Part shown: piece after piece, positions 1-64,000 of the stretch | Numbering within the stretch: the stretch's first letter is position 1 | Layout: each line of letters starts with the position of its first letter | Assembly: GCF_018129995.1 (NCBI RefSeq) | Contig: NZ_JAFCKS010000001.1 | Coordinates: forward strand, 62,001 to 126,000 | Reading direction: 5' to 3' | Length of the DNA: 64,000 nt | Source of the DNA: Bradyrhizobium sp. SZCCT0153 | Lineage (GTDB): Bacteria; Pseudomonadota; Alphaproteobacteria; Rhizobiales; Xanthobacteraceae | Notes under the pieces: model-generated | What the model saw: the letters and a program-made list of their open reading frames with translations, nothing else | The model's database searches: none | What the model was told of the DNA's origin: nothing | Program-made: the position numbers and the translations under genes

Positions 1-829
1 GGCGCGGCATCGCCTCGGTGATGGCGTGGCGGATCTCCGCAAGCTCGCTGCGGAAGGCGTTGATCGCCTGCTCGGTATTGTCAGGGCGCTGCAGCGACTC
101 GATCTGGCTCGTGATCTTGAGCAGATGGCGCTCGAGCGCGGAGAAATCCGGCCCCGGCTGCGGTGGCGGCGGCGCGTAGGCCGGCGGGGGCGGCGCTATC
201 GGGGCCACGAAAGGAGCCGCCGCGGGTGCGATCGACGGCGCGGCGCGCGGCGGCATCTGCCGCGGCGCAAAGCCGTCGAGCTCGCTCTGCCGTGCCGTGA
301 TCTCGGCGACGGCAACGTCGAAGGAAGCGGGGCTCAGGGGCGGTGAATTGCGATAGACCTGCGCTGCCGCGCGCTCGACCGCGTCGGCCTGGCGCTGGCG
401 CGCGTCGATTGGAGCGGTGCGCGGGACCTGAGGCTGCTGCGGTTGAGACTGCGGCGGCTTCGAGATCTGCGACAGCCGCGCGTCGAGCCGCGAGATTGCG
501 TCGTTGAGCTGGCGTGCCACGCCCTGCTCGCGCGAGACCTCCTGGCGCGGCGCGGGCTTTGAAATCCGTTCGATCTGCTGGGTGATCGCGTCGAGCCGCT
601 GGTGGATGTCGGCGACTTCGCGGCTTTCCTGACTCGCGGCCTGGCTCGGAACGTTCGGAGGTTGCGGACGCTGGTCGTGAGGTCCGCGAAAGTTCGGCGG
701 GGCAGTCTCGCCGAGCGTGGAGTTCAGCCAATCGTTGAGTGACATGCCGGCACGACGCGCAGCGGCTTCGGCCCGCTCCCGGACGGATGGATCGATGCCG
801 TCAGCACTCCACGATACGCGCGAATTCAT
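1..829 (-). CDS. PodJ-like polar localization / SEL1-type protein, 5' part only
   Basis: Partial gene running off the left edge; about 276 residues are visible from an ATG at 829. The N-terminus reads MNSRVSWSADGIDPSVRERA, then AARRAGMSLNDWLNS, an opening typical of the large Bradyrhizobium proteins annotated as SEL1-repeat, peptidoglycan-binding or PodJ-like. After it come two Gln/Ser-rich helical stretches with heptad-like spacing (roughly residues 75-95 and 115-135, probable coiled coil), a proline/alanine-rich linker near residues 200-235, and another helical stretch. In this family a membrane segment, Sel1 repeats and a C-terminal peptidoglycan-binding domain normally follow, but they lie outside the window. 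The likely role is organizing the cell pole or envelope; this is inferred from family resemblance. No strong ribosome-binding site is visible. Confidence 0.75.
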   Translation of the reverse strand, partial: MNSRVSWSADGIDPSVRERAEAAARRAGMSLNDWLNSTLGETAPPNFRGPHDQRPQPPNVPSQAASQESREVADIHQRLDAITQQIERISKPAPRQEVSREQGVARQLNDAISRLDARLSQISKPPQSQPQQPQVPRTAPIDARQRQADAVERAAAQVYRNSPPLSPASFDVAVAEITARQSELDGFAPRQMPPRAAPSIAPAAAPFVAPIAPPPPAYAPPPPQPGPDFSALERHLLKITSQIESLQRPDNTEQAINAFRSELAEIRHAITEAMPR

Positions 830-954
830 GACTCTGTCCGGTTCCGACTCCGGCGCCCCACCCGGCGCCTCCAGTCTCCCCTCGCGTGCCGGTTGCAAGA
901 CAATCGGATTTGGCGCGGGTCGTCTGCCTCGAAAACCGACTTTTGTCTGTTACG

Positions 955-970
955 GTAAATAACGGGTTAA
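955..970 (-). promoter_or_regulatory. CtrA-like box upstream of the PodJ-like gene
   Basis: Read on the minus strand the site is TTAACCCGTTATTTAC. It matches the CtrA consensus TTAA-N7-TTAAC at eight of nine defined positions; the third base of the second half-site differs. It lies about 125 bp upstream of the ATG at 829. CtrA control of polarity genes is known in Caulobacter; its use here is inference. Confidence 0.35.
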
Positions 971-1041
971 GGAACCGGTTGACGGTGTCTTAAAGTTGGG
1001 CGGCGGGAACCCAGGGGCGGACCTCTCCCGCTTGCGTGCCC

Positions 1042-1632
1042 TCAGCCCTTCCCCTCGCGCTTGCCGTCATCGAGCGGCACCACGGTGCCCTTGCCGCTCA
1101 TCGCCGACAACGCCTCGAGAGCCTCTTCGCAAAAATCGGCGACCAGCTGCTCATGCCGGGCGCCGAGCTGAAGCAGGAGCAGATTGCCGAGGTCGAGCAC
1201 GCCCGACGCCGTCCCTTCCGGAAAACGTTTCTTGAGAATCCGCTCGTAATTGTCGTGCCGGTCGCGATGGTGCTCCAGCCGGGCCATCAAATCGGTCCGC
1301 ATGGGTTCGATCTCGATGCTGTCGAGCGCATGCAGCCGCACCAGGAGGTCGTCCTTGATCGACGGCGGGGTGCTTGGCCGCGCGGCCCAGTGCCGCAGAG
1401 CTGTTCGGCCCTCGGGAGTCAGCGTATAGATCAATTTATTGGGTTTGCCCGATTGCACGACCTCGCGACCCTGGATGTAGCCGCGGTCGCGCAGCTTGGA
1501 GAGCTCGCGGTAGATCTGCTGGTGGTCGGCCTTCCAGAAGAAGCCGATCGAGGAGTCGAACGTCTTGGCGAGCTCGTAGCCCGTCATCGGCCGTTCCGTC
1601 AGGCATGCGAGGATCGCGTCGCCCAGCGCCAT
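1042..1632 (-). CDS. PadR family transcriptional regulator
   Basis: The 196-residue product has an N-terminal PadR winged helix: LGDAILACLTERPMTGYELA, then FFWKADHQQIYRELSKL as recognition helix, then a wing with GREVV and a KPNKLIYTLTPEG hairpin. The C-terminal half is the PadR_C (Vir-like) helical dimerization region. The length is typical of the longer PadR subfamily. It is divergent from the NTF2-like gene and fatty-acid oxidation operon that start at 1836, so it is a candidate regulator of that operon as well as of itself. Two overlapping inverted repeats sit 45-80 bp upstream of its start. The effector is unknown. Confidence 0.88.
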   Translation of the reverse strand: MALGDAILACLTERPMTGYELAKTFDSSIGFFWKADHQQIYRELSKLRDRGYIQGREVVQSGKPNKLIYTLTPEGRTALRHWAARPSTPPSIKDDLLVRLHALDSIEIEPMRTDLMARLEHHRDRHDNYERILKKRFPEGTASGVLDLGNLLLLQLGARHEQLVADFCEEALEALSAMSGKGTVVPLDDGKREGKG

Positions 1633-1676
1633 GGCATCGGCCTCTCTTCATCGACATTAACCAACCAGCTTGACTT

Positions 1677-1712
1677 TATGCGCATCGGCGCATATGCGTC
1701 AATGTGCATATG
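1677..1712. promoter_or_regulatory. Two overlapping inverted repeats, candidate PadR operator
   Basis: TATGCGC and GCGCATA (1677-1694) form a perfect 7-bp inverted repeat around ATCG. CATATGC and GCATATG (1691-1712) form a second perfect repeat with an 8-base spacer, sharing four bases with the first. The site is in the divergent promoter region of padR and the NTF2-like gene. The 8-base spacing resembles the ATGT-N8-ACAT layout known for PadR operators. Binding is inferred. Confidence 0.4.
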
Positions 1713-1835
1713 AGGTAGCCCCGGAAAGAGGGCCAGCACCGCCCCAACAACCTCAACGGAATCAGCCTTCGCGCTACTGTGCATGGGGTTGTTTTCGCGT
1801 TTTTTGCCAAGGCCCTTTAGGGAGGCACCCTGACA

Positions 1836-2219
1836 ATGACCGGCCTCGACTCCTGGTACGGGTACATGAAGTCCCACGACCGCGCCGCGTTGTGGGACCT
1901 GCTGCATCCCGACGCCGTCTTCGAAAGCCCCGTCGTGCATTCGCCGCAGCGCGGCCGCGACATCACCTTCAAATATCTCGCCAGCGCCGAGAAGGTGCTC
2001 GGCGGTCCCGGCTTCACCTATGTCGGGGAATGGAAGAGCACCAGCGGCGCCGTGCTCGAGTTCAAGACCATGATCGACGGCATCGAGATCAACGGTGTCG
2101 ACATCATCACCTTCGATGCCGAGGGACGCATCACGCATTTCAAGGTGATGGTGCGTCCGCTCAAGGCGATCAACATGCTGCATCGCCTGATGGCGGAGCA
2201 GCTTGCCGCCCAATCGTAG
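1836..2219 (+). CDS. NTF2-like (SnoaL/DUF4440 type) small protein
   Basis: The product is a 127-residue protein of the NTF2-like cone fold: an N-terminal helix with YMKSHDRAALWDLLHPDAVF, then strands containing GRDITFKYL, FTYVGEWKSTSGAVLEF and GVDIITFDAEGRITHFKVMV, the last being the hallmark final strands of nuclear-transport-factor-2 and ketosteroid-isomerase-like proteins. It is probably cytoplasmic; no signal peptide is present. It sits 48 bp before the acyl-CoA dehydrogenase gene on the same strand and may be the first gene of the beta-oxidation operon. A role in binding or isomerizing a lipid-like substrate is only a guess. A ribosome-binding site (GGGAGG) lies 14-19 bases upstream of the start. 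Confidence 0.8.
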   Translation: MTGLDSWYGYMKSHDRAALWDLLHPDAVFESPVVHSPQRGRDITFKYLASAEKVLGGPGFTYVGEWKSTSGAVLEFKTMIDGIEINGVDIITFDAEGRITHFKVMVRPLKAINMLHRLMAEQLAAQS

Positions 2220-2267
2220 AAACCACTTCGAGGCCCAACTACTTCAAGGTTATGCCGGGAGACCACC

Positions 2268-4058
2268 ATGCCGATCTATAAAGCCCCCGTCGAAGACGTG
2301 AACTTCCTGCTCAACGACGTCTTCCAGATCGACCGCTACGACAATCTGGCCGGCTTCTCCGATGCGTCGAGCGACGTGCGCGAGGCGATCCTGGGAGAAG
2401 CGGCCAAGCTTGCCGAGGAAGTGCTCCAGCCGCTGAATCGTGTGGGCGATCTCGAAGGCTGCAAGCGCGCTGACGACGGCAGCGTCACCACGCCGAAAGG
2501 ATTCAAGGACGCGTTCAAGCAGGTCGCCGAGGGCGGCTGGCTCGGTCTGTCGGCCCCGACCGAGTTCGGAGGGCAGGGGCTGCCGGTGACGCTGAGCCAG
2601 GCGGTCAACGAATTCCAGATATCCGCCAACATGGCGTTCTCGATGTATGGCGGCCTCACCATGGGCGCGACCGCCGCGCTGATCGTGCACGGCTCGCCGG
2701 AGCAGAAGCAGACCTACGTGCCGAAGATGGTGGCGGGCGAGTGGACCGGGACCATGAACCTGACCGAGCCGCATTGCGGCACCGATCTCGGCATGCTCCG
2801 CACCAAGGCGGTGCCCCAGGCCGACGGCAGCTACAAGATCACGGGCACCAAGATCTTCATCTCGGCCGGCGAGCATGACCTCGCCCCCAACATCATCCAC
2901 CTCGTGCTCGCCCGTATCGAGGGCGCGCCGGCCGGCATCAAGGGCGTGTCGCTGTTCGTGGTGCCGAAATTCCTGGTCAATGCCGACGGTTCGGTCGGCG
3001 CCCGCAACGGCGTGGTCTGCGGCTCGATCGAGCACAAGATGGGCATCCACGGCAACTCCACCTGCGTGATGAACTACGACAGCGCCACCGGCTGGCTGAT
3101 CGGCGAAGAGAACAAGGGCATGCAGGGCATGTTCGTGATGATGAACGAGGCCAGGCTCGGCGTCGCCGTGCAGGGCCTCGCGCAGTCCGAGGTGGCCTAT
3201 CAGAACGCGGTCGCCTATGCCCGGGATCGCATCCAGGGCCGCTCGCTCACCGGCGTCAAGGCGCCGGACAAGGCGGCCGATCCGATCATCGTGCATCCCG
3301 ACGTGCGCCGCACGCTGCTGTCGATCCGCGCCTTCAACGAGGCAGCGCGCGCCTTCGTGATGTGGACCGCGCTGAAGAGCGACGTCGCCCATCGCTCCGA
3401 GGATCCCAAGGACCGCCAGGCCGCCGACGATCACATGGGCCTGATGACCCCGGTGCTGAAGGGCTTCCTCACCGATTACGGCTTCGCCAACGCGGTGCAG
3501 GCGCAGCAGATGTATGGCGGCCACGGCTACATCGCCGAGCACGGCATGGAGCAGTTCGTGCGCGATGCCCGCATCGCGATGATCTACGAAGGCGCCAACG
3601 GCATCCAGGCGCTGGACCTCGTCGGCCGCAAGCTGCCGCGCGACGGCGGCCGCGCCATCATGGCCTTCTTCGGCGAGGTCATGGCCTTCGCCAAGGAGAA
3701 CGGCGGCGACGAGGCGATGAAACCCTTCATCACCCCGCTCTCGGCCTCGCTCGGCCATCTCCAGCAGGCCACCACCTGGCTGATGCAGAACGCGATGGCA
3801 AAGCCGGACAATGCCGGCGCCGCCGCAACCGATTACCTGCATTTGTTCGGCTTCGTCGCGCTCGGCTACATGTGGGCGAAGATGGCGAAGGTGACGAATG
3901 CCAAGATTGCCGAGAGCGGGGCGACGCCCTATCTCTCCACCAAGCTCGTCACCGGGCGCTTCTTCATGGAGCGGATGCTGCCGGAGACCGCCGCCAATCT
4001 TGCGCGGATCCAGGCCGGCTGCGCCACCATCATGGAATTGCCGGCGGAAGCGTTCTGA
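2268..4058 (+). CDS. Acyl-CoA dehydrogenase (596 aa, long C-terminal-domain type)
   Basis: FAD-dependent enzyme of the first step of fatty-acid beta-oxidation, acyl-CoA to trans-2-enoyl-CoA. The order is N-terminal helical domain, middle beta domain with [13 protein letters not shown] and [14 protein letters not shown]-terminal helical domain with [20 protein letters not shown], and the catalytic-base segment [17 protein letters not shown] (Glu in YEGANG). The extra C-terminal helical domain (about residues 470-590) places it in the roughly 600-residue family with DmdC and FadE-like enzymes. The start follows GGGAG at a good distance. It is followed by thiolase and the multifunctional enzyme on the same strand, forming a complete beta-oxidation spiral. 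The chain-length preference cannot be read from the sequence. Confidence 0.93.
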
Positions 4059-4130
4059 GGCTTCCCGCTTCACCAATGATTGCGACCGCGCCGCGGTCGC
4101 CACCAACATAACTGCAATCAGGAGGCTCCC

Positions 4131-5339
4131 ATGGCAGATGCCTATATCTATGATCACGTCCGCACCCCCCGCGGCCGCGGCAAGGCTGACGGTTCGCTGC
4201 ACGAAGTCACGGCGCTCGCGCTCGCCACCGTGCCGCTGAAGGCGCTCAAGGACCGCAACAATTTGCCTGAGGATTCCGTCGACGACGTCATCCTCGGCGT
4301 GGTCGACCCGGTCGGTGAAGCCGGCAGCGACATCGCGCGCTTTGCCGCGCTCAAGGCAGGCCTCGGCGAAGCCGTGCCCGGCGTGCAGATCAGCCGCTTC
4401 TGCGCCTCCGGCCTCGACGCCGTGAACTTCGCCGCCGCGCAAGTGATGAGCGGCCAGCATGATCTGGTGATCGGCGGCGGCGCCGAATCGATGAGCCGCG
4501 TCGGCATCGGCGCCTCCGGCGGCGCATGGCCGATGGATCCCTCGATGGCCGTGCCGGCTTACTTCATGCCGCAGGGGGTCTCCGCTGATCTGATCGCCAC
4601 CAAATACGGCTTCTCGCGTGACGACGTCGATGCCTATGCGGTGCAGAGCCAGCAGCGCGCGGCGAAGTCCTGGGACGAAGGCCGCTTCGACAAGTCGATC
4701 GTCCCTGTGAAGGACATCAACGGCCTCACCATCCTCGCCAGGGACGAGCACATGCGTCCCACCACGACGATGCAGTCGCTGGCGCAGCTGCAGCCGTCTT
4801 TCACCATGATGGCGCAGATGGGCGGCTTCGACGGCGTCGCGGTGCAGTCGCATCCGGAGATCGAGCGCGTCAATTACGTGCACCACGCCGGCAATTCGTC
4901 GGGCATCGTCGACGGCGCCGGCGCCGTGCTGCTCGGCAGCAAGGAGGCGGGCGCGAAATACGGCCTGAAGCCGCGCGCGAAAATCCGCGCCTTTGCGAAC
5001 GTCGGCTCGGAGCCCGCAATGATGCTGACCGGCCCGGTCGACGTCACCGAAAAGCTGTTCGCGCGCTCCGGCATGAAGAAGTCGGACATCGACCTGTTCG
5101 AGCTCAACGAGGCCTTCGCCTCCGTCGTGCTGCGCTACATCCAGGCCTTCGACATCGACAACGCCAAGATCAACGTCAATGGCGGCGCCATCGCGCTCGG
5201 CCATCCGCTCGGCGCCACCGGCGCGATGATTTTGGGCACCGTGCTCGACGAGCTCGAGCGCACCAACAAGGCGACCGCACTGGTGACGCTGTGCATCGGC
5301 GGCGGCATGGGCACCGCCACCATCATCGAGCGCGTTTAA
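4131..5339 (+). CDS. fadA: Acetyl-CoA C-acyltransferase (thiolase, FadA type)
   Basis: Thiolase that cleaves 3-ketoacyl-CoA with CoA in the last step of beta-oxidation. The 402-residue product begins [20 protein letters not shown] at an ATG preceded by AGGAGG; an upstream in-frame TTG at 4080 is rejected because it has no ribosome-binding site. The nucleophile is Cys91 in [10 protein letters not shown]. The C-terminal catalytic His is in [16 protein letters not shown], and the second Cys is in [10 protein letters not shown]. It lies between the acyl-CoA dehydrogenase and the FadB-like gene, 18 bp from the latter, consistent with co-transcription and a FadAB-type complex. The symbol is by function; acetoacetyl-CoA thiolase activity is also possible. 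Confidence 0.92.
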
Positions 5340-5357
5340 GGGTAGGGAGCAACCAAC

Positions 5358-7571
5358 ATGGCTTACAACAACTTCAAGGTCGAGACCGATGCCGACGGCA
5401 TCGCGCTCGTCACCTGGGACATCCCGGGCCGTTCGATGAACGTGCTCGACGAGACCTCGACCAGCGAGCTCGACGCGATCGTCAAGGCGACCACGGCCGA
5501 CGCCGCGGTGAAGGGCGTCGTCATCACCTCGGCCAAGGAGGCGTTCTGCGCCGGCGCCGACCTGTCCATGCTCGAAGGCATGAACCAGGCCTACGCAAAG
5601 GTGTTCAAGGAGCAGGGCGAGACCGCGGCGAACCAGATGCTGTTCGACCAGAGCCGCCGCTTCTCGCAGGTGCTGCGCTCGATCGAGACCTCCGGCAAGC
5701 CGTGGGCCGCCGCGATCAACGGCCTCGCGCTCGGCGGCGGCTTCGAGATCACGCTGTGCTGCCACTATCGCGTGGCGTCGGAGAATCCCAAGACGCGGCT
5801 CGGCCTGCCCGAGGTCAAGGTCGGCCTGTTCCCCGGCGCCGGCGGCACGCAGCGCGTGCCGCGCCTGGTGCCGCCGCAGGACGCCATGACGATCCTGCTC
5901 AAGGGCGATCCGGTCACGGTCGAGAAAGCCAAGGCGCTGAATTTGATTCACGCCATCGTTCCGGCTGCCGATCTCGTCAAGGCGGCGAAAGACTGGATCA
6001 AGGGCGGCGGCAAGGCCATCGCGCCCTGGGACGAGAAGGGCTTCAAGCTGCCGGGCGGTCCGGTGTTCTCCAAGGCCGGCATGATGATGTTTCCGGCCGG
6101 CAACGCCATCTATCGCCGCGAGACCTACGACAATTACCCGGCCGCGCGCGCGATCATGAGCTGCGTCTATGAAGGCCTGCAGTTGCCGATCGACGCTGCG
6201 TTGCGCGTGGAGTCGCGCTATTTCACCTCGGTGCTGCGCTCGAAGGAAGCGGCCGCGATGATCCGCAGCCTGTTCCTGTCGATGCAGGAGCTGAACAAGG
6301 GCGCGCGCCGTCCGAAGGATGTGCCGCCGACCAAGGTGAAGAAGATCGCCGTGATCGGCGCCGGCTTCATGGGCGCGAGCGTCGGCTACGTCTCGGCCCG
6401 CGCCGGCCTCGACGTCGTCCTGATCGACCGCGACCAGGAGAGCGCCGACAAGGGCAAGGCGCATGCGCAGAAGGTGATCGAGGAGCAGATCAAGAAGGGC
6501 CGTGCCAAGCCTGGCGACGCGGAAGCCCTGCTCGCGCGCATCACGCCCACCGCCGACTATGCCGCGTTGAAGGACGTCGACCTCGTCATCGAAGCCGTGT
6601 TCGAGGACCGCAAGGTCAAGGCTGATACCTTCGCCAAGGCGCAGGAGCACATGAAGCCCGACGTGATCTTCGCCTCGAACACCTCGACCCTGCCGATCAC
6701 CTCGCTGGCCGAGAGCTTCAAGGACCAGGGCAAGTTCGTCGGCATCCACTTCTTCTCGCCGGTCGAGAAGATGATGCTGGTCGAGATCATCAAGGGCAAG
6801 AACACCGGCGAGGTCGCGCTCGCCACGGCGCTTGATTACGTCCGGCAGATCGGCAAGACGCCGATCGTCGTCAACGACAGCCGCGGCTTCTTCGCCAATC
6901 GCTGCGTCGGCCGCTACGTCGCCGAAGGCAACGAGATGTTCCTCGAAGGCGTGCCGCCGGCGATGATCGAGAACTGCGCCAAGATGGCCGGCATGCCGGT
7001 CGGCCCGCTCTCGCTGTCGGACGAAGTCGCGCTTGACCTCGGCCTCAAGATCATGAAGGCCACCGAAGCCGACCTCGGCCCGAACGCCATCAACCCCGAT
7101 CAGAAGAAGCTGATGGTGGAGCTGGTCGAGAAGCAGGGCCGCCTCGGCCGCAAGAACAGCAAGGGCTTCTACGACTATCCCGAGAAGGGCAAGGGCCAGA
7201 AGAGCCTGTGGCCGGGCCTCTCGGCGCTGCAGCCGAAGCAGCTCGACCCCGACACGCTCGATGTCGAGGAGCTGAAGCAGCGCTTCCTGGTGGTGCAGGC
7301 GGTGGAAGCCGCGCGCACGGTCGAGGACCACGTCATCACCGATCCGCGCGAGGCCGATGTCGGCTCCATCCTCGGCTTCGGCTTCGCGCCGTTCACCGGC
7401 GGCACGCTGTCCTACATCGACTTCATGGGCGCGAAGACATTCGTCGAGCTTTGCCACAAGCTCGAGGCCAAATACGGCTCACGCTTCACGCCGCCGAAGC
7501 TTCTCGAGGAGATGGCGGCGAAGGGCGAAACTTTCTACGGCCGCTTCGCGCCGAAGAAGGCTGCGGCCTGA
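5358..7571 (+). CDS. Multifunctional enoyl-CoA hydratase / 3-hydroxyacyl-CoA dehydrogenase (FadB/FadJ-like)
   Basis: The 737-residue fusion catalyses hydration of enoyl-CoA and NAD-dependent oxidation of 3-hydroxyacyl-CoA. The crotonase domain (about 1-200) has [12 protein letters not shown] and [14 protein letters not shown] as oxyanion-hole regions and [20 protein letters not shown] with the catalytic Glu. A linker is followed by the Rossmann domain with [15 protein letters not shown] near residue 335. The dehydrogenase active-site segment is [18 protein letters not shown] (His). The C-terminal 3HCDH domains include [10 protein letters not shown] and [11 protein letters not shown]. It is the last gene of the operon and is followed by an intrinsic terminator. 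Its length matches the family, with no sign of damage. Confidence 0.94.
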
Positions 7572-7929
7572 GTCGCAACCTTGGCCCGGATGTCCCGCAG
7601 CGGCATCCGGGCTCCGCCTCCGAAATATTGAGGCAACAAAGGCCGGATCATCGATCCGGCCTTTTGTCCTTCCAGGCGGTCCCATCACGGTTGCGTCAGG
7701 ATCATTTCCGCTTTGTGGAACCCGTCACAGAATTCGCGTAGAGACCGTGCCAGAGTTAAAGGCGTCGCGATGTCGCGCAATTGTCATATGCGCGTCAAAG
7801 CGGCGCCGTTCTTTTGCTCGGCCTTGGCATTACTTTTGCTCACGGAATGAATCGACTTGGACTGCGAGCCTTGATGGGACACTTGCCGATCCATCGGCGG
7901 GTTGAAGACGAAATAAGAAAGTGCGTTTG
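7572..7929. other. Intergenic region after the beta-oxidation operon
   Basis: The stretch holds the intrinsic terminator at 7641-7667. I see no convincing coding frame or RNA gene in the remainder. Confidence 0.6.
7641..7667 (+). terminator. Intrinsic terminator of the beta-oxidation operon
   Basis: GGCCGGATC and GATCCGGCC form a perfect 9-bp stem around the loop ATC, followed by TTTTGT. It lies 70 bp after the FadB-like stop codon. Confidence 0.75.
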
Positions 7930-8148
7930 ATGAACTCTTTGGTCCTGCGGAAGACCGCGCTCAGTCGCGATCTCGCCGGGAAGTACGCGGTTGCCTCCGC
8001 ACGAACATGCCCGCTGCCGATGCAGAAGCCTGCGCGTTTGCGCCGCAAGGGGCCGGTGTTTTGGGCAATGCTGGCGTTAGTCGTTCTGGCCGCGGATCTT
8101 GCGCTCGCCCTGCTCGCGTGGCTCGCCGTTGATCTCGTCATGAGCTGA
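7930..8148 (+). CDS. Possible small single-span membrane protein
   Basis: A 72-residue frame from ATG 7930 (an in-frame GTG is at 7921). It has a basic N-terminal half and one strong hydrophobic segment, FWAMLALVVLAADLALALLA, close to the C-terminus. The last 72 bp overlap the 3' end of the opposing membrane-protein gene, so one of the two frames may not be real. No family is recognised. The upstream AAGAAAG is only a fair ribosome-binding site. Confidence 0.3.
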   Translation: MNSLVLRKTALSRDLAGKYAVASARTCPLPMQKPARLRRKGPVFWAMLALVVLAADLALALLAWLAVDLVMS

Positions 8149-8385
8149 GACGTCCTGCCCATACAGCAGATACGTCATGGCCAGATAGGCGAGCTGACAG
8201 ACGGCAAGGCAGGCGGCAATGATGGTCACGCCGACGACTAGGCCGTACTCGTTATATTTGAGGACGCCTGCGGAAAAGATCGCGATCAACGGGGAAATCA
8301 CCACCAGCGCCCAGATCCTGAAAAAATAACCTGTCGCCATCCCCACCAATGCGCTCGCAACGATCAGGACGAAGGCAATCGTCAA
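8077..8385 (-). CDS. Small membrane protein of unknown function (three predicted spans)
   Basis: The product has about 102 residues. The proposed start is a TTG at 8385, chosen because GGAG lies six bases upstream; another TTG at 8397 would add four residues. Hydrophobic segments are IAFVLIVASALVGMATGYFF, WALVVISPLIAIFSAGVL and LVVGVTIIAACLAVCQLAYL, followed by a charged C-terminal tail. Similar short proteins with a GMATGYFFR-like motif are, to my recollection, frequent hypotheticals in Bradyrhizobium. The function is unknown. The 3' end overlaps the frame on the other strand. Confidence 0.6.
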   Translation of the reverse strand: MTIAFVLIVASALVGMATGYFFRIWALVVISPLIAIFSAGVLKYNEYGLVVGVTIIAACLAVCQLAYLAMTYLLYGQDVSAHDEINGEPREQGERKIRGQND

Positions 8386-8570
8386 GCTCAACTCCAATGA
8401 GAGTGCAAATAATCTTCAATCAATTCTGACAAGCTCGCCCGCTTTGCGAGCAGTGACAAGACTGCACCACTTACTTTTGACGAACAGTAGTTCATAAGTA
8501 TCATAACGTGCAGGTACGATGATCCGGCGGCATCCGTTGGCGCCGTCGCGAGGCAACAACCTGGGGCAAG

Positions 8571-8600
8571 AAAAAGGGCCGGATCATGGACCCGGCCCTT
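8571..8600 (-). terminator. Intrinsic terminator of the glutathione S-transferase gene
   Basis: On the minus strand AAGGGCCGGGTC and GATCCGGCCCTT pair (one mismatch) around CAT and run directly into a U-tract (TTTTTC). It is 22 bp beyond the gst stop codon. Confidence 0.75.
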
Positions 8601-8621
8601 GGCAGACATTGTTGCCCTGGC

Positions 8622-9236
8622 TCAGGCCGCCTGGATCAGCCCTTCCTTCTTCAACGCCTCCTGCACCTGCGGCCGTGCCGCGACGCGGGCCTTGTAGGCG
8701 GCGAGATCAGGCATCGCCGAGAAGTCGAACTTCATCCGGTCAGCCCAGGTCAGCATCGTGAAGAGATAGCCGTCGGCCACCGTGAACTGCTTGCCCATGA
8801 GGTAGTCGCGGCCGGCGAGCTGACTGTCGATGTATTTCAGCTTGCCCATGACCCGGTCCTTGAAGAACGCCTTGGCCTCGTCGTTCAGGGCCGGGGCGAA
8901 CAGGGGACCAAAGCTCTTGTGCACCTCCGAGGTGAGGAAATTGAGCCACTCCAGGAGCTTGTAGCGCTCCGAACTGTCGCGGGCCGGCGCCAGCGCCTTG
9001 GCCGAGGCCTGATCGGCGATCATCTGGACAATGACCGGGCCTTCGGTCACGATCTCTCCGCTGTCGAGGCCCAGCGCAGGGACCTGGCCCTTGGGGTTCA
9101 GCTTCAGATAATCCTCACCATTTTCGAGCTTCTTGGCCCTGATATCGACCTTGACCAACTCATAGGGCAGGCCGGCTTCCAGAAGCGCGATGTGGGGGGA
9201 CAGCGAGCAGGCACCGGGCGAATAGTACAGCTTCAT
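8622..9236 (-). CDS. gst: Glutathione S-transferase, beta class
   Basis: Conjugates glutathione to electrophiles in the cytoplasm. The 204-residue product has an N-terminal thioredoxin-like domain MKLYYSPGACSLSPHIALLE, with Cys10 as the beta-class catalytic cysteine, and the glutathione-binding NPKGQVPALGLDSGEIVTEG (cis-Pro and the Glu before the loop). The all-helical C-terminal domain carries FTVADGYLFTMLTWAD, the conserved N-capping box of GSTs. It is divergent from a MarR-type regulator with two palindromes between them, suggesting local repression relieved by a ligand. Glutamate-cysteine ligase, the first enzyme of glutathione synthesis, is encoded 0.7 kb away on the other strand. Confidence 0.92.
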   Translation of the reverse strand: MKLYYSPGACSLSPHIALLEAGLPYELVKVDIRAKKLENGEDYLKLNPKGQVPALGLDSGEIVTEGPVIVQMIADQASAKALAPARDSSERYKLLEWLNFLTSEVHKSFGPLFAPALNDEAKAFFKDRVMGKLKYIDSQLAGRDYLMGKQFTVADGYLFTMLTWADRMKFDFSAMPDLAAYKARVAARPQVQEALKKEGLIQAA

Positions 9237-9291
9237 GGAATTTCCTCCTCTTGATGCTTGGTTCGGGCGAAAGAACGACTACATGCATCTG

Positions 9292-9323
9292 CTTGAAATA
9301 GTCAAGATTGATGCAGCTGCATC
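9292..9323. promoter_or_regulatory. Paired palindromes in the gst-marR divergent promoter
   Basis: CTTGA-AATAG-TCAAG (9292-9306) is a 5-bp inverted repeat with a 5-base spacer. GATGCAGCTGCATC (9310-9323) is a perfect uninterrupted 14-bp palindrome. Both lie between the divergent starts at 9236 and 9363. This is the expected place and form for a MarR dimer operator; binding is inferred. Confidence 0.45.
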
Positions 9324-9362
9324 GAATGGGGTAAGAGACGGGCGACGAGCTTGAGCGGGACC

Positions 9363-9857
9363 ATGAAACGCAAACCATCGACCGAGGCAACTGCCGCCTG
9401 GATCCGCCTGATGCGGGTGCAGAGCCGTGTGCTCGATTGCGTCGAGCAGGACCTGAAGAAGGCGGGGTTCCCGCCGCTGGCCTGGTACGACGCGCTGCTC
9501 GAACTGTCGCGGGCGCCCTCGGGCGAGCTCCGGCCGGTCGAACTCGAACGGCAGATGCTGATCCCGCAATATTCGACGTCGCGGTTGATCGACCGTCTGG
9601 TCGATGAAGGTCTTGCCTCGCGGCGCGAATGCAAGATCGACAAGCGCGGCCAGTTCGTGGAGATCACGGAAGCCGGCCGCGAGCTGCAGAAGCGGATGTG
9701 GGGCGCCTATTCGGCCGCAATCGAGAAATATGTCGGTTCGAAACTGTCCGATGCGGATGCCGTCAAGCTCAGCGGACTGCTCGACCGCCTCGGCTGCTCG
9801 TGCGGCGAGATGAAGCTGCCGCCGGCCCACGTCAACGAAACCACGCCGTTGCGATGA
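9363..9857 (+). CDS. MarR family transcriptional regulator
   Basis: The 164-residue protein has the MarR winged-helix core: PPLAWYDALLELSRAP, RPVELERQMLIPQYSTSRLI as the helix-turn-helix, and a wing with ASRRECKIDKRGQFVEITEAG. The ATG at 9363 follows GAGCGGG; an in-frame TTG at 9351 is less likely. A Cys-rich CSCGEM near the C-terminus (LGCSCGEMKL) is unusual for the family and could sense thiol-reactive compounds, in keeping with the divergent glutathione S-transferase it probably controls. That sensing role is inference. Confidence 0.88.
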   Translation: MKRKPSTEATAAWIRLMRVQSRVLDCVEQDLKKAGFPPLAWYDALLELSRAPSGELRPVELERQMLIPQYSTSRLIDRLVDEGLASRRECKIDKRGQFVEITEAGRELQKRMWGAYSAAIEKYVGSKLSDADAVKLSGLLDRLGCSCGEMKLPPAHVNETTPLR

Positions 9858-9956
9858 TCGCGCGGCCAACCAGCTCGTCCGCGCAACCGGTGGGTTCGCG
9901 GACCATCCCTGCCACCCGCGCGCGTTCGGTCGAAGCGCCTTTGATTAGAGTTTGAT

Positions 9957-11327
9957 ATGGCGCGAGACCAGATCGATATGACGCCGCTGCAATCGCGTGA
10001 CGAGCTCGTCGCGTGGTTCGAGGCCGGCTGCAAGGACCCGTCCGAATTTCGCATGGGCACCGAGCACGAGAAGACGCCGTTCACGCTCGAAGGCCACCGT
10101 CCGGTGCCCTACGAAGGCCCGCGCGGTATCGGTGCGCTGCTCGAAGGCATGAAACTCCTGCTCGGCTGGGAGCCGATCATGGAAAAGGGCAACATCATCG
10201 GCCTCTACGACGTCACCGGCGGCGGTGCGATCTCGCTCGAGCCCGGCGGACAGTTCGAGCTCTCCGGCGCGCCGGTCGAGAACGTGCACCAGACCCAGAG
10301 CGAGCTGATGGCGCATCTCGCCCAGGTGCGCGAGATCGCGACTCCGCTCGGCATCGGCTTCCTCGGCCTCGGCATGACGCCGTCCTGGTCGCGCGCCGAC
10401 ATCCCCGTGATGCCCAAGGGCCGCTACAAGATCATGACCAACTACATGCCGAAGGTCGGTCAGTACGGCCTCGACATGATGTACCGCACCTGCACGGTGC
10501 AGACCAATCTCGACTTCTCCTCCGAGGCCGACATGGTCAAGAAGCTGCGCGTCTCGCTCGCGCTCCAGCCGGTCGCGACCGCTTTGTTCGCCAATTCACC
10601 GTTCACCGAAGGCAAGCCGAACGGCTTCCTCTCCTTCCGCTCCGAGATCTGGCGCGACACCGACAATGCACGCGCGGGCATGATGCCGTGGGCGTTCGAG
10701 GACGGCATGGGCTTCGAGCGCTATGTCGATTACGCGCTCGACGTGCCCATGTATTTCGTCAAGCGCGGTGACGATTACATCGACGTGTCGGGCTCCTCGT
10801 TCCGCGCCTTCTTCGATGGCCGCAACAACAATCTGCCGGGCGAGCGTCCGACGCTGTCGGACTGGGCCAACCATCTCTCGACGATTTTCCCGGAGGTGCG
10901 CCTCAAGCGCTATCTGGAAATGCGCGGCTCGGACGGTGGCCCGTGGGGCCGTCTGCCGGCGTTGTCGGCGTTCTGGGCCGGGCTGCTCTACGACGATGTG
11001 TCGCTCGATGCAGCATGGGACCTTGTGAAGCACTGGAGCGCGCCTGAGCGCCAGGCCCTGCGCGACGACGTGCCGCGCTTCGGCTTCAAGTCGCGGATCA
11101 AGGACCGCTATCTGTTCGAGATCGCCAAGGAATGCCTCGTTCTGGCTCATGCCGGCTTGCGCCGGCGCGGCCGGATCGACCAGCTCGGACGCGACGAGAC
11201 CCGGCATCTGGAGCCGCTTGACCGCATCATCGATTCCGGCCGGACCCCGGCCGAGGAGATGCTCGAAAAGTTCAACGGCCCCTGGGCCGGCTCGGTGGAA
11301 CCGGCCTACGCGGAATACGCGTTCTAG
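9957..11327 (+). CDS. gshA: Glutamate-cysteine ligase
   Basis: ATP-dependent ligation of glutamate and cysteine, the first and committed step of glutathione synthesis. The 456-residue length and motifs (FRMGTEHEKTPFTL near the N-terminus, GGGAISLEPGGQFELSG, GLGMTPSWSRADIPVMPKGR, VQTNLDFSSEADMVKKLRVS, ANSPFTEGKPNGFLSFRS) are those of the plant/alphaproteobacterial GCS2 class rather than the E. coli class. It starts ATG GCG CGA just after TTTGAT, with no strong Shine-Dalgarno. It is monocistronic or read with the downstream PAN-domain gene. The neighbouring gst and MarR genes suggest a local glutathione-stress grouping. Confidence 0.93.
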   Translation: MARDQIDMTPLQSRDELVAWFEAGCKDPSEFRMGTEHEKTPFTLEGHRPVPYEGPRGIGALLEGMKLLLGWEPIMEKGNIIGLYDVTGGGAISLEPGGQFELSGAPVENVHQTQSELMAHLAQVREIATPLGIGFLGLGMTPSWSRADIPVMPKGRYKIMTNYMPKVGQYGLDMMYRTCTVQTNLDFSSEADMVKKLRVSLALQPVATALFANSPFTEGKPNGFLSFRSEIWRDTDNARAGMMPWAFEDGMGFERYVDYALDVPMYFVKRGDDYIDVSGSSFRAFFDGRNNNLPGERPTLSDWANHLSTIFPEVRLKRYLEMRGSDGGPWGRLPALSAFWAGLLYDDVSLDAAWDLVKHWSAPERQALRDDVPRFGFKSRIKDRYLFEIAKECLVLAHAGLRRRGRIDQLGRDETRHLEPLDRIIDSGRTPAEEMLEKFNGPWAGSVEPAYAEYAF

Positions 11328-11438
11328 AGCAGAGGCCGACGATCGGGACCTGCGCCGTTCATCGCCCATACAGGTTTGCGGCGATCAAATGACCGGCTGA
11401 AAAACCTGAGCGTCGTCAATAACTCGAAAGCTGTTCCG

Positions 11439-12005
11439 ATGGGGAAGGGCCGCCTGTCCGGGGCCGTCATGGCAAGCGCCGTGGCCTGCGCCGCGCTGCT
11501 TTCGCTCGCGGTCGCGAGCGGGCCTGTGCGCGCCCAGACGGCGTTCGACCGCCCGGGCGGCGACTATTTCAGCACGCCGGTCACGTCCGGCGATCCGGAG
11601 GACTGCGCGCTGCTGTGCGAGCGCGACCGCCGCTGCCGCTCCTGGAGCTTCAGCTATCCCGATGTCGAAGGCGGCTCGGCGGTGTGCTGGCTGAAGAACA
11701 CGGTGCCGTTGCGCGTTCCGGGCAGCTGTTGCATTTCCGGCGTGCGTGGCGCCGGCGTGATCGAGCCGCGCGTCGAGGGCGTGGAAACGTCGATCGATCG
11801 CCCCGGTGGGGATTTGCGCAATGTCGAGCTCAAGGACGGCGAAGGCGAAGAGGCCTGCAAGGCCGTCTGCACCGCCGACAACAAATGCCGCGCCTTCACC
11901 TACGCGCGACCCGGCTATGCCGGACGCGAGGCCCGCTGCTTCCTGAAAAAGGAAATCAAGCCGCCACGGCGGAAGGCGGGGTTTACGTCGGGCGTGGTGC
12001 GGTAG
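11439..12005 (+). CDS. Exported protein with two PAN/apple domains
   Basis: The 188-residue product from ATG 11439 begins with a clear signal peptide (basic MGKGR, hydrophobic core through VACAALLSLAVASGPVRA, cleavage probably at VRAQT). The mature part consists of two tandem PAN-type modules. Each opens with DRPGGD and carries paired cysteines: DCALLCERDRRCRSWSF and AVCWLK in the first, EACKAVCTADNKCRAFTY and ARCFLKK in the second. Each module ends at a (I/T)SGV motif. PAN domains bind protein or carbohydrate, so an envelope-binding role is plausible; no substrate can be named. An in-frame TTG at 11376 would lengthen the N-terminus but spoils the signal peptide. Confidence 0.8.
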   Translation: MGKGRLSGAVMASAVACAALLSLAVASGPVRAQTAFDRPGGDYFSTPVTSGDPEDCALLCERDRRCRSWSFSYPDVEGGSAVCWLKNTVPLRVPGSCCISGVRGAGVIEPRVEGVETSIDRPGGDLRNVELKDGEGEEACKAVCTADNKCRAFTYARPGYAGREARCFLKKEIKPPRRKAGFTSGVVR

Positions 12006-12013
12006 GCGGCACT

Positions 12014-12580
12014 TCACTCCGCCGCAATCACCGTGAGTTCCGGCCACAGCGCCTTCCAGCGGGCCGCCTTCGTATCGTAACTGGCGGCGGAAAAATTCGG
12101 GCCTGGATTAGGACGCGCGATCAGCTTCGCGATGTCGTCAAAGCCATGCGGTGCGTAGACGTCGTGGCTGTCGCAGGCGCGCCTGACGCCGACCTGGGTG
12201 TTTTGGGTGAGGAAGCGGTCGATGCCGTCGGTCGAGGACGACAGAGGCGGATAGGGCAGACCGTGCTTGGCCGAATACCACAGATGCACCCGTGCCTGAT
12301 TGCGGATCTCGATCTTGGCGCCGAGATGCCCGAGGCGCGCTTGCAGCTCGCGGATCACCGCGTCCTCCGCTTCCCATGACGTGTCGGGATCGAAGTAGAA
12401 CACGTCGTAGTCGGCGATGCCGTGATCGACGGCGCGGCCCGTGAGGACGTTCCACACCGTCTGTACAAGACATCCCGAGACCAGCCATGCGTCGGGCAGC
12501 GCCAGACGCGCGAGTTCGTCGATGATCGAAACATTGACGGGATTTCTCAGCGCGAATGCGAGGAATTCGTCGCGGTCCAT
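12014..12580 (-). CDS. Nucleotidyltransferase-fold family protein (DUF925 / COG3575 type)
   Basis: The 188-residue cytoplasmic protein is recognised by WLVSGCLVQTVWNVLTGRA, then GIADYDVFYFDPDTSWEAED, the (D/E)YD metal motif of this nucleotidyltransferase-like family, and IEIRNQARVHLWY. The C-terminal APHGFDDIAKLIARPNP motif is also characteristic. The biochemical substrate of the family is not established, so no reaction is assigned. It lies 21 bp downstream of lepB on the same strand and is probably read through from the tldD-lepB unit. Confidence 0.82.
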   Translation of the reverse strand: MDRDEFLAFALRNPVNVSIIDELARLALPDAWLVSGCLVQTVWNVLTGRAVDHGIADYDVFYFDPDTSWEAEDAVIRELQARLGHLGAKIEIRNQARVHLWYSAKHGLPYPPLSSSTDGIDRFLTQNTQVGVRRACDSHDVYAPHGFDDIAKLIARPNPGPNFSAASYDTKAARWKALWPELTVIAAE

Positions 12581-12601
12581 CGTCAGGTGAGTGGCTTCCG
12601 C

Positions 12602-13378
12602 TCAATGCACGGCGGTGAAGAACCGCGCGAGACGGAAACCGGACAGCCAGGTCCACACCGGCTGGCCGCGCATGCCGAGATCCCAGGAGCCGAGCACGGC
12701 ATCCGCGCGTCCGACCAGATTGTCGATCGGCAGCATGCCGACGCCGCCGGAGCGCAGGGGCACGCGGCTGTCCGCGGAATTGTCGCGGTTGTCGCCGAGC
12801 ACGAACAGATGGCCGGCCGGCACCGTCACTTCCTGCGTGTTGTCGAGCGGACCGTTGTCGCGCATCTTGAAGATCAGATGCGAGACGCCGTTCGGCAGCG
12901 TTTCGACGTAGCGATAGGCGGGCTCGCTGCCGCCATTGTCGTCCTCGGCAGCCCCAACGCCATCCGGCTTCAGCTCGGCGGGACGGTCGTTGACGAAGAG
13001 CTGGCCCTGCCGCATCTGGATGCGGTCGCCGGGCAGACCCACGACGCGCTTGACCCAGGCCTGCGAGCGATCGCCGGGCCAGCGGAACACGACGACGTCG
13101 CCTTGCTTCGGTGTCTCCGCGAAGACGCGGCCGCTCTCCGGCAGGTTGATCTGGATCGGCAGCGACGAGGTGCCGTAGCCATAGGGGAATTTCGAGGCGA
13201 TCAATGCGTCGCCGATCAACAGCGTCGGCTCCATCGAGCCGGACGGCACGTAGAACGGCTCGGCCAGCGCGCCCTTGGCGATGAACACGGCGGCGACGAT
13301 GCCGGCGAGTTGTACGATCTGCCCAGCCCAGCCGCCGCTCTTCCGCTTGGCAGGGACGGTTACCTTGTCGACACTCAT
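12602..13378 (-). CDS. lepB: Signal peptidase I
   Basis: Membrane-anchored Ser/Lys protease that removes signal peptides from exported proteins on the periplasmic side. In the 258-residue product one N-terminal transmembrane segment (IVQLAGIVAAVFIAKGALA) is followed by box B FYVPSGSMEPTLLIGD with the catalytic Ser, box D SQAWVKRVVGLPGDRI with the general-base Lys, and box E FVLGDNRDNSADSR. The ATG at 13378 overlaps the tldD stop by four bases (ATGA), which fixes the start and points to translational coupling. An alternative upstream start at 13465 would lie inside tldD and is rejected. Confidence 0.93.
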   Translation of the reverse strand: MSVDKVTVPAKRKSGGWAGQIVQLAGIVAAVFIAKGALAEPFYVPSGSMEPTLLIGDALIASKFPYGYGTSSLPIQINLPESGRVFAETPKQGDVVVFRWPGDRSQAWVKRVVGLPGDRIQMRQGQLFVNDRPAELKPDGVGAAEDDNGGSEPAYRYVETLPNGVSHLIFKMRDNGPLDNTQEVTVPAGHLFVLGDNRDNSADSRVPLRSGGVGMLPIDNLVGRADAVLGSWDLGMRGQPVWTWLSGFRLARFFTAVH

Positions 13379-14802
13379 GCGCCCGTTCCACCCACCGTAA
13401 TGCGTTCCATCAGAAGTGACGGCTGGCCGACGCCGACAGGCACGCCCTGGCCGTTCTTGCCGCAAGTGCCGATGCCGGTATCGAGCGCAAGGTCGTTGCC
13501 GATCATGCGGATGCGATGCAGATCAGTCGGCCCGTTGCCGATCAGCATGGCGCCCTTCAGCGGCGCGCCGATCTTGCCGTTCTCGATCTTGTACGCCTCG
13601 GTGCACTGGAACACGTATTTGCCCGAGGTGATGTCGACCTGGCCGCCGCCGAAATTCGCCGCGAAGACGCCGTTCTTCACCGAGGCGAGGATCTCGGCCG
13701 GATCGCGGTCACCGGCGAGCATGTAGGTGTTGGTCATGCGCGGCATCGGCACATGGGCATAGCCCTGGCGGCGGCCGTTGCCGGTCGGCTTCATGTTCAT
13801 CAGGCGCGCATTCTGGCGGTCCTGCATGTAGCCGACCAGGATGCCGTCCTCGATCAGCACGGTCCGGTTGGTCGGCGTGCCCTCGTCGTCGATCGAGAGC
13901 GAGCCGCGGCGCGAGGCGATGGTGCCGTCATCGACCACGGTGACGCCCTTGGCCGCAACCTGCTGGCCCATCAGGCCGGCGAACGCCGAGGTCTTCTTGC
14001 GGTTGAAGTCGCCCTCGAGGCCGTGGCCGACCGCCTCATGCAGCATCACGCCCGGCCAGCCGGCGCCGAGCACGACGTCCATCTCGCCGGCGGGGGCCGG
14101 AATCGATTCCAGATTGACCAGGGCCTCGCGCAGTGCGCCGTCGGCGGCGTCACGCCAGTTCTTACTTTCGATGAATTCGGCATAGCCGGCGCGGCCGCCA
14201 TAGCCCTTGCTGCCGCTCTCCTGGCGGTCGCCCTGGCCGGCGACGACCGAAACATTCACGCGCACGAGCGGGCGGATGTCGCGATAGCTTTCGCCGTCGG
14301 GCCGCAGGATCTCGACCACCTGCCAGGTCGCGCCCAGGCTGACGCTGACCTGCCGCACGCGCGGGTCCTTGTCGCGCAAATACGCGTCGATCTCGGCGAG
14401 CAGCTTCACCTTGGTCTCGAAGCCCGGCGCGTCCAGCGGATTGTCGTCGCCATAGAGCCGTACATTGGTGTGCGGCGGCGGCGCGGAAAAGCTGCCGGAA
14501 TAGCCGCCGCGCACGGCGGCGACCGCGTCGGCGGCGCGAATCAGCGCCGGCAGCGACACGTCGGAGGAATGCGCATAGCCCACCGCATCGTCCTTCACGG
14601 CGCGCAGGCCAAAACCCTGCGAGGTGTCGTAGGTCGCCTGCTTCAGCCGCCCATTGTCGAACATCAGCGCTTCGGTCTGGCTGTATTCCAGGAACAATTC
14701 GCCGTCGTCGGCGCCGGCAAGCCCGCGCGCGATCTCGTGGCGAACCTGGTCGCGGTCGAGATTGGCGCGGTCGAGCAGGGAGGATGTGGCAGGGTTGGTC
14801 AT
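13375..14802 (-). CDS. tldD: Metalloprotease TldD
   Basis: Zn-dependent protease subunit that normally works with TldE/PmbA in peptide maturation and in degrading unfolded peptides; the PmbA partner is not in this window. The 475-residue product has the metal-binding helix MLHEAVGHGLEGDFNRKKTS (HExxxH) near the middle. The C-terminal beta domain contains ANFGGGQVDITSGKYVFQ and IGTCGKNGQGVPVGVGQPS. The ATG at 14802 is preferred because GGACGGA lies just upstream; another ATG at 14814 would add four residues. It is coupled to lepB by a 4-bp overlap. Confidence 0.93.
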   Translation of the reverse strand: MTNPATSSLLDRANLDRDQVRHEIARGLAGADDGELFLEYSQTEALMFDNGRLKQATYDTSQGFGLRAVKDDAVGYAHSSDVSLPALIRAADAVAAVRGGYSGSFSAPPPHTNVRLYGDDNPLDAPGFETKVKLLAEIDAYLRDKDPRVRQVSVSLGATWQVVEILRPDGESYRDIRPLVRVNVSVVAGQGDRQESGSKGYGGRAGYAEFIESKNWRDAADGALREALVNLESIPAPAGEMDVVLGAGWPGVMLHEAVGHGLEGDFNRKKTSAFAGLMGQQVAAKGVTVVDDGTIASRRGSLSIDDEGTPTNRTVLIEDGILVGYMQDRQNARLMNMKPTGNGRRQGYAHVPMPRMTNTYMLAGDRDPAEILASVKNGVFAANFGGGQVDITSGKYVFQCTEAYKIENGKIGAPLKGAMLIGNGPTDLHRIRMIGNDLALDTGIGTCGKNGQGVPVGVGQPSLLMERITVGGTGA

Positions 14803-15015
14803 GCGTCCGTCCATTATCGGAGAATGTGGGGCAAGATAATGGTTTCCCGCCGGTTCCGCGAGGGGCGGGCCGTCACATTACGGAAACGATAGGATGGGGT
14901 TGCCCGGCGTGACGACACGAGGCGGGGTGGTGCACGCGATCAAATGGCCTGACTTGGCGTGGACGGCGGCCCGTCCGCGTCCTGCGATCGAAAGGGCGAG
15001 CCGCCGTCCGAGGCG

Positions 15016-15894
15016 CTATTTCAGCGGCAGGAAAACCTCCGCGACCGTCTCATGCTCCGGCACCTCAGGAAAGAAGCTCAGCCGCTGGCAATAGATCGGA
15101 AAGTCGCGTGCTTCCTCGCCGCTGGCCGGAAGCCAGTCGCGGTAAAGGTAGAGCGCGGCGGGTTCCAGATTGTCGGTGTAGCCGACGACCCGCAGCACCG
15201 CGCAGCGTCCGCCGGGGATCTCGCCGGCCTTGATCTCCTCGCCATTCGCCTCGATCGGCCGGTCGGTCCCGACACAGAGATCCGTGCTGTAAGCGGCGGA
15301 CGAGGAAGGACGCCGCTCGGACCGCCAGACGTTGAAGGTCGGACTGGTCTTGGGGTGCAGTCCGGCGGCCCTGCGCCACGCGATGAACCGCTGGATGGTG
15401 GCGCCGAGCGTCGCCGGGTCGCCCCGATGCTCCATGATCGCCACCTTGGTGGGGGGTACGTCGCGTATCGTCACGTCGTCACTGGTAAAGGTCTTCATGA
15501 GCTTGCTCCTCGCATTGTCGAGAGGCCCGAAGGCCGCAAGCCACGGCTCCCAGTCGGGAGAGTTGCGGAACGACGACGGCGATTGCCCGAACCGTTGCCG
15601 AAAAGCGCGGGCGAAGGCATCCGGGGCATCGTAACCGGCATCCATCGCGATGTCCGTGACGCTTTGGGCGTCCGTGTAGGCCAGCAGGTAGGAAGCACGT
15701 TTCATGCGGGCCAGCTGGACATAGCGATGCACGGACAGCCCGAAGGTCGCCGTGAACTGCCGATGGAAATGAAATTTTGAGAAGGCCGCAACGCCGCTCA
15801 GCACTTCCAGGTCCAGATCAGCGTCGAGATGCCGGTCGATGTGATCCAGCACGCGCTGCATCCGGGCATGATAGTGTTCGAGTGCCGCCTTCAT
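15016..15894 (-). CDS. AraC family regulator with GyrI-like effector domain
   Basis: The 292-residue protein has an N-terminal AraC DNA-binding domain with two helix-turn-helix motifs: DLEVLSGVAAFSKFHFHRQF, and SVTDIAMDAGYDAPDAFARA followed by FRQRFGQSPSSFR. The C-terminal half (from about residue 135) is a GyrI-like/SOUL-fold small-molecule binding domain with VPPTKVAIMEHRGDPATLG and AVLRVVGYTDNLEPA. This arrangement is that of Rob/SbmC-like regulators that bind hydrophobic compounds. The ATG at 15894 follows GAGGAAGGAACG. Neither target genes nor ligand can be deduced from the neighbours. Confidence 0.88.
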   Translation of the reverse strand: MKAALEHYHARMQRVLDHIDRHLDADLDLEVLSGVAAFSKFHFHRQFTATFGLSVHRYVQLARMKRASYLLAYTDAQSVTDIAMDAGYDAPDAFARAFRQRFGQSPSSFRNSPDWEPWLAAFGPLDNARSKLMKTFTSDDVTIRDVPPTKVAIMEHRGDPATLGATIQRFIAWRRAAGLHPKTSPTFNVWRSERRPSSSAAYSTDLCVGTDRPIEANGEEIKAGEIPGGRCAVLRVVGYTDNLEPAALYLYRDWLPASGEEARDFPIYCQRLSFFPEVPEHETVAEVFLPLK

Positions 15895-16045
15895 CGTTCC
15901 TTCCTCCGTGGCGAGACCAGTTAGGCGCTCACGGACATCGCGCGCTCGACCGATATTGCGGTTCGGATGGATCAAAGGCGGCTGCCGGCAACCGCTCGCG
16001 GGCGGCTCGCGATGACGGGATCGGCTTATCCGGAAAAAGGGCGCC

Positions 16046-16579
16046 CTACGGCAGCTTGTCGTAACCCTCGCCGAGCCCATTCAGGCTGAGCGGGAAGCCG
16101 ATGCCTTCTTCGGGGGTCTCGAAGATGATGAAGGTCGCGGTCTTGGCGGTGCGGAGCTGGCCGAGCAGCTTGTCGTCCATGACGACTTCGGCGACGCAGC
16201 CATTGGGCAGGCAGCGGACGAAGCCGGCACGGCCGACGTCCTGGTTGTCGAGCTTGAGGCCGAGGCCGGAGGGCAGGAGGACGCCGAGGGGGGCGACCAC
16301 CCGCATCAGGCGGCTCTTCTGGTCAGCGGTCTTGAGCACGATCACGGTCAGGCCGGCATTGGAGCGGTCTTCGGCCACCACGCTCTGGATCAGGGCGCAT
16401 TGCTCGGCCTGGGCGCCCGGCGGGGTGTCGCAGCGGATCTGCCAGTCGCCATGGACGGAGCGCACCGCGCCCTGCGCATGGGCAAGGCCAGGGAGCGCCA
16501 GGACGACGACCACCGCCAGCAGGGCGGCCAGCATCGCGAGGCTGCTAGCCCGCCTTGCCATGCATTTCGAAAACCCCAT
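16046..16579 (-). CDS. Invasion-associated locus B (IalB) family exported protein
   Basis: The 177-residue product from ATG 16579 has a signal peptide (basic MARR, hydrophobic ALLAVVVVLALPGLAHA, cleavage near AHAQG). The mature part has the IalB pattern: VHGDWQIRCDTP, QCALIQSVVAEDR, a LRVVAPLGVLLPSG-like segment (here MRVVAPLGVLLPSGLGLKL), FVRCLPNGCVAEVVMDDKL and a C-terminal FIIFETPEEGIGFPLSLNG. Four cysteines probably form two disulfides in the periplasm. The family is widespread in rhizobia, where invasion is not implied. A longer frame from 16699 lacks a signal-like start and is rejected. Confidence 0.87.
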   Translation of the reverse strand: MGFSKCMARRASSLAMLAALLAVVVVLALPGLAHAQGAVRSVHGDWQIRCDTPPGAQAEQCALIQSVVAEDRSNAGLTVIVLKTADQKSRLMRVVAPLGVLLPSGLGLKLDNQDVGRAGFVRCLPNGCVAEVVMDDKLLGQLRTAKTATFIIFETPEEGIGFPLSLNGLGEGYDKLP

Positions 16580-17026
16580 CGGGTCGGTCCCTCTGCTCGC
16601 CTGGGTCGCTCGCGCCTGGCGGACTGATACGGGAATGACGGCGTCTTGAAGGCAATTCGCAAGCAAATTCCGCGCCGCCCACACCGCCATCGCCCGCACG
16701 AATCAAGCTCCTGCGCGGCTATCTGCCAGTGCCTACCGCGGGCAAATCCGCTGTCAAGCCACAGCATCCCGGGAAACGGTATTTTTGTCTGATCTTACTA
16801 GGAAATATCTTGCGGGTGATGGCTGACAGACGAGGCTCAAGACTGCATTGCGATATATCAAGAATTATGGTTTGAGAGGCTTGATTTCGGCGTTCTAGCG
16901 ATCTGGCCCCAATTCCTCTTAGAGGTATTCTTGCGCGGCGGTTTGTCAGACGGGCGGATCGAATAAGCGTTTCCCGGAAATAGGGGAATGCACTTGGGGT
17001 GATTTCGTTAGGGGAGCGCGAACGGC
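16580..17026. other. Divergent regulatory region between ialB-like and coxB
   Basis: A 447-bp gene-free stretch, clearly AT-richer between about 16770 and 16920 than its surroundings. It carries a FixK2/FNR-like box at 16848-16861. I could not place a convincing sigma70 -35/-10 pair, and no open frame looks real. It presumably holds the promoters for both flanking genes. Confidence 0.6.
16848..16861. promoter_or_regulatory. FixK2/FNR-like box upstream of coxB
   Basis: TTGCGATATATCAA fits the Bradyrhizobium FixK2 consensus TTG(A/C)-N6-(T/G)CAA exactly. It lies about 165 bp before the coxB ATG and about 270 bp before the ialB-like ATG. Whether it activates or represses cannot be told from position. 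Confidence 0.45.
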
Positions 17027-17866
17027 ATGAAGATGTCGATGGGCCCGGTGGGCCGGCACTTGCTGGGATTGGCCGTGGCGGGTCTGACGCTGGCGACGGG
17101 CGGTGCGGCATTCGCCGAGCTCGGGCAACCGGCGCCGTGGGAGTGGAAGCTTCAGGAATCCGGCTCCCCGGTGATGGACAACATCGTCTGGTTCCACAAT
17201 TTCCTGTTCGTGCTGATCACCCTGATCACGCTGTTCGTTCTGGCGTTGCTGGTGATCGTGGTCATGAAGTTCAATGCGAAGGCCAATCCGGTGCCGTCGC
17301 GGACCACGCACAACACGCTGATCGAGGTGGCCTGGACGCTCGTTCCGGTCTTGATCCTGGTTGGTATCTCGGTGCCGTCGTTCCGCCTCCTGTTCCTCGA
17401 GCTCGACGTGCCGAAGGCGGACCTGACCATCAAGGCGACCGGCAAGCAGTGGTACTGGTCCTATGCTTATCCGGATAACGGCAAGTTCGAGTTCGATTCG
17501 CTGATGGCCCAGGACAAGCAGCCCCGGCTGCTCGGTGTCGACAACGAGATGGTGGTGCCGGTCAACAAGGTGATTCGTGTCCAGGTTACCGGCGCCGACG
17601 TCATCCACGCCTTTGCGCTGCCGGCTTTCGGCGTCAAGATCGACGCCATTCCGGGGCGGCTGAACGAGACCTGGTTCAAGGCCACCAAGACCGGCATGTT
17701 CTATGGCCAGTGCTCGGAACTCTGCGGCAAGGACCACGCCTTCATGCCGATCGCGATTCGCGTGGTGGAGGACAAGGACTTCGCCTCTTGGGTCGAGACC
17801 GCGAAGAAGAAATATGCGAGCGGCGGCACCAGCACTTTCGCCTCCGTGGCCGGCCCGACGCAGTAA
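17027..17866 (+). CDS. coxB: Cytochrome c oxidase subunit II (aa3 type)
   Basis: Carries the CuA centre that accepts electrons from cytochrome c. In the 279-residue product a signal peptide (cleavage near AAFAEL) is followed by two transmembrane helices (residues about 50-75 and 100-125) and the periplasmic cupredoxin domain. CuA ligands are visible: His in ADVIHAFALP, then CSELCGKDHAFMP with both Cys, His and Met. The aromatic KQWYWSYAYPD electron-entry region is intact. First gene of the cox cluster; a FixK2-like box lies upstream. The start is preceded by GGGGAGCG. Confidence 0.96.
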   Translation: MKMSMGPVGRHLLGLAVAGLTLATGGAAFAELGQPAPWEWKLQESGSPVMDNIVWFHNFLFVLITLITLFVLALLVIVVMKFNAKANPVPSRTTHNTLIEVAWTLVPVLILVGISVPSFRLLFLELDVPKADLTIKATGKQWYWSYAYPDNGKFEFDSLMAQDKQPRLLGVDNEMVVPVNKVIRVQVTGADVIHAFALPAFGVKIDAIPGRLNETWFKATKTGMFYGQCSELCGKDHAFMPIAIRVVEDKDFASWVETAKKKYASGGTSTFASVAGPTQ

Positions 17867-17894
17867 GCGTCGGGTGACGGCTGAAGGGGACTGA

Positions 17895-19580
<1,686 letters not shown>

Positions 19581-19640
19581 TCAGTCTCCCGCGGCGCCCA
19601 TCACGGGCGCCGCGGATCTAGAACAAGCGAGTCAAAGCTA

Positions 19641-20585
19641 GTGTCCGTCCTCGACCACAACGCCATCGACCTCAATCCCCGCATCTCCGAGGCGGAGGTT
19701 GGCGACTACATCGCGCTGCTGAAGCCGCGGGTGATGTCGCTGGTGATCTTCACCGCGTTGGTCGGCATGGCGATGGCGCCCGGGCATTTCCACCCGGTGC
19801 TGGCGATCACCTCGCTGCTCTGCATCGCCGTCGGCGCCGGTGCCTCCGGCGCGCTCAACATGGCGCTCGAGGGCGACATCGACGCCAAGATGTCGCGTAC
19901 GGCGAACCGGCCGATCCCGCGCGGCCGCATCACCCGTCCCGAGGCGATGGCCTTCGGCATGACGCTCGCCTTCTTCTCGGTGATGACGCTCGGCATCCTC
20001 GTCAACTGGATCGCGGGCGCGCTGCTCGCCTTCACCATCTTCTTCTACGTCGTGATCTACACGATCGGCCTGAAGCGCTGGACCGCGCAGAACATCGTGA
20101 TCGGCGGTGCCGCCGGCGCGCTGCCGCCGGTGGTGGCCTGGGCCGCGGTGACGGGCACGGTCGACGTCGAGCCGTTGCTGCTGTTCGCCATCATCTTCTT
20201 CTGGACGCCGCCGCACTTCTGGGCGCTGGCGCTGTTCCGCTCGGACGATTACGCGCGTGCCGGCATCCCGATGCTGCCCAACGTCGCCGGTCCCGACGCG
20301 ACGCGGCTTCAGATCCTGCTCTACACCGTCGTGCTGATCGCGGTCGCCGCGGCGCCCTGGGCGCTGGGCTATTTCGATGCCGTCTATGGCGTCGTCTCGC
20401 TGATCCTCGGCGCCGGCATGCTTGTGCTCGCCATCAACGTCTATCTGCGCCGCGAGCGCAGCCAGTCGCTGCGTGCGACCCGCAAGCTGTTTGCCTTCTC
20501 CATCCTTTATCTGTTCGCGCTGTTTGCGACCTTGCTGGCCGAGGTCGTGTACCGGGCGCTTGCTCCGATGGCAGGGGGCGCATGA
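19641..20585 (+). CDS. ctaB: Protoheme IX farnesyltransferase
   Basis: Integral membrane UbiA-family prenyltransferase that converts heme b to heme o, the precursor of the heme a needed by CoxA. The 314-residue product starts at GTG 19641. The first Asp-rich motif is [20 protein letters not shown], with RPIPRGRI following, and the second catalytic loop is [17 protein letters not shown]. About eight to nine membrane segments are visible. It is embedded between coxA and the assembly genes, and its stop overlaps the next small gene by four bases (ATGA). Confidence 0.95.
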
Positions 20586-20758
20586 TCGCGGTAATGGTCG
20601 ACAAACCCGAGCCCAATGGAATCGTCCTCACCGAGGCGCAGAAGAAGAGCCGTCGTCAGCGCTCGATCGCGATCGCGCTCGCGCTCGGCGTGCTCGTGGT
20701 GCTGTTCTTCGCCGTCACCATGGTCAAGGGTCCGGCCGTGCTAGTCCGGCCGATGTAG
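20582..20758 (+). CDS. Small CoxF-like membrane protein of the oxidase cluster
   Basis: A 58-residue protein beginning [17 protein letters not shown] short polar N-terminus with a basic KKSRRQR stretch is followed by one transmembrane helix ([20 protein letters not shown]) and a short tail ending RPM. The ATG overlaps the ctaB stop (ATGA), and the stop is five bases before the ctaG ATG, so all three are translationally linked. The position and build match the small protein often called CoxF in rhizobial cox operons. It probably helps oxidase assembly; the exact function is unknown to me. Confidence 0.85.
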
Positions 20759-20763
20759 GGAAG

Positions 20764-21396
20764 ATGGATCAGAAGCCGACCATATCGCAAAATCGGAACC
20801 GAAAGGCCAGGAAGGGCCTCGGTCGCGACGTGCTAGTCGCCTCGATCTGCGGCGGTGTGGTCGCGCTGATGGTCGGCGCGTCCTACGCGGCGGTGCCGTT
20901 CTACAACTGGTTCTGCCGCGCCACCGGCTTCAACGGCACGACCCAGGTCGCGACCTCGGCGCCGGCGACCGGTCCGATCGCACGGAAGATCGCGGTGCGC
21001 TTCGATTCCAACGTCGCGCCCGGCCTGCCGTGGAAGTTCGAGCCGGAGCAGAGCGAGATCGAGGTCAATATCGGCCAGGTCGTGACCGTCTTCTACACCG
21101 TGACCAACCAGGCCGCGCGCACCACCGCAGGCCAGGCCGCCTACAACGTCGCGCCGCTGACGGTCGGATCCTATTTCCAGAAGATCAACTGCTTCTGCTT
21201 CACCGAGCAGACCATGGCGCCCGGCGAGAAGCGCGAGATGCCGGTCGTGTTCTACGTCGATCCGTCGATCGCCGACGATCACGAGAACGACGGGCTCAAC
21301 ACGATCACGCTGTCCTACACGTTCTATCCGGTGCGCGATCCGGTGGTGAAGCCGCTTGCAGCCAGCGAAGACGACAAGCGCAAGGGAAATCTCTGA
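20764..21396 (+). CDS. ctaG: Cytochrome c oxidase assembly protein CtaG/Cox11
   Basis: Copper chaperone that delivers copper to the CuB site of subunit I. The 210-residue product has a basic N-terminal tail, one membrane helix ([20 protein letters not shown]) followed directly by [19 protein letters not shown], and a periplasmic immunoglobulin-like domain. The copper-binding pair is in [12 protein letters not shown]. Other family motifs are [17 protein letters not shown] and [10 protein letters not shown]. The start ATG 20764 follows GGGAAG; longer in-frame readings from upstream overlap ctaB and are rejected. Confidence 0.95.
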
Positions 21397-21475
21397 TCGC
21401 CGGGCTCGCGCCAGGGTGGTTGGACACAAGGGGATAAGTGCCGGACAGGCACGGGATTGAGGAGAGAGACCGCAA

Positions 21476-22372
21476 ATGGCAACGGCGCACACCAAGCAAC
21501 ACGACTACCACCTGGTCGATCCCTCTCCGTGGCCGGCGGTCGGCTCCGTCTCGGCCTTCATCATGGCGGTCGGCGCGATCACCTGGATGCACCACATGTT
21601 CTCGGCCGCGCCGATTCTGTTCGGGGTCGGCACGGTCGGCGTGCTCTACACCATGGCGAGCTGGTGGGGCGACGTGATCAAGGAAGCCCAGTACAAGGGC
21701 GACCACACCCGCGTCGTGCAGCTCCATCACCGCTACGGCATGATCCTGTTCATCGCCTCCGAGGTGATGTTCTTCGTCGCCTGGTTCTGGGCCTATTTCA
21801 ACGCGGCGCTGTTTCCCGCCGACGCCGTCCACGCCACCCGCGATGCGATATTCGGCTGCGGCCTCGGCACCGCGGCCGGCGCCTGCGCTGTGCCGGGCAC
21901 CTGGCCGCCGCATGGCATCGAGACCTTCGATCCCTGGCATCTGCCGCTGCTGAACACGCTGATCCTGCTCACCTCCGGCACCACCGTGACCTGGGCCCAC
22001 CATGCGTTGCTCGAGAACGATCGTCAGGGCCTCAAATACGGCCTGATCCTCACCGTCGTGCTCGGCGCGCTCTTCACCTGCGTGCAGGCCTATGAGTACA
22101 GCCACGCCGCGTTCTCCTTCGGCGGCAACGTCTACGGCGCGACCTTCTTCATGGCGACCGGCTTCCACGGTTTCCACGTGCTGGTCGGCACCATCTTCCT
22201 GCTGGTCTGCCTGTTCCGCGCCTATGCCGGCCACTTCACGCCGACCCAGCATCTCGGTTTCGAGTTCGCTGCCTGGTACTGGCACTTCGTCGACGTGGTC
22301 TGGCTGTTCCTGTTCCTGTGCATCTACGTCTGGGGACACGGCGCCGAGACCATGGCCCACGGCGCGCACTGA
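21476..22372 (+). CDS. coxC: Cytochrome c oxidase subunit III (aa3 type)
   Basis: The 298-residue integral membrane subunit stabilises the catalytic core and its proton uptake. Seven membrane helices are visible. Family motifs are HHRYGMILFIASEVMFFVAW (first helices, with the conserved Glu), SGTTVTWAHHAL, AFSFGGNVYGATFFMATGFH and AWYWHFVDVVWLFLF near the C-terminus. An insertion with three cysteines between helices 3 and 4 (FGCGLGTAAGACAVPGTWPP) is typical of alphaproteobacteria. The start lies downstream of GAGGAGAGAGACC. The gene is followed by an inverted repeat that probably ends the cox transcript. Confidence 0.96.
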   Translation: MATAHTKQHDYHLVDPSPWPAVGSVSAFIMAVGAITWMHHMFSAAPILFGVGTVGVLYTMASWWGDVIKEAQYKGDHTRVVQLHHRYGMILFIASEVMFFVAWFWAYFNAALFPADAVHATRDAIFGCGLGTAAGACAVPGTWPPHGIETFDPWHLPLLNTLILLTSGTTVTWAHHALLENDRQGLKYGLILTVVLGALFTCVQAYEYSHAAFSFGGNVYGATFFMATGFHGFHVLVGTIFLLVCLFRAYAGHFTPTQHLGFEFAAWYWHFVDVVWLFLFLCIYVWGHGAETMAHGAH

Positions 22373-22390
22373 GCCACCTTTGATCGATCA

Positions 22391-22418
22391 GAAAGGGCGG
22401 CCGCAGGGCCGCCCTTTC
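22391..22418 (+). terminator. Inverted repeat after coxC, probable terminator
   Basis: GAAAGGGCGGCC and GGCCGCCCTTTC form a perfect 12-bp stem around GCAG. The following U-tract is weak (GCTTTC), so termination may be partial. Confidence 0.6.
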
Positions 22419-22469
22419 GCTTTCAGGCCGCCGGAAGCTTTGGCGGAAACTATGCTAGACTCTTTCATC

Positions 22470-22871
22470 ATGAACGATACCTCTGACACCTCCGAGCCCA
22501 AGACGACCGTCCTGCAGAGTGCGATGCGGGGGCTCGCCTGCAAATGCCCGCGCTGCGGCCAGGGCAAGCTCTATGCGGGGTTCCTGACGCTGGCGCCTTC
22601 CTGCGACCGTTGCGGCCTCGATTACGCCTTCATCGACAGCGGCGATGGCCCTGCCATCTTCATCATCATGCTGGCCGGCGGGATCGTTGTCGCGTGCGCG
22701 CTCATCGTCGAGGTCAAATACCAGCCGCCGTACTGGCTGCATGCCGTGCTGTGGCTGCCGCTGATCCTGGCGACCACGCTGTTGCCGTTGCGCGCGATGA
22801 AGTCGCTGCTGATCGCGCTGCAATTCCACCACAAGGCGGCGCCGGGCCGGCTGGTCGACCGCGCGAAATGA
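22470..22871 (+). CDS. DUF983 family membrane protein
   Basis: The 133-residue protein has a zinc-ribbon-like N-terminal part, CPRCGQGKLYAGF and CDRCGLDYAF, followed by two membrane helices (IFIIMLAGGIVVACALIVEV and WLHAVLWLPLILATTLLPL). This is the DUF983 arrangement often found beside cytochrome oxidase genes. I chose ATG 22470; an in-frame ATG at 22452 is possible and neither has a strong ribosome-binding site. The stop overlaps the SURF1 start by four bases. A role in oxidase assembly is suggested by context only. Confidence 0.85.
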   Translation: MNDTSDTSEPKTTVLQSAMRGLACKCPRCGQGKLYAGFLTLAPSCDRCGLDYAFIDSGDGPAIFIIMLAGGIVVACALIVEVKYQPPYWLHAVLWLPLILATTLLPLRAMKSLLIALQFHHKAAPGRLVDRAK

Positions 22872-23620
22872 CCGATACGGCGCGCAAGCCTCGCGTGGCC
22901 GGCTTCGCGCTGTTCACGCTTTTCCTGATGGCGGTGTTCGTCGCGCTCGGTGTCTGGCAATTGCAGCGCCGCCTCGCCAAGCACGAGCTGATCGCCGCGC
23001 TCACCGAGCGTCTTGCGGAGGCACCGGTCGCCCTGCCGTCGCCGGCGCGATGGGCCGCGCTCGATCCCGCGCTCGATGAATTCCGCCGCGTCAGCTTCAC
23101 CGCGACCTATGCGCCCTTGCCCGATGCGATGGTCTATTCCCCCGGGTCCGCCGTGCGCAAGGACGCCTCCGGTCCCGGCACCTGGGCCTTCCTGCCGGCG
23201 CGCCTTACGACCGGCGAGACGGTCGTGATCGATGCGGGATTCGTCGAGAACACGATGCAGGACCGCAGCGTCGAGGATAGAGCGGTCAAGAAGCTCGTCA
23301 CGGGGCAGGCGGTCGCGCTCACCGGCTATCTGCGCTTCCCCGAGGCGCCGGGCTGGCTGACGCCGGCGGAGAATCGCGACAAGCGGCTCTGGTTCGTGCG
23401 CGATCATGCGGCGATCGCAAGCACGCTCGGCTGGGGCGCGGTCGCGCCGTTCTATGTCGATCTCGAGCAACCCGCGCCGGACAACAACATTCCGCGTCCC
23501 GGAGCGCTCGACGTGCATCTGAAGGACGATCATTTGCAATACGCCATCACATGGTTTGCGCTTGCCGGTGCGGTGCTGATCGCTTTCGGCGTCTGGGTGA
23601 AGGGACGGCGCTCAAGTTGA
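22868..23620 (+). CDS. SURF1 family oxidase assembly protein
   Basis: The 250-residue protein is anchored by two membrane helices at the ends (FALFTLFLMAVFVALGVWQL and WFALAGAVLIAFGVWVKG) with a periplasmic domain between. SURF1 motifs are present: GVWQLQRRLAKHELI, then GPGTWAFLPARL, GETVVIDAGFV and a C-terminal NNHLQYAITWF-like segment (here DDHLQYAITWF). SURF1 proteins bind heme a and help insert it into subunit I. The ATG overlaps the DUF983 stop (ATGA), continuing the oxidase-assembly grouping. Confidence 0.92.
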   Translation: MTDTARKPRVAGFALFTLFLMAVFVALGVWQLQRRLAKHELIAALTERLAEAPVALPSPARWAALDPALDEFRRVSFTATYAPLPDAMVYSPGSAVRKDASGPGTWAFLPARLTTGETVVIDAGFVENTMQDRSVEDRAVKKLVTGQAVALTGYLRFPEAPGWLTPAENRDKRLWFVRDHAAIASTLGWGAVAPFYVDLEQPAPDNNIPRPGALDVHLKDDHLQYAITWFALAGAVLIAFGVWVKGRRSS

Positions 23621-23737
23621 ATTCCCCGTAGGTTCCCGGAAGGAACCCGGTATCGCCCGGGGTATATTATTCGGCGCACATTCACGAGTGTGGTCCTGGG
23701 CCGCAGCGCAAAATTTCGCGGCAGACAGGATGTTGCC

Positions 23738-24103
23738 GTGAGCGATTTCGATCAGATGGGAATTGTCGTCGATTGGGTGGACGCCTGCAGGAAGGGCGAC
23801 CTCGCGACGCTGCTCGACCTCTATGCGGACGACGCCGAGGTCGAATGCACCTGCAACGGCACGCAGAGCTATCGCGGCCGCTTCGAGCTCGAGACCTATT
23901 GGGGGCCGCGGCTCAGCGCATTCTCGTTGGCCGGCTTCGGTCTCGAGGAGATCCATCCCGTGCCGAACGGCGTCGATCTCGAATATTCCGTCGCAGGCTC
24001 GCTGCGCGTTCACGCCACGTTTCGCTTCAGTGCGGAAGGCAAGATCCACAGCACGCTGTGCGTGCCGGCGCGACAGCACGCGCATCACGGCTGCGCGTGC
24101 TAG
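23738..24103 (+). CDS. NTF2-like (SnoaL/ketosteroid-isomerase fold) protein
   Basis: A 121-residue protein from GTG 23738. The fold signature is DACRKGDLATLLDLYADDAE, then YRGRFELETYWGPRL and a final strand GSLRVHATFRFSAEGKIHST. Several cysteines (ECTCNG, HHGCAC) are unusual; the HHGCAC C-terminus could bind a metal, which is speculation. An alternative GTG at 23690 would add 16 residues. The 3' end overlaps the opposing kinase gene by four bases. No function can be assigned. Confidence 0.7.
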   Translation: MSDFDQMGIVVDWVDACRKGDLATLLDLYADDAEVECTCNGTQSYRGRFELETYWGPRLSAFSLAGFGLEEIHPVPNGVDLEYSVAGSLRVHATFRFSAEGKIHSTLCVPARQHAHHGCAC

Positions 24104-25452
24104 CTCTGCGCCGGCCCGTCGCGCGTCGTCTGCACCGGCAGACGGCAACGCACATAGGTTCGTTCATCCGCACGCAGCAATGACAGCGATCCGCTGAGTG
24201 CACGCACGCGCTCATGCATGCCGGTCAGGCCCCGGCCGAAGACGTTGTCTTCGGGAAATCCCGCGCCGTCGTCGGAGATCTCGATGACGAGCGCGTCGTC
24301 GGAGACGGCGGCCTGCACATGGACATTGCGTGCTGCGGCATGGCGCAGCACGTTGGTCAGCGCCTCCTGGATCACGCGATAGACGGTCTGGGCCAGCGGC
24401 CCGTCGATCCCGTTGAGGTCAGGATCGACCGTGGCCGTCAGGCCGATATGCGGGGCCTGCTTGCGAAAGTTCCGGAGCAGCGTCTGCACGCTGGTCTCCA
24501 GGCCCAATTCCTCGATATAGAGCGGCCGCAGCCGCTCGAGGATGCGGCGGTTGGTCTGCTGGAGCGCCTCGACCGATTGCAGCACCTCCTGGGCCGAATT
24601 GCCGAGATATCCCACCGGCGGTGAGGCCTCGACCAACGCGATCGTGCCGGCGCGGATGCTGAACAGCAGCGGGCCGAGCTCGTCGTGCAGATCGCGGGCG
24701 AGATCGCGCCGCTCGTCGTCCTGGAGCGACACCAGGCGGTGCAACAGGTCGCGATTGTCCTGGCTCAGTTGCGCGAGCGTCGCGGCGAGCGCATTGGCTT
24801 CCTCGCAACTTTGACGTATTTCCGGTGGTCCTGCTATCGGGATCGGCGTTGCGTAGTCGCCGCTTCGTAACCGCGTGAGACCGTCGCCAAGATCTTGCAG
24901 GGGGCGTAGCGCCGAGCCCGCAAGGACGTAGGCAATGATCGCCGTCAGTCCGATGAGCGCGAGAACGAAGCCGGAAAGCGCGAGAAAGCCGACCCACTTC
25001 TCGAACAAAGCAGCGGACAGATCTGGCGTGAACACGATGTTGCCGGCGTGCTGGCCGTCGACGGTAACGGGAAATGCGATATGCAGGTCCGGGATGGTGA
25101 GGAGATCGACGAACCATTTCGGCGGGCCGTGCAGAGGCCTCGGCGCCAACGAGGGTGAACCAGCCCCCACGGGGCGGAATTGGATATCCGAGGATGTGTC
25201 CAGCATCCGGACGAAGTCGTCCAAGGTCCTGCGCGGGTTACCGGACGAACGCAGGGCGCTGTTCAGGGCCTCCGCCACCGCCCGGGTCGATCGCAGCGCC
25301 GGCTCGTTCTCTTCGGCGAGCTGGCCGATCGTGAAGGCATGCAGCAGGACGCCGCCCATGAGCAACGCCGTGATGAACATCACACCGAGAGGGAGAAACA
25401 ATTGGGCCCTGAACGAGAGTCGCTGCCACATTAGGTCGATTCTAACGCGCAT
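24100..25452 (-). CDS. NarX/LiaS-type sensor histidine kinase (HisKA_3)
   Basis: The 450-residue membrane kinase starts with one transmembrane helix (residues about 18-40), a periplasmic sensor region of about 120 residues, and a second helix (GFLALSGFVLALIGLTAIIA). A HAMP segment follows (LRPLQDLGDGLTRLRSGDYA). The HisKA_3 box is DERRDLARDLHDELGPLLF, with the phospho-accepting His. The HATPase has VIQEALTNVLRHAAA (N box) and ISDDGAGFPEDNVFGRGLTG (G boxes). It is divergent from the LuxR-type response regulator at 25518, almost certainly its partner. The stimulus is unknown. Confidence 0.92.
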   Translation of the reverse strand: MRVRIDLMWQRLSFRAQLFLPLGVMFITALLMGGVLLHAFTIGQLAEENEPALRSTRAVAEALNSALRSSGNPRRTLDDFVRMLDTSSDIQFRPVGAGSPSLAPRPLHGPPKWFVDLLTIPDLHIAFPVTVDGQHAGNIVFTPDLSAALFEKWVGFLALSGFVLALIGLTAIIAYVLAGSALRPLQDLGDGLTRLRSGDYATPIPIAGPPEIRQSCEEANALAATLAQLSQDNRDLLHRLVSLQDDERRDLARDLHDELGPLLFSIRAGTIALVEASPPVGYLGNSAQEVLQSVEALQQTNRRILERLRPLYIEELGLETSVQTLLRNFRKQAPHIGLTATVDPDLNGIDGPLAQTVYRVIQEALTNVLRHAAARNVHVQAAVSDDALVIEISDDGAGFPEDNVFGRGLTGMHERVRALSGSLSLLRADERTYVRCRLPVQTTRDGPAQS

Positions 25453-25517
25453 CGGCGGAATTTGCTCTTTCCATTTGTTCCCGTCGGTCTATGAGTCGAA
25501 AAACGAGAGAGCGCGCG

Positions 25518-26162
25518 ATGCAAGATACTGCCAGGCCGGCGACAAGGATCCTGATCGTCGACGACCATCCCGTGGTGCTGTCAGGTTGCCGCACCCTGTT
25601 CGCTTCCGATCATTCGATCCGGATCGACGAGGCGACCGACGCCAAATCCGGGCATCGCGCCTATGTCAGCAAGCGGCCCGACGTCACGGTGATCGACATC
25701 AGCCTGCCCGACGTCTCCGGCTTCGAGCTGATGCGACGCATCCGCAAGGAAGATCCGGACGCCAAGATCATCATGTTCAGCATGAACGAAGACCCGGCCT
25801 TCGTGGTGCGGGCGGTCGAGCTGGGGGCGCAGGGCTATGTCTCCAAGGGCGATGATCCCAGGATCCTGCTCAAGGCGGTGCGCAAGGTGGTCGCGGGGGA
25901 CAATTTCATCTCGCCGCAGCTTGCGGAAGCCGTGACGTTTTCCGGCGCGGCGATCAAGGCCAATCCGGCCTCGCAGATGACGCCGCGCGAACTCGAGATC
26001 CTTCGCCTGCTGGGGCGAGGCGACAAGATCGTGGAGGTCGCCGAGGCCCTCGGTATCTCCTACAAGACCGTCGCCAACACCACGTCCCTGCTCAAGCAGA
26101 AGCTGGGTGCCAAGAACCATTCCGACCTGATCAGGATCGCGGTGGAAATTGGAATGAACTGA
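25518..26162 (+). CDS. LuxR/NarL-type response regulator
   Basis: The 214-residue partner of the divergent kinase. The receiver domain has ILIVDDHPVVLSG (acidic pocket), VTVIDISLPDVSG with the phosphorylated Asp, and AQGYVSKGDDPR with the conserved Lys. The C-terminal LuxR helix-turn-helix is MTPRELEILRLLGRGDKIVE, then EALGISYKTVANTTSLLKQK. ATG 25518 follows GAGAGAGCG; an earlier ATG at 25491 lacks a ribosome-binding site. No intrinsic terminator follows for 370 bp. Confidence 0.92.
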   Translation: MQDTARPATRILIVDDHPVVLSGCRTLFASDHSIRIDEATDAKSGHRAYVSKRPDVTVIDISLPDVSGFELMRRIRKEDPDAKIIMFSMNEDPAFVVRAVELGAQGYVSKGDDPRILLKAVRKVVAGDNFISPQLAEAVTFSGAAIKANPASQMTPRELEILRLLGRGDKIVEVAEALGISYKTVANTTSLLKQKLGAKNHSDLIRIAVEIGMN

Positions 26163-26454
26163 TTTTCCGCCGCCGAACCGGCTGCTCCAGGATGCTGCCG
26201 GTTCGGCGGGTCGGACAGGTCTCGGCGCTCAGCCGGGCAATGCATGGATCGCGCCGCCACCCAACCGCCGACACAATGGGTTGAGGTGGCATTCGTTCCC
26301 TGAATCGCCCGTTGCCTGGGAAATAGCGGCAAGACGCGACGACCGGCTGCACGGAGGCGTTCCCCGGTGCACGACCCGTGACGGGAAAAATAGGAACATC
26401 TTCTCGCATTCGCCGTTTTCGCCCTTGACGGTTTCGTGACAGGCGACGAAAGCT

Positions 26455-26564
26455 TGCGTCCACAGTTTTAGCGGGTCCGCGACCCGCGCCCGGCAAACTG
26501 GTCTGCAAACGTCAACGACAGACCTTCCAGGAGAGAGGGCTGCGGCATCGCCGCAGCCCTTTTT
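26455..26564 (+). ncRNA. Candidate small RNA with three stem-loops
   Basis: Three stems in sequence: GCGGGTC-CGC-GACCCGC (26471-26487, perfect), GGTCTG/CAGACC with a 13-base loop (26500-26524), and the GC-rich terminator stem at 26537-26559 ending in TTTTT. A TTGACG -35-like hexamer is at 26425-26430 but the matching -10 is poor, so the 5' end is a guess. The terminator sits 375 bp past the nearest upstream stop codon and 180 bp before the next gene, so it does not obviously serve either. I do not recognise the family. Confidence 0.45.
26537..26564 (+). terminator. Strong orphan intrinsic terminator
   Basis: GGGCTGCGGC and GCCGCAGCCC form a perfect 10-bp stem around ATC and are followed at once by TTTTT. 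Confidence 0.8.
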
Positions 26565-26744
26565 CGTTGGGGTGGCCTTTTTCGTTGAGCGGCCCTTGTC
26601 GATGAAAAGGTCTTGGCGCGAAGCGGTTTCCCGATGCCACAAAACACTTTATGGTGGCCCAAAGCCTCTGGCTGTTGACAAGTAATTTCGTAAAATCAAA
26701 GGCTTGCGGATCGAGCCCGGCTCGGCCGGCCTTTGGAGGGCAGT

Positions 26745-28163
26745 TTGACTCGTTATATCTCGACCCGGGGGGAGGCCCCCGAACTCGGCTTCTGCGATGT
26801 GATGCTGACCGGGCTTGCCCGTGACGGCGGCCTCTATGTGCCGGCTACCTGGCCGCAACTGTCGACTGAAACCATCGCCGGCTTCTTCGGTCGTCCCTAT
26901 TGGGAGGTCGCGGTCGACGTGATCCGTCCCTTCGCCGGCGGCGAGATCACGGACGCCGAGCTCGGCCGCATGGCCAACGAGGCCTATGCCACCTTCCGAC
27001 ATCCGGCGGTGGTGCCGCTGCGCCAGATCGCGCCGCACCAGTTCGTGCTGGAGCTGTTCCACGGTCCGACGCTCGCCTTCAAGGACGTGGCGATGCAGCT
27101 GATCTCGCGGCTGATGGATCATGTGCTCGCCAAGCGCGGCCAGCGCACCACCATCGTGGTCGCGACCTCCGGCGACACCGGTGGCGCCGCTGTCGATGCG
27201 TTTGCCGGCCTGGAGAATGTCGATCTCATCGTGCTGTTCCCGCACGGCCGCATCTCCGAGGTGCAGCAGCGCATGATGACGACGACGGGCGCGGCCAATG
27301 TCCACGCGCTCGCCATCGAAGGCAATTTCGACGATTGCCAGGCACTCGTGAAGGCGATGTTCAACAACCATCGCTTCCGCGACGCGACCTCGCTGTCCGG
27401 CGTCAATTCCATCAACTGGGCGCGCATCGTCGCCCAGGTGGTTTACTACTTCACCTCCGCCGTTGCCGTCGGGGCGCCGGCGCGCGCGGTGGACTTCGTC
27501 GTGCCGACCGGCAATTTCGGCGACATCTTTGCCGGCTATGTCGCCAAGCGCATGGGCCTTCCGGTGCGGACCCTGCGCATCGCCGCCAACGTCAACGACA
27601 TTCTGGCGCGTACGCTGAAGACCGGCATCTACGAGGTACGGGAGGTACACGCCACGGCGTCGCCTTCGATGGACATCCAGATCTCCTCGAATTTCGAGCG
27701 GCTGATGTTCGAGGCCGGCCGGCGCGATGCCGCCGGCGTGCGCCGTCTGATGGATTCGCTGAAGCAGTCGGGGCGCTTCGTGCTGCCCGATGCGACGCTG
27801 GCCGCGATCCGCGAGGAGTTCGACGCGGGCCGCGCCGACGAGACCGAGACCTCGGCCGCGATCCGCGCCGCCTGGCGCGAGGCGGGCGAGCTGGTTGATC
27901 CCCATACCGCAGTGGCGCTCGCTGTCGCCGACCGCGATACCACCGACACGACGGTTCCCAGCATCGTGCTGTCCACGGCCCATCCGGCGAAATTCCCGGA
28001 TGCGGTCGAAGCGGCCTGCGGCCAGCGGCCGCAACTGCCGGCCTGGCTCGACGGTTTGATGACCAAATCCGAACACAGGAAGGTGATGAAGAACGATCAG
28101 GCCGAGGTCGAGCGGTTCGTGCTGTCGGTCAGCCGCGCCGCAAAACAGGGAGTTGCCGGATGA
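26745..28163 (+). CDS. thrC: Threonine synthase
   Basis: PLP enzyme that makes L-threonine from O-phosphohomoserine. The start is a TTG at 26745 (reads TRYISTRGEAP after the initiator), chosen because GGAGGG lies four bases upstream and the family begins MTRYISTRG. The 472-residue product has the PLP lysine in HGPTLAFKDVAMQ, the phosphate-binding VATSGDTGGAAVDAF, and GVNSINWARIVAQVVYYF with FVVPTGNFGDIFAGYVAKRM. The stop overlaps the next gene by four bases, so it is translationally coupled to an M16 protease. The same pair is common in this group. Confidence 0.95.
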   Translation: MTRYISTRGEAPELGFCDVMLTGLARDGGLYVPATWPQLSTETIAGFFGRPYWEVAVDVIRPFAGGEITDAELGRMANEAYATFRHPAVVPLRQIAPHQFVLELFHGPTLAFKDVAMQLISRLMDHVLAKRGQRTTIVVATSGDTGGAAVDAFAGLENVDLIVLFPHGRISEVQQRMMTTTGAANVHALAIEGNFDDCQALVKAMFNNHRFRDATSLSGVNSINWARIVAQVVYYFTSAVAVGAPARAVDFVVPTGNFGDIFAGYVAKRMGLPVRTLRIAANVNDILARTLKTGIYEVREVHATASPSMDIQISSNFERLMFEAGRRDAAGVRRLMDSLKQSGRFVLPDATLAAIREEFDAGRADETETSAAIRAAWREAGELVDPHTAVALAVADRDTTDTTVPSIVLSTAHPAKFPDAVEAACGQRPQLPAWLDGLMTKSEHRKVMKNDQAEVERFVLSVSRAAKQGVAG

Positions 28164-29449
28164 GCGTCGAGATCTCCAAGCTTGCCTCCGGCCTGACCGT
28201 CGTCACCGACAAGATGCCCCATCTCGAGACCGCGGCGCTGGGTGTCTGGGCCGGCGTCGGCGGCCGCGACGAAAAGCCGAACGAGCACGGCATCTCGCAC
28301 CTTCTGGAACACATGGCGTTCAAGGGCACGACGAAGCGCTCCTCGCGCGAGATCGTCGAGGAGATCGAGGCGGTCGGCGGCGACCTCAACGCCGGCACCT
28401 CGACCGAAACCACGTCCTATTACGCGCGGGTGTTGAAGGCCGACGTGCCGCTCGCGCTCGACGTGCTCGCCGACATCCTCGCCAATCCCGCCTTCGAGCC
28501 CGACGAACTCGAGCGCGAGAAGAACGTCATCGTACAGGAGATCGGCGCCGCGCAGGACACGCCGGACGATGTCGTGTTCGAGCATCTCAACGAGCTCTGC
28601 TATCCCGACCAGCCGATGGGCCGTTCGCTGCTGGGTACGGCCAAGACGTTGCGCGCCTTCAACCGCGACATGCTGCGCGGCTATCTGTCGACGCATTATC
28701 GCGGCCCCGACATGGTCGTGGCGGCGGCAGGCGCAGTCGATCACAAGCAGGTGGTTGCCGAGGTCGAGCAGCGCTTTGCGAGTTTCGAGGGGACGCCGGG
28801 CCCGAAGCCGCAGACAGCCCAGTTCGGCAAGGGCGGCACCAAGGTGGTGCATCGCGAGCTCGAGCAGGCGCACCTGACGCTGGCGCTCGAAGGCGTGCCG
28901 CAGAGCGACTTGTCTCTTTTTTCGCTCCAAGTTTTCACCAACATCCTCGGCGGCGGGATGTCGTCGCGGCTGTTCCAGGAGGTGCGCGAGAAGCGCGGCC
29001 TCTGTTACTCCATCTACAGCTTTCACGCCCCCTATACAGATACCGGCTTCTTCGGCCTCTACACCGGCACCGATCCGGCCGACGCGCCGGAGATGATGGA
29101 GGTCGTGGTCGACATCATGAACGATTCGGTGGAGACTCTGACCGAGGCGGAGATCGCGCGGGCCAAGGCGCAGATGAAGGCGGGCCTGTTGATGGCGCTG
29201 GAGAGCTGCTCTTCGCGGGCCGAGCAGCTCGCCCGCCACGTGCTGGCCTATGGCCGGCCCCAGACGGTCGAGGAGCTGGTGGCCCGGATCGACGCCGTCA
29301 GTGTCGAATCGACCCGGGATGCTGCGCGTGCTCTGTTGTCGCGGAGCCGGCCTGCGGTTGTCGCATTAGGCAGTGGCAGGGGTCTGGACACGGCGGTGTC
29401 TTTTGCGGAAGGATTGACGCGGGCACGCGCCAAGGCGCGGCTGCATTAG
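28160..29449 (+). CDS. M16 family zinc peptidase (mitochondrial-processing-peptidase-like)
   Basis: The 429-residue peptidase has the inverted zinc motif HGISHLLEHMAFKGT (HxxEH) near residue 50 and the downstream Glu of the site in NVIVQEIGAAQD. The C-terminal inactive half carries the R/Y substrate-binding motif in REKRGLCYSIYSFHAPYTD. It resembles the beta subunit of mitochondrial processing peptidase and other alphaproteobacterial PqqL-like single-domain M16 proteins. No signal peptide is visible, so it is probably cytoplasmic. It overlaps thrC by four bases and is followed by a GNAT gene. The substrate is unknown. Confidence 0.92.
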   Translation: MSVEISKLASGLTVVTDKMPHLETAALGVWAGVGGRDEKPNEHGISHLLEHMAFKGTTKRSSREIVEEIEAVGGDLNAGTSTETTSYYARVLKADVPLALDVLADILANPAFEPDELEREKNVIVQEIGAAQDTPDDVVFEHLNELCYPDQPMGRSLLGTAKTLRAFNRDMLRGYLSTHYRGPDMVVAAAGAVDHKQVVAEVEQRFASFEGTPGPKPQTAQFGKGGTKVVHRELEQAHLTLALEGVPQSDLSLFSLQVFTNILGGGMSSRLFQEVREKRGLCYSIYSFHAPYTDTGFFGLYTGTDPADAPEMMEVVVDIMNDSVETLTEAEIARAKAQMKAGLLMALESCSSRAEQLARHVLAYGRPQTVEELVARIDAVSVESTRDAARALLSRSRPAVVALGSGRGLDTAVSFAEGLTRARAKARLH

Positions 29450-29491
29450 GAGCCGCCGCGTACGGGCTGACCCGCCTCGGGAAGCATCACC

Positions 29492-30079
29492 ATGGCTCTC
29501 TTTCGCCTGCCATCCAGTGGACCCGCCGCCCTCGCGCCGCGCGGCAACGGGCTGCTGCTGCGCGCGCCGCAGATGTCGGACTTCTTGCAGTGGGCGCATT
29601 TGCGCGAGTCCAGCCGCGACTACCTCACGCCCTGGGAGCCGATCTGGCCGTCGGACGATCTCACCCGCTCCGGTTTCCGCCGCCGCCTGCGCCGCTATTC
29701 CGAGGACATCGCCGGGGACCGCTCCTACCCCTTCCTGATCTTCCGCGAGCTCGACGGCGCCATGGTCGGCGGCATCACGCTTGCCAATGTCCGGCGCGGC
29801 ATCGTCCAGGCCGGCACCATCGGCTACTGGGTCGGAAAGCCCCATGCCCATCGCGGCTACATGACGGCCGCGCTGCGGGTGCTGCTGCCGACGCTGTTCG
29901 GCGAGCTCAATCTGCACCGGGTCGAAGCCGCCTGCATTCCCACCAATGCGCCGTCGATCCGGGTGCTGGAAAAGTGCGGATTCTCCCGTGAGGGCCTGGC
30001 GCGCCGCTATCTCTGCATCAACGGGGTCTGGCAGGACCATTTGCTGTTCGGCCTGCTGCACGAGGATTTCCGCGGCTGA
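29492..30079 (+). CDS. GNAT N-acetyltransferase, RimJ/RimL type
   Basis: The 195-residue acetyltransferase has the RimJ-like N-terminus GLLLRAPQMSDFLQWAHLRE, the central strand TIGYWVGKPHAHRGYMTAAL containing the acetyl-CoA loop, and LNLHRVEAACIPTNAPSIRV then LEKCGFSREGLARRYLCING. Such enzymes often acetylate ribosomal-protein N-termini or aminoacylated substrates, but the target here cannot be read. The start follows GGGAAG. It lies 42 bp beyond the M16 peptidase and may share its transcript. Confidence 0.88.
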   Translation: MALFRLPSSGPAALAPRGNGLLLRAPQMSDFLQWAHLRESSRDYLTPWEPIWPSDDLTRSGFRRRLRRYSEDIAGDRSYPFLIFRELDGAMVGGITLANVRRGIVQAGTIGYWVGKPHAHRGYMTAALRVLLPTLFGELNLHRVEAACIPTNAPSIRVLEKCGFSREGLARRYLCINGVWQDHLLFGLLHEDFRG

Positions 30080-30201
30080 GTCCGTCCATTCATGTGAAAG
30101 TCTCTTTGGGGCGACCCGGTTGCGCCTTGGGTTCGCCGATTTTGGCGATATAACGCGCAAGCCCGGCCGGCGCTCGGCCGGATGGTTGTCATGGAGTACG
30201 G

Positions 30202-30861
30202 GTGTCGATGGTGAATGAGCTTCGGTCTTCGCGGAATGCGTCGCGTCGGGCAGCGGCCGTGCTGGCGTTGTCGGTCGCGCTCGCCTCGGTCTCGCCGGTG
30301 GCGGCCCAGTCCTTGACCGACCGCTTCAAGGGCCTGTTCGGCGGCAGCTCCGACGAGCCGGCCCAGAGCAAGCCGGCGCCTGCGCCCGGCCAGCCGGCGG
30401 CCAATGACGACCTCGATTGCCCGCAGGTCACGGTGCGTGCCGGGGCCTCCACCTACGCGGTCGGTGTCACCGGCAAGCCGGCCGTCGGCAATGAGATCCG
30501 CTTCCAGGCCACCATCACCAAGATGGCGCGCGAATGCGCCCGCAATGGCGGCGATATCACCGCCCGGATCGGCATCCAGGGCCGCGTCATCGCCGGCCCC
30601 GCCGGCGCGCCTGCGACCGTCGAGGTGCCCCTGCGCGTCGCCGTGGTGCAGGGCGGTGTCGGCGAGAAGGTGATCGCCTCCAAGGCCTACCGGACCAAGG
30701 TCGAGATGCCGGAGGGCGGCAGCGTGCCCTTCACCTTCGTCGCGGAGGATATGGCCTATCCGATGCCTTCGGCCAAGGACGCTGATTCCTACATCTTCTA
30801 TGTCGGCTTCGATCCGCAGGCGCTCTCGCCCGAGCCGAAGGCGCGGGCGAAGAAGAAGTAG
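30202..30861 (+). CDS. Exported protein of unknown function
   Basis: A 219-residue protein from GTG 30202 (GGAG five bases upstream); an ATG at 30208 is also possible. It has a signal peptide with basic NASRRAAA and hydrophobic VLALSVALASVSPVAA, cleaved near VAAQS. The mature part starts with a Ser/Pro/Ala linker and continues as a beta-rich domain with two cysteines (DLDCPQVTVR and ARECARNGGD) that could form a disulfide. A Lys-rich tail ends the chain. I do not recognise a named family; similar proteins occur in Bradyrhizobium. It converges on the ATP synthase operon with a shared terminator between. Confidence 0.75.
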   Translation: MSMVNELRSSRNASRRAAAVLALSVALASVSPVAAQSLTDRFKGLFGGSSDEPAQSKPAPAPGQPAANDDLDCPQVTVRAGASTYAVGVTGKPAVGNEIRFQATITKMARECARNGGDITARIGIQGRVIAGPAGAPATVEVPLRVAVVQGGVGEKVIASKAYRTKVEMPEGGSVPFTFVAEDMAYPMPSAKDADSYIFYVGFDPQALSPEPKARAKKK

Positions 30862-30903
30862 GGTCGGTCTCGCGTGCGGGACACGAGAACAAGCCCGACA
30901 AAC

Positions 30904-30935
30904 AAAAAAGCCGGCGCTCATCGCGCCGGCTTCTT
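30904..30935. terminator. Bidirectional intrinsic terminator
   Basis: AAGCCGGCGC and GCGCCGGCTT form a perfect 10-bp stem around TCATC. On the minus strand the stem is followed by TTTTGTT, serving the atp operon; on the plus strand by CTTG, serving the exported protein gene. Confidence 0.8.
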
Positions 30936-30956
30936 GATTGGTGAAGGCGAAATCCG

Positions 30957-31442
30957 TCAGTTCAGCTTCTGCCGGACCTCGGTGATGCCCTTGGCGAGCA
31001 GATCGTCGGCGACCTGGCCCCTGACCGACTGCGACAGGATCGTGGATGCGGCCTGGACGGCGGCCTCCGCGGCTGCGGCGCGGACATCGGCCAGCGCCTG
31101 GGCCTCGGCGAGCGCGATCTTGCTCTCCGCGGTCTTGGTTCTGCGGGCGACGAAATCTTCCACCTTCGCCTTGGCCTCGATCGCGATGCGCTCGGCTTCG
31201 CTCCTGGCGTTGGCGATGATGTCGGCGGCCTCGCGCTCGGCCGAAGCGGTGCGCGCCTTGTAGTCGGCGAGCACCTTGGCCGCCTCCTGCTTGAGGCGCG
31301 TCGCGTCGTCGAGCTCGGCCTTGATGCGGTCGGCACGGTGATCGAGCGCTTTCATCGCCGACTTGAAGACCCCAAGATAGCCGAACACGACCATCAGGAT
31401 CACGAAGGCGATGGCGACCCAGGTTTCAGGATCGAAGAACAT
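30957..31442 (-). CDS. atpF: ATP synthase F0 subunit b
   Basis: Peripheral-stalk subunit, 161 residues. One N-terminal membrane helix ([20 protein letters not shown]) is followed by a long Ala/Lys/Glu-rich coiled coil to the C-terminus with the family pattern [20 protein letters not shown]. It pairs with the b' subunit encoded six bases upstream, as in photosynthetic and related alphaproteobacteria. It is the last gene of the F0 operon and is followed by a strong terminator. Confidence 0.95.
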
Positions 31443-31447
31443 CTCGA

Positions 31448-32011
31448 CTAACCTTTCAGCGTCGCATCGACCGCTGCATTGACTGACGCAGCGTCGGGAA
31501 CGACGCCGGTGAGCTGCTGCACGATCTGGCCTGCCGCATCGGCCGCGATGCCGCGGACGTTGCTCATGGCGGCGGCGCGGGTCGAGGCGATGGTCTTCTC
31601 CGCCCCGGCGAGCTTGGCCGCCAGTTGCTCTTCCAGGGCCTTGCGCTCGGCTTCCGCCTGCGCATTCGCCTTGTCGCGGGATTCGTTGCCGATCGCCTGC
31701 GCCCGCGAACGCGCCGCAGCGAGTTCGCTTTCATAGGCCTTCAGCGCCGCGGCGGACTGGTCCTTCAGCGCCTGTGCCTCGTTGAGGTCACCCTCGATCT
31801 TGTTCTGGCGCGCTTCGATCGCCCCGCCGACCTTCGGCAGAGCGAGCTTGGACACGACCACATAAAGCACGACGAAGAAGATCGCGAGCGACACCAGCTG
31901 CGAAGCATAGGTGCTGCTCTCGAACGGCGGAAAGCCGCCACCGTGACCGCCTTCGGCCCCGGTATGGGCGCCCGCCGCTGGACCCTTCGCCCCGCCATGA
32001 CTCTCAGCCAT
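31448..32011 (-). CDS. atpF': ATP synthase F0 subunit b'
   Basis: Second b-type stalk subunit, 187 residues. A Gly/His-rich N-terminal tail of about 30 residues precedes the membrane helix ([20 protein letters not shown]), then a long coiled coil beginning [20 protein letters not shown]. The extended N-terminal tail distinguishes b' from b. It is six bases from atpF and 62 bp after atpE. Confidence 0.94.
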
Positions 32012-32073
32012 GGAGTACTCCTGTTGCTGTCATGCGCGCCGCTTCGGTTGAAGCGGCGCGAAGAACGTCGTCC

Positions 32074-32304
32074 TCAGAGCGGAACGAACAGCAGCAGCAG
32101 CGCGATCAGCAGCGAGAAAATGCCGAGCGCTTCGGTCACGGCGAAGCCGAAGATCAGGTTGCCGAACTGGCCCTGAGCGGCCGACGGGTTGCGAACGGCC
32201 GCGGCGAGGTAGTTGCCGAAGATCACGCCGACGCCGACGCCCGCGCCGCCCATGCCGATGCATGCGATGCCCGCGCCGATAAGTTTTGCTGCTGCCGGAT
32301 CCAT
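32074..32304 (-). CDS. atpE: ATP synthase F0 subunit c
   Basis: The proton-carrying ring subunit, 76 residues starting [20 protein letters not shown]. It is a hairpin of two membrane helices joined by the polar loop RNPSAAQGQ, with the essential carboxylate a Glu in [20 protein letters not shown]. Longer upstream in-frame readings run antisense-like through atpB and are rejected. Ribosome-binding AAGGAGTC precedes the ATG. Confidence 0.95.
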
Positions 32305-32357
32305 TTTAGACTCCTTGGAAGAAAGATTGGGTTTTGGGTGGAAATTCCCCGGACTGC

Positions 32358-33107
32358 TCAGTGTCCCGGATGAATGGCGTCGTTGAGGTAGATGCAGGTC
32401 AGGATCGCGAACACATAGGCCTGCAGGAACGCGACCAGAATCTCGAGAGCGTACAGCGCGACCGTGAGCGCCAGCGGCAGCACGCCGCCGACCCAGCCGA
32501 GCGCGCCGAGCGAGAAGCCGAGCATGGCCACGAAGCCCGCGAACACCTTCAGCGCGATGTGGCCGGCCAGCATGTTGGCGAACAGACGGACGCTGTGGGA
32601 GACCGGCCGCAGGAAGAACGACAGGATCTCGATGAACATCACCAGCGGCAGGATGTAGCCGGGGACGCCGTGGGGCACGAAGATCGAGAAGAATTTCAGG
32701 CCGTTCTTGGCAACGCCGTAGATCAGGACCGTGAAGAAGACCAGGAGCGCCAGGGCTGCCGTCACGATCAGATGGCTCGAGATCGTGAAGGTGTAGGGGA
32801 TGATGCCGACCAGGTTCGAGACGCAGATGAACATGAACAGCGAGAAGATCAGCGGGAAGAACTTCATGCCTTCCGAGCCGGCCGTCGAGCGGATGGTCGA
32901 GGCGACGAACTCGTAGGAGATCTCGGCGACCGACTGCAGGCGCCCGGGAACCAGCTGCGTGCCGCTGGCGAGCATCAGGATCGAGATGATCGCGACCGCC
33001 ACCAGCATGTAGAGCGACGAATTGGTGAAGGCGATCGTTTGATTGCCGATATGGCCCAGGGTGAAGAGAGGCTCGATGTTGAACTGGTGGATCGGGTCGA
33101 TTTTCAT
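32358..33107 (-). CDS. atpB: ATP synthase F0 subunit a
   Basis: The 249-residue proton-channel subunit has five to six membrane helices. The essential Arg is in [19 protein letters not shown]. Other family regions are [20 protein letters not shown] and the final [20 protein letters not shown]. The ATG at 33107 (MKIDPIHQF) is preferred to an upstream ATG at 33137, which lacks family similarity. It lies between atpI and atpE. Confidence 0.95.
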
Positions 33108-33217
33108 CAGCGCGGCATCTCTTGGTCTGCCGGGCAATGCCGGCGGGTCTCGGTCTGCCGGCCGGGCCGGCCCGTACCGGCGATGCCGGCACGATCATTC
33201 CTCTCCGTGCGGATCGC

Positions 33218-33592
33218 TTAAGAACCACCGCGCCTGTTTTGACCCGCGCCCGCCGTTCTCACCACATTCACCACGCCGGCCACGAAGCCCAGCAGCAGGA
33301 ACACGATAAATCCGAAAGGCGACGTCGACAGCAAGCGGTCGAACCCCCAGCCAATCCCCGCTCCGACAACGACACCGGCGACCAACTCGGAGGATAACCG
33401 GAAACCAAGCGCCATAGCCGAAGCTCTGGCCGCTCTGTCTTCGCCGTCACCTGCGGGTTGCTCGGTCTTGACGTGGCGGCCGCGAAATTCGGACAACCGC
33501 TGGTCAAGATTTCCGAGCCGTTCGGAAAGCGCAGCTTCCTCGGACGATCTATCGCGATCTCCATTCTCGCCGTGCCCCGTGCCCTGTGCCAT
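33218..33592 (-). CDS. atpI: AtpI, ATP synthase accessory protein
   Basis: The 124-residue protein is thought to help assemble the c-ring. A charged N-terminal half with a helical segment ([20 protein letters not shown]) precedes two membrane helices ([20 protein letters not shown] and [20 protein letters not shown]). This is the alphaproteobacterial AtpI pattern. First gene of the F0 operon, with a readable promoter 67-95 bp upstream. Confidence 0.9.
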
Positions 33593-33952
33593 GCAACGAA
33601 GACCCGAAACGACGCGGCTGAATGGAAATTACGCCCGCCACCCTCAAAAGCCGCGCGGACCATACTGATGGCCCATAATCAAGTCAAGCCAAGTCACGAT
33701 TGTGTCGATTTCAATTATGTATCTGATTTATTTGACGATATTGGCGTGCACGGCGGCGCTGTACACGGCGTGACGCCGCACCGCAGCAGCTCTCCGCATG
33801 ATCGGCGAATGCCATCGCCATTTCGCCCTGCTGCCGGGATCAAAGCGGCCGCCGCGATCGTTCATGTCAGGTGGGGGTTTTGGGCGGCAGATCGTCTTGC
33901 CGGGGTGTAGAATCTGCCGGAATGCCACCTGCGCGTCGTGGCGGAGAGCGCG
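33593..33952. other. Divergent promoter region, atp operon and exported coiled-coil protein
   Basis: A 360-bp stretch containing an AT-rich block at about 33665-33740 and the atpI promoter at 33659-33687. No coding frame is convincing. Confidence 0.6.
33659..33687 (-). promoter_or_regulatory. Sigma70-like promoter of the F0 operon
   Basis: On the minus strand TTGACT (33687-33682), a 17-base spacer and TATGGT (33664-33659). The distance to the atpI ATG is 66 bases. The assignment is by consensus and position. Confidence 0.55.
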
Positions 33953-34474
33953 ATGAGACCTGCGAATTCATCCACAACTTCATGGCTTGCGGCGGCGGCG
34001 TTCGTCGCGGCAATGACCATCAGCGGCGGCCTCGGTGCCGCGCAACCGGCCCCCGACAGCGAAAACGGTCGCTTCAGCATGACTCCCATCCCCGAGGGCG
34101 TGCTGCGGCTCGACACGCGCACCGGCACGGTCTCGACCTGTACCAGGAACGGCGCCGGCTGGGCCTGCTACGCGGTGCCCGACGAACGTTCTGCGCTGGA
34201 CGCCGAGATCGGCAGGCTCCAGGCCGAAGTCGAGAAGTTGAAGGGACAGCTCGCGGCCGGCCCGACCGTATCAGGCAAGATCGACGAGGCGTTGCCCAAA
34301 TCGGATCCGCTCAAGAAGACGGAGCCGAAGGTTGCGGAGGGCGATCGCAAGATCGAGATTCCGCTGCCGAGCGACCAGGACGTCGATCGCGTGATGTCGT
34401 TCCTGGAAAAGGCCTGGCGCCGGCTGATCGACATGGCCAACCGGGTGCAGAAGGACGTGTCGGGCAGGATTTGA
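33953..34474 (+). CDS. Exported coiled-coil protein of unknown function
   Basis: The 173-residue product from ATG 33953 (GGAGAG upstream) begins with a signal peptide, SSTTSWLAAAAFVAAMTIS, cleaved near GAAQPA. The mature part has a short beta segment with two cysteines (TCTRNGAGWACYAVPDE), a coiled coil (LDAEIGRLQAEVEKLKGQLA), a Lys/Glu/Pro linker and a C-terminal amphipathic helix (VDRVMSFLEKAWRRLIDMAN). It is nine bases upstream of yjbQ. No family name is recognised. Confidence 0.75.
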   Translation: MRPANSSTTSWLAAAAFVAAMTISGGLGAAQPAPDSENGRFSMTPIPEGVLRLDTRTGTVSTCTRNGAGWACYAVPDERSALDAEIGRLQAEVEKLKGQLAAGPTVSGKIDEALPKSDPLKKTEPKVAEGDRKIEIPLPSDQDVDRVMSFLEKAWRRLIDMANRVQKDVSGRI

Positions 34475-34482
34475 GAGTTTGA

Positions 34483-34956
34483 ATGACAACTGAGAAAAGC
34501 CTCACACGTTCGGCGCCATCGTCAGTGCAGGCCACTACCATCGCATCGTCGCTGCTGACCGTGCAGACGCCAGGGCGCGGCTTCACCGATCTCACCGCTG
34601 AAGCCGCGAAATTCGTCGCCGAGGCCCGCGCGCGCGACGGCGCGCTGACGCTCTTCGTCCGCCATACCTCGGCGTCGTTGACGATCCAGGAGAACGCCGA
34701 CCCCTCGGTGCTCGTCGACCTCACCACGGCGCTGTCCCGGCTCGCGCCGGAGAACGCCGGATGGACGCATGATACCGAGGGACCCGACGACATGCCGGCG
34801 CATGTCAAGACGATGCTGACGGGGGCGTCGCTGCAGGTGCCCGTCCTGAACGGCAAGCTCGCGCTCGGCACCTGGCAGGCGATCTATCTGATCGAGCACC
34901 GCAAGCGTCCGCACCGGCGCGAGGTCGTGCTCCAATTCATCGGCAGCAATCAGTAG
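34483..34956 (+). CDS. YjbQ family protein (UPF0047)
   Basis: The 157-residue protein carries the YjbQ signature, LFVRHTSASLTIQENADPSV, then GWTHDTEGPDDMPAHVKTML and LGTWQAIYLIEHRKRPHRRE. The conserved His/Asn/Glu residues form a metal-dependent pocket; E. coli YjbQ has weak thiamin-phosphate-synthase-like activity, but the physiological role is unsettled. The gene follows the exported coiled-coil gene closely. Its stop codon abuts a palindromic repeat. Confidence 0.9.
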   Translation: MTTEKSLTRSAPSSVQATTIASSLLTVQTPGRGFTDLTAEAAKFVAEARARDGALTLFVRHTSASLTIQENADPSVLVDLTTALSRLAPENAGWTHDTEGPDDMPAHVKTMLTGASLQVPVLNGKLALGTWQAIYLIEHRKRPHRREVVLQFIGSNQ

Positions 34957-35008
34957 AGCGTTTTCGAGCGAAGTGGATACCGGTTCGCGTGAAGAAAACG
35001 CGTCAAAA
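34956..35008. repeat. Dispersed palindromic repeat (AGCGTTTTC...GAAAACGCG type)
   Basis: GCGTTTTC (34958-34965) and GAAAACGC (34994-35001) flank the core GAGCGAAGTGGATACCGG, continuing TTCGCGTGAA. From memory this is one of the most abundant intergenic repeats of Bradyrhizobium and relatives. It starts in the yjbQ stop codon. A cousin is found at 61758-61806. Confidence 0.7.
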
Positions 35009-35023
35009 CAAAGAATCCGGAGC

Positions 35024-35060
35024 TCAAAACAAAACCGGCCGCGAAAGACCGCGGCCGGTT
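35024..35060 (-). terminator. Intrinsic terminator of the MHS transporter gene
   Basis: AACCGGCCGC and GCGGCCGGTT (10-bp perfect stem, 35033-35060, 8-base loop); on the minus strand a T-rich run TTTTGTTTTG overlaps and follows the end of the stem. It lies 25 bp beyond the transporter stop. Confidence 0.75.
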
Positions 35061-35084
35061 CGTGTTGTCGATCGGTGCTGTCGA

Positions 35085-36749
35085 TCAGGTCGACTTGATG
35101 TCGACGTCCTTGGTCTCGGGCAGGAAGAACAAGCCGATCACGACGGTAATCGAGGCGAAGATGACCGGATACCAGAGGCCTGCATAGATATCGCCGGTCG
35201 AGGCCACGATGGCGAAGGCGGTCGCAGGCAAGAGGCCACCGAACCAGCCGTTGCCGATGTGGTAGGGCAGCGACATCGAGGTGTAGCGGATACGGGTCGG
35301 GAACAGTTCGACCAGCATGGCGGCGATCGGGCCGTACACCATGGTGACGAAGATCACCAGGATGAACAGCAGCCCGATGACCGCCGCGACCTGCGGACGG
35401 AAGATGTCGAACGGATGCGCCATCTTCACGATGCCGGCGTCGCCCGTCTTCGGATAGCCGGCCTCCTGCACGGCGGCGAGAACCGCCGCGTTACCGTCCT
35501 TGGCGTTGGCGTAGGCAATTTCCTTGCCGTTGACCATCACCTTCACGCCGGAGCCTGCCGGGCCAGGCGTGGTTGAGTACTTGACCGACGACTGGGACAG
35601 ATAGGCACGTGCGGTATCGCAAGGTGCAGAGAAGACGCGGGTGCCGACCGGATTGAACAGGTCGCCGCAGCCTTTGGGATCGGCCACCACCTCGACCTTG
35701 GTCTGCTCGATGGCCTTTTCCAGCGCCGGGTTGGCGTTGGTGGTGATCATCTTGAAGATCGGGAAGAAGGTCAGCGCCGCGATCAGGCAGCCGCCGAGGA
35801 TGATCGGCTTGCGGCCGATCTTGTCGGAGAGCATGCCGAACACGATGAAGAAGCCGGTGCCGAACAGCAGCGACCAGGCGATCAGGAGGTTGGCGGTGTA
35901 GCCGTCGACCTTCAGGATCGATTGCAGGAAGAACAGCGCATAGAACTGGCCGGTGTACCAGACCACGCCCTGGCCCATCACGCCGCCGAGCAGCGCGAGC
36001 AGCACGAGCTTGCCGTTCTGCCAGTTGCCGAAAGCTTCCGTCAGCGGGGCCTTCGAGCTCTTGCCCTCGTCCTTCATCTTCTGGAAGATCGGCGATTCAT
36101 TCAGCCGCAGCCGGATCCAGACCGAGACGCCGAGCAGCAGCACCGAGACCAGGAACGGAATGCGCCAGCCCCAGGCGGCGAATTCGGGCTCGCCGAGGGC
36201 GGAGCGCGTGAACAGGATCACCAGCAGCGACAGGAACAGGCCGAGCGTCGCGGTGGTCTGGATGAAGGAAGTGTAGTAGCCGCGCTTGCCGTTCGGCGCG
36301 TGCTCCGCGACGTAGGTCGCCGCCCCGCCATATTCACCGCCGAGCGCCAGGCCCTGGGCAAGGCGCAACGCGATCAGGATGATCGGGGCCGCGATGCCGA
36401 TCGTTGCCGCGTTGGGCAGCAGGCCGACGATGAAGGTCGACAGACCCATGATCAGGATGGTGACGAGGAAGGTGTATTTGCGGCCGACGATGTCGCCGAC
36501 GCGGCCGAACACGATCGCGCCGAACGGACGCACCAGGAAGCCCGCGGCGAACGCCAGCAGCGCGAAGATGTCGCGGGTGGCCGGCGGGTAGGCCGAGAAG
36601 AACTGCGCGCCGATGATGCCGGCCAGCGAACCGTAGAGGTAGAAATCATACCACTCGAAGACGGTACCAAGCGAGGAGGCGAGAATGACGAATCGTTCGT
36701 CCTTCGTCATCCCTCCGGCGCGGGCTTGAGATACAGCCATTGTCGACAT
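35085..36749 (-). CDS. MHS-family MFS transporter with a periplasmic insert
   Basis: The 554-residue transporter of the metabolite:H+ symporter branch. The N-terminal motif LGTVFEWYDFYLYGSLAGII and RPFGAIVFGRVGDIVGRKYT (loop 2-3) are typical, as is LAQGLALGGEYGGAATYVAE. The usual length is about 430-450 residues. Here about 115 extra residues with two cysteines (KGCGDLFNPVG and FSAPCDTARAY) sit after TM9, on the periplasmic side by topology. ATG 36749 follows GGGGAG. It is divergent from an orphan response regulator. The substrate, probably an organic acid or betaine-like compound, cannot be named. Confidence 0.88.
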   Translation of the reverse strand: MSTMAVSQARAGGMTKDERFVILASSLGTVFEWYDFYLYGSLAGIIGAQFFSAYPPATRDIFALLAFAAGFLVRPFGAIVFGRVGDIVGRKYTFLVTILIMGLSTFIVGLLPNAATIGIAAPIILIALRLAQGLALGGEYGGAATYVAEHAPNGKRGYYTSFIQTTATLGLFLSLLVILFTRSALGEPEFAAWGWRIPFLVSVLLLGVSVWIRLRLNESPIFQKMKDEGKSSKAPLTEAFGNWQNGKLVLLALLGGVMGQGVVWYTGQFYALFFLQSILKVDGYTANLLIAWSLLFGTGFFIVFGMLSDKIGRKPIILGGCLIAALTFFPIFKMITTNANPALEKAIEQTKVEVVADPKGCGDLFNPVGTRVFSAPCDTARAYLSQSSVKYSTTPGPAGSGVKVMVNGKEIAYANAKDGNAAVLAAVQEAGYPKTGDAGIVKMAHPFDIFRPQVAAVIGLLFILVIFVTMVYGPIAAMLVELFPTRIRYTSMSLPYHIGNGWFGGLLPATAFAIVASTGDIYAGLWYPVIFASITVVIGLFFLPETKDVDIKST

Positions 36750-37051
36750 GTTGAGTCGCTCCCCGAAAATCGTTTCCTCGCGCCCCGGATGTCCGGCCAT
36801 GCCAGATCAACCCAGGTCTTGCCCGCAAGGTAACATTGCCGTGAAACCCGCCCCAATACGACTTTCGGCCTTTCGCACTGACGCGCAGCTGAACGTGCGG
36901 TATCGGGGGCCGGTCTGATGCGCGAAGGCTCGGGATTAACCCCTTTGCAGCAAAGGGATAATGTGCACTTGCATGCCACGGCCGCTCAGGGAAGAATTGA
37001 GCTGCCCCCAGCGTTGACTCGCCGCCCGGCGCGAACGACAGCAAGAGAACG
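36750..37051. other. Divergent region between MHS transporter and response regulator
   Basis: 302 bp without a credible gene. It contains the inverted repeat at 36941-36957; otherwise nothing recognisable. Confidence 0.55.
36941..36957. promoter_or_regulatory. Perfect inverted repeat, possible operator
   Basis: CCCTTTG-CAG-CAAAGGG lies 95 bp upstream of the response regulator ATG. The symmetric, short-spaced form suits a dimeric regulator; no T-tract follows, so a terminator is unlikely. Confidence 0.35.
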
Positions 37052-37723
37052 ATGAGCGCTCCTTCCACACATCTCGTCATTGCCGATGACCATCCTCTGT
37101 TCCGCGACGCGCTGCGGCAGGCGGTGGCGGGAGTCCTGACCTCGGCCAGGATCGACGAGGCCGGATCGTTCGAGGATCTGACCGGGCTTTTGGAACAGAC
37201 CTCCGACGTCGACCTGATCCTGCTCGACCTCTCGATGCCCGGGATCTCCGGCTTTTCCGGCCTGATCTATCTGCGCGCACAATATCCGGCGATCCCGGTG
37301 GTGATCGTCTCGGCCTCCGACGACAGCGCCACGATCCGTCGCTCGCTCGATTTCGGGGCTTCGGGCTTCATTCCGAAGCGTTTCGGCGTCGAGACGCTGC
37401 GCGACGCCATCCTCAAGGTGATGGAGGGCGACGTCTGGGTTCCCGCCGACACCGACCTGTCGGCCGCCGCCGACCCGGACATGACAAAGCTGCGCGACCG
37501 CCTGGTGACGCTGACGCCGCAGCAGGTCCGGGTCCTGATGATGCTGTCGGAGGGGCTGCTCAACAAGCAGATCGCCTATGAGCTCGGCGTCTCCGAGGCC
37601 ACCATCAAGGCGCACGTCTCGGCCATCCTGCAGAAGCTGGGCGTCGAGAGCCGTACACAGGCGGTGATCGCCGCCGCGAAGATCGCGGGCGGTCAATGGA
37701 AGCAGGGCACCCCGACGGGGTAG
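37052..37723 (+). CDS. Orphan LuxR/NarL-type response regulator
   Basis: The 223-residue protein has a receiver domain with LVIADDHPLFRDAL, LILLDLSMPGISG (phospho-Asp) and ASGFIPKRFG (Lys), then a LuxR DNA-binding domain LTPQQVRVLMMLSEGLLNKQ, AYELGVSEATIKAHVSAILQ and KLGVESRTQAVIAAAK. No kinase gene is adjacent. The divergent transporter is a possible target, since a palindrome lies between them. The AGAGAACG before the ATG is an acceptable ribosome-binding site. Confidence 0.9.
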   Translation: MSAPSTHLVIADDHPLFRDALRQAVAGVLTSARIDEAGSFEDLTGLLEQTSDVDLILLDLSMPGISGFSGLIYLRAQYPAIPVVIVSASDDSATIRRSLDFGASGFIPKRFGVETLRDAILKVMEGDVWVPADTDLSAAADPDMTKLRDRLVTLTPQQVRVLMMLSEGLLNKQIAYELGVSEATIKAHVSAILQKLGVESRTQAVIAAAKIAGGQWKQGTPTG

Positions 37724-37917
37724 GGCGTTCACCTTCCAAAGTTGCGGATCTCCGATGCCGAGGGCAGAGCGGAATGATTTCGCTCGTTCGAAATATGAAC
37801 AGTTTCGCTCGGAGCGATCATCTGGCTGTCCCAATGCGAACTTCAACCTTAAAGGTGACAAATTTCGGACCTTGAGAAGAGCGGACGAGACCTGTTGCAT
37901 TGAGTCGGAGTGCATGA

Positions 37918-38295
37918 ATGGGCCCTTCCGGATCTTTGATCGCGATCCTCCCGTGTAATGACCTTGATGCGTCGGAGCGGTTCTACAATCGATTGGGCTT
38001 CACGCGCCCGGAGAGCCAAAGGCCTGCTCCGGGAGAACCCGACACATATCGCATGCTGTCGAACTCAAAAGGCGGATATCTGCATTTGACGGACGCAGTC
38101 GAGGGATGGCTAATACCGGGCAGAAATCCTTTCGGGCTTTATCTCTACCTTGAGAGTGTTGACGCTGCGGCGCGCGAATTTCGGCAATCACCCGAAGACA
38201 AGCCGTGGGGGATGTACGAATTTGCCATGTCGGATCCAGATGAAACATTGGTCCGTGTCGGGTGGCCAACCCGTCTCCGCGCCGCAGCTCAATAA
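37918..38295 (+). CDS. VOC (glyoxalase/bleomycin-resistance) family protein, probably acquired
   Basis: The 125-residue protein is of the bleomycin-resistance branch of the VOC fold: AILPCNDLDASERFYNRLGF, GYLHLTDAVEGWLIPGRNP and WGMYEFAMSDPDETLVRVGW. The base composition of the gene and of the 180 bp before it is visibly less GC-rich than its neighbours. The last seven bases overlap the cut end of the opposing truncated regulator gene. Together these suggest that a transferred segment replaced the rest of that regulator. Function could be antibiotic or metabolite binding; unproven. Confidence 0.82.
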   Translation: MGPSGSLIAILPCNDLDASERFYNRLGFTRPESQRPAPGEPDTYRMLSNSKGGYLHLTDAVEGWLIPGRNPFGLYLYLESVDAAAREFRQSPEDKPWGMYEFAMSDPDETLVRVGWPTRLRAAAQ

Positions 38296-38885
38296 TTCGT
38301 CCGCAGTGGCCCAATCCCGAAGTTGGACGATAAGCGGATGGATTGAGCCGAGCCCCGCGCGATCGCCACGGCGACCGCGGTTTTGCCGACGCCGCCGGGG
38401 CCGGTGATCGTGACGAACCGTGAGGTGATCAGCCTGTCCGAGACGGCGGCGATCGCGTCGTCGCGGCCGACCATCCGATGCAGCCGGTTCGGCAGTTTCA
38501 CGGGCGGCAATTCCGTTTGCGCAACGGGGCGCCGCTCCGCCGGGATTTCCACCTGCGAAATGGGCGCCACGAAGCAATAGCCGCGGCCGGAGAGTGTGGT
38601 GATGTAGCGTGCGCCGTCCTTGCCGTCGCCGAGCGCCTTGCGAAGCGCTGCGACGTGAAAGCGCAGATTGGTGTCTTCGACGGTCAGGCCGGGCCACACC
38701 AGCGCCATCAGATCCCACTTGCCGACGACCTCGTTCGGCCGCGACATCAGCGCGATCAGGGTATCGAAGGCTTTTGCGCCGAGTTGGAGCGCGACGCCGT
38801 CGCGCGTCACGAGCCTTTCATGCGGCGTCACGGTGAATGGCCCGGACGATAATGTTCCCGTTGCGGTGCCGGCCGGCTCGGTCAT
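38289..38885 (-). pseudogene. Truncated winged-helix/ATPase regulator (cut after Walker A)
   Basis: From ATG 38885 the frame encodes an OmpR-like winged helix (FTVTPHERLVTRDGVALQLG, FDTLIALMSRPNEVVGKWDL, then RFHVAALRKALGDGKDGARY, ITTLSGRGYCFVAPI). After a linker comes the start of a STAND/NB-ARC ATPase: LHRMVGRDDAIAAVSDRLI, then FVTITGPGGVGKTAVAVAIA with the Walker A motif. Proteins of this type run to about 900 residues or more, with Walker B, sensor and tetratricopeptide-like parts. Here unrelated residues and a stop follow within about 25 codons, at 38289. The DNA-binding domain may still be made, but the switch part is gone. Confidence 0.8.
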
Positions 38886-39082
38886 GGCGAAAACTCGGTC
38901 CTTTGACAGGACCGGATAGCCAGATGATCGCGATCGGCAAGGCCGTCGCTGCATCGGCATCAGACCGCGGACGCAGCCCTCGTTAGGCCCTGCAAACCTG
39001 GTCCTCACAACTTCTCACAAGTCCAAACGGGTGTGCTGCGCCAGCCGCTGCTAGTCAGTTGCGCGACGGCAAGGAGACCTCC

Positions 39083-39502
39083 ATGACGCAAGCGGCACAA
39101 TTGCCTTACACGGCCAGGACCCACACCAGCGGCGCGCGACACGACGGCATGTCGCGCAGTTCCGACGGTCGCCTCGACGTCAAGCTGTCGCCGCCGGGCG
39201 TCGTAGGCATCGGCACCAATCCCGAGCAATTGTTCGCGGCCGGCTGGTCGGCCTGCTTCGAAGGCGCGATCGAAATCGCGGCCCGCAAGCGGAAGATCGA
39301 GCTTCCCAGGAGATGCGCGATCGATGCCGAGATCGATCTCGTGCTCGATCGCGGCGCTTATTCGCTCAGCGCACGCCTCGATGTCAGCCTTCCCGGTCTC
39401 GATCGCGAGATCGCGCGCGGTCTCGTCGATGAGGCGCACCAGGCTTGTCCCTATTCCAAGGCCGTCCGCGGCAACATCGACGTCACGGTCGCGCTGATCT
39501 GA
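39083..39502 (+). CDS. Ohr-type organic hydroperoxide resistance protein
   Basis: Thiol peroxidase of the OsmC/Ohr family, reducing organic hydroperoxides. The 139-residue product has the two redox cysteines, Cys58 in AAGWSACFEGAIEIAARKRK and Cys122 in DEAHQACPYSKAVRG, in the Ohr pattern, with the N-terminal YTARTHTSGARHDGMSRSSD strand pair. ATG 39083 follows AGGAGACC; an in-frame upstream TTG at 39059 is rejected. It is followed at 34 bp by a Tat-exported hydrolase gene and then by a cytochrome P460 gene. No OhrR gene is near; the adjacent truncated winged-helix regulator may have been its controller. Confidence 0.9.
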   Translation: MTQAAQLPYTARTHTSGARHDGMSRSSDGRLDVKLSPPGVVGIGTNPEQLFAAGWSACFEGAIEIAARKRKIELPRRCAIDAEIDLVLDRGAYSLSARLDVSLPGLDREIARGLVDEAHQACPYSKAVRGNIDVTVALI

Positions 39503-39535
39503 CGTACCACCACCAACCATCAACGAGGTAGCACC

Positions 39536-40567
39536 ATGAAACGGATCATTAATCAGCACCGGCGCCGGTTTTTCGGCGTCGCCGCGGGAACCGTCGCCGC
39601 CGGGCTCGGCGTGATCGGCCTCGCTCGCGCGGAATCGGAAGCGCCGCGCGCGTCGGCAACGAATGCGTCGTTTGGCGCGATCAAGCAGATCGATGCCGGC
39701 GTCCTCAACGTCGGCTACGCCGAGGCGGGTCCTGCGAACGGTCCCGTCGCGATCCTGCTGCACGGCTGGCCTTACGACATCCATGCCTTCGTCGACGTCG
39801 CGCCGATTCTGGCAAAGGCCGGTTATCGCGTCATCATCCCTTATCTGCGCGGCTACGGCTCGACGCATTTCCTGTCCGGCGAGACGCCGCGCAACGGCGA
39901 GCCGGCGGCAATGGCTTCCGACATCATCGCGCTGATGGACAAGCTCGACATCAGGAAGGCGGTCGTTGCCGGTTTTGACTGGGGCGCGCGCACCGCGGAC
40001 ATCATCGCCGCGCTGTGGCCCGATCGCTGCCGCGCGCTGGTGTCGGTCAGCGGTTATCTGATCTCCAGCCAGGCCGCAGGCAACGCGCCGCTGCCGCCGC
40101 ATGCCGAGCTGCAATGGTGGTACCAGTTCTATTTCGCCACCGAGCGCGGCCGGGCCGGCTACGAGAAGTACACGCATGATTTCGCCAAGCTGATCTGGAA
40201 GCTCGCCTCGCCGCAGTGGAAGTTCGACGACGCGACTTTCGACCGCAGCGCGGCGGCGCTGGACAACAAGGATCATGTCGCGATCACGATCCATAATTAC
40301 CGCTGGCGGCTCGGGCTCGCCCAGGGCGAAGCGAAGTACGAGGACCTCGAAAAGAAGCTCGCGGCAGCTCCCGTCATCGACGTGCCGACCATCACGATGG
40401 AGGGCGATGCCAATGGCGCGCCGCATCCCGACCCGAGCGCCTATGCGAAGAAGTTCTCCGGCCGGTACGACTATCGCCTGATCACCGGCGGCATCGGCCA
40501 TAATCTGCCACAGGAAGCACCGCAGGCCTTTGCCAAGGCCGTCATCGACGCCGACGGCGGCGCTTGA
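39536..40567 (+). CDS. Tat-exported alpha/beta hydrolase (epoxide-hydrolase-like)
   Basis: The 343-residue enzyme has a twin-arginine signal, HRRRFFGVAAGTVAAGLGVI, cleaved near LARAE. The hydrolase core has the oxyanion motif LLHGWPYDIHAF and the nucleophile elbow VVAGFDWGARTADIIAAL, where the nucleophile position is Asp, as in epoxide hydrolases and haloalkane dehalogenases, rather than Ser. The catalytic His is in ITGGIGHNLPQEAPQAF. It lies in a row with ohr and P460 genes, so it may act on reactive organic compounds in the periplasm. The substrate is not known. Confidence 0.87.
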   Translation: MKRIINQHRRRFFGVAAGTVAAGLGVIGLARAESEAPRASATNASFGAIKQIDAGVLNVGYAEAGPANGPVAILLHGWPYDIHAFVDVAPILAKAGYRVIIPYLRGYGSTHFLSGETPRNGEPAAMASDIIALMDKLDIRKAVVAGFDWGARTADIIAALWPDRCRALVSVSGYLISSQAAGNAPLPPHAELQWWYQFYFATERGRAGYEKYTHDFAKLIWKLASPQWKFDDATFDRSAAALDNKDHVAITIHNYRWRLGLAQGEAKYEDLEKKLAAAPVIDVPTITMEGDANGAPHPDPSAYAKKFSGRYDYRLITGGIGHNLPQEAPQAFAKAVIDADGGA

Positions 40568-40645
40568 GGATTTGTTCGACAGCTCGGTCCGGCACGGGCC
40601 GGACCGAGCGCTCGCATGCGACCGCACCTCGATGAAACGAAGACC

Positions 40646-41185
40646 ATGAAATCCGAGACGACCAGATTTCCAACCTATCCGACGATGATCGTGCTGGCGG
40701 TGCTCCTCCTCGTCGTAGTCCTGACCTGCGTGCCGTATCTGGTCACGATCGCTTTTGCGGAGGACACCGCGGCTTCGCCGATCTTCGGCGTCACGATCCC
40801 GCCAGGCTACAGGCAGTGGGAATTGATCGCGCCGGCCGAGGAGGCGGCCCCCTTGGACGAGCTGCGCGCCGTCGTCGGCAACCAGATCGCGATCGATGCC
40901 TATCAGGCCGGCAGACTTCCGTTCCCGGACGGCACCATTCTGGTCAAGCGCGCCTGGAAGCGGAAGCAGTCACCCGAATTTGCGTCCGCGACGATTCCCG
41001 GCGCCGCCACCACCGTCCAGGTGATGGTCAAGGATTCGAAGAAATATGCCGCCACCGGCGGCTGGGGCTTTGGCCGTTTCGTCAACGGCAGGCCGGTCGA
41101 CGAGGCCCAGCACCGCACCTGCTTTGCCTGCCACGAAGCCCGCGCCAAGGGCCGCGACTACGTGTTTACGAGGCTTGCGCCTTGA
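40646..41185 (+). CDS. Cytochrome P460 family protein
   Basis: The 179-residue c-type heme protein has an N-terminal membrane or signal segment (MIVLAVLLLVVVLTCVPYLV) and the mature P460 domain: FGVTIPPGYRQWELIAP, AGRLPFPDGTILVKRAWKRK, VQVMVKDSKKYAATGGWGFG and a heme motif HRTCFACHEARAKGRDYVFT (CxxCH). In Nitrosomonas, P460 oxidises hydroxylamine; the many rhizobial homologues are uncharacterised. The start at ATG 40646 is preferred to an ATG at 40616 on account of GAAACGAAG upstream. It is the third gene after ohr and the hydrolase. Confidence 0.88.
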   Translation: MKSETTRFPTYPTMIVLAVLLLVVVLTCVPYLVTIAFAEDTAASPIFGVTIPPGYRQWELIAPAEEAAPLDELRAVVGNQIAIDAYQAGRLPFPDGTILVKRAWKRKQSPEFASATIPGAATTVQVMVKDSKKYAATGGWGFGRFVNGRPVDEAQHRTCFACHEARAKGRDYVFTRLAP

Positions 41186-41195
41186 GTGCGGAGGT

Positions 41196-44100
41196 TCACT
41201 CCGCCGCCACCATCTGCTGCGTGCGCCACTGGCCGAGCAGGGCGCGGAGCGAAGCCGGCTTCACCGGCTTGTTGAGCACCGCTACCTTTTCATCCCGCGC
41301 GGCCATTTGCACGGCGGGGCTGCGGTCGGCGGTGATCAGGATGGCGGGGATGCCGTCGCCGAAGCGGCGGCGGATGTCGCGGATCGCGGCGATGCCGTTG
41401 CCGCGATCGAGGTGATAGTCGACCAGCAGGCCGGTGACACGGCGGCCGGCAGTTTCGATCGCGGCGATCGCGCCTTCAGGGTCGGCCACCGCAATCACCT
41501 CGGCGTCCCATGCCTTCAGCAGCGTGCGCATGCCGTCGAGAATCGCCGCGTCGTTCTCGATGCAGACAATGAGGGCGCCGGCGATCGGCGTGCGCGCCAG
41601 CGGCGTCGCGCTGGTCACGGCGGCGGTGTGGGTGATCGCCTTCGCCGTCGGCACGGTCGCCGAAAACACCGAACCGCCGCCGACGTTGGAGTCGATGGCG
41701 ATGCCGTGGTCGAGCACGCGCGCCAGCCGTTCGACGATCGAGAGGCCGAGCCCGAGGCCGCGCGCGATCCGCGCGCCCTGCTCGAGGCGGTGGAATTCCT
41801 TGAAGATCTCGCTGCGCTTGGCCGGGGGGATGCCGACGCCGGTATCGTACACGCAGATCTTGAGCGAGGGGCCGCGGCGGCGACAGCCGACCAGCACGCG
41901 GCCGCGCGGGGTGTATTTGATCGCGTTGGAGATCAGGTTCTGGAGCAGGCGCCGCAGCAGGAGCCGATCCGACTCGACCGGCAGCGAGCACGGCACGAAG
42001 ACCAGCTCCAGGTTCTTGGCGCGTGCGATCGGCGCGAACTCGATCTCCAGCGAGCGCATCAGATCGGCCATCTTGAAGCTCGAGATCGAGGTCGCCATCG
42101 CGCCGGCGTCGAGCCTGGAGATGTCGAGCAGCGCGCCGAGGATCTCCTCGATCGCCTGGAGCGATTCGTCGATGTTCTCGACCAGCCGCGTCTCCTCGCC
42201 GCTGTGCTGGCGCTCGACCAGGCTGGTGACGTAGAGTCGCGCCGCGTTGAGCGGCTGCAGAATGTCGTGGCTGGCGGCGGCGAGGAAGCGCGTCTTGGAG
42301 ATGCTGGCGTCTTCGGCCGCGCTCTTGGCCAGCGCCAGCTCGGAATTCAACCGGGTCAATTCCTCGGTGCGGTCGCGCACCCGCTTTTCCAGCGTCGCAT
42401 TGGCGCGCTCCAGCGCCTCGGCCGCCTCGAACGTGGGCGTGACGTCGGTGAAGGTGATGACGAAGCCGCCGCCGGGCATGCGGTTGGTCAAAATCTCGAT
42501 CACCATGTGGCGGTCGGGCAGACGCTCGAGATAAGGCTCGCTGTCGGTGGTGTAAGCCGCGAGCCGTTGCTCCAGCATGGCCTCGCGCTGGAGCGGATCG
42601 GCCGGCTCGCTTACGCCCATGAATTCCAGGATCTCACGGAGCGGCGTGCCGAACTGGATGAAATGCGGGGGAACGTTGAGCAGGTCGCCGAACTGCCGGT
42701 TGGAGCAGATCAGTTGCAGATCGGCATCGAACACCGCGATGCCCTGGCGCACATGGTTGAGCGCGGTCTGGAGGATCTCGCGGTTGAAATGCAGCGCCGC
42801 ATGGGAATCGTCGAGCAGTTTCAGCGCGGCCTTGGCCGACACGGTCCGCTTGCGCAGCAGCAGCGACATCACCAGTCGCGAGGAAGCCGCGCCGATCGAG
42901 GAGGCGATCAGGTGCTCGGCGTGCTGCAGCAGCTCGAAATCGGCGGGCGCCCCGGGCTCCAGCCGCACATTGCGCCGCGCGGAGAACGCCTCGAACGAAT
43001 GCCGCGCGCGGTCGGGCCCGAGATATTGCGCAACGGTGGTCTGGATGTCCTGCACCGTGACGGTGGTGCGCCAGCGGCGGAAGTTCGGCGAGATCGGCGC
43101 CAGCGTGTTGGGCACGAACAGATCGGCCTGCACCAATTCGATGGAGGACGGCCGGCGTGCCAGCGATAGCAGCACATAGGTCAGGATGTTGAGCGACAGC
43201 GACCAGATGACGCCGTGCATCAGCGGCGGCAGGTCGGCGCCGAACAGCGCCTGCGGCCGCAGCGCCTCGATCCCGAACGGACCGTGCAGCAGCAGCAGGA
43301 TGCCCGTCGTCGAGGTATCCATGAAGCTCGGCACGAACAGCGTGTAGAGCCACACCACGAAGCCGACCAGCATGCCGCCGATGGCGCCGCGCGCGGTCGC
43401 GCGCCGCCACAGCAGCCCGCCGAAGAAGCTTGGTGCCAGCTGGGCGATGGCGGCAAAGGAGAGCAGGCCGATCGCCGCGAGCTGGGTGTTGCCGAGGGCA
43501 CGGTAATAGAAATAGGCCATCACCATGATGGCGAAGATCGCGAGCCGCCGCGAGCGCAGCAGGAAGTCGCTGAAATCGGCGCCGCCGGTGCGTCCCTCCG
43601 GCCGCCGTTGCAGCACCAGCGGCACCACAAGGTCGTTCGAGACCATGATGGAGAGCGCGACGCATTCGACGATCACCATCGCGGTCGCCGCCGACAGGCC
43701 GCCGACGAAGACGGCAACGCTGAGCAGGTTCGCGCCGCCCTCCATCGGCAGCGCCAGCACGTACATGTCCGGATCGGCGGCGCCGAACGGGAAGCTGACG
43801 AGGCCGGCGAGCGCGATCGGAATCACGAACAGATTGATGGCGACGAGATAGAGCGGGAACAGCCAGCGCGCGCGGCCGACCTCGGCGTCCGAGGAATTCT
43901 CCACCACGCTGACGTGGAACTGGCGCGGCAGCAGCATGATCGCGCAAAGCGACAGGAGCGTCATGGTCAGGAAGTTGCCGATCGACGGCGAATAGTTGAT
44001 GACGCGAACCGCCTCCGGGGTCTTCATCGCGCGCTCGATCAGCTCGTGCGGCGAGAACATCCAGAAGGTGACGAAGATGCCGGCGGTGAGGAAGGCGACC

Positions 44101-44705
44101 AGCTTGATGATGGATTCGGTCGCCACCGCGAGCATCAGGCCGTGCTGATGCTCGGTGGCGTCGGTCTGCCGCGTGCCGAACAGCACGGCGAAGGCCGCCA
44201 TCGCCAGCGTCACCATCAGCGCCATGTCGCCGAGGATCGGGATGTGGGAGAAGGCCTGGTCCTCGCTCAGGATGGTTTCGAGCGAGGAGGCGACCGCCTT
44301 GAGCTGGAGCGCGATGTAGGGCACCGAGCCGATGATCGCGATCAGCGCCACGGTGGCCGCCACCGCCTGGCTCTTGCCGTAGCGCGCGCCGATGAAGTCG
44401 GCGATCGAGGTGATGTTGTGGGCTTTGGCGAGCTGGATCACTCGGCGCAGCACGCCGGCCCCGAGCCCGATCATCAGGATCGGGCCGACATAGATCGCGA
44501 GGAAGTCGGTCGAAGTGCGGGTGGCAAAGCCGACCGAGCCGAAGAAGGTCCAGGAGGTGCAGTAGATCGCCAGCGACAGCGGATAGATCAGCCCCGGCGC
44601 GCGGCCGCGCCCGGCCGGCGAGCGGCGGTCGCCATGGCTCGCCACCAGGAACAGGAAGCCGATATAGCCGAAAGCGGCGGCGATCACGCCCCAGTCGTGC
44701 AGCAT
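41196..44705 (-). CDS. Sodium:solute symporter-sensor histidine kinase hybrid (CbrA-like)
   Basis: A 1169-residue protein. Residues about 1-510 are a sodium:solute symporter (SSS) domain with 13 membrane helices, including GLIYPLSLAIYCTSWTFFGS and FIGARYGKSQAVAATVALIA. Then a PAS_7-type domain (LQTALNHVRQGIAVFDADLQ), a coiled coil (TLEKRVRDRTEELTRLNSEL), the kinase His box KTRFLAAASHDILQPLNAAR, HATPase (LLQNLISNAIKYTPRGRVLV and KICVYDTGVGIPPAK), and a C-terminal receiver domain (GLLVDYHLDRGNGIAAIRDI with the phospho-Asp). Such fusions link uptake or binding of a solute to phosphorelay. ATG 44705 follows GGGAGAAG; an upstream GTG/ATG-type start at 44732 is possible. No partner regulator is adjacent. 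Confidence 0.93.
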   Translation of the reverse strand: MLHDWGVIAAAFGYIGFLFLVASHGDRRSPAGRGRAPGLIYPLSLAIYCTSWTFFGSVGFATRTSTDFLAIYVGPILMIGLGAGVLRRVIQLAKAHNITSIADFIGARYGKSQAVAATVALIAIIGSVPYIALQLKAVASSLETILSEDQAFSHIPILGDMALMVTLAMAAFAVLFGTRQTDATEHQHGLMLAVATESIIKLVAFLTAGIFVTFWMFSPHELIERAMKTPEAVRVINYSPSIGNFLTMTLLSLCAIMLLPRQFHVSVVENSSDAEVGRARWLFPLYLVAINLFVIPIALAGLVSFPFGAADPDMYVLALPMEGGANLLSVAVFVGGLSAATAMVIVECVALSIMVSNDLVVPLVLQRRPEGRTGGADFSDFLLRSRRLAIFAIMVMAYFYYRALGNTQLAAIGLLSFAAIAQLAPSFFGGLLWRRATARGAIGGMLVGFVVWLYTLFVPSFMDTSTTGILLLLHGPFGIEALRPQALFGADLPPLMHGVIWSLSLNILTYVLLSLARRPSSIELVQADLFVPNTLAPISPNFRRWRTTVTVQDIQTTVAQYLGPDRARHSFEAFSARRNVRLEPGAPADFELLQHAEHLIASSIGAASSRLVMSLLLRKRTVSAKAALKLLDDSHAALHFNREILQTALNHVRQGIAVFDADLQLICSNRQFGDLLNVPPHFIQFGTPLREILEFMGVSEPADPLQREAMLEQRLAAYTTDSEPYLERLPDRHMVIEILTNRMPGGGFVITFTDVTPTFEAAEALERANATLEKRVRDRTEELTRLNSELALAKSAAEDASISKTRFLAAASHDILQPLNAARLYVTSLVERQHSGEETRLVENIDESLQAIEEILGALLDISRLDAGAMATSISSFKMADLMRSLEIEFAPIARAKNLELVFVPCSLPVESDRLLLRRLLQNLISNAIKYTPRGRVLVGCRRRGPSLKICVYDTGVGIPPAKRSEIFKEFHRLEQGARIARGLGLGLSIVERLARVLDHGIAIDSNVGGGSVFSATVPTAKAITHTAAVTSATPLARTPIAGALIVCIENDAAILDGMRTLLKAWDAEVIAVADPEGAIAAIETAGRRVTGLLVDYHLDRGNGIAAIRDIRRRFGDGIPAILITADRSPAVQMAARDEKVAVLNKPVKPASLRALLGQWRTQQMVAAE

Positions 44706-44795
44706 GGCGAGCGTGCTTCTCCCAGGGCGCAAACGCGCCCGCTCTCATTTTCCCTGCAAATCTAGCGCGTTGGGCTGGTGGAGGCGACAGCGAAA

Positions 44796-44810
44796 TGCCC
44801 CGTCGGGGCA
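44796..44810 (-). terminator. Hairpin after hemA, weak terminator candidate
   Basis: TGCCCC-GAC-GGGGCA on the minus strand followed by TTTCG. A second, longer-loop pairing GGGGTT/AACCCC lies between it and the hemA stop. The short T-run makes this a modest candidate. Confidence 0.35.
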
Positions 44811-44862
44811 GGAACTGGGGTTGTCGTTAAGGTGAAAACCCCAACGCCAGGACGAACCAGAG

Positions 44863-46092
44863 CTACTCCGCCGCCATCGACTTCTCGCGGAGCGGCAGGC
44901 CGAGGCGGTCCCACACCTGCAGCAGCGCTTCGGCGAGCTGATCGATCAGGCCGTCGTCGTGGTAGGGCGAGGGCGTGATGCGCAGACGTTCGCTGCCCTT
45001 GGCGACAGTCGGATAGTTGATCGGCTGGATGTAGATGCCGTGCTGCTCGAGCAGCAGGTCGGAGGCCTGCTTGCACTTCTCGGCATCGCCGATGAACAGC
45101 GGGACGATGTGGGTGTCGCTCGACATCACCGGCAGACCGGCGGCGTTGAGGATCGCCTTGACCCGGGCGGCGCGGTCCTGGTGGCGCTCGCGCTCCCAGT
45201 TCGAGGTCTTCAGATGCTTGATCGCGGCGGTCGCGGCCGAGCAGATCGCCGGCGGCAGCGCGGTGGTGAAGATGAAGCCCGGCGCGTAGGAGCGCACGGC
45301 GTCGATGATCTGGCCGTTGGCGGCGATGTAGCCGCCGAGGCAGCCGAATGCTTTCGCCAGCGTGCCTTCGAGAATGTCGATGCGGTGCATCACGCCGTCG
45401 CGCTCGGCGATGCCGCCGCCGCGCGGGCCGTACATGCCGACCGCATGGACCTCGTCGACATAGGTCATCGCACCATACTTCTCGGCGAGGTCGCAGATCT
45501 TCGCGAGCGAGGCGACGTCGCCGTCCATGGAATAAAGGCTCTCGCAGGCGATCAGCTTCGGCCGGCTCGGGCCGGCGGCCTTCAACTTCTCCTCGAGATC
45601 GGCGAGATCGTTGTGGCGGAATACGACGCGCTCGCAGCCGGACTGGCGGATGCCCTCGATCATGGAATTGTGGTTGAGCTCGTCCGACAGGATCAGGCAG
45701 TTCGGGATCAGCTTTGCGATGGTCGCGATGCCGGTCTGGTTCGAGACGTAGCCGGACGTGAAGAGCAGCGAGGCTTCCTTGCCGTGGAGATCGGCGAGCT
45801 CGGCCTCGAGCTGCACCAGCGGATGATGCGTGCCGGCGATGTTGCGAGTGCCGCCGGCGCCGGTGCCGACGCGCGTCGCGGTCTCGACCATGGCGCCGAC
45901 CACCTTCGGGTGCTGGCCCATGCCGAGGTAATCGTTGGAGCACCAGATCACGACGTCGCGCTTGCCCTTGGGCGAGTGCCAGAGCGCATGCGGGAACCGG
46001 CCGGCGATGCGTTCGAGATCGGCGAACACGCGGTAGCGCCGCTCGGTGTGGAGACGATCGAGGGCGGAATTGAAGAACTGGGCGTAATCCAT
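44863..46092 (-). CDS. hemA: 5-aminolevulinate synthase
   Basis: PLP enzyme condensing glycine and succinyl-CoA to 5-aminolevulinate, the first step of heme synthesis in alphaproteobacteria. The 409-residue product starts [20 protein letters not shown]. The PLP lysine is Lys247 in [16 protein letters not shown]. Other motifs are [39 protein letters not shown] and [19 protein letters not shown]. Length and sequence agree closely with the B. japonicum enzyme as I remember it. The leader contains an FNR/FixK box at 46228-46241 and a dyad at 46136-46156, so oxygen and perhaps iron control is expected. Confidence 0.97.
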
Positions 46093-46135
46093 CGGCAAAA
46101 CCTGCAACGGAACCTGACCAAGGGGCGGCATCTTC

Positions 46136-46156
46136 TTAGAGCTTTTCCAGCTCTAA
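46136..46156 (-). promoter_or_regulatory. Perfect dyad in the hemA leader
   Basis: TTAGAGCT and AGCTCTAA form a perfect 8-bp inverted repeat around a 5-base spacer, 44-64 bp before the hemA ATG. It could be an operator or a leader hairpin. The TTAGA/TCTAA half-sites loosely resemble iron-control (Irr-type) elements; that link is conjecture. Confidence 0.45.
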
Positions 46157-46227
46157 TGTCTATGCGCTATCCCACACTTGGCGCTGTGGGGCATTTGGGC
46201 AAAATGCCCTATCGGCCAAAGAGCGAT

Positions 46228-46241
46228 TTGATTCCGATCAA
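46228..46241 (-). promoter_or_regulatory. FNR/FixK2 box of hemA
   Basis: TTGATTCCGATCAA is a perfect TTGAT-N4-ATCAA palindrome, also fitting the FixK2 consensus. It is 136 bp upstream of the hemA ATG. Oxygen control of B. japonicum hemA through such a site has been described, to my recollection. Confidence 0.75.
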
Positions 46242-46294
46242 GGCGCTCACGGCTATTTGTATGTTGCTGTGCGGCGGGCCGGTGAAGCGCCGGT

Positions 46295-47029
46295 CTAGCC
46301 GGTCTTCGCCTTCTTGCGCGGCTCGGCGCGGGGCTCTTTGGCCGCGGCCACCGGCTTTAACCAATCCGAATTGCGCAGCGCGTGCGCGACGCAATCATGG
46401 ATGTGGGTGTGCAGCACCTTGTTTGCGCCCTTGGCGTCGCGCTTCAGCGCCAGCTCCTTGAGGTCGCGGTGCTCGGCAGCCGCCATCTCGCCGCGGAAGA
46501 CGACCGCGATCATCTGGTAGCGCAGATAGCGATCATAGACCGCAGCATGCGCATCGAGCAGCACCTTGGAGCCGCAGGCGGCGACGAGTGCGCGGTGAAA
46601 CTGGAAATCGCACTGTTTCCAGCTCTCGGCGTCGGACCGTTCGCCCGACAACAGCATCCGTTCCATCGCCGCGAGCTTGTGATGCGCCGAGACGATGCGC
46701 GCCTCCCAGTCGAGATCGCCGGCGGCAAACGACTTCTCGATCATGTGGCCTTCGAGCAGCTCGCGCAGCTCCGCGATCTCCTGGAATTCGGTCGCCGAGA
46801 TCGGCGCGACCTCGAAGCCGCGCTGCCCTTCGGCGATGACGAAACCTTCCGAGCACAGCCGGTTCAGCGTCTCGCGCAGCGTCGAGATGCTGGTGCCGTA
46901 GGCGGCGCTGATCCGCTCGAGCTTCAGCTTCTGGCCCGGCGCCAGCTTGCCGAAGATCAGGTCGGTTCGGATGCGGCGGTAGGCGCTGTCGCCCACCGTC
47001 TCGGCGGTCGTGTCGGGAAGGGTGTCCAT
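46295..47029 (-). CDS. GntR family regulator, FCD (FadR/GntR) type
   Basis: The 244-residue regulator has an N-terminal winged helix (AYRRIRTDLIFGKLAPGQKL, KLERISAAYGTSISTLRETL, NRLCSEGFVIAEGQRGFEVA) and a C-terminal all-helical FCD ligand domain with the metal-binding pattern WKQCDFQFHRALVAACGSKV and a final HTHIHDCVAHAL. It is divergent from the TRAP transporter operon at 47189, and its ligand is therefore probably the transported carboxylate or a product. A direct repeat pair lies in the shared promoter region. A Lys/Glu-rich tail ends the protein. Confidence 0.9.
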   Translation of the reverse strand: MDTLPDTTAETVGDSAYRRIRTDLIFGKLAPGQKLKLERISAAYGTSISTLRETLNRLCSEGFVIAEGQRGFEVAPISATEFQEIAELRELLEGHMIEKSFAAGDLDWEARIVSAHHKLAAMERMLLSGERSDAESWKQCDFQFHRALVAACGSKVLLDAHAAVYDRYLRYQMIAVVFRGEMAAAEHRDLKELALKRDAKGANKVLHTHIHDCVAHALRNSDWLKPVAAAKEPRAEPRKKAKTG

Positions 47030-47094
47030 GCCTCATCCTAGCGCTTCGGGCGTGCGTTTTGACAAATTTCCCATCTTTATCAAGTGTTTCTAAT

Positions 47095-47121
47095 AATATC
47101 GGATGAAGCATAAAATATCGG
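47095..47121. promoter_or_regulatory. Direct AATATCGG repeats in the gntR-TRAP promoter region
   Basis: AATATCGG occurs at 47095-47102 and again at 47114-47121, 19 bp apart, in an AT-rich stretch between the divergent genes. Two helical turns of spacing would put both on one DNA face. They may be regulator sites. Confidence 0.3.
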
Positions 47122-47188
47122 TTGATTTATAATACGTCCCATAAGATCGTCCCACCCCTAAGAATGAGATCAACCGGGGGAGGGGGCG

Positions 47189-48217
47189 ATGCCCGTTCGA
47201 TTCAAGGGTCTGGCTGTGATGGCGGCGATCGGAGCGGTCGCCTTGTGCGCGATCGGGCCCGCCTCGGCGCAGGCCATCCAGGAGCGCACCATCCGCTGGG
47301 GGCACCTCAACAACACCGACCATCCCGTCAGCAAGGGCGTGCAGAAGTTCGTCGAGCTCGTCGCGGCCAAGAGCGGCGGCAAGATCAAGGTGCGCGAATA
47401 TCCGGCCAATCAGCTCGGCAGCGAGATGCAGCAGCAATCGGCGCTGCGCGCCGGCACCCAGGAGATGCAGTCGCCGGCGACGACGTCGCTGGTCGGCATC
47501 GTCAAGGATTATGGCCTGATCGACTTCCCCTTCATCGTGTCGACGCCGCAGCAGGCCGACGCTTTGCTCGACGGTCCGCTCGGCGCGGCGCTGCTGGCAA
47601 AACTGCCGGAGAAGGGGCTCGTCGGCCTCGCCTATTGGGATCTCGGCTTCCGCAACGTCACCAACAGCCGCCGTCCGATCACCAAAGGCGAGGACCTCGA
47701 CGGCATCAAGATCCGCGTGATCCCGAACCCGGTTTATCTGGAGACCTTCAAGGCCTTCAACGCCAATCCGGTGCCGATGAGCTTTTCCGAGCTCTACAGC
47801 GCGCTGGAGACCCGCACCGTCGACGGCCAGGAGAATCCGTTCTCGGTGATCCTGTCGAACAAGTTCTTCGAGGTGCAGAAATATCTCAGCGTCACCAACC
47901 ACACCTATTCGACCAACATCATCCTGGTCAGCAAGAAGTTCTGGGACCAGCTTTCGCCCGACGAGCAGAAGATCCTGCAGGATGCCGCAATCGAGGCGCG
48001 CGACTATCAGCGCAAGATCAGCCGCGAGCAGGCCAGGGCCGCGATCGACGAGCTCAAGGCCAAGGGCATGGAGATCAACGAGATCGCGCCGGCCGAGCTT
48101 GATCGCATGCGCGTGAAGACAAAGCCGATCGCGGAAAAATTCTCCGCCGATTACGACCCCGCGCTCGTCAAGCTGTTCAACGGCGAGCTCGACCGCGTGC
48201 ATGCGCTCAAACCCTGA
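47189..48217 (+). CDS. TRAP transporter substrate-binding protein (DctP family)
   Basis: The 342-residue periplasmic binding protein has a signal peptide (FKGLAVMAAIGAVALCAIGP, cleavage near ASAQA). The DctP pattern includes IRWGHLNNTDHPVSKGVQKF, VREYPANQLGSEMQQQSALR, the substrate-contacting DGIKIRVIPNPVYLETFKAF with the conserved Arg that binds the carboxylate, and LYSALETRTVDGQENPFSVI. First gene of an operon with the two permease genes and an AroQ-like gene. A purine-rich ribosome-binding site precedes the ATG. Confidence 0.93.
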   Translation: MPVRFKGLAVMAAIGAVALCAIGPASAQAIQERTIRWGHLNNTDHPVSKGVQKFVELVAAKSGGKIKVREYPANQLGSEMQQQSALRAGTQEMQSPATTSLVGIVKDYGLIDFPFIVSTPQQADALLDGPLGAALLAKLPEKGLVGLAYWDLGFRNVTNSRRPITKGEDLDGIKIRVIPNPVYLETFKAFNANPVPMSFSELYSALETRTVDGQENPFSVILSNKFFEVQKYLSVTNHTYSTNIILVSKKFWDQLSPDEQKILQDAAIEARDYQRKISREQARAAIDELKAKGMEINEIAPAELDRMRVKTKPIAEKFSADYDPALVKLFNGELDRVHALKP

Positions 48218-48236
48218 GCGCGGCGAGCCCGACGCC

Positions 48237-48785
48237 ATGAAAACGATCGTCGATGCCTGTTTCTGGCTGTTGCGCGCAGTCATCGCCGTGCTGCTTGCCG
48301 CCATGGTGGTGCTGGTGTTCGGCAACGTGGTGCTGCGCTACGGCTTCAACTCCGGCATCGCCATCTCGGAGGAGCTGTCGCGCTGGCTGTTCGTCTGGAT
48401 GGTGTTTCTGGGCGCGATCGTCGGCATGAAGGAGCACGCCCATCTCGGCGTCGACACCCTCGTCAAGGTGCTGCCGCCGCTCGGGCGCAAAGCCTGCTAC
48501 GGCCTCAGCCACGCCCTGATGCTCTACGCCTCGGTGCTGCTGACGGAGGGATCGTGGAAGCAGACGGTGCTGAACTGGGACACGGTGGCCCCGGCTTCGG
48601 GCCTCTCCGTCGGACTGTTCTATGCCGCCGGCATCGTGTTCGGCGCCGCCTCCTGCGTGATCATCGTCTACGAGCTCATCCGGCTCATGACCGGGCAGAT
48701 CGCCGATGTCGATCTCATCGCCATCAGCGAATCCGAGGAGCTCCCGCATTCTCCTGACGCCGCCGGCGGGAAGCTGCAGGGATGA
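48237..48785 (+). CDS. TRAP transporter small permease (DctQ family)
   Basis: The 182-residue membrane protein has four helices. The DctQ signature ISEELSRWLFVWMVFLGAIV and KEHAHLGVDTLVKVLPPLGR is clear. The ATG 48237 is the likely start; a GTG/ATG-type start at 48201 would overlap the dctP end. Its stop overlaps the large permease start by four bases (ATGA). Confidence 0.92.
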   Translation: MKTIVDACFWLLRAVIAVLLAAMVVLVFGNVVLRYGFNSGIAISEELSRWLFVWMVFLGAIVGMKEHAHLGVDTLVKVLPPLGRKACYGLSHALMLYASVLLTEGSWKQTVLNWDTVAPASGLSVGLFYAAGIVFGAASCVIIVYELIRLMTGQIADVDLIAISESEELPHSPDAAGGKLQG

Positions 48786-50062
48786 CCGTCGCCGTCTTCA
48801 CCTTCTCGCTGCTGGGCGCCATGGCGATCGGCATGCCGATCGCGTTCGCGCTGATCGTCTGCGGCATCGCGCTGATGACCTATCTTGCGATGTTCGACTC
48901 CCAGATCATCGCGCAGAACGTCATCAACGGCGTCGATTCCTTTCCGCTGATGGCGGTGCCGTTCTTCATCCTCGCCGGCGAGGTGATGAACACCGGTGGC
49001 CTCGCACGCCGCATCCTCAACTTCGCCATCGCCTTGGTCGGGCATTTCCGCGGCGGCCTCGGCTATGTCGCGATCCTGACGTCCTGCATCCTGGCGTCGC
49101 TGTCGGGCTCCGCGGTCGCGGACGCCGCAGCGCTCGGTGCGCTGCTGGTGCCGATGATGGCCGCCGCCGGCCACAACCGCGCCAGCGCGGCCGGTCTCGT
49201 TGCGGCCGGCGGAATCATCGCCCCGGTGATCCCGCCGTCGATCGGCTTCGTCATCTTCGGCGTCGCCGCCAATGTCTCGATCTCGAAGCTTTTCCTGGCA
49301 GGCATCGTGCCGGGCCTCTTGCTCGGCGTCGGCCTGTGCTTTGCCTGGTGGTGGGTGGTGCGCAAGGAGAACCCGGCGCGGCTGCCGCGCAAGAGCGTCG
49401 CCGAGATCTGGCGCGCGCTGATCGACGGCTTCTGGGCCCTGATGCTGCCGATGATCATCATCTTCGGCCTGCGCTTCGGCATCTTCACGCCGACCGAAGC
49501 CGCGGTGGTCGTCGCCGTTTATTCGCTGGTGGTCGCCATGGGAGTCTATCGCGAGCTGAAGCCGTCGCAATTGCCGGCGCTGCTGGTCTCGACCGCGCAG
49601 ACCACGGCCGTCGTGATGTTCCTGGTTGCCGCCGCCCTGGTCTCGTCCTGGCTGATCACGGTCGCCGAGATCTCCGACCAGATCGTGGCGCTGACACAGC
49701 CGTTCGCCGGCAACAAGACGCTCCTCACCATGGCCCTGATGGTCATTGTCGTGATCGTCGGCACCGCGCTCGACATGACGCCGACGATCCTGATCCTGAC
49801 GCCGATCCTGATGCCCATCGTCAAGCAGGCCGGCATCGATCCGGTCTATTTCGGCGTGCTCTTCATCATCAACAACGCCATCGGCCTGATCACGCCGCCG
49901 GTCGGCGTGGTGCTCAACGTCGTCGCCGGCGTCTCCCGCGTCTCGATGGACGATTTGATCCGCGGCGTCTGGCCCTTCATGATTGCGCAGCTGGTCGTGC
50001 TAGCCTTGCTGACGCTGTTTCCCGTTCTCGTCACCGGCCCGGCAAAGTGGTTCGGTGGATAA
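48782..50062 (+). CDS. TRAP transporter large permease (DctM family)
   Basis: The 426-residue membrane protein with about 12 helices performs the Na+-driven transport step. Typical motifs are FPLMAVPFFILAGEVMNTGG, CILASLSGSAVADAAALGAL, AAGLVAAGGIIAPVIPPSIG and NNAIGLITPPVGVVLNVVAG. It is translationally coupled to the small permease and followed by an AroQ-like gene 14 bp later. Confidence 0.94.
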   Translation: MTVAVFTFSLLGAMAIGMPIAFALIVCGIALMTYLAMFDSQIIAQNVINGVDSFPLMAVPFFILAGEVMNTGGLARRILNFAIALVGHFRGGLGYVAILTSCILASLSGSAVADAAALGALLVPMMAAAGHNRASAAGLVAAGGIIAPVIPPSIGFVIFGVAANVSISKLFLAGIVPGLLLGVGLCFAWWWVVRKENPARLPRKSVAEIWRALIDGFWALMLPMIIIFGLRFGIFTPTEAAVVVAVYSLVVAMGVYRELKPSQLPALLVSTAQTTAVVMFLVAAALVSSWLITVAEISDQIVALTQPFAGNKTLLTMALMVIVVIVGTALDMTPTILILTPILMPIVKQAGIDPVYFGVLFIINNAIGLITPPVGVVLNVVAGVSRVSMDDLIRGVWPFMIAQLVVLALLTLFPVLVTGPAKWFGG

Positions 50063-50076
50063 CAAAGGACCCGTCC

Positions 50077-50508
50077 ATGAAGCGCGTGATGATCCTCAAC
50101 GGTCCCAACCTCAACATGCTCGGTATCCGCGAGCCGCACATCTACGGCACGACGACGCTCGCGGAGGTCAATGCCAGCTGCGAGGAAGCTGCCGCCAAGC
50201 TCGGGCTCAGGCTCGCCTTCCACCAGTCCAACCATGAGGGCGTGCTGGTCGACCTGATCCAGTCGGCGCGGCAGGATGCCGATGCCGTCATCATCAATCC
50301 GGCCGGCTTCTCCTTCACCTCGGTCGCGATCATGGACGCGATCAAGATATTCGAAGGGCCCGTGCTGGAGGTCCACATCTCCAACATCCACGCCCGCGAC
50401 GAATATCATCGCCACTCCAGGATCTCGTTCGTGGCGACCGGCGTGATCTGCGGGTTGGGGCCGTTCGGCTACATCGCGGCGCTGCACGCGATTGCGAACA
50501 TGAAGTGA
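50077..50508 (+). CDS. Type II 3-dehydroquinate dehydratase paralogue (altered active site)
   Basis: The 143-residue protein of the AroQ fold starts MKRVMILNGPNLNMLGIREP. Retained active-site features by comparison with Mycobacterium AroQ are Arg18, Tyr23 (HIYG), Asn74, Asp87, His100 (LEVHISNIHARDEYHRHS) and Arg107/112. The usual THTS motif is AGFSFTSVAI, so the conserved His (81 in Mycobacterium) is Phe80, and the Arg before the Asp is Met. It is the last gene of the TRAP operon, not near other shikimate genes. It may act on quinate or dehydroshikimate-like substrates, or have a different reaction. RBS AAAGGA. Confidence 0.88.
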   Translation: MKRVMILNGPNLNMLGIREPHIYGTTTLAEVNASCEEAAAKLGLRLAFHQSNHEGVLVDLIQSARQDADAVIINPAGFSFTSVAIMDAIKIFEGPVLEVHISNIHARDEYHRHSRISFVATGVICGLGPFGYIAALHAIANMK

Positions 50509-50569
50509 GCCGGTGCCGTCGGGACGGTATGATCCTTCGCCCATGAGAACGGGGCGAGGGAGCAGGACC

Positions 50570-51736
50570 TCACCCAAAATACCTGGTCAATATCCCGCGA
50601 TACACCTGCGTCAGCCGCTCCAGATCCTTGACCGGCACACGCTCGTCGACCTGGTGCATGGTCTGGCCGACCAGGCCGAACTCGATCACGGGGCAATAGC
50701 TCGAGATGAAGCGTGCATCCGAGGTGCCGCCTGACGTCGACAGCTCCGGCCTGCGGCCCGTCACGTCCTCGATCGCCGACACCGCGAGATCGGTGAACGG
50801 GCCGGGCTTGGTGACGAACACGTTCGAGTTCGACGGCTCCCAGACGATGCGGGCGCGGATGCGGTTGCCGCAGGCTTTGGTCAGCCGCGTCTCGACCAGC
50901 TCGCGCAGGCTCGCTTGCGTATGGTTGTCGTTGTAGCGGATGTTGAATTTCGCGCGGGCCTGGCCGGGGATGACGTTATTGGCGGTATTGCCGACGTCGA
51001 CCGAGGTGAATTCGAGATTGGACGCCTGGAACTGCGCGCTGCCATGGTCGAGCGGCTCGTCGGAGATCGCCACGATCAGCCGCGAGATATCGGGCACCGG
51101 ATTGGCCGCGCGATGCGGATAGGCGACGTGGCCCTGCACACCGTCGACAAAGAGCGTGCCGGATTGCGAGCCGCGGCGGCCGACCTTGATGGTGTCGCCG
51201 AGTGTCTCGACATTCGAGGGCTCGCCGAGCACGCAATGGTCGAATTTCTCGCCGCGCTCCGCGGCCCACTTCAAAAGCTTGATGGTGCCGTTGATGGAGA
51301 CGTCTTCCTCGTCGCCGGTGATCAGGAAGGAGATCGATCCTGTGCCATCCGCGCGCGGCTTGCCGCCGTTCGCGGCGAGATGCTCGAGCACGGCTGCTAC
51401 CGAGCACGCAATGCCGCCCTTCATGTCGACCGCGCCGCGGCCGTGCAGAAAGCCGTCCTTCACCTCGCCCGAGAACGCGCCGACGCTCCAGGCGCTCTCG
51501 TCGCCCGGAGGCACAACGTCGGTGTGGCCGGCAAAGCTGATATGCGGTCCCTCAGTGCCGATCCGCGCATAGAGATTGTCGACGTCGGCGGTGCCGGGCT
51601 CGGAGAAGGTCACGCGGTGGCAGGTGAAACCGGCTGCGCTCAAGGCTTTTTCAAGCACGCCGAGCGCGCCGGCGTCGGCCGGGGTTACCGAGGGGCAGCG
51701 GATGAGATCGCGGGCAATGGAGAGGGCATTGGTCAT
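50570..51736 (-). CDS. dapE: Succinyl-diaminopimelate desuccinylase
   Basis: Zinc hydrolase that removes succinate from N-succinyl-LL-diaminopimelate in lysine and peptidoglycan-precursor synthesis. The 388-residue product has metal ligands in [14 protein letters not shown] (His), [16 protein letters not shown] (Asp), [16 protein letters not shown] (Glu-Glu) and [20 protein letters not shown]. The dimerization lid domain (about 180-290) is intact. It lies downstream of the DUF805 gene with a 4-bp overlap; dapD is 0.8 kb upstream on the same strand, making a dapD-dapE unit. Confidence 0.95.
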
Positions 51737-52383
51737 GTGCCCCGCTTAACATGCATGCCGCCGGGTGGGCTAGCGCTGGGCGGGACAATTTCGAGCTCGC
51801 TCTGTTGCTCCCAGCTTTTCGCCGCGGGCGAGGCGGTCGCGGAGCCGTCTTCGATGTCGGCCAGCGGGTCGGCGCCGAACCGGTTGTCGCCCGAGGTGCC
51901 GCGCAGGCAGAACATCTCGACGAGACCCCACAGCCATAGAATGGAGGCTGCCAGGGCGAATGGAAGAACCCAGTTGGAGTTGGGCAGCAGGTCCGAGAAC
52001 TGGTCGAACAGGCCGGGCACGACGAAGAACGGGATCATCCACCAGCCGCTCCTGTTGCGATCGTGCAGCCGCTTGGTGGCGGTCGCGAGGTAGATCCACA
52101 GGAACAGCGGGGTTGCGAACACCTTGAAGATCAGGGCCGGACGGTCTGCGGATGCCAGCAAACGGTAGGACCGGGGGTCGACGGCGTTGAAGAGTTCGTC
52201 GAGATTGAAGTCGAGGGAGAAGATGAGGGTGGTGGAGGTGGATTTGTGACCGTTGAAGACGCGGATAACCTCACCGATGATCCCGAGCACCGCGGCCAGC
52301 AGCATGACGGCCAGCAGCGCCTGCCACAGCAGAGCGCGGTTGATGCGGCCGTCGAAGCGGAAGAGGTACCAGGTCCAGTCCAT
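51733..52383 (-). CDS. DUF805 family membrane protein
   Basis: The 216-residue protein has four membrane helices. The DUF805 signature [20 protein letters not shown] opens the chain, and [20 protein letters not shown] marks the conserved charged RLHDRN motif between helices. The C-terminal tail is polar. Start ATG 52383 matches the family opening; a longer reading begins in the repeat region and is rejected. It sits between dapD and dapE and overlaps dapE by four bases. The function is unknown. Confidence 0.88.
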
Positions 52384-52461
52384 GCCAAGGGCTCCGGGCG
52401 GTCGAGGCCACCCGGTGATTGGTCGCGATGGAGGGAGGGCGGGTTCGATACCGCAGCCGGG

Positions 52462-52510
52462 CCGTCGCCCTTCGAGGGCCGCCGAAGAGGCGGCCACCTC
52501 AGGGTGACGG
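52462..52510. repeat. Palindromic intergenic repeat (CCTTCGAGG...CCTCAGGGTGA type)
   Basis: CCGTCGCCCTTCGAGGGCCG pairs in part with CGGCCACCTCAGGGTGACGG around GAAGA. It resembles a family I recall from many rhizobial and related genomes (CTTCGAGGC...GCCACCTCAGGATGA). It lies between dapD and the DUF805 gene and may act as an mRNA processing or stabilising hairpin. Confidence 0.55.
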
Positions 52511-52538
52511 TGCGGGATGAGGGCTCGTGGCCCGCCAA

Positions 52539-53384
52539 TTAATCCCGCAGCAGCTCGTTGATGCTGGTCTTCGAGCGCGTGCGCTCGTCGACGCGCTTGA
52601 CGATCACGGCGCAGGCCGTGCTCGGGCCGATCTGGCCGTTCTTCATCGGCTTGCCGGGCAGCGCGCCGGGCACGACGACCGAATATTCCGGCACTTCGCC
52701 GATGAAAATCTCGCCGGTCTCGCGGTCGACGATCTTGGTGGAGGCGCCCAGGAACACGCCCATGGACAGCACAGCGCCCTTGCGCACGATCACGCCCTCG
52801 GCGACCTCGGAGCGCGCGCCGATGAAGCAGTCGTCCTCGATGATGACGGGCTCGGCCTGCAGTGGCTCGAGCACGCCGCCGATACCGACGCCGCCGGAGA
52901 TGTGCACGCGCTTGCCGATCTGCGCGCAGGAGCCGACCGTCGACCAGGTGTCGATCATGGTGCTTTCATCGACATAGGCGCCGAGATTGATGAAGGACGG
53001 CATCAGCACGACGTTGCGGGCGATGAAGGCCGAGCGGCGCACGATGGAGCCGGGAACGGCGCGGAAACCGGCGTCGCGAAAGCGGTTCTCGCCCCAGCCG
53101 TCGAACTTCGAGGGTACCTTGTCCCACCAGGTCGCCTTGCCGGGGCCGCCGGGAATGGCGCCCATGTCGTTGAGGCGGAACGACAGCAGCACGGCCTTCT
53201 TCAGCCACTGATTGACCTTCCACTTGCCGCTGGCCTCGCGTTCGGCGACGCGCGCCTCGCCCTTGTCCAGAATCTCCAGCGCCTGGTCCACGGCCTCGCG
53301 CACCTCGCCCCTGGTCGAGGTCGAGACGCCGTCGCGCGCGTCGAACGCGCTGTTGATGGTGGATTCGAGGGCGGACAGGGACAT
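52539..53384 (-). CDS. dapD: 2,3,4,5-tetrahydropyridine-2,6-dicarboxylate N-succinyltransferase
   Basis: Succinylates tetrahydrodipicolinate in the lysine/diaminopimelate pathway. The 281-residue enzyme has an N-terminal helical domain ([20 protein letters not shown]) and a left-handed beta-helix of hexapeptide repeats. The latter is seen in [40 protein letters not shown] and [20 protein letters not shown], then [20 protein letters not shown]. Full length. GAGGAA precedes the ATG. dapE follows on the same strand after the DUF805 gene. Confidence 0.96.
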
Positions 53385-53488
53385 CGGGATTTCCTCTTCG
53401 GAACGGGAATTTTAATGGATTGGGGCGCTTTTTCGGGATTTGGGGGGACGGAGTCAAGGCTGGGTTCGCGATCCCCCTCCTTGCTCGA

Positions 53489-53518
53489 CCGTCGTCCGGG
53501 CTCTCGCCAGGACGACGG
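53489..53518. repeat. Inverted repeat between the HAD gene and dapD
   Basis: CCGTCGTCC and GGACGACGG form a perfect 9-bp stem with a 12-base interior (GGGCTCTCGCCA). It is a common Bradyrhizobium intergenic hairpin by my recollection. There is no T-tract, so it is more likely a dispersed repeat than a terminator. Confidence 0.5.
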
Positions 53519-53521
53519 CGG

Positions 53522-54214
53522 TCAGTGTGGTGACAACTTCGCCAAAAACCCGGTCAGATCATCCGTGACGTGGTCGACATGGGCGGCGTCCCGGCCTTCC
53601 AGCTCCCAGTCCTCGCGCACCACCTCCTTGGTGCCGTCGGGCACCACCAGCACCGTGGTCATGCCGAGTTCGTGCGGGACGGTGAGGTTGCGGGCGAGGT
53701 CCTCGAACATCGCGGCCCGGGTCGGATCGACCGCATGGTCGCCGAGGAATTTCCGGTAGGTCTGCGGCGCCGGCTTGGGCTCGAACTCCGCCGCGATGAT
53801 GTCGAACACACCGTCGAAATGCGTGGCGAGGCCGAGCCGCGCCAGCACCGCATCGACATGACTGACCGAGCCGTTGGTCAGGATCAGTTTCCGCCCCGGC
53901 AGTTTTGCGATGGCGGTGCCGAGCGCCGGGTTCGGCTCCAGCGGCGAATGATCGATCTTGTGCACATAGGCAAGATAGTCGTCGGCGGAGACGCCGTGCA
54001 GGCTCATCATGCCGCGCATGGTGGTGCCGAAGCGCTGGTAATAATCCTTCTGGATCTTCCGCGCTTCCGCGGGCGTGACGTTCAGCCAGTTGCAGACGAA
54101 CTCGCCGATCCGCGCATCGACCTGCTGCCACAGATTGACGTGATGTGGATAGAGCGTGTTGTCGAGGTCGAACACCCAGGTGTCGATATGGCTGAAGGCG
54201 CGGGGTGGGTTCAT
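53522..54214 (-). CDS. Pyrimidine 5'-nucleotidase-type HAD hydrolase
   Basis: The 230-residue phosphatase has HAD motif I DTWVFDLDNTLYPHHVNLW (both Asp), motif II KLILTNGSVSHVDAVL, the Lys in IIAAEFEPKPAPQTYRKFLG and motif IV DPTRAAMFEDLARNLTVPHE. The cap pattern YYQRFGTTMRGMMSLHG is that of the SDT1/PHM8-like pyrimidine 5'-nucleotidase branch. The ATG 54214 begins MNPPRAF; it lies 14 bp after the DUF1036 gene. The substrate is inferred from family resemblance. Confidence 0.9.
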   Translation of the reverse strand: MNPPRAFSHIDTWVFDLDNTLYPHHVNLWQQVDARIGEFVCNWLNVTPAEARKIQKDYYQRFGTTMRGMMSLHGVSADDYLAYVHKIDHSPLEPNPALGTAIAKLPGRKLILTNGSVSHVDAVLARLGLATHFDGVFDIIAAEFEPKPAPQTYRKFLGDHAVDPTRAAMFEDLARNLTVPHELGMTTVLVVPDGTKEVVREDWELEGRDAAHVDHVTDDLTGFLAKLSPH

Positions 54215-54228
54215 CACAATTCTCTCGA

Positions 54229-55269
54229 TCACGGCATCGCAAACCGCAGCGTCTTGCCGCCGCTCGACATGTCCACCGCACCAAAGCCGGTCGCCGCGAA
54301 TCCGCGCGCGCCGCAATCTGTCTGCTCGTTGGTCTCGAACTTGGTCTCGCGCGTGCAGAGCTGCCTGTCGCCGCCCCAGTTCAGCGGCTTGTCCTTCAGC
54401 TTGATGGCGCGGTTGTCGGCGTCGATGGCTTCCGCGAAACTGAAGATCTGTTTCGGCTGGCCGGTCACATCGGGGTGCAGGCAGGTCCTGGGGTCGATTC
54501 GATACCAGCCGCGGCTCGTCACCGACTTGCCGTCGTCGGTGGCGACCGCGGCCATCACCTTGTGCGGCGTGTCGTTGCACCAGGTGAGGCCGGTCGCGGA
54601 GGGCGTCTGCACCGCGTCGACCATGGTCTTGAAGAAGTTCGGCGACGACACGATGTCCGACGGCAATCCGCGGCTCTTCAGGAACGCAGCCAGCGCGCCT
54701 TGCGTCTTCGGTCCGTCGACGCCGTCGATCGGCGCGGCGTCGTAGCCCGCGATCACCAGCAGCCGCTGGATGCCGGCGAGGCGCGCCTGCTCGTCGTCAT
54801 ATTCGGAATCCTCGGCGAGATAGGCGACGAGATTGCCGTCGGCGCCCTGCGTCGGCGTGATCTGGGTGAAGGCAGCCTGGGTCTGGCCGCTGCGGCACTG
54901 CCGCGCGGCCGCGATGACGAAATTGTCCTGCGCGACGCACAGCGTGTCGCTGCCGTTCTGCGGGATCGGCGAAGCGCCGTAGACGCCGAGCGCGCGGGCG
55001 TTGAGCAGGATGCGGTCGGCGGAGAGCGTACCCTGCACCACCACGCGGCAGGTGGCTGGATCGATCCTGAACCAGCCGCGCGTCGCGGTCGCCGCCTTGT
55101 CGTCGATGCCGATCGCGGCCTCGACGACATAGGACATGCGGTTGCAGATCTTGAGGTCGGCGAAGGCCGGCGCGGAGGAGAAGACGAACGAGACGGCTGC
55201 GGCAGGCAGCGTCATCAAAAAGCGCGCCAGGGCCGGGCGGCGGTGCCGCTGAGCTCTGCGCCCCGCCAT
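54229..55269 (-). CDS. Exported protein with duplicated DUF1036 and a PG-binding-like segment
   Basis: The 346-residue product from ATG 55269 has a basic signal peptide (RFLMTLPAAAVSFVFSSAPA, cleavage near AFADL). A GTG at 55311 overlaps the argB stop (GTGA) and is an alternative start. The mature part has two homologous DUF1036 domains. The first is LKICNRMSYVVEAAIGIDDK with RGWFRIDPATCRVVVQGTL; the second is LTWCNDTPHKVMAAVATDDG with RGWYRIDPRTCLHPDVTGQ. A helical segment GIQRLLVIAGYDAAPIDGVD resembling peptidoglycan-binding domain 1 separates them. Paired cysteines suggest periplasmic disulfides. The function is unknown. Confidence 0.87.
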   Translation of the reverse strand: MAGRRAQRHRRPALARFLMTLPAAAVSFVFSSAPAFADLKICNRMSYVVEAAIGIDDKAATATRGWFRIDPATCRVVVQGTLSADRILLNARALGVYGASPIPQNGSDTLCVAQDNFVIAAARQCRSGQTQAAFTQITPTQGADGNLVAYLAEDSEYDDEQARLAGIQRLLVIAGYDAAPIDGVDGPKTQGALAAFLKSRGLPSDIVSSPNFFKTMVDAVQTPSATGLTWCNDTPHKVMAAVATDDGKSVTSRGWYRIDPRTCLHPDVTGQPKQIFSFAEAIDADNRAIKLKDKPLNWGGDRQLCTRETKFETNEQTDCGARGFAATGFGAVDMSSGGKTLRFAMP

Positions 55270-55307
55270 GACGTCTTTCGTTGTCCGCTCCTGCTTTAGC
55301 TCTTGCC

Positions 55308-56195
55308 TCACTTGTGGATCAGCGTTCCCGTGCCCTGGTTGGTGAAGAGCTCGAGCAGCACCGCGTGCTGCATCTTGCCGTCGATGATGACGACGCCCTC
55401 GACGCCCTGCTCGAGCGCGTAGATGCAGGTCTCGACCTTCGGGATCATGCCGCCGGAAATGGTGCCGTCGGCGATCAGCTTTCGCGCGTCCTTGACCGAG
55501 AGCTGCGGGATCAGCTTCTTCGACTTGTCGAGCACGCCCGGCACGTCGGTGAGCAGCAGCAGGCGCTTTGCCTTCAGTGCGCCGGCAACCGCGCCGGCAA
55601 AAGTGTCGGCGTTGACGTTCAGCGTCTGGCCCTCTTTCGAGGTCGCAAGCGGCGCCAGCACCGGGATCAACTCATACCCTATCAGCTGGTTGAGCAGCGT
55701 GAGGTCGACCTTCTCGGGGTCGCCGACGAAGCCGAGATCGATTGCTTTCTCGATGTTCGAACCCGGATCGATGATGGTGCGCGTCGTCTTCGACGCCTTC
55801 ACCATGTTGGCGTCCTTGCCCGACAGCCCCACGGCCTTGCCGCCGGCCTCGTTGATGTAGCCGACGATCTGCTTGTTGACGGAACCGGCCAGCACCATCT
55901 CGACGATCTCGATGGTCGCGGCGTCGGTGATGCGCAGGCCGGCCGCGAATTCCGAGACGATGCCGAGGCGCTTGAGCATGGTCGCGATCTGCGGCCCGCC
56001 GCCATGCACGACCACCGGGTTGATTGCGGTCTGCTCCAGCAGCACGATGTCGCGGGCAAAGTTCTTCGCGGTCTCCTCGTCGCCCATGGCATGGCCGCCA
56101 TATTTGATGACGATGGTCTCTTCGTCATACTGCTGCATGTGCGGCAGCGCTTCGGACAGGATGCGGGCCTGGTCGAGCGGGGAGATTTCGGTCAT
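55308..56195 (-). CDS. argB: Acetylglutamate kinase
   Basis: Phosphorylates N-acetylglutamate, the second step of arginine synthesis. The 295-residue enzyme has the nucleotide-binding [20 protein letters not shown] and [19 protein letters not shown], the substrate Arg in [40 protein letters not shown] and [20 protein letters not shown]. The last is the typical AAK-family C-terminal Lys motif. ATG 56195 begins MTEISPLDQ; an upstream reading from 56258 is rejected. Full length. Confidence 0.96.
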
Positions 56196-56345
56196 GAGGC
56201 GGATCTCGCTGGCGGGACTGACGGGCGGCGTTCTATCCGATTGGCGGCCTCGGCGCAAAGTGCTCTTCTGCGGAGGGTCACCATAGCGCGTCGATGACGC
56301 GCGTAATCGCGCTTTGGGTGCCGCACCGCGTCCGGGACACGAACG

Positions 56346-56714
56346 CTACTTATTCGCCGTCACCGCCGCCAGTGTCACCGCCAGCCAGCTCCCAATCATC
56401 ACCGTTCCGCCGGTCGGCGCCGCATAGGGAAACAGCGAGTGCCCCGCATATTGCCGCAAGGTGAGGTCGCCTGCGAACAGCGCGGCGCCGATCACGAAGC
56501 CGAACGCGGCGATGAGGCCAATTCCGTCGTGCAGAAGGCCGCGCGCGAGCAGGGCTATGGCGGCGAGTATGGCGGTTGCATGAAACAGCAGCATGGCGCT
56601 GGCGGAGGCAAGCCGGCTGGCGTCGCCGCCATGGGCGGAGGCCGCGGCCAGCGCCACGCCGGCACTGCCCATCAAACCGGCAAGCCCGATCAGCAGGCGA
56701 GGTGTCGCCGTCAC
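56346..56714 (-). CDS. DUF423 family membrane protein
   Basis: The 122-residue protein has four membrane helices. The DUF423 pattern GLAGLMGSAGVALAAASAHG, LFHATAILAAIALLARGLL and GAALFAGDLTLRQYAGHSLF, then APTGGTVMIGSWLAVTLAA is clear. The stop is 151 bp before argB. Its start overlaps the engB stop by four bases, so translation is coupled. The function is unknown. Confidence 0.9.
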   Translation of the reverse strand: MTATPRLLIGLAGLMGSAGVALAAASAHGGDASRLASASAMLLFHATAILAAIALLARGLLHDGIGLIAAFGFVIGAALFAGDLTLRQYAGHSLFPYAAPTGGTVMIGSWLAVTLAAVTANK

Positions 56715-57364
56715 TTGGTTCGCTCCTCCAGCAGCTTCGCCATCGCGGCGCGCAAGCTCTCCATGCCGGTCGAGCTCCGCGACGAGGTCGCGAGCACGTT
56801 CGGGAACGCGGCCGGATGCTTGGCGAGCGCAGCTTCGGTCTCGGCGATGCGCGACGGAAGCTCGGTGGCCTTCACCTGGTCGGTCTTGGTCAGCACGATC
56901 TGGTAGCTGACCGCGGAGCGATCGAGCGTCTTCAGGACCTCGAGATCGACGTCCTTGAGGCCGTGCCGCGCGTCGACCAGCACATAGACGCGCGCGAGAG
57001 AGGCGCGTCCCAGCAGGAATTTGTGGATCAGCTCGGTCCAGGATGCGACCTGGCTCTTCGGCGCCTTGGCGTAACCGTAGCCGGGCATGTCGACAAGGCG
57101 CAAGTCGGTCTTGCCGGGGACCTCGAAGAAGATCAGCTCCTGGGTGCGGCCCGGCGTATGCGAGGTGCGCGCGAGCGCGTTGCGCCCCGTGAGCGCGTTG
57201 ATCAGGCTGGACTTGCCGACGTTGGAGCGCCCGGCAAAGGCAATCTCCAGCCCTGCCATCGGCGGCAGCGTTTCGATCGAGGGCGAGGCCCAGATGAACT
57301 GCCAGTCGCGCGTGAACAGCTTTCGCCCGGCCTCGATCAGCTTCGCATCTTCGTCGTCGGTCAT
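56711..57364 (-). CDS. engB: Ribosome biogenesis GTP-binding protein YsxC/EngB
   Basis: Essential-type GTPase acting in large-subunit assembly. The 217-residue product has G1 AFAGRSNVGKSSLINALTGR, G2 HTPGRTQELIFFEV, G3 LVDMPGYGYAKAPKSQ, G4 VLTKTDQVKATELPSR and G5-like ATSSRSSTGMESLRAAM. It lies downstream of yidC on the same strand with a 111-bp gap that is occupied by a palindromic repeat. Confidence 0.94.
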   Translation of the reverse strand: MTDDEDAKLIEAGRKLFTRDWQFIWASPSIETLPPMAGLEIAFAGRSNVGKSSLINALTGRNALARTSHTPGRTQELIFFEVPGKTDLRLVDMPGYGYAKAPKSQVASWTELIHKFLLGRASLARVYVLVDARHGLKDVDLEVLKTLDRSAVSYQIVLTKTDQVKATELPSRIAETEAALAKHPAAFPNVLATSSRSSTGMESLRAAMAKLLEERTK

Positions 57365-57386
57365 GCGAAGGCTTTCTGTTTCCTCA

Positions 57387-57471
57387 CGTCATTGCGAGCG
57401 AAGCGAAGCAAGCCAGACTTTCCTGTGGAAACAGTCTGGATTGCTTCGGAGCTTCGCTCCTCGCAATGACG
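57387..57471. repeat. Long palindromic repeat between yidC and engB (CGTCATTGCGAG...CTCGCAATGACG)
   Basis: CGTCATTGCGAGCGAAGCGA on the left is matched by GGAGCTTCGCTCCTCGCAATGACG-type sequence on the right (ends at 57471). AGCCAGACTTTCC and GGAAACAGTCTGGATT inside form an inner dyad. From memory this is a high-copy intergenic element in Bradyrhizobium. It fills nearly the whole intergenic gap in an operon of core genes. Confidence 0.75.
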
Positions 57472-57475
57472 GGCG

Positions 57476-59320
57476 CTACGTCGCCTTCTTCGCGAACGTC
57501 GCCTTGAGATTGTCGAACAGCTCCACCTTCACGCCGTTGCGGCGCATGATGAAGCTCTGCTGCAGCACCGAGAGCGTGTTGTTCCAGGCCCAGTAGATCA
57601 CGAGGCCCGCCGGGAAGCCCGCCAGCATGAAGGTGAAGATCAGCGGCATCCAGTTGAAGATCAGCTGCTGGGTCGGATCCGGCGGCGTCGGGTTCAGCTT
57701 CATCTGGAACCACATCGTGATGCCCATGATGATCGGCCAGATGCCGAGCGCGAGGTAGTGGCCGAACAGCGGCAGCGTGGTCGGATCGAACGGGATCAGC
57801 CCGAACAGGGTGAACAGGTTGGTCGGATCGGGCGCGGAAAGGTCCTTGATCCAGCCGAAGAACGGCGCGTGCCGCATCTCGATGGTGACGAACAGCACCT
57901 TGTAGAGCGAGAAGAACACCGGGATCTGGATCACCACGGGAAGACAGCCGGCGACCGGATTGATCTTCTCCTTGCGGTAGATCTCCATCATCTCCTGCTG
58001 CTGCTTCACCTTGTCGTCGGGATAGCGCTCCTTGAGCGCCTGAAGCTGCGGCTGGACCGACTTCATCTTCGCCATCGAGGCGTAGGACTTGTTCGCCAGC
58101 GGGAAGAACAGCAGCTTCACGATCACGGTCACGAGCAGGATCGAGATACCGAAATTGCCGAAGAAGCGGTAGAAGAAGTCGAGGCCGAGGAACATCGGCT
58201 TGGTGATGAAGTAGAACCAGCCCCAGTCGATCAGCAGATCGAAATGGTTGAGGCCGAGCTCCTTGTTGTAGCCGCCGAGGCCGGCGAACGGGAACACACC
58301 GACGACGCCGGCTTCCTTGGCACCGGCGAACAGCCGCGCGCTCGCGGTCGCGGAGCCGCCGATCGCGACGGTGACGGGATCGAGCAGATAGTCGGTCTGG
58401 TAGGTGTGGACGTTGCCGACCGGGTTCGACGAGAAGCGCGCCTGAAGCTGCGCACTGGTGTCCGGCAGCAGCGCCGAGGCCCAGTACTTGTCGGTCATGC
58501 CGAGCCAGCCGTTGGTGGCCTTGAAGTTCACCGTCTTGGATTCGTCGATCTTCTTGTAGGCGTATTCCTGCAGGCCATCGAGATAGCCGATCAGGCCTTC
58601 ATGCAGGATGTAGTAGCCGGAGACATGCGGCGTGCCGTGACGCGAGATCAGCGCGAACGGATAGAGCGTGACCGGCGCGTTGCCGACATTGCTCACCTCG
58701 TCCTTGACGGTGAAGAGATAGTGGTCGTCGACCGCGATGGTGCGGCGGAAGCTGAGGCCCTCGCCATTGTCCCATTTCAGCACCACCGGCGTCGTCGGCG
58801 TCAGGCTGCCGCTGCCGTCCTGCTGCCAGACGGTCTGCGCGTCAGGCAGTTTCGCCGTCACGCCCGTCGCCGGCACCCAGCCGAACTCGGCGTAATAAGG
58901 CTCCGCCGTGCCCGAGGGCGAATAGAGGATGATCGGCGGCGATTTCGGGTCGACCGTTTCGCGGTACTGCACCAGCGCGAGGTCGTCGATGCGGCCGCCC
59001 TTCAGCGAGACGCTGCCGGCGAGCCGCGGCGTGTCGATCTTCACGCGGGGGCTGGCTGCAATCGCGCTGTCGCGCGCAACCACCGGCTGGGCCTGCTGGT
59101 TCGCGCTCGGCGTCGACGGCTGGGCCGTGCTGCCGGCCTGCGGGGTTGTGCCTGGCGTCGCGGAGGCCGTCGGCTGCGGCGTGGTCTTCTGCAACTCGGC
59201 CTGCGTCTGCTGCAGGGCGCGCTGCTTCTCCATCGCCGGCACGTTGTAGAAATATTGCCAGGCGATCAGCACCAGGCCGGACAGAATGACGGCGAGGATG
59301 GTGTTGCGATTGTCGGTCAT
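57476..59320 (-). CDS. yidC: Membrane protein insertase YidC
   Basis: The 614-residue insertase works with or without SecYEG to place proteins, including F0 c, into the inner membrane. It has an N-terminal anchor (ILAVILSGLVLIAWQYFYNV), a long periplasmic beta-sandwich domain (about 100-370) and the 60KD_IMP core with five helices. Core segments are FGISILLVTVIVKLLFFPLA, NPVAGCLPVVIQIPVFFSLY, LGIWPIIMGITMWFQMKLNP and FTFMLAGFPAGLVIYWAWNN. Two adjacent ATGs at 59323 and 59320 follow GACGAGAGA; the second is taken. It is in the rpmH-rnpA-yidC order. Confidence 0.96.
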   Translation of the reverse strand: MTDNRNTILAVILSGLVLIAWQYFYNVPAMEKQRALQQTQAELQKTTPQPTASATPGTTPQAGSTAQPSTPSANQQAQPVVARDSAIAASPRVKIDTPRLAGSVSLKGGRIDDLALVQYRETVDPKSPPIILYSPSGTAEPYYAEFGWVPATGVTAKLPDAQTVWQQDGSGSLTPTTPVVLKWDNGEGLSFRRTIAVDDHYLFTVKDEVSNVGNAPVTLYPFALISRHGTPHVSGYYILHEGLIGYLDGLQEYAYKKIDESKTVNFKATNGWLGMTDKYWASALLPDTSAQLQARFSSNPVGNVHTYQTDYLLDPVTVAIGGSATASARLFAGAKEAGVVGVFPFAGLGGYNKELGLNHFDLLIDWGWFYFITKPMFLGLDFFYRFFGNFGISILLVTVIVKLLFFPLANKSYASMAKMKSVQPQLQALKERYPDDKVKQQQEMMEIYRKEKINPVAGCLPVVIQIPVFFSLYKVLFVTIEMRHAPFFGWIKDLSAPDPTNLFTLFGLIPFDPTTLPLFGHYLALGIWPIIMGITMWFQMKLNPTPPDPTQQLIFNWMPLIFTFMLAGFPAGLVIYWAWNNTLSVLQQSFIMRRNGVKVELFDNLKATFAKKAT

Positions 59321-59333
59321 CATTCTCTCGTCA

Positions 59334-59714
59334 TCAATCCGGTTTGCGGCCTGTCGCGGGGCCCGGCCTCTGGCCGCGCCCCTTGGCCGTATGACGCAGG
59401 GGCCGTGTGAACGCCATGCGCAGATCGTCGAGCATGGTGGCGAAGTCGCGCGAGAGCGCGTCCCTTCGGCCGACCAGCACATAATCATGATGGGGCTGTA
59501 TCGATACCGGATCGAGCCGCTTCACGAGTTCGCGAAGCCGGCGCCGGATGCGGTTGCGCTCGGGGGCGTTGCCGTTCTTTTTGGTAACGGTGAAGCCGAT
59601 CCGGATCGGGCCGTCGTCATCGCGGCGGCGGCTTTGCAGGACGAACGCGGCGCTATTCACCCGCGCGCCATTGGCAACGGCGAGGAAATCCGCTCGCTGC
59701 CTCAGCCGATCCAT
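59334..59714 (-). CDS. rnpA: Ribonuclease P protein component
   Basis: Basic protein that assists the RNase P RNA in tRNA 5' maturation. The 126-residue product has the hallmark APERNRIRRRLRELVKRLD and the strand IRIGFTVTKKNGNAPERNR. The C-terminal tail after about residue 110 is basic and disordered. It lies 13 bp upstream of yidC and 24 bp downstream of rpmH on the same strand. Confidence 0.94.
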   Translation of the reverse strand: MDRLRQRADFLAVANGARVNSAAFVLQSRRRDDDGPIRIGFTVTKKNGNAPERNRIRRRLRELVKRLDPVSIQPHHDYVLVGRRDALSRDFATMLDDLRMAFTRPLRHTAKGRGQRPGPATGRKPD

Positions 59715-59738
59715 GATGAAATCCCAAAAGGGTCAGGC

Positions 59739-59873
59739 TCAGGCGCTCAGACGCTTGCGGCCGCGGGCGCGGCGGGCGGCGAGAACCTTGCGGCCACCGG
59801 CCGTGGCGAGACGGGCACGGAAGCCGTGGCGGCGCTTGCGCACCAGTTTGCTGGGTTGATAAGTCCGCTTCAC
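59739..59873 (-). CDS. rpmH: Ribosomal protein L34
   Basis: The 44-residue large-subunit protein starts at GTG 59873 with the sequence [20 protein letters not shown] after the initiator and ends RGRKRLSA. First gene of the rpmH-rnpA-yidC unit behind a strong sigma70-like promoter at 60013-60041. Longer in-frame extension upstream lacks similarity and is rejected. Confidence 0.96.
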
Positions 59874-60258
59874 GGGTTTTTCTCCGCTGACCGGGCAATT
59901 TGCCTGTAGAATTAAGGGTAAAGTCCGGAAGATGCGGCCCAAACGGGCCTTTTTCGGCCCCAAGAGAGCCGCTCCCGGCGTCACACCGGGTCATCGCGGA
60001 CAATTTGGCCGGCTTATAAGCGAGCGCCTTCTTTTCGTCAACGCCGCACTAAGCGCGCGATTCCGGTGAATATCGCTGTTTGTGCGGGGTTTTTAACCCT
60101 TGAGGTGGCGACTCGCGATATCCGGGCTTACATCCCACCTTGGCAGATGAGCGATCTGTAATTTGACCGGGCCGGGGGTGGGCCGCATCCTCATGTCCGC
60201 CAAATCCTTGACCGGGCCAAACCCTATAAACCGGCAAAAGGCAGCGAGGGCGAATTTC
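59874..60258. other. Divergent region between rpmH and the histidine kinase
   Basis: 385 bp with the rpmH promoter at 60013-60041 and a leader of about 130 bases in which GGGCC and GGCCC can pair around GAAAAA (59950-59970). The 60100-60258 part could encode an N-terminal extension of the kinase gene but has no better start. No oriC-like DnaA boxes were seen. Confidence 0.55.
60013..60041 (-). promoter_or_regulatory. Strong sigma70-like promoter of rpmH-rnpA-yidC
   Basis: On the minus strand TTGACG (60041-60036), a 17-base spacer and TATAAG (60018-60013), the best consensus pair I saw in the window. It lies about 140 bp before the rpmH GTG. Confidence 0.7.
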
Positions 60259-61758
60259 GTGGCAGCGACAGACTTCCAGCCGGTCCAAGATCAGGATCAG
60301 CGGGACCCGCCCGCGGCGCGGCCGCGCGGGCCTGCCGGGCTGGGGCTGTCCGGCAAGCTGCTGCTGCTCACCGTCCCCCTGGTGATGATCGCAGCGGTCC
60401 TGCTCTACGTGCCTGCCATCGCCAATTTCTGGGTCAACCGGCTCAACGACCGGGTCGCTGCGGCCAACACTGCGGCGCTGGTGCTCGATGCCGCGCCGCT
60501 CGGCATGGTTCCCGATTCGCTGTCGCGCCAGATCCTGAAAAGCATCAATGCCCGCGCCGTCGCCATCAAGATGGGCCAGCAGCGCCGGCTGCTCGCCAGC
60601 GACAATCTTCCTGCAGCCATCGAGCATGACATCGACCTGCGCGACATGACGGCATGGGAGGCGATCACCGGATCGTTTCGGATGATGCTGGAGACCGGCA
60701 ACCAGGCCATCCGCATCGTCGGCCCCGGCGTCGGCAACGCCCAGTTCATCGAGATCGTCACCGACGAGCTGCCGCTGCGGCAGTCGATGTACCGCTTCTC
60801 CCGCAACGTCGTGGTGGTCGCGCTGATCATCGCGGTGCTGACCGCGGGCCTCGTCTATCTCGCCCTGCATTATCTCTTCGTGCGCCCGATGCGGCGGCTG
60901 ACCGCGAGCCTGGTCGGCTTCCACGAAAACCCCGAGAGTTCGGTGGGGATCATCGTGCCGAGCCAGCGCAGCGACGAGATCGGGGTCGCCGAGCGCGAAT
61001 TGTCGGACATGCAGCGCGACCTGATGTCGATGCTGCATCAGAAGAGCCGGCTTGCGGCCCTCGGCCTCGCCGTCTCCAAGATCAACCACGATCTGCGCAA
61101 TCTGCTGGCCTCGGCGCAGCTCTTGTCGGACCAGCTCGCCAGCGTGCCGGATCCGCGGGTGCAGCGCTTCGCGCCGAAGCTCGTCCGTTCGCTCGAGCGC
61201 GCCATCGCCTTCTGCCAGTCGACATTGTCTTACGGCCGCGCCCAGGAAGCCGCGCCTGACCGGCGCATGATCCTGATCGAGCCTGTCGTGCTGGAGGTAC
61301 GCGAGACCGCGGGCCTTGCCTCCGATGCGGCGATAGTCTGGGTCGCCGCGATCGAGCGCGGGCTCGCCGTCGATGCCGACCCCGACCAGCTGTTCCGCGT
61401 GCTGCTCAACCTCGTTCGCAACGCCGCCCAGGCGCTGGAGAGCCATGCGTCGGCCGAGGGCGGCGCGCAGCAAATCCGGATCACGGGAAAACGCGAGGGC
61501 GCCGTCGCCATCCTGGAGGTCTCCGACACCGGCCCCGGTGTCCCCCAGAAGACCCGGGAACATCTGTTCGAGGCGTTCCAGACCTCGGGGCGCCCCGGCG
61601 GCAGCGGGCTTGGTCTGGCCATCGCCGCCGAGCTGGTCCGCGCCCATGGCGGCGACATCCATCTGGTCGAAGGCACCATCGGCGCCACCTTCCGGATCGT
61701 CATCCCCGACCGCCCCGTGGAACTCCTCTCCATCCGCAACGAGCGGCAGAGGGCGTAG
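60259..61758 (+). CDS. Orphan membrane sensor histidine kinase
   Basis: A 499-residue kinase from GTG 60259 (GAGGG eight bases upstream); in-frame ATG 60193 is an alternative. A Pro/Arg-rich start is followed by a first membrane helix (GKLLLLTVPLVMIAAVLLYV), a periplasmic domain of about 140 residues, a second helix (VVVVALIIAVLTAGLVYLAL) and HAMP (FVRPMRRLTASLVGFHENPE). The His box is LGLAVSKINHDLRNLLASAQ. The HATPase has LLNLVRNAAQALESH, VSDTGPGVPQKTREHLFEAF and GGSGLGLAIAAELVRAHGGD. No response regulator is adjacent. Confidence 0.92.
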   Translation: MAATDFQPVQDQDQRDPPAARPRGPAGLGLSGKLLLLTVPLVMIAAVLLYVPAIANFWVNRLNDRVAAANTAALVLDAAPLGMVPDSLSRQILKSINARAVAIKMGQQRRLLASDNLPAAIEHDIDLRDMTAWEAITGSFRMMLETGNQAIRIVGPGVGNAQFIEIVTDELPLRQSMYRFSRNVVVVALIIAVLTAGLVYLALHYLFVRPMRRLTASLVGFHENPESSVGIIVPSQRSDEIGVAERELSDMQRDLMSMLHQKSRLAALGLAVSKINHDLRNLLASAQLLSDQLASVPDPRVQRFAPKLVRSLERAIAFCQSTLSYGRAQEAAPDRRMILIEPVVLEVRETAGLASDAAIVWVAAIERGLAVDADPDQLFRVLLNLVRNAAQALESHASAEGGAQQIRITGKREGAVAILEVSDTGPGVPQKTREHLFEAFQTSGRPGGSGLGLAIAAELVRAHGGDIHLVEGTIGATFRIVIPDRPVELLSIRNERQRA

Positions 61759-61860
61759 AGCATGATCCGGAAAAGTGCGAAGCGGTTTTCCGAAAAGATC
61801 ATGCTCAAACAATAACCTAAAGCGCGATGACTTTTCATCCCGACCCTTCGTCGCGCTTTT
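61758..61860. repeat. Two adjacent palindromic repeats after the kinase gene
   Basis: Element 1 (61758-61806): GAGCATGATC and GATCATGCTC flank CGGAAAAGTGCGAAGCGG. Element 2 (61819-61860): AAAGCGCGA and TCGCGCTTT flank TGACTTTTCATCCC, with a T-run at the end that can serve as a kinase terminator. Both are, from memory, dispersed families of Bradyrhizobium and neighbours, often found side by side like this. The first starts in the kinase stop codon. Confidence 0.7.
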
Positions 61861-62024
61861 GTCGGCCAGCGGCCGAGCGCGCAAACTGTCATTTCCCTGC
61901 AAAATCTCCCTCACCCGGACCTTGCCAATCGGGGCAAGAGCGGTTAGTCAGAGCGCTCTTTCGCACCCCCTCCGGCGTCGCCGGGGGCTGCCTGCGGGCC
62001 AAGCCCGCGCTGTTTGCGAAAAAC

Positions 62025-62101
62025 GCGCCCGTAGCTCAGCTGGATAGAGCATCAGACTACGAATCTGAGGGTCGGACGTTCGAATCGTTCCGGGCGCGCC
62101 A
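62025..62101 (+). tRNA. tRNA-Arg (anticodon ACG)
   Basis: A 77-base cloverleaf with acceptor GCGCCCG/CGGGCGC, D-arm GCTC AGCTGGATA GAGC, anticodon stem-loop TCAGA-CTACGAA-TCTGA with anticodon ACG, T-arm TTCGAATC, discriminator G and an encoded CCA (62099-62101). The recombinase pseudogene on the minus strand ends inside it, and an integrated element begins at its 3' end. Confidence 0.95.
62057..62101. other. Putative attachment-site segment at the tRNA-Arg 3' half
   Basis: The recombinase frame reads into the 3' half of the tRNA gene (encoding ...RARNDSNVRPSDS) and ends in the anticodon loop. This is what integration at a tRNA 3' end leaves. The core boundaries cannot be set without the far end of the element. 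Confidence 0.4.
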
Positions 62102-63705
62102 CTTCGGTACAAAACTGGGCACTCCAAAACCTGCCGTTTTTACGCTTGAGGCAGCGACGAGCGTACCCAGAAGCACGCTTTTCGATCCCATGATGCGAAC
62201 TTCTTTCGCGTCCACTTCCACGCGCTGGGCCAGAGCACGGAGGTGATCGCGGCGGTAGCCGCCCGACTCGGTCCGCACGCGCCTGCGGGCCTGGCGGGCG
62301 AAGGTTTTAAGCGCCTGGGGTGTGATGCTTGGCCCGGCTCGATCAAGCGCTCCCTCGGCCCGCTCTGCGTCAGCGCGGGCCTGGTCGCGGACGGACTTCA
62401 GCTCGGCCACGCGCTCCTTGAGCATCGGGTCGGAGACGTCAGCGACTCCGTTTTCAATCGCGTCGTACAATCGCTTGAGTTTGGCTTCTGCTTCGGCTGC
62501 GCGCTTGCGCAATTCGGCGATATGCGTCGTTCGGCGCTCGGCGCGCTCTTTCCGGCGATGGAGGACGGTCGAGAGGATTTGCTCGAGACGTTTGGGCTGC
62601 AACAGGCGCTGCTCGATGTGCTCGACCACTACACCGTCGAGCTTTTCCATCGGAACGGTGCGACCCTTGCAGCCGGTCTCGCCCTGCCGGGCCTTGGTTG
62701 AGCAGGTGTAATACCTGTATCTCCCACTCTTCCCGGTCCTCAGCGTCATTGCTCCGCCGCAGGCAGCGCAAAAGCAGATGCCGGTAAGGAGGGTCGGCCC
62801 GCTGACGACGCGCGGCGCACTCATTGCGGGGCTGCGCGTTTTGAGCAACGCCTGGACGGCCTCGAACTCGGCGGCCTCGATGATCGGCGGGACCGTCATC
62901 TCGACCACCTCGGCCTCTGGCTTTCGCTCGCGTGTTTTCCAATATTTGGCGTTGAAGCGATGGCGGCCGATGTACGTCGTGCGCGTGAGCACCTTGTGCA
63001 CGGCATCGACGCCCCAGCGTCCGCCGTCGCGGGTTCGGATGCCGGCTTCGTTCAGATGTATGGCAATCGATTTGACGCCCATTGCGCCCGAAGAGCCGTT
63101 GCCTTCGCGCGCCAGGCGATAGATCAGCCGCACGGTCTCCGCCTGGATCGGGTCGATCTCCAGCGTCTTCTTGGTGCGATGGCCGCGCTACTCACTGGCT
63201 TCCACGATACGGTAGCCGATCGGCGGCAGTGCGCCATTCCAGAAGCCCTGGCGCGCGTTCTCCTTCATCGCTCGCAGCGTGTGCTTGGCATTCTCCTTGG
63301 ACTGGTATTCGTCGAAGAGTGCCATGATCTGGCGGATCATGTTGCTCATCGGATCATCGCCGAGATCCTGCGTGATCGACGCCAGGCGCACGCCGTTCTT
63401 GGCAAGCCGGCGGACATAGAACTCAAGCTGGAACTGGCGCGGAAGAAGCGGCTGAAGCTGTGGACCAGGATCACATCGAACGCCGGTGGCTTGGCCGTGG
63501 CCGCGTCGATCATGCGTAAGAATTCGGGCCGCCGATCGTCCGTCGCCGATGCGCCGGGCTCGACGTACTCGGCGATGATCTCCCACCCGCGCGACGCGCA
63601 ATAGCCCTTCGCCTGGCGGCGCTGGTCCGGGATGGAGAGATCACTGTCGGCTTGCCGCCCCGTCGAGACCCGCAGGTAGAGAGCCGCCCGAACCGCCGCT
63701 GCCAT
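62057..63705 (-). pseudogene. Large serine recombinase, inactivated by frameshift and amber codon
   Basis: From ATG 63705 (AAGGGGGA upstream) the resolvase domain reads RAALYLRVSTGRQADSDLSI, with the catalytic Ser, and VILVHSFSRFFR. One base is missing at about 63437-63438; in the next frame it continues QFQLEFYVRRLAKNGVRLAS and SNMIRQIMALFDEYQSKENA. An in-frame TAG at 63190-63188 interrupts IGYRIVEASE. After it the recombinase domain (MGVKSIAIHLNEAGIRTRDG), the zinc ribbon (CFCAACGGAMTLRTGKSGRY, YYTCSTKARQGETGCKG) and a coiled coil follow intact to 62057. Total length would be about 549 codons. It would have been the integrase of the element. Confidence 0.9.
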
Positions 63706-63719
63706 GGTGATGTCCCCCT

Positions 63720-63953
63720 TCAGCCGTCTCCAAATAGCTCGTCGAACAGGTCGCCGAACCAAGCCTCAAAGACGGCGATCTCGGCTTCAGCAACCGGCAC
63801 GTCTTCCAGCCAGTCATCCGTCACCGTCCATGTCACCGAAGTGCGCTTCGCTCGTCGCCGGCCAGGACGCGCGGGCGTCACTGCATAGTCGTAGAGATCG
63901 TCGCATTGCGCGTTGGTCGACACGCGCCGCTGCGATTCTTGAGAGCGAGCCAT
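63720..63953 (-). CDS. Small hypothetical protein upstream of the recombinase
   Basis: A 77-residue protein that begins MARSQESQRRVSTNAQCDD. It has a basic first half (TPARPGRRRAKRTSVTW) and a strongly acidic, aromatic C-terminus (VFEAWFGDLFDELFGDG). The gap to the recombinase start is 14 bp, so the two were probably co-transcribed. Similar small genes before recombinase genes occur in Bradyrhizobium islands, to my recollection. A directionality-factor or DNA-mimic role is conceivable but unsupported. No strong Shine-Dalgarno precedes the ATG. Confidence 0.65.
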   Translation of the reverse strand: MARSQESQRRVSTNAQCDDLYDYAVTPARPGRRRAKRTSVTWTVTDDWLEDVPVAEAEIAVFEAWFGDLFDELFGDG

Positions 63954-64000
63954 GGCGCCATTGTGGCAAGCCTGGCCGATCCACTGAACAGCCGAAGTGC

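Follow-up and report, generated by a model that had tools for sequence, protein, structure and literature searches.

A Candidate Stress-Induced Small RNA in Bradyrhizobium, Probably Descended from a Decayed Protein Gene

The Locus and Its Features

In the genome of Bradyrhizobium sp. SZCCT0153, an intrinsic terminator lies orphaned in the 582-bp gap between the stop codon of a response-regulator gene (26162) and the likely TTG start of thrC (26745). The question raised by this locus is which RNA ends there and what that RNA derives from. All coordinates refer to the window, that is, the whole stretch of 64,000 nt that was analyzed. The first-pass annotation had described three successive stem-loops in a gap of this length without a credible gene, and the window sequence bears this out in position and size. 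The first hairpin is GCGGGTC-CGC-GACCCGC (7 bp, 26471-26487), the second has the arms GGTCTG/CAGACC (6 bp) and a 13-base loop (26500-26524), and the terminator stem is GGGCTGCGGC-ATC-GCCGCAGCCC (26537-26559), after which TTTTT runs to 26564. The single ORF of the gap that was scanned (26229-26642, minus strand) had no Pfam match, and a micro-ORF considered below varies like noncoding DNA. The features are the following:

25491..26162, plus strand: upstream neighbor, LuxR-type response regulator (domains Response_reg and GerE)
26382..26389, plus strand: conserved CGGGAAAA just 5′ of the promoter (mean identity 0.96, 74 rows)
26393..26417, plus strand: putative sigma-EcfG-type promoter, GGAAC-N16-CGTT (from motif and conservation)
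~26424..26564, plus strand: predicted small RNA of ~140 nt (start deduced from the promoter, end from the terminator)
26424..26454, plus strand: conserved 5′ domain, CTTGACGAT...GTGACAGGCGACGAAAGC (mean identity 0.97 in 26424-26432 and 0.92 in 26437-26454)
26471..26487, plus strand: first hairpin, unconserved (paired in 66.5% of cells, 74 rows)
26500..26524, plus strand: second hairpin, conserved (paired in 99.6% of cells, 41 rows selected for an exact 5′ arm)
26525..26536, plus strand: linker TTCCAGGAGAGA, predicted to be partly single-stranded
26537..26564, plus strand: intrinsic terminator (paired in 100% of cells, 41 rows)
26745..28163, plus strand: downstream neighbor, thrC, threonine synthase (TTG start picked by eye after GGAGGG)

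The segment 26455-26570 folds at -55.6 kcal/mol versus -39.2 (sd 3.85) in shuffles (z -4.26, none of 200 as low), and its reverse strand folds well too (z -2.77, 1 of 200 as low). For the predicted transcript (26424-26568), z is -4.54, again with none of 200 shuffles as low. The main terminator at 26537-26564 was not reported by a consensus terminator scan.

Three observations concern the surroundings. Directly 3′ of the response regulator there is a conserved inverted repeat, CCGAACC...GGTTCGG (26173-26206), without a T run. Between the terminator and thrC, a stretch strongly conserved in 13 aligned loci (26640-26710, AAAACACTTTATGGTGGCC...ATCAAAGGCTT) is perhaps the promoter or leader of thrC. 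The sensor kinase of the 24100-26162 region is divergent, with ~59-65% identity among relatives whose response regulators are 94-98% identical.

Distribution and Conservation of the Unit

The DNA search of 41 genomes located the region or a part of it in 17, of which 16 are Bradyrhizobium (the window's own genome included) and the seventeenth, from another family, matches in the terminator only. The 13 aligned loci present a single unit, in which CGGGAAAA, the GGAAC-N-GTT motif, CTTGACGAT and a block extending to 26454 are followed by a variable stretch with the first hairpin and, in the 3′ part, by the second hairpin, the linker and the terminator. The small RNA proposed in the first pass thereby gains conservation and a promoter motif, and its terminator does end the conserved unit; its predicted start moves ~30 nt upstream, from 26455 to ~26424, and the upstream half of the unit (26382-26454) had been missed.

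A pattern scan of named genomes returned 77 stretches, 74 at this locus and three chance matches (L054, L111, and L114), which were dropped. All 74 locus records are named Bradyrhizobium or Bradyrhizobiaceae, except for one labelled Frankia. This record (L073, JAUEPE010000029.1, Frankia sp. RB7) carries the Bradyrhizobium locus with a thrC 95% identical, which points to an error in its label or assembly. Of the 74 loci, 69 show the regulator upstream and 69 show thrC downstream, with both visible in 64 and neither in none; fetched fragments often end nearby. The 74-row alignment comprises the window and 73 loci, as L073 is cut by its fetched fragment; conservation of the hairpin arms and of some linker bases is meaningless in it, because the scan pattern fixes them.

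The hairpin was found within 1.4 kb of the regulator in all 97 listed genomes of the genus whose regulator is at least 89% identical. In 86 of them it has the exact pattern, always on the regulator's contig and 140-1379 nt away, and the other 11 are variants that were read individually. The covariance model R1 matched at E 0.01 or better in 313 of 391 family genomes under stricter filters. Among the matches listed, all those of at least 58 bits are within Bradyrhizobium, and the best outside the genus scores 41.9 bits versus 41.3 for the antisense strand of the locus. The weak outside matches are read as terminators, judged by score alone; among the matches listed, the element is found only in the genus Bradyrhizobium. 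The window's own genome yielded no further copy, the next best match having an E value of 0.19.

The conservation of the stems, whose absence the first pass had named as a refutation, holds for the second hairpin (99.6%) and the terminator (100%) and fails for the first hairpin (66.5%). A possible weak hairpin in the 5′ domain (26432-26451) has 83.8% of its cells paired. The 41-row alignment, from a search allowing three mismatches, was anchored on an exact GGTCTGC, and the 5′ arm of the second hairpin is therefore invariant by choice; within this set, 14 cells change from U-A to U-G and two from G-C to G-U with pairing kept, and one G-A breaks it. These changes are one-sided (U-G or G-U only) and stem from few independent events. 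The terminator has three doubly changed pairs in the same rows, and control helices slid along the alignment pair in 34.5-53.6% of cells. Both helices together have 33 doubly changed cells versus 12.5 in shuffles (0 of 500 as high, 41 rows), but the closer 74-row set shows neither this excess nor clear covariation (score 0.040 vs. 0.035 shuffled, 12 of 500 as high; RNAalifold covariation term -0.12). Tandem copies of a AGAGAAAGTCCA-like unit make up an expanded linker between the hairpin and the terminator in two loci, L167 (G011) and L283 (G421).

The statement of the first-pass annotation that no known family is recognizable stands for the Rfam covariance search. Release 15 gave no match at the gathering cut-off at the locus, nor in one full-gene and two reduced-form loci (described below), and matches under the cut-off (the best being STnc390, E 0.2, and ar35, E 2.2) were taken as chance.

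A Putative EcfG-Type Promoter

GGAAC-N16-CGTT is the reported motif of sigma-EcfG1 of Rhizobium etli, an alphaproteobacterial general stress factor (PMC3892343). At the locus, GGAAC is exact in 71 of the 74 rows, and mean identity is 0.98 in GGAAC and 0.88 in CGTT versus 0.67 in the spacer. The motif also matches as a regular expression 100-109 nt 5′ of the hairpin in 68 of the 74 named loci. Since the motif by itself occurs at the frequency of chance, both in the window (1 found vs. 0.92 expected) and genome-wide (128 vs. 147 for the reversed pattern), the case for a promoter is one of conservation.

A gene for NepR, a component of the EcfG system, is present at position 363052 of contig C1, and the predicted RNA lies ~275 kb away at ~88,424-88,564 of the same contig. 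By its promoter motif the candidate would be placed in the EcfG regulon, and its expression would be expected to depend on ecfG and phyR. A consensus scan for sigma-70 promoters found none; CTTGAC at 26424 is a possible -35 box, with no good -10 box seen after it.

A Small Protein Gene at the Same Locus

Elsewhere in the genus, this locus contains an EcfG-type promoter, a gene for a protein of ~75 residues, a hairpin at the end of this gene and a terminator. The protein looks exported, with a signal-peptide-like start recognized by eye, and neither Pfam nor NCBIfam gave a match to it at E 1. The hairpin's 5′ arm contains the codons GTC TGC of the gene, and the stop codon lies in the loop or adjoins it. 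Correspondingly, the 5′ arm of the window's second hairpin shares homology with the gene's Val-Cys codons, and the loop with the stop-codon region. The linker (C)TTCCA(A/G)GAGA is also present in most full-gene and reduced forms. None of the 74 named loci contains a match to the protein.

A regulator match at E 1e-60 was obtained in 187 of 195 genomes of the genus among the matches listed, many of the weakest probably being paralogs. The 60 loci inspected are a chosen part of these 187, weighted toward genomes without the exact hairpin pattern, and consist of 15 full genes with motif and hairpin-terminator, one full gene without the motif, eight reduced forms, 16 noncoding forms and 20 loci with neither gene nor hairpin. 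The last class indicates that the element is dispensable in some lineages. In the full-gene loci, another ORF lies between the regulator and the small gene (matched in 13 of 15), and thrC is within the fetched 2.0-2.65 kb in only two of 15. This extra ORF (70 residues, L014:975-1184), which neither Pfam nor NCBIfam matches, does not occur in the window.

All eight reduced forms retain the motif and the hairpin-terminator, and the span from GGAAC to the hairpin is 66-189 nt in them versus 265-275 nt in the 15 full genes. Seven retain 10-16 in-frame C-terminal codons, while G135 has a 36-codon ORF whose first part has lost its resemblance to the protein. A ninth reduced form is G508, and G019 retains only a piece of the N-terminal part. 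The old stop can be followed as well: ACA AAT TAA is still present in G007 and G062, TAA is replaced by CAA in most noncoding forms, and in G045 ATGAAGGTCTGCACA persists ahead of the hairpin loop.

In the phylogenetic trees of the kinase-regulator DNA and of the regulator only, the eight reduced forms require two origins, inside full-gene branches. One supported branch of both trees, which are unrooted, parts the noncoding rows from the others, apart from G050, whose row was cut from the wrong side and is ignored. The long branch that G007, G016, and G062 form in the kinase-regulator tree probably reflects upstream DNA other than the kinase (L012 and L013 gave no kinase match).

Sixteen more distant copies of the gene (L028-L043) retain the Lys-Val-Cys-Thr end, and 13 of them have a GGAAC-N-GTT motif at most 170 nt upstream. 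The GACAGACC arm was not seen, reading by eye, in the 110 nt downstream of the 16 copies. The Lys-Val-Cys-Thr end common to the parent gene and its paralogs indicates that the gene came first, and since the distant copies keep this end without GACAGACC, the hairpin arm of the noncoding form appears to be inherited from a protein-coding end. More generally, these small exported-looking proteins form a family with several copies per genome in the genus, most with an EcfG-type motif and without Pfam or NCBIfam match. Downstream of several paralog copies there is a further, very short ORF starting MPV(L/I)ILWAVPAV.

The conserved 5′ domain may or may not derive from signal-peptide codons, a comparison made with six forms. 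G007, G045, G042, and G166 align at one spot; G007 does better there than its shuffles (2 of 200 as good), unlike the other three (69-83 of 200). G016 and G062 align elsewhere, with 5 and 6 of 200 shuffles as good.

Origin and Action of the Predicted RNA

As read from the aligned DNA, the locus holds a conserved unit that is homologous to a gene and has lost its frame, with separate internal deletions elsewhere: the window's group has lost the coding part, and at least two further lineages have shortened it in separate events. The unit has its own promoter motif and an intrinsic terminator and no conserved reading frame, as a trans-acting small RNA would, and its hairpin and terminator share homology with the end of the small gene's mRNA, as in a small RNA derived from a 3′ UTR. 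The locus probably encodes a stand-alone, stress-induced small RNA of ~140 nt which descends from a decayed protein gene; its transcription, EcfG control and trans action, and any target, are what we infer.

According to this explanation, the ancestor would be an EcfG-controlled gene for an exported-looking protein of ~75 residues. Its coding middle would have been lost and its stop would have decayed, while the promoter, linker and terminator would have been kept together with the hairpin that encloses the former stop. Under general stress, RNA polymerase with sigma-EcfG would transcribe the RNA from the promoter at 26393-26417 up to the terminator. The RNA would most likely act in trans by base-pairing through the conserved 5′ domain, the TTCCA linker or both, while hairpin and terminator would give it stability.

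It is also conceivable, though we lean slightly against it, that hairpin, linker and terminator already acted as a regulatory RNA at the 3′ end of the coding mRNA, so that selection keeps the RNA and not the protein. If so, at least three lineages could dispense with the protein while retaining promoter and RNA, and the forms would represent a gradual natural path from mRNA to small RNA whose intermediates still live.

Alternative Explanations

The main rival is a mere relic, that is, the undecayed promoter and terminator of a dead gene, perhaps transcribed and without function, and it is unlikely. A simple internal deletion leaves promoter and terminator in place, other lineages have lost the gene or the whole element (the 20 of 60 loci above), and no target was found for the one idea tested. 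On the contrary, a relic accords poorly with a hairpin retained in every one of the 97 listed genomes, or with an identity of 0.92-0.98 in promoter box, 5′ domain and terminator versus 0.67-0.79 in neighboring columns. The 5′ domain, moreover, is conserved in the window's group though the full genes did not show it.

That the RNA is a short micro-peptide mRNA, read from the 11-residue ORF at 26436 or from leftover C-terminal codons, is improbable. Of 74 rows, 69 have GTG or ATG at 26436, 42 continue from there for at least eight codons and 30 for 11 codons, and the reduced forms do keep their in-frame C-terminal codons. However, only 33 of 133 changes in codons 1-7 are synonymous, and the commonest micro-ORF varies like noncoding DNA, for which reason a conserved micro-ORF was rejected. 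The frame also ends at differing places, and the old stop is lost in most noncoding forms.

The first-pass annotation had offered, as alternatives, a leader of thrC (or attenuator) and a long 3′ UTR of the response regulator. The element does sit between the two genes in the window's group (both seen in the 64 loci above), its hairpin starting ~177-293 nt before thrC. These readings are nevertheless disfavored, because the element has its own EcfG-type promoter motif and terminator and, in the full-gene lineages, adjoins neither gene, being the 3′ end of the small gene in 15 inspected loci. The element is probably neither, and little credence is left for this pair. Least credible of all is control of the paralogous small-protein mRNAs through pairing of the RNA's 3′ arm with their Lys-Val-Cys codons, the only target idea tested and rejected as not above background: the own-genome paralog (L038, G000:C12:251468-251680) has eight contiguous bases complementary to the RNA (AAGGUCUG), but by duplex energy this pairing comes only 337th among 1278 background windows, the best 5% include no paralog of the 16, and the pairing segment is buried in the second hairpin.

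Comparison with Known Small RNAs

The stress-induced small RNA favored here resembles GsrN of Caulobacter and ReC64 of Rhizobium etli, which are described as EcfG-controlled (PMC5869019, PMC3892343). Like these, it would be small, intergenic and of the same general size class, and it would have a promoter of the GGAAC-N16-CGTT type. Beyond Caulobacter, the search for GsrN-like RNAs had been directed at the surroundings of the ecfG-phyR locus (PMC5869019). Unlike GsrN, the predicted RNA is not beside the ecfG-nepR-phyR genes, and the C-rich 5′ loop is absent, with no run of at least four C seen by eye in 26424-26460. Its probable origin in a decayed protein gene would set it apart from both GsrN and ReC64.

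Small RNAs derived from 3′ UTRs, for instance in enterobacteria, consist of a conserved mRNA 3′ end with its terminator. The conserved part of the present unit is likewise an mRNA 3′ end with terminator, but those small RNAs coexist with their parent gene, whereas here nothing but the RNA follows the old promoter, the protein part having disappeared.

In B. japonicum, the orphan RNAs BjsR1-BjsR10 are mostly Bradyrhizobium-specific, and the promoters of the ten Northern-validated small RNAs are listed as RpoD, RpoN or none (PMC5082802). The candidate shares their genus-specific orphan status and, judged by these listed promoters, is probably distinct from them. The start-site paper on strain USDA 110, whose dRNA-seq data are deposited as GSE69059, gives 1701 orphan starts and no motifs beyond RpoD- and RpoN-like ones (PMC4842269); the predicted RNA may be among these starts. 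For the small RNA NikS, derivation from a degenerate toxin-antitoxin system has been considered possible (PMC8687705). Neither the present RNA nor a gene-to-small-RNA series was reported in the titles and abstract openings found, in which the subscription literature is sparsely covered.

Implications

To our knowledge, the origin of bacterial small RNAs is poorly understood. Within one genus and at the same chromosomal place, an intact gene, several reduced intermediates and a finished noncoding form are found. The proposed path from mRNA to small RNA would thus be testable by swapping the forms. The locus also adds a candidate general-stress small RNA to a group of bacteria that includes the soybean symbionts.
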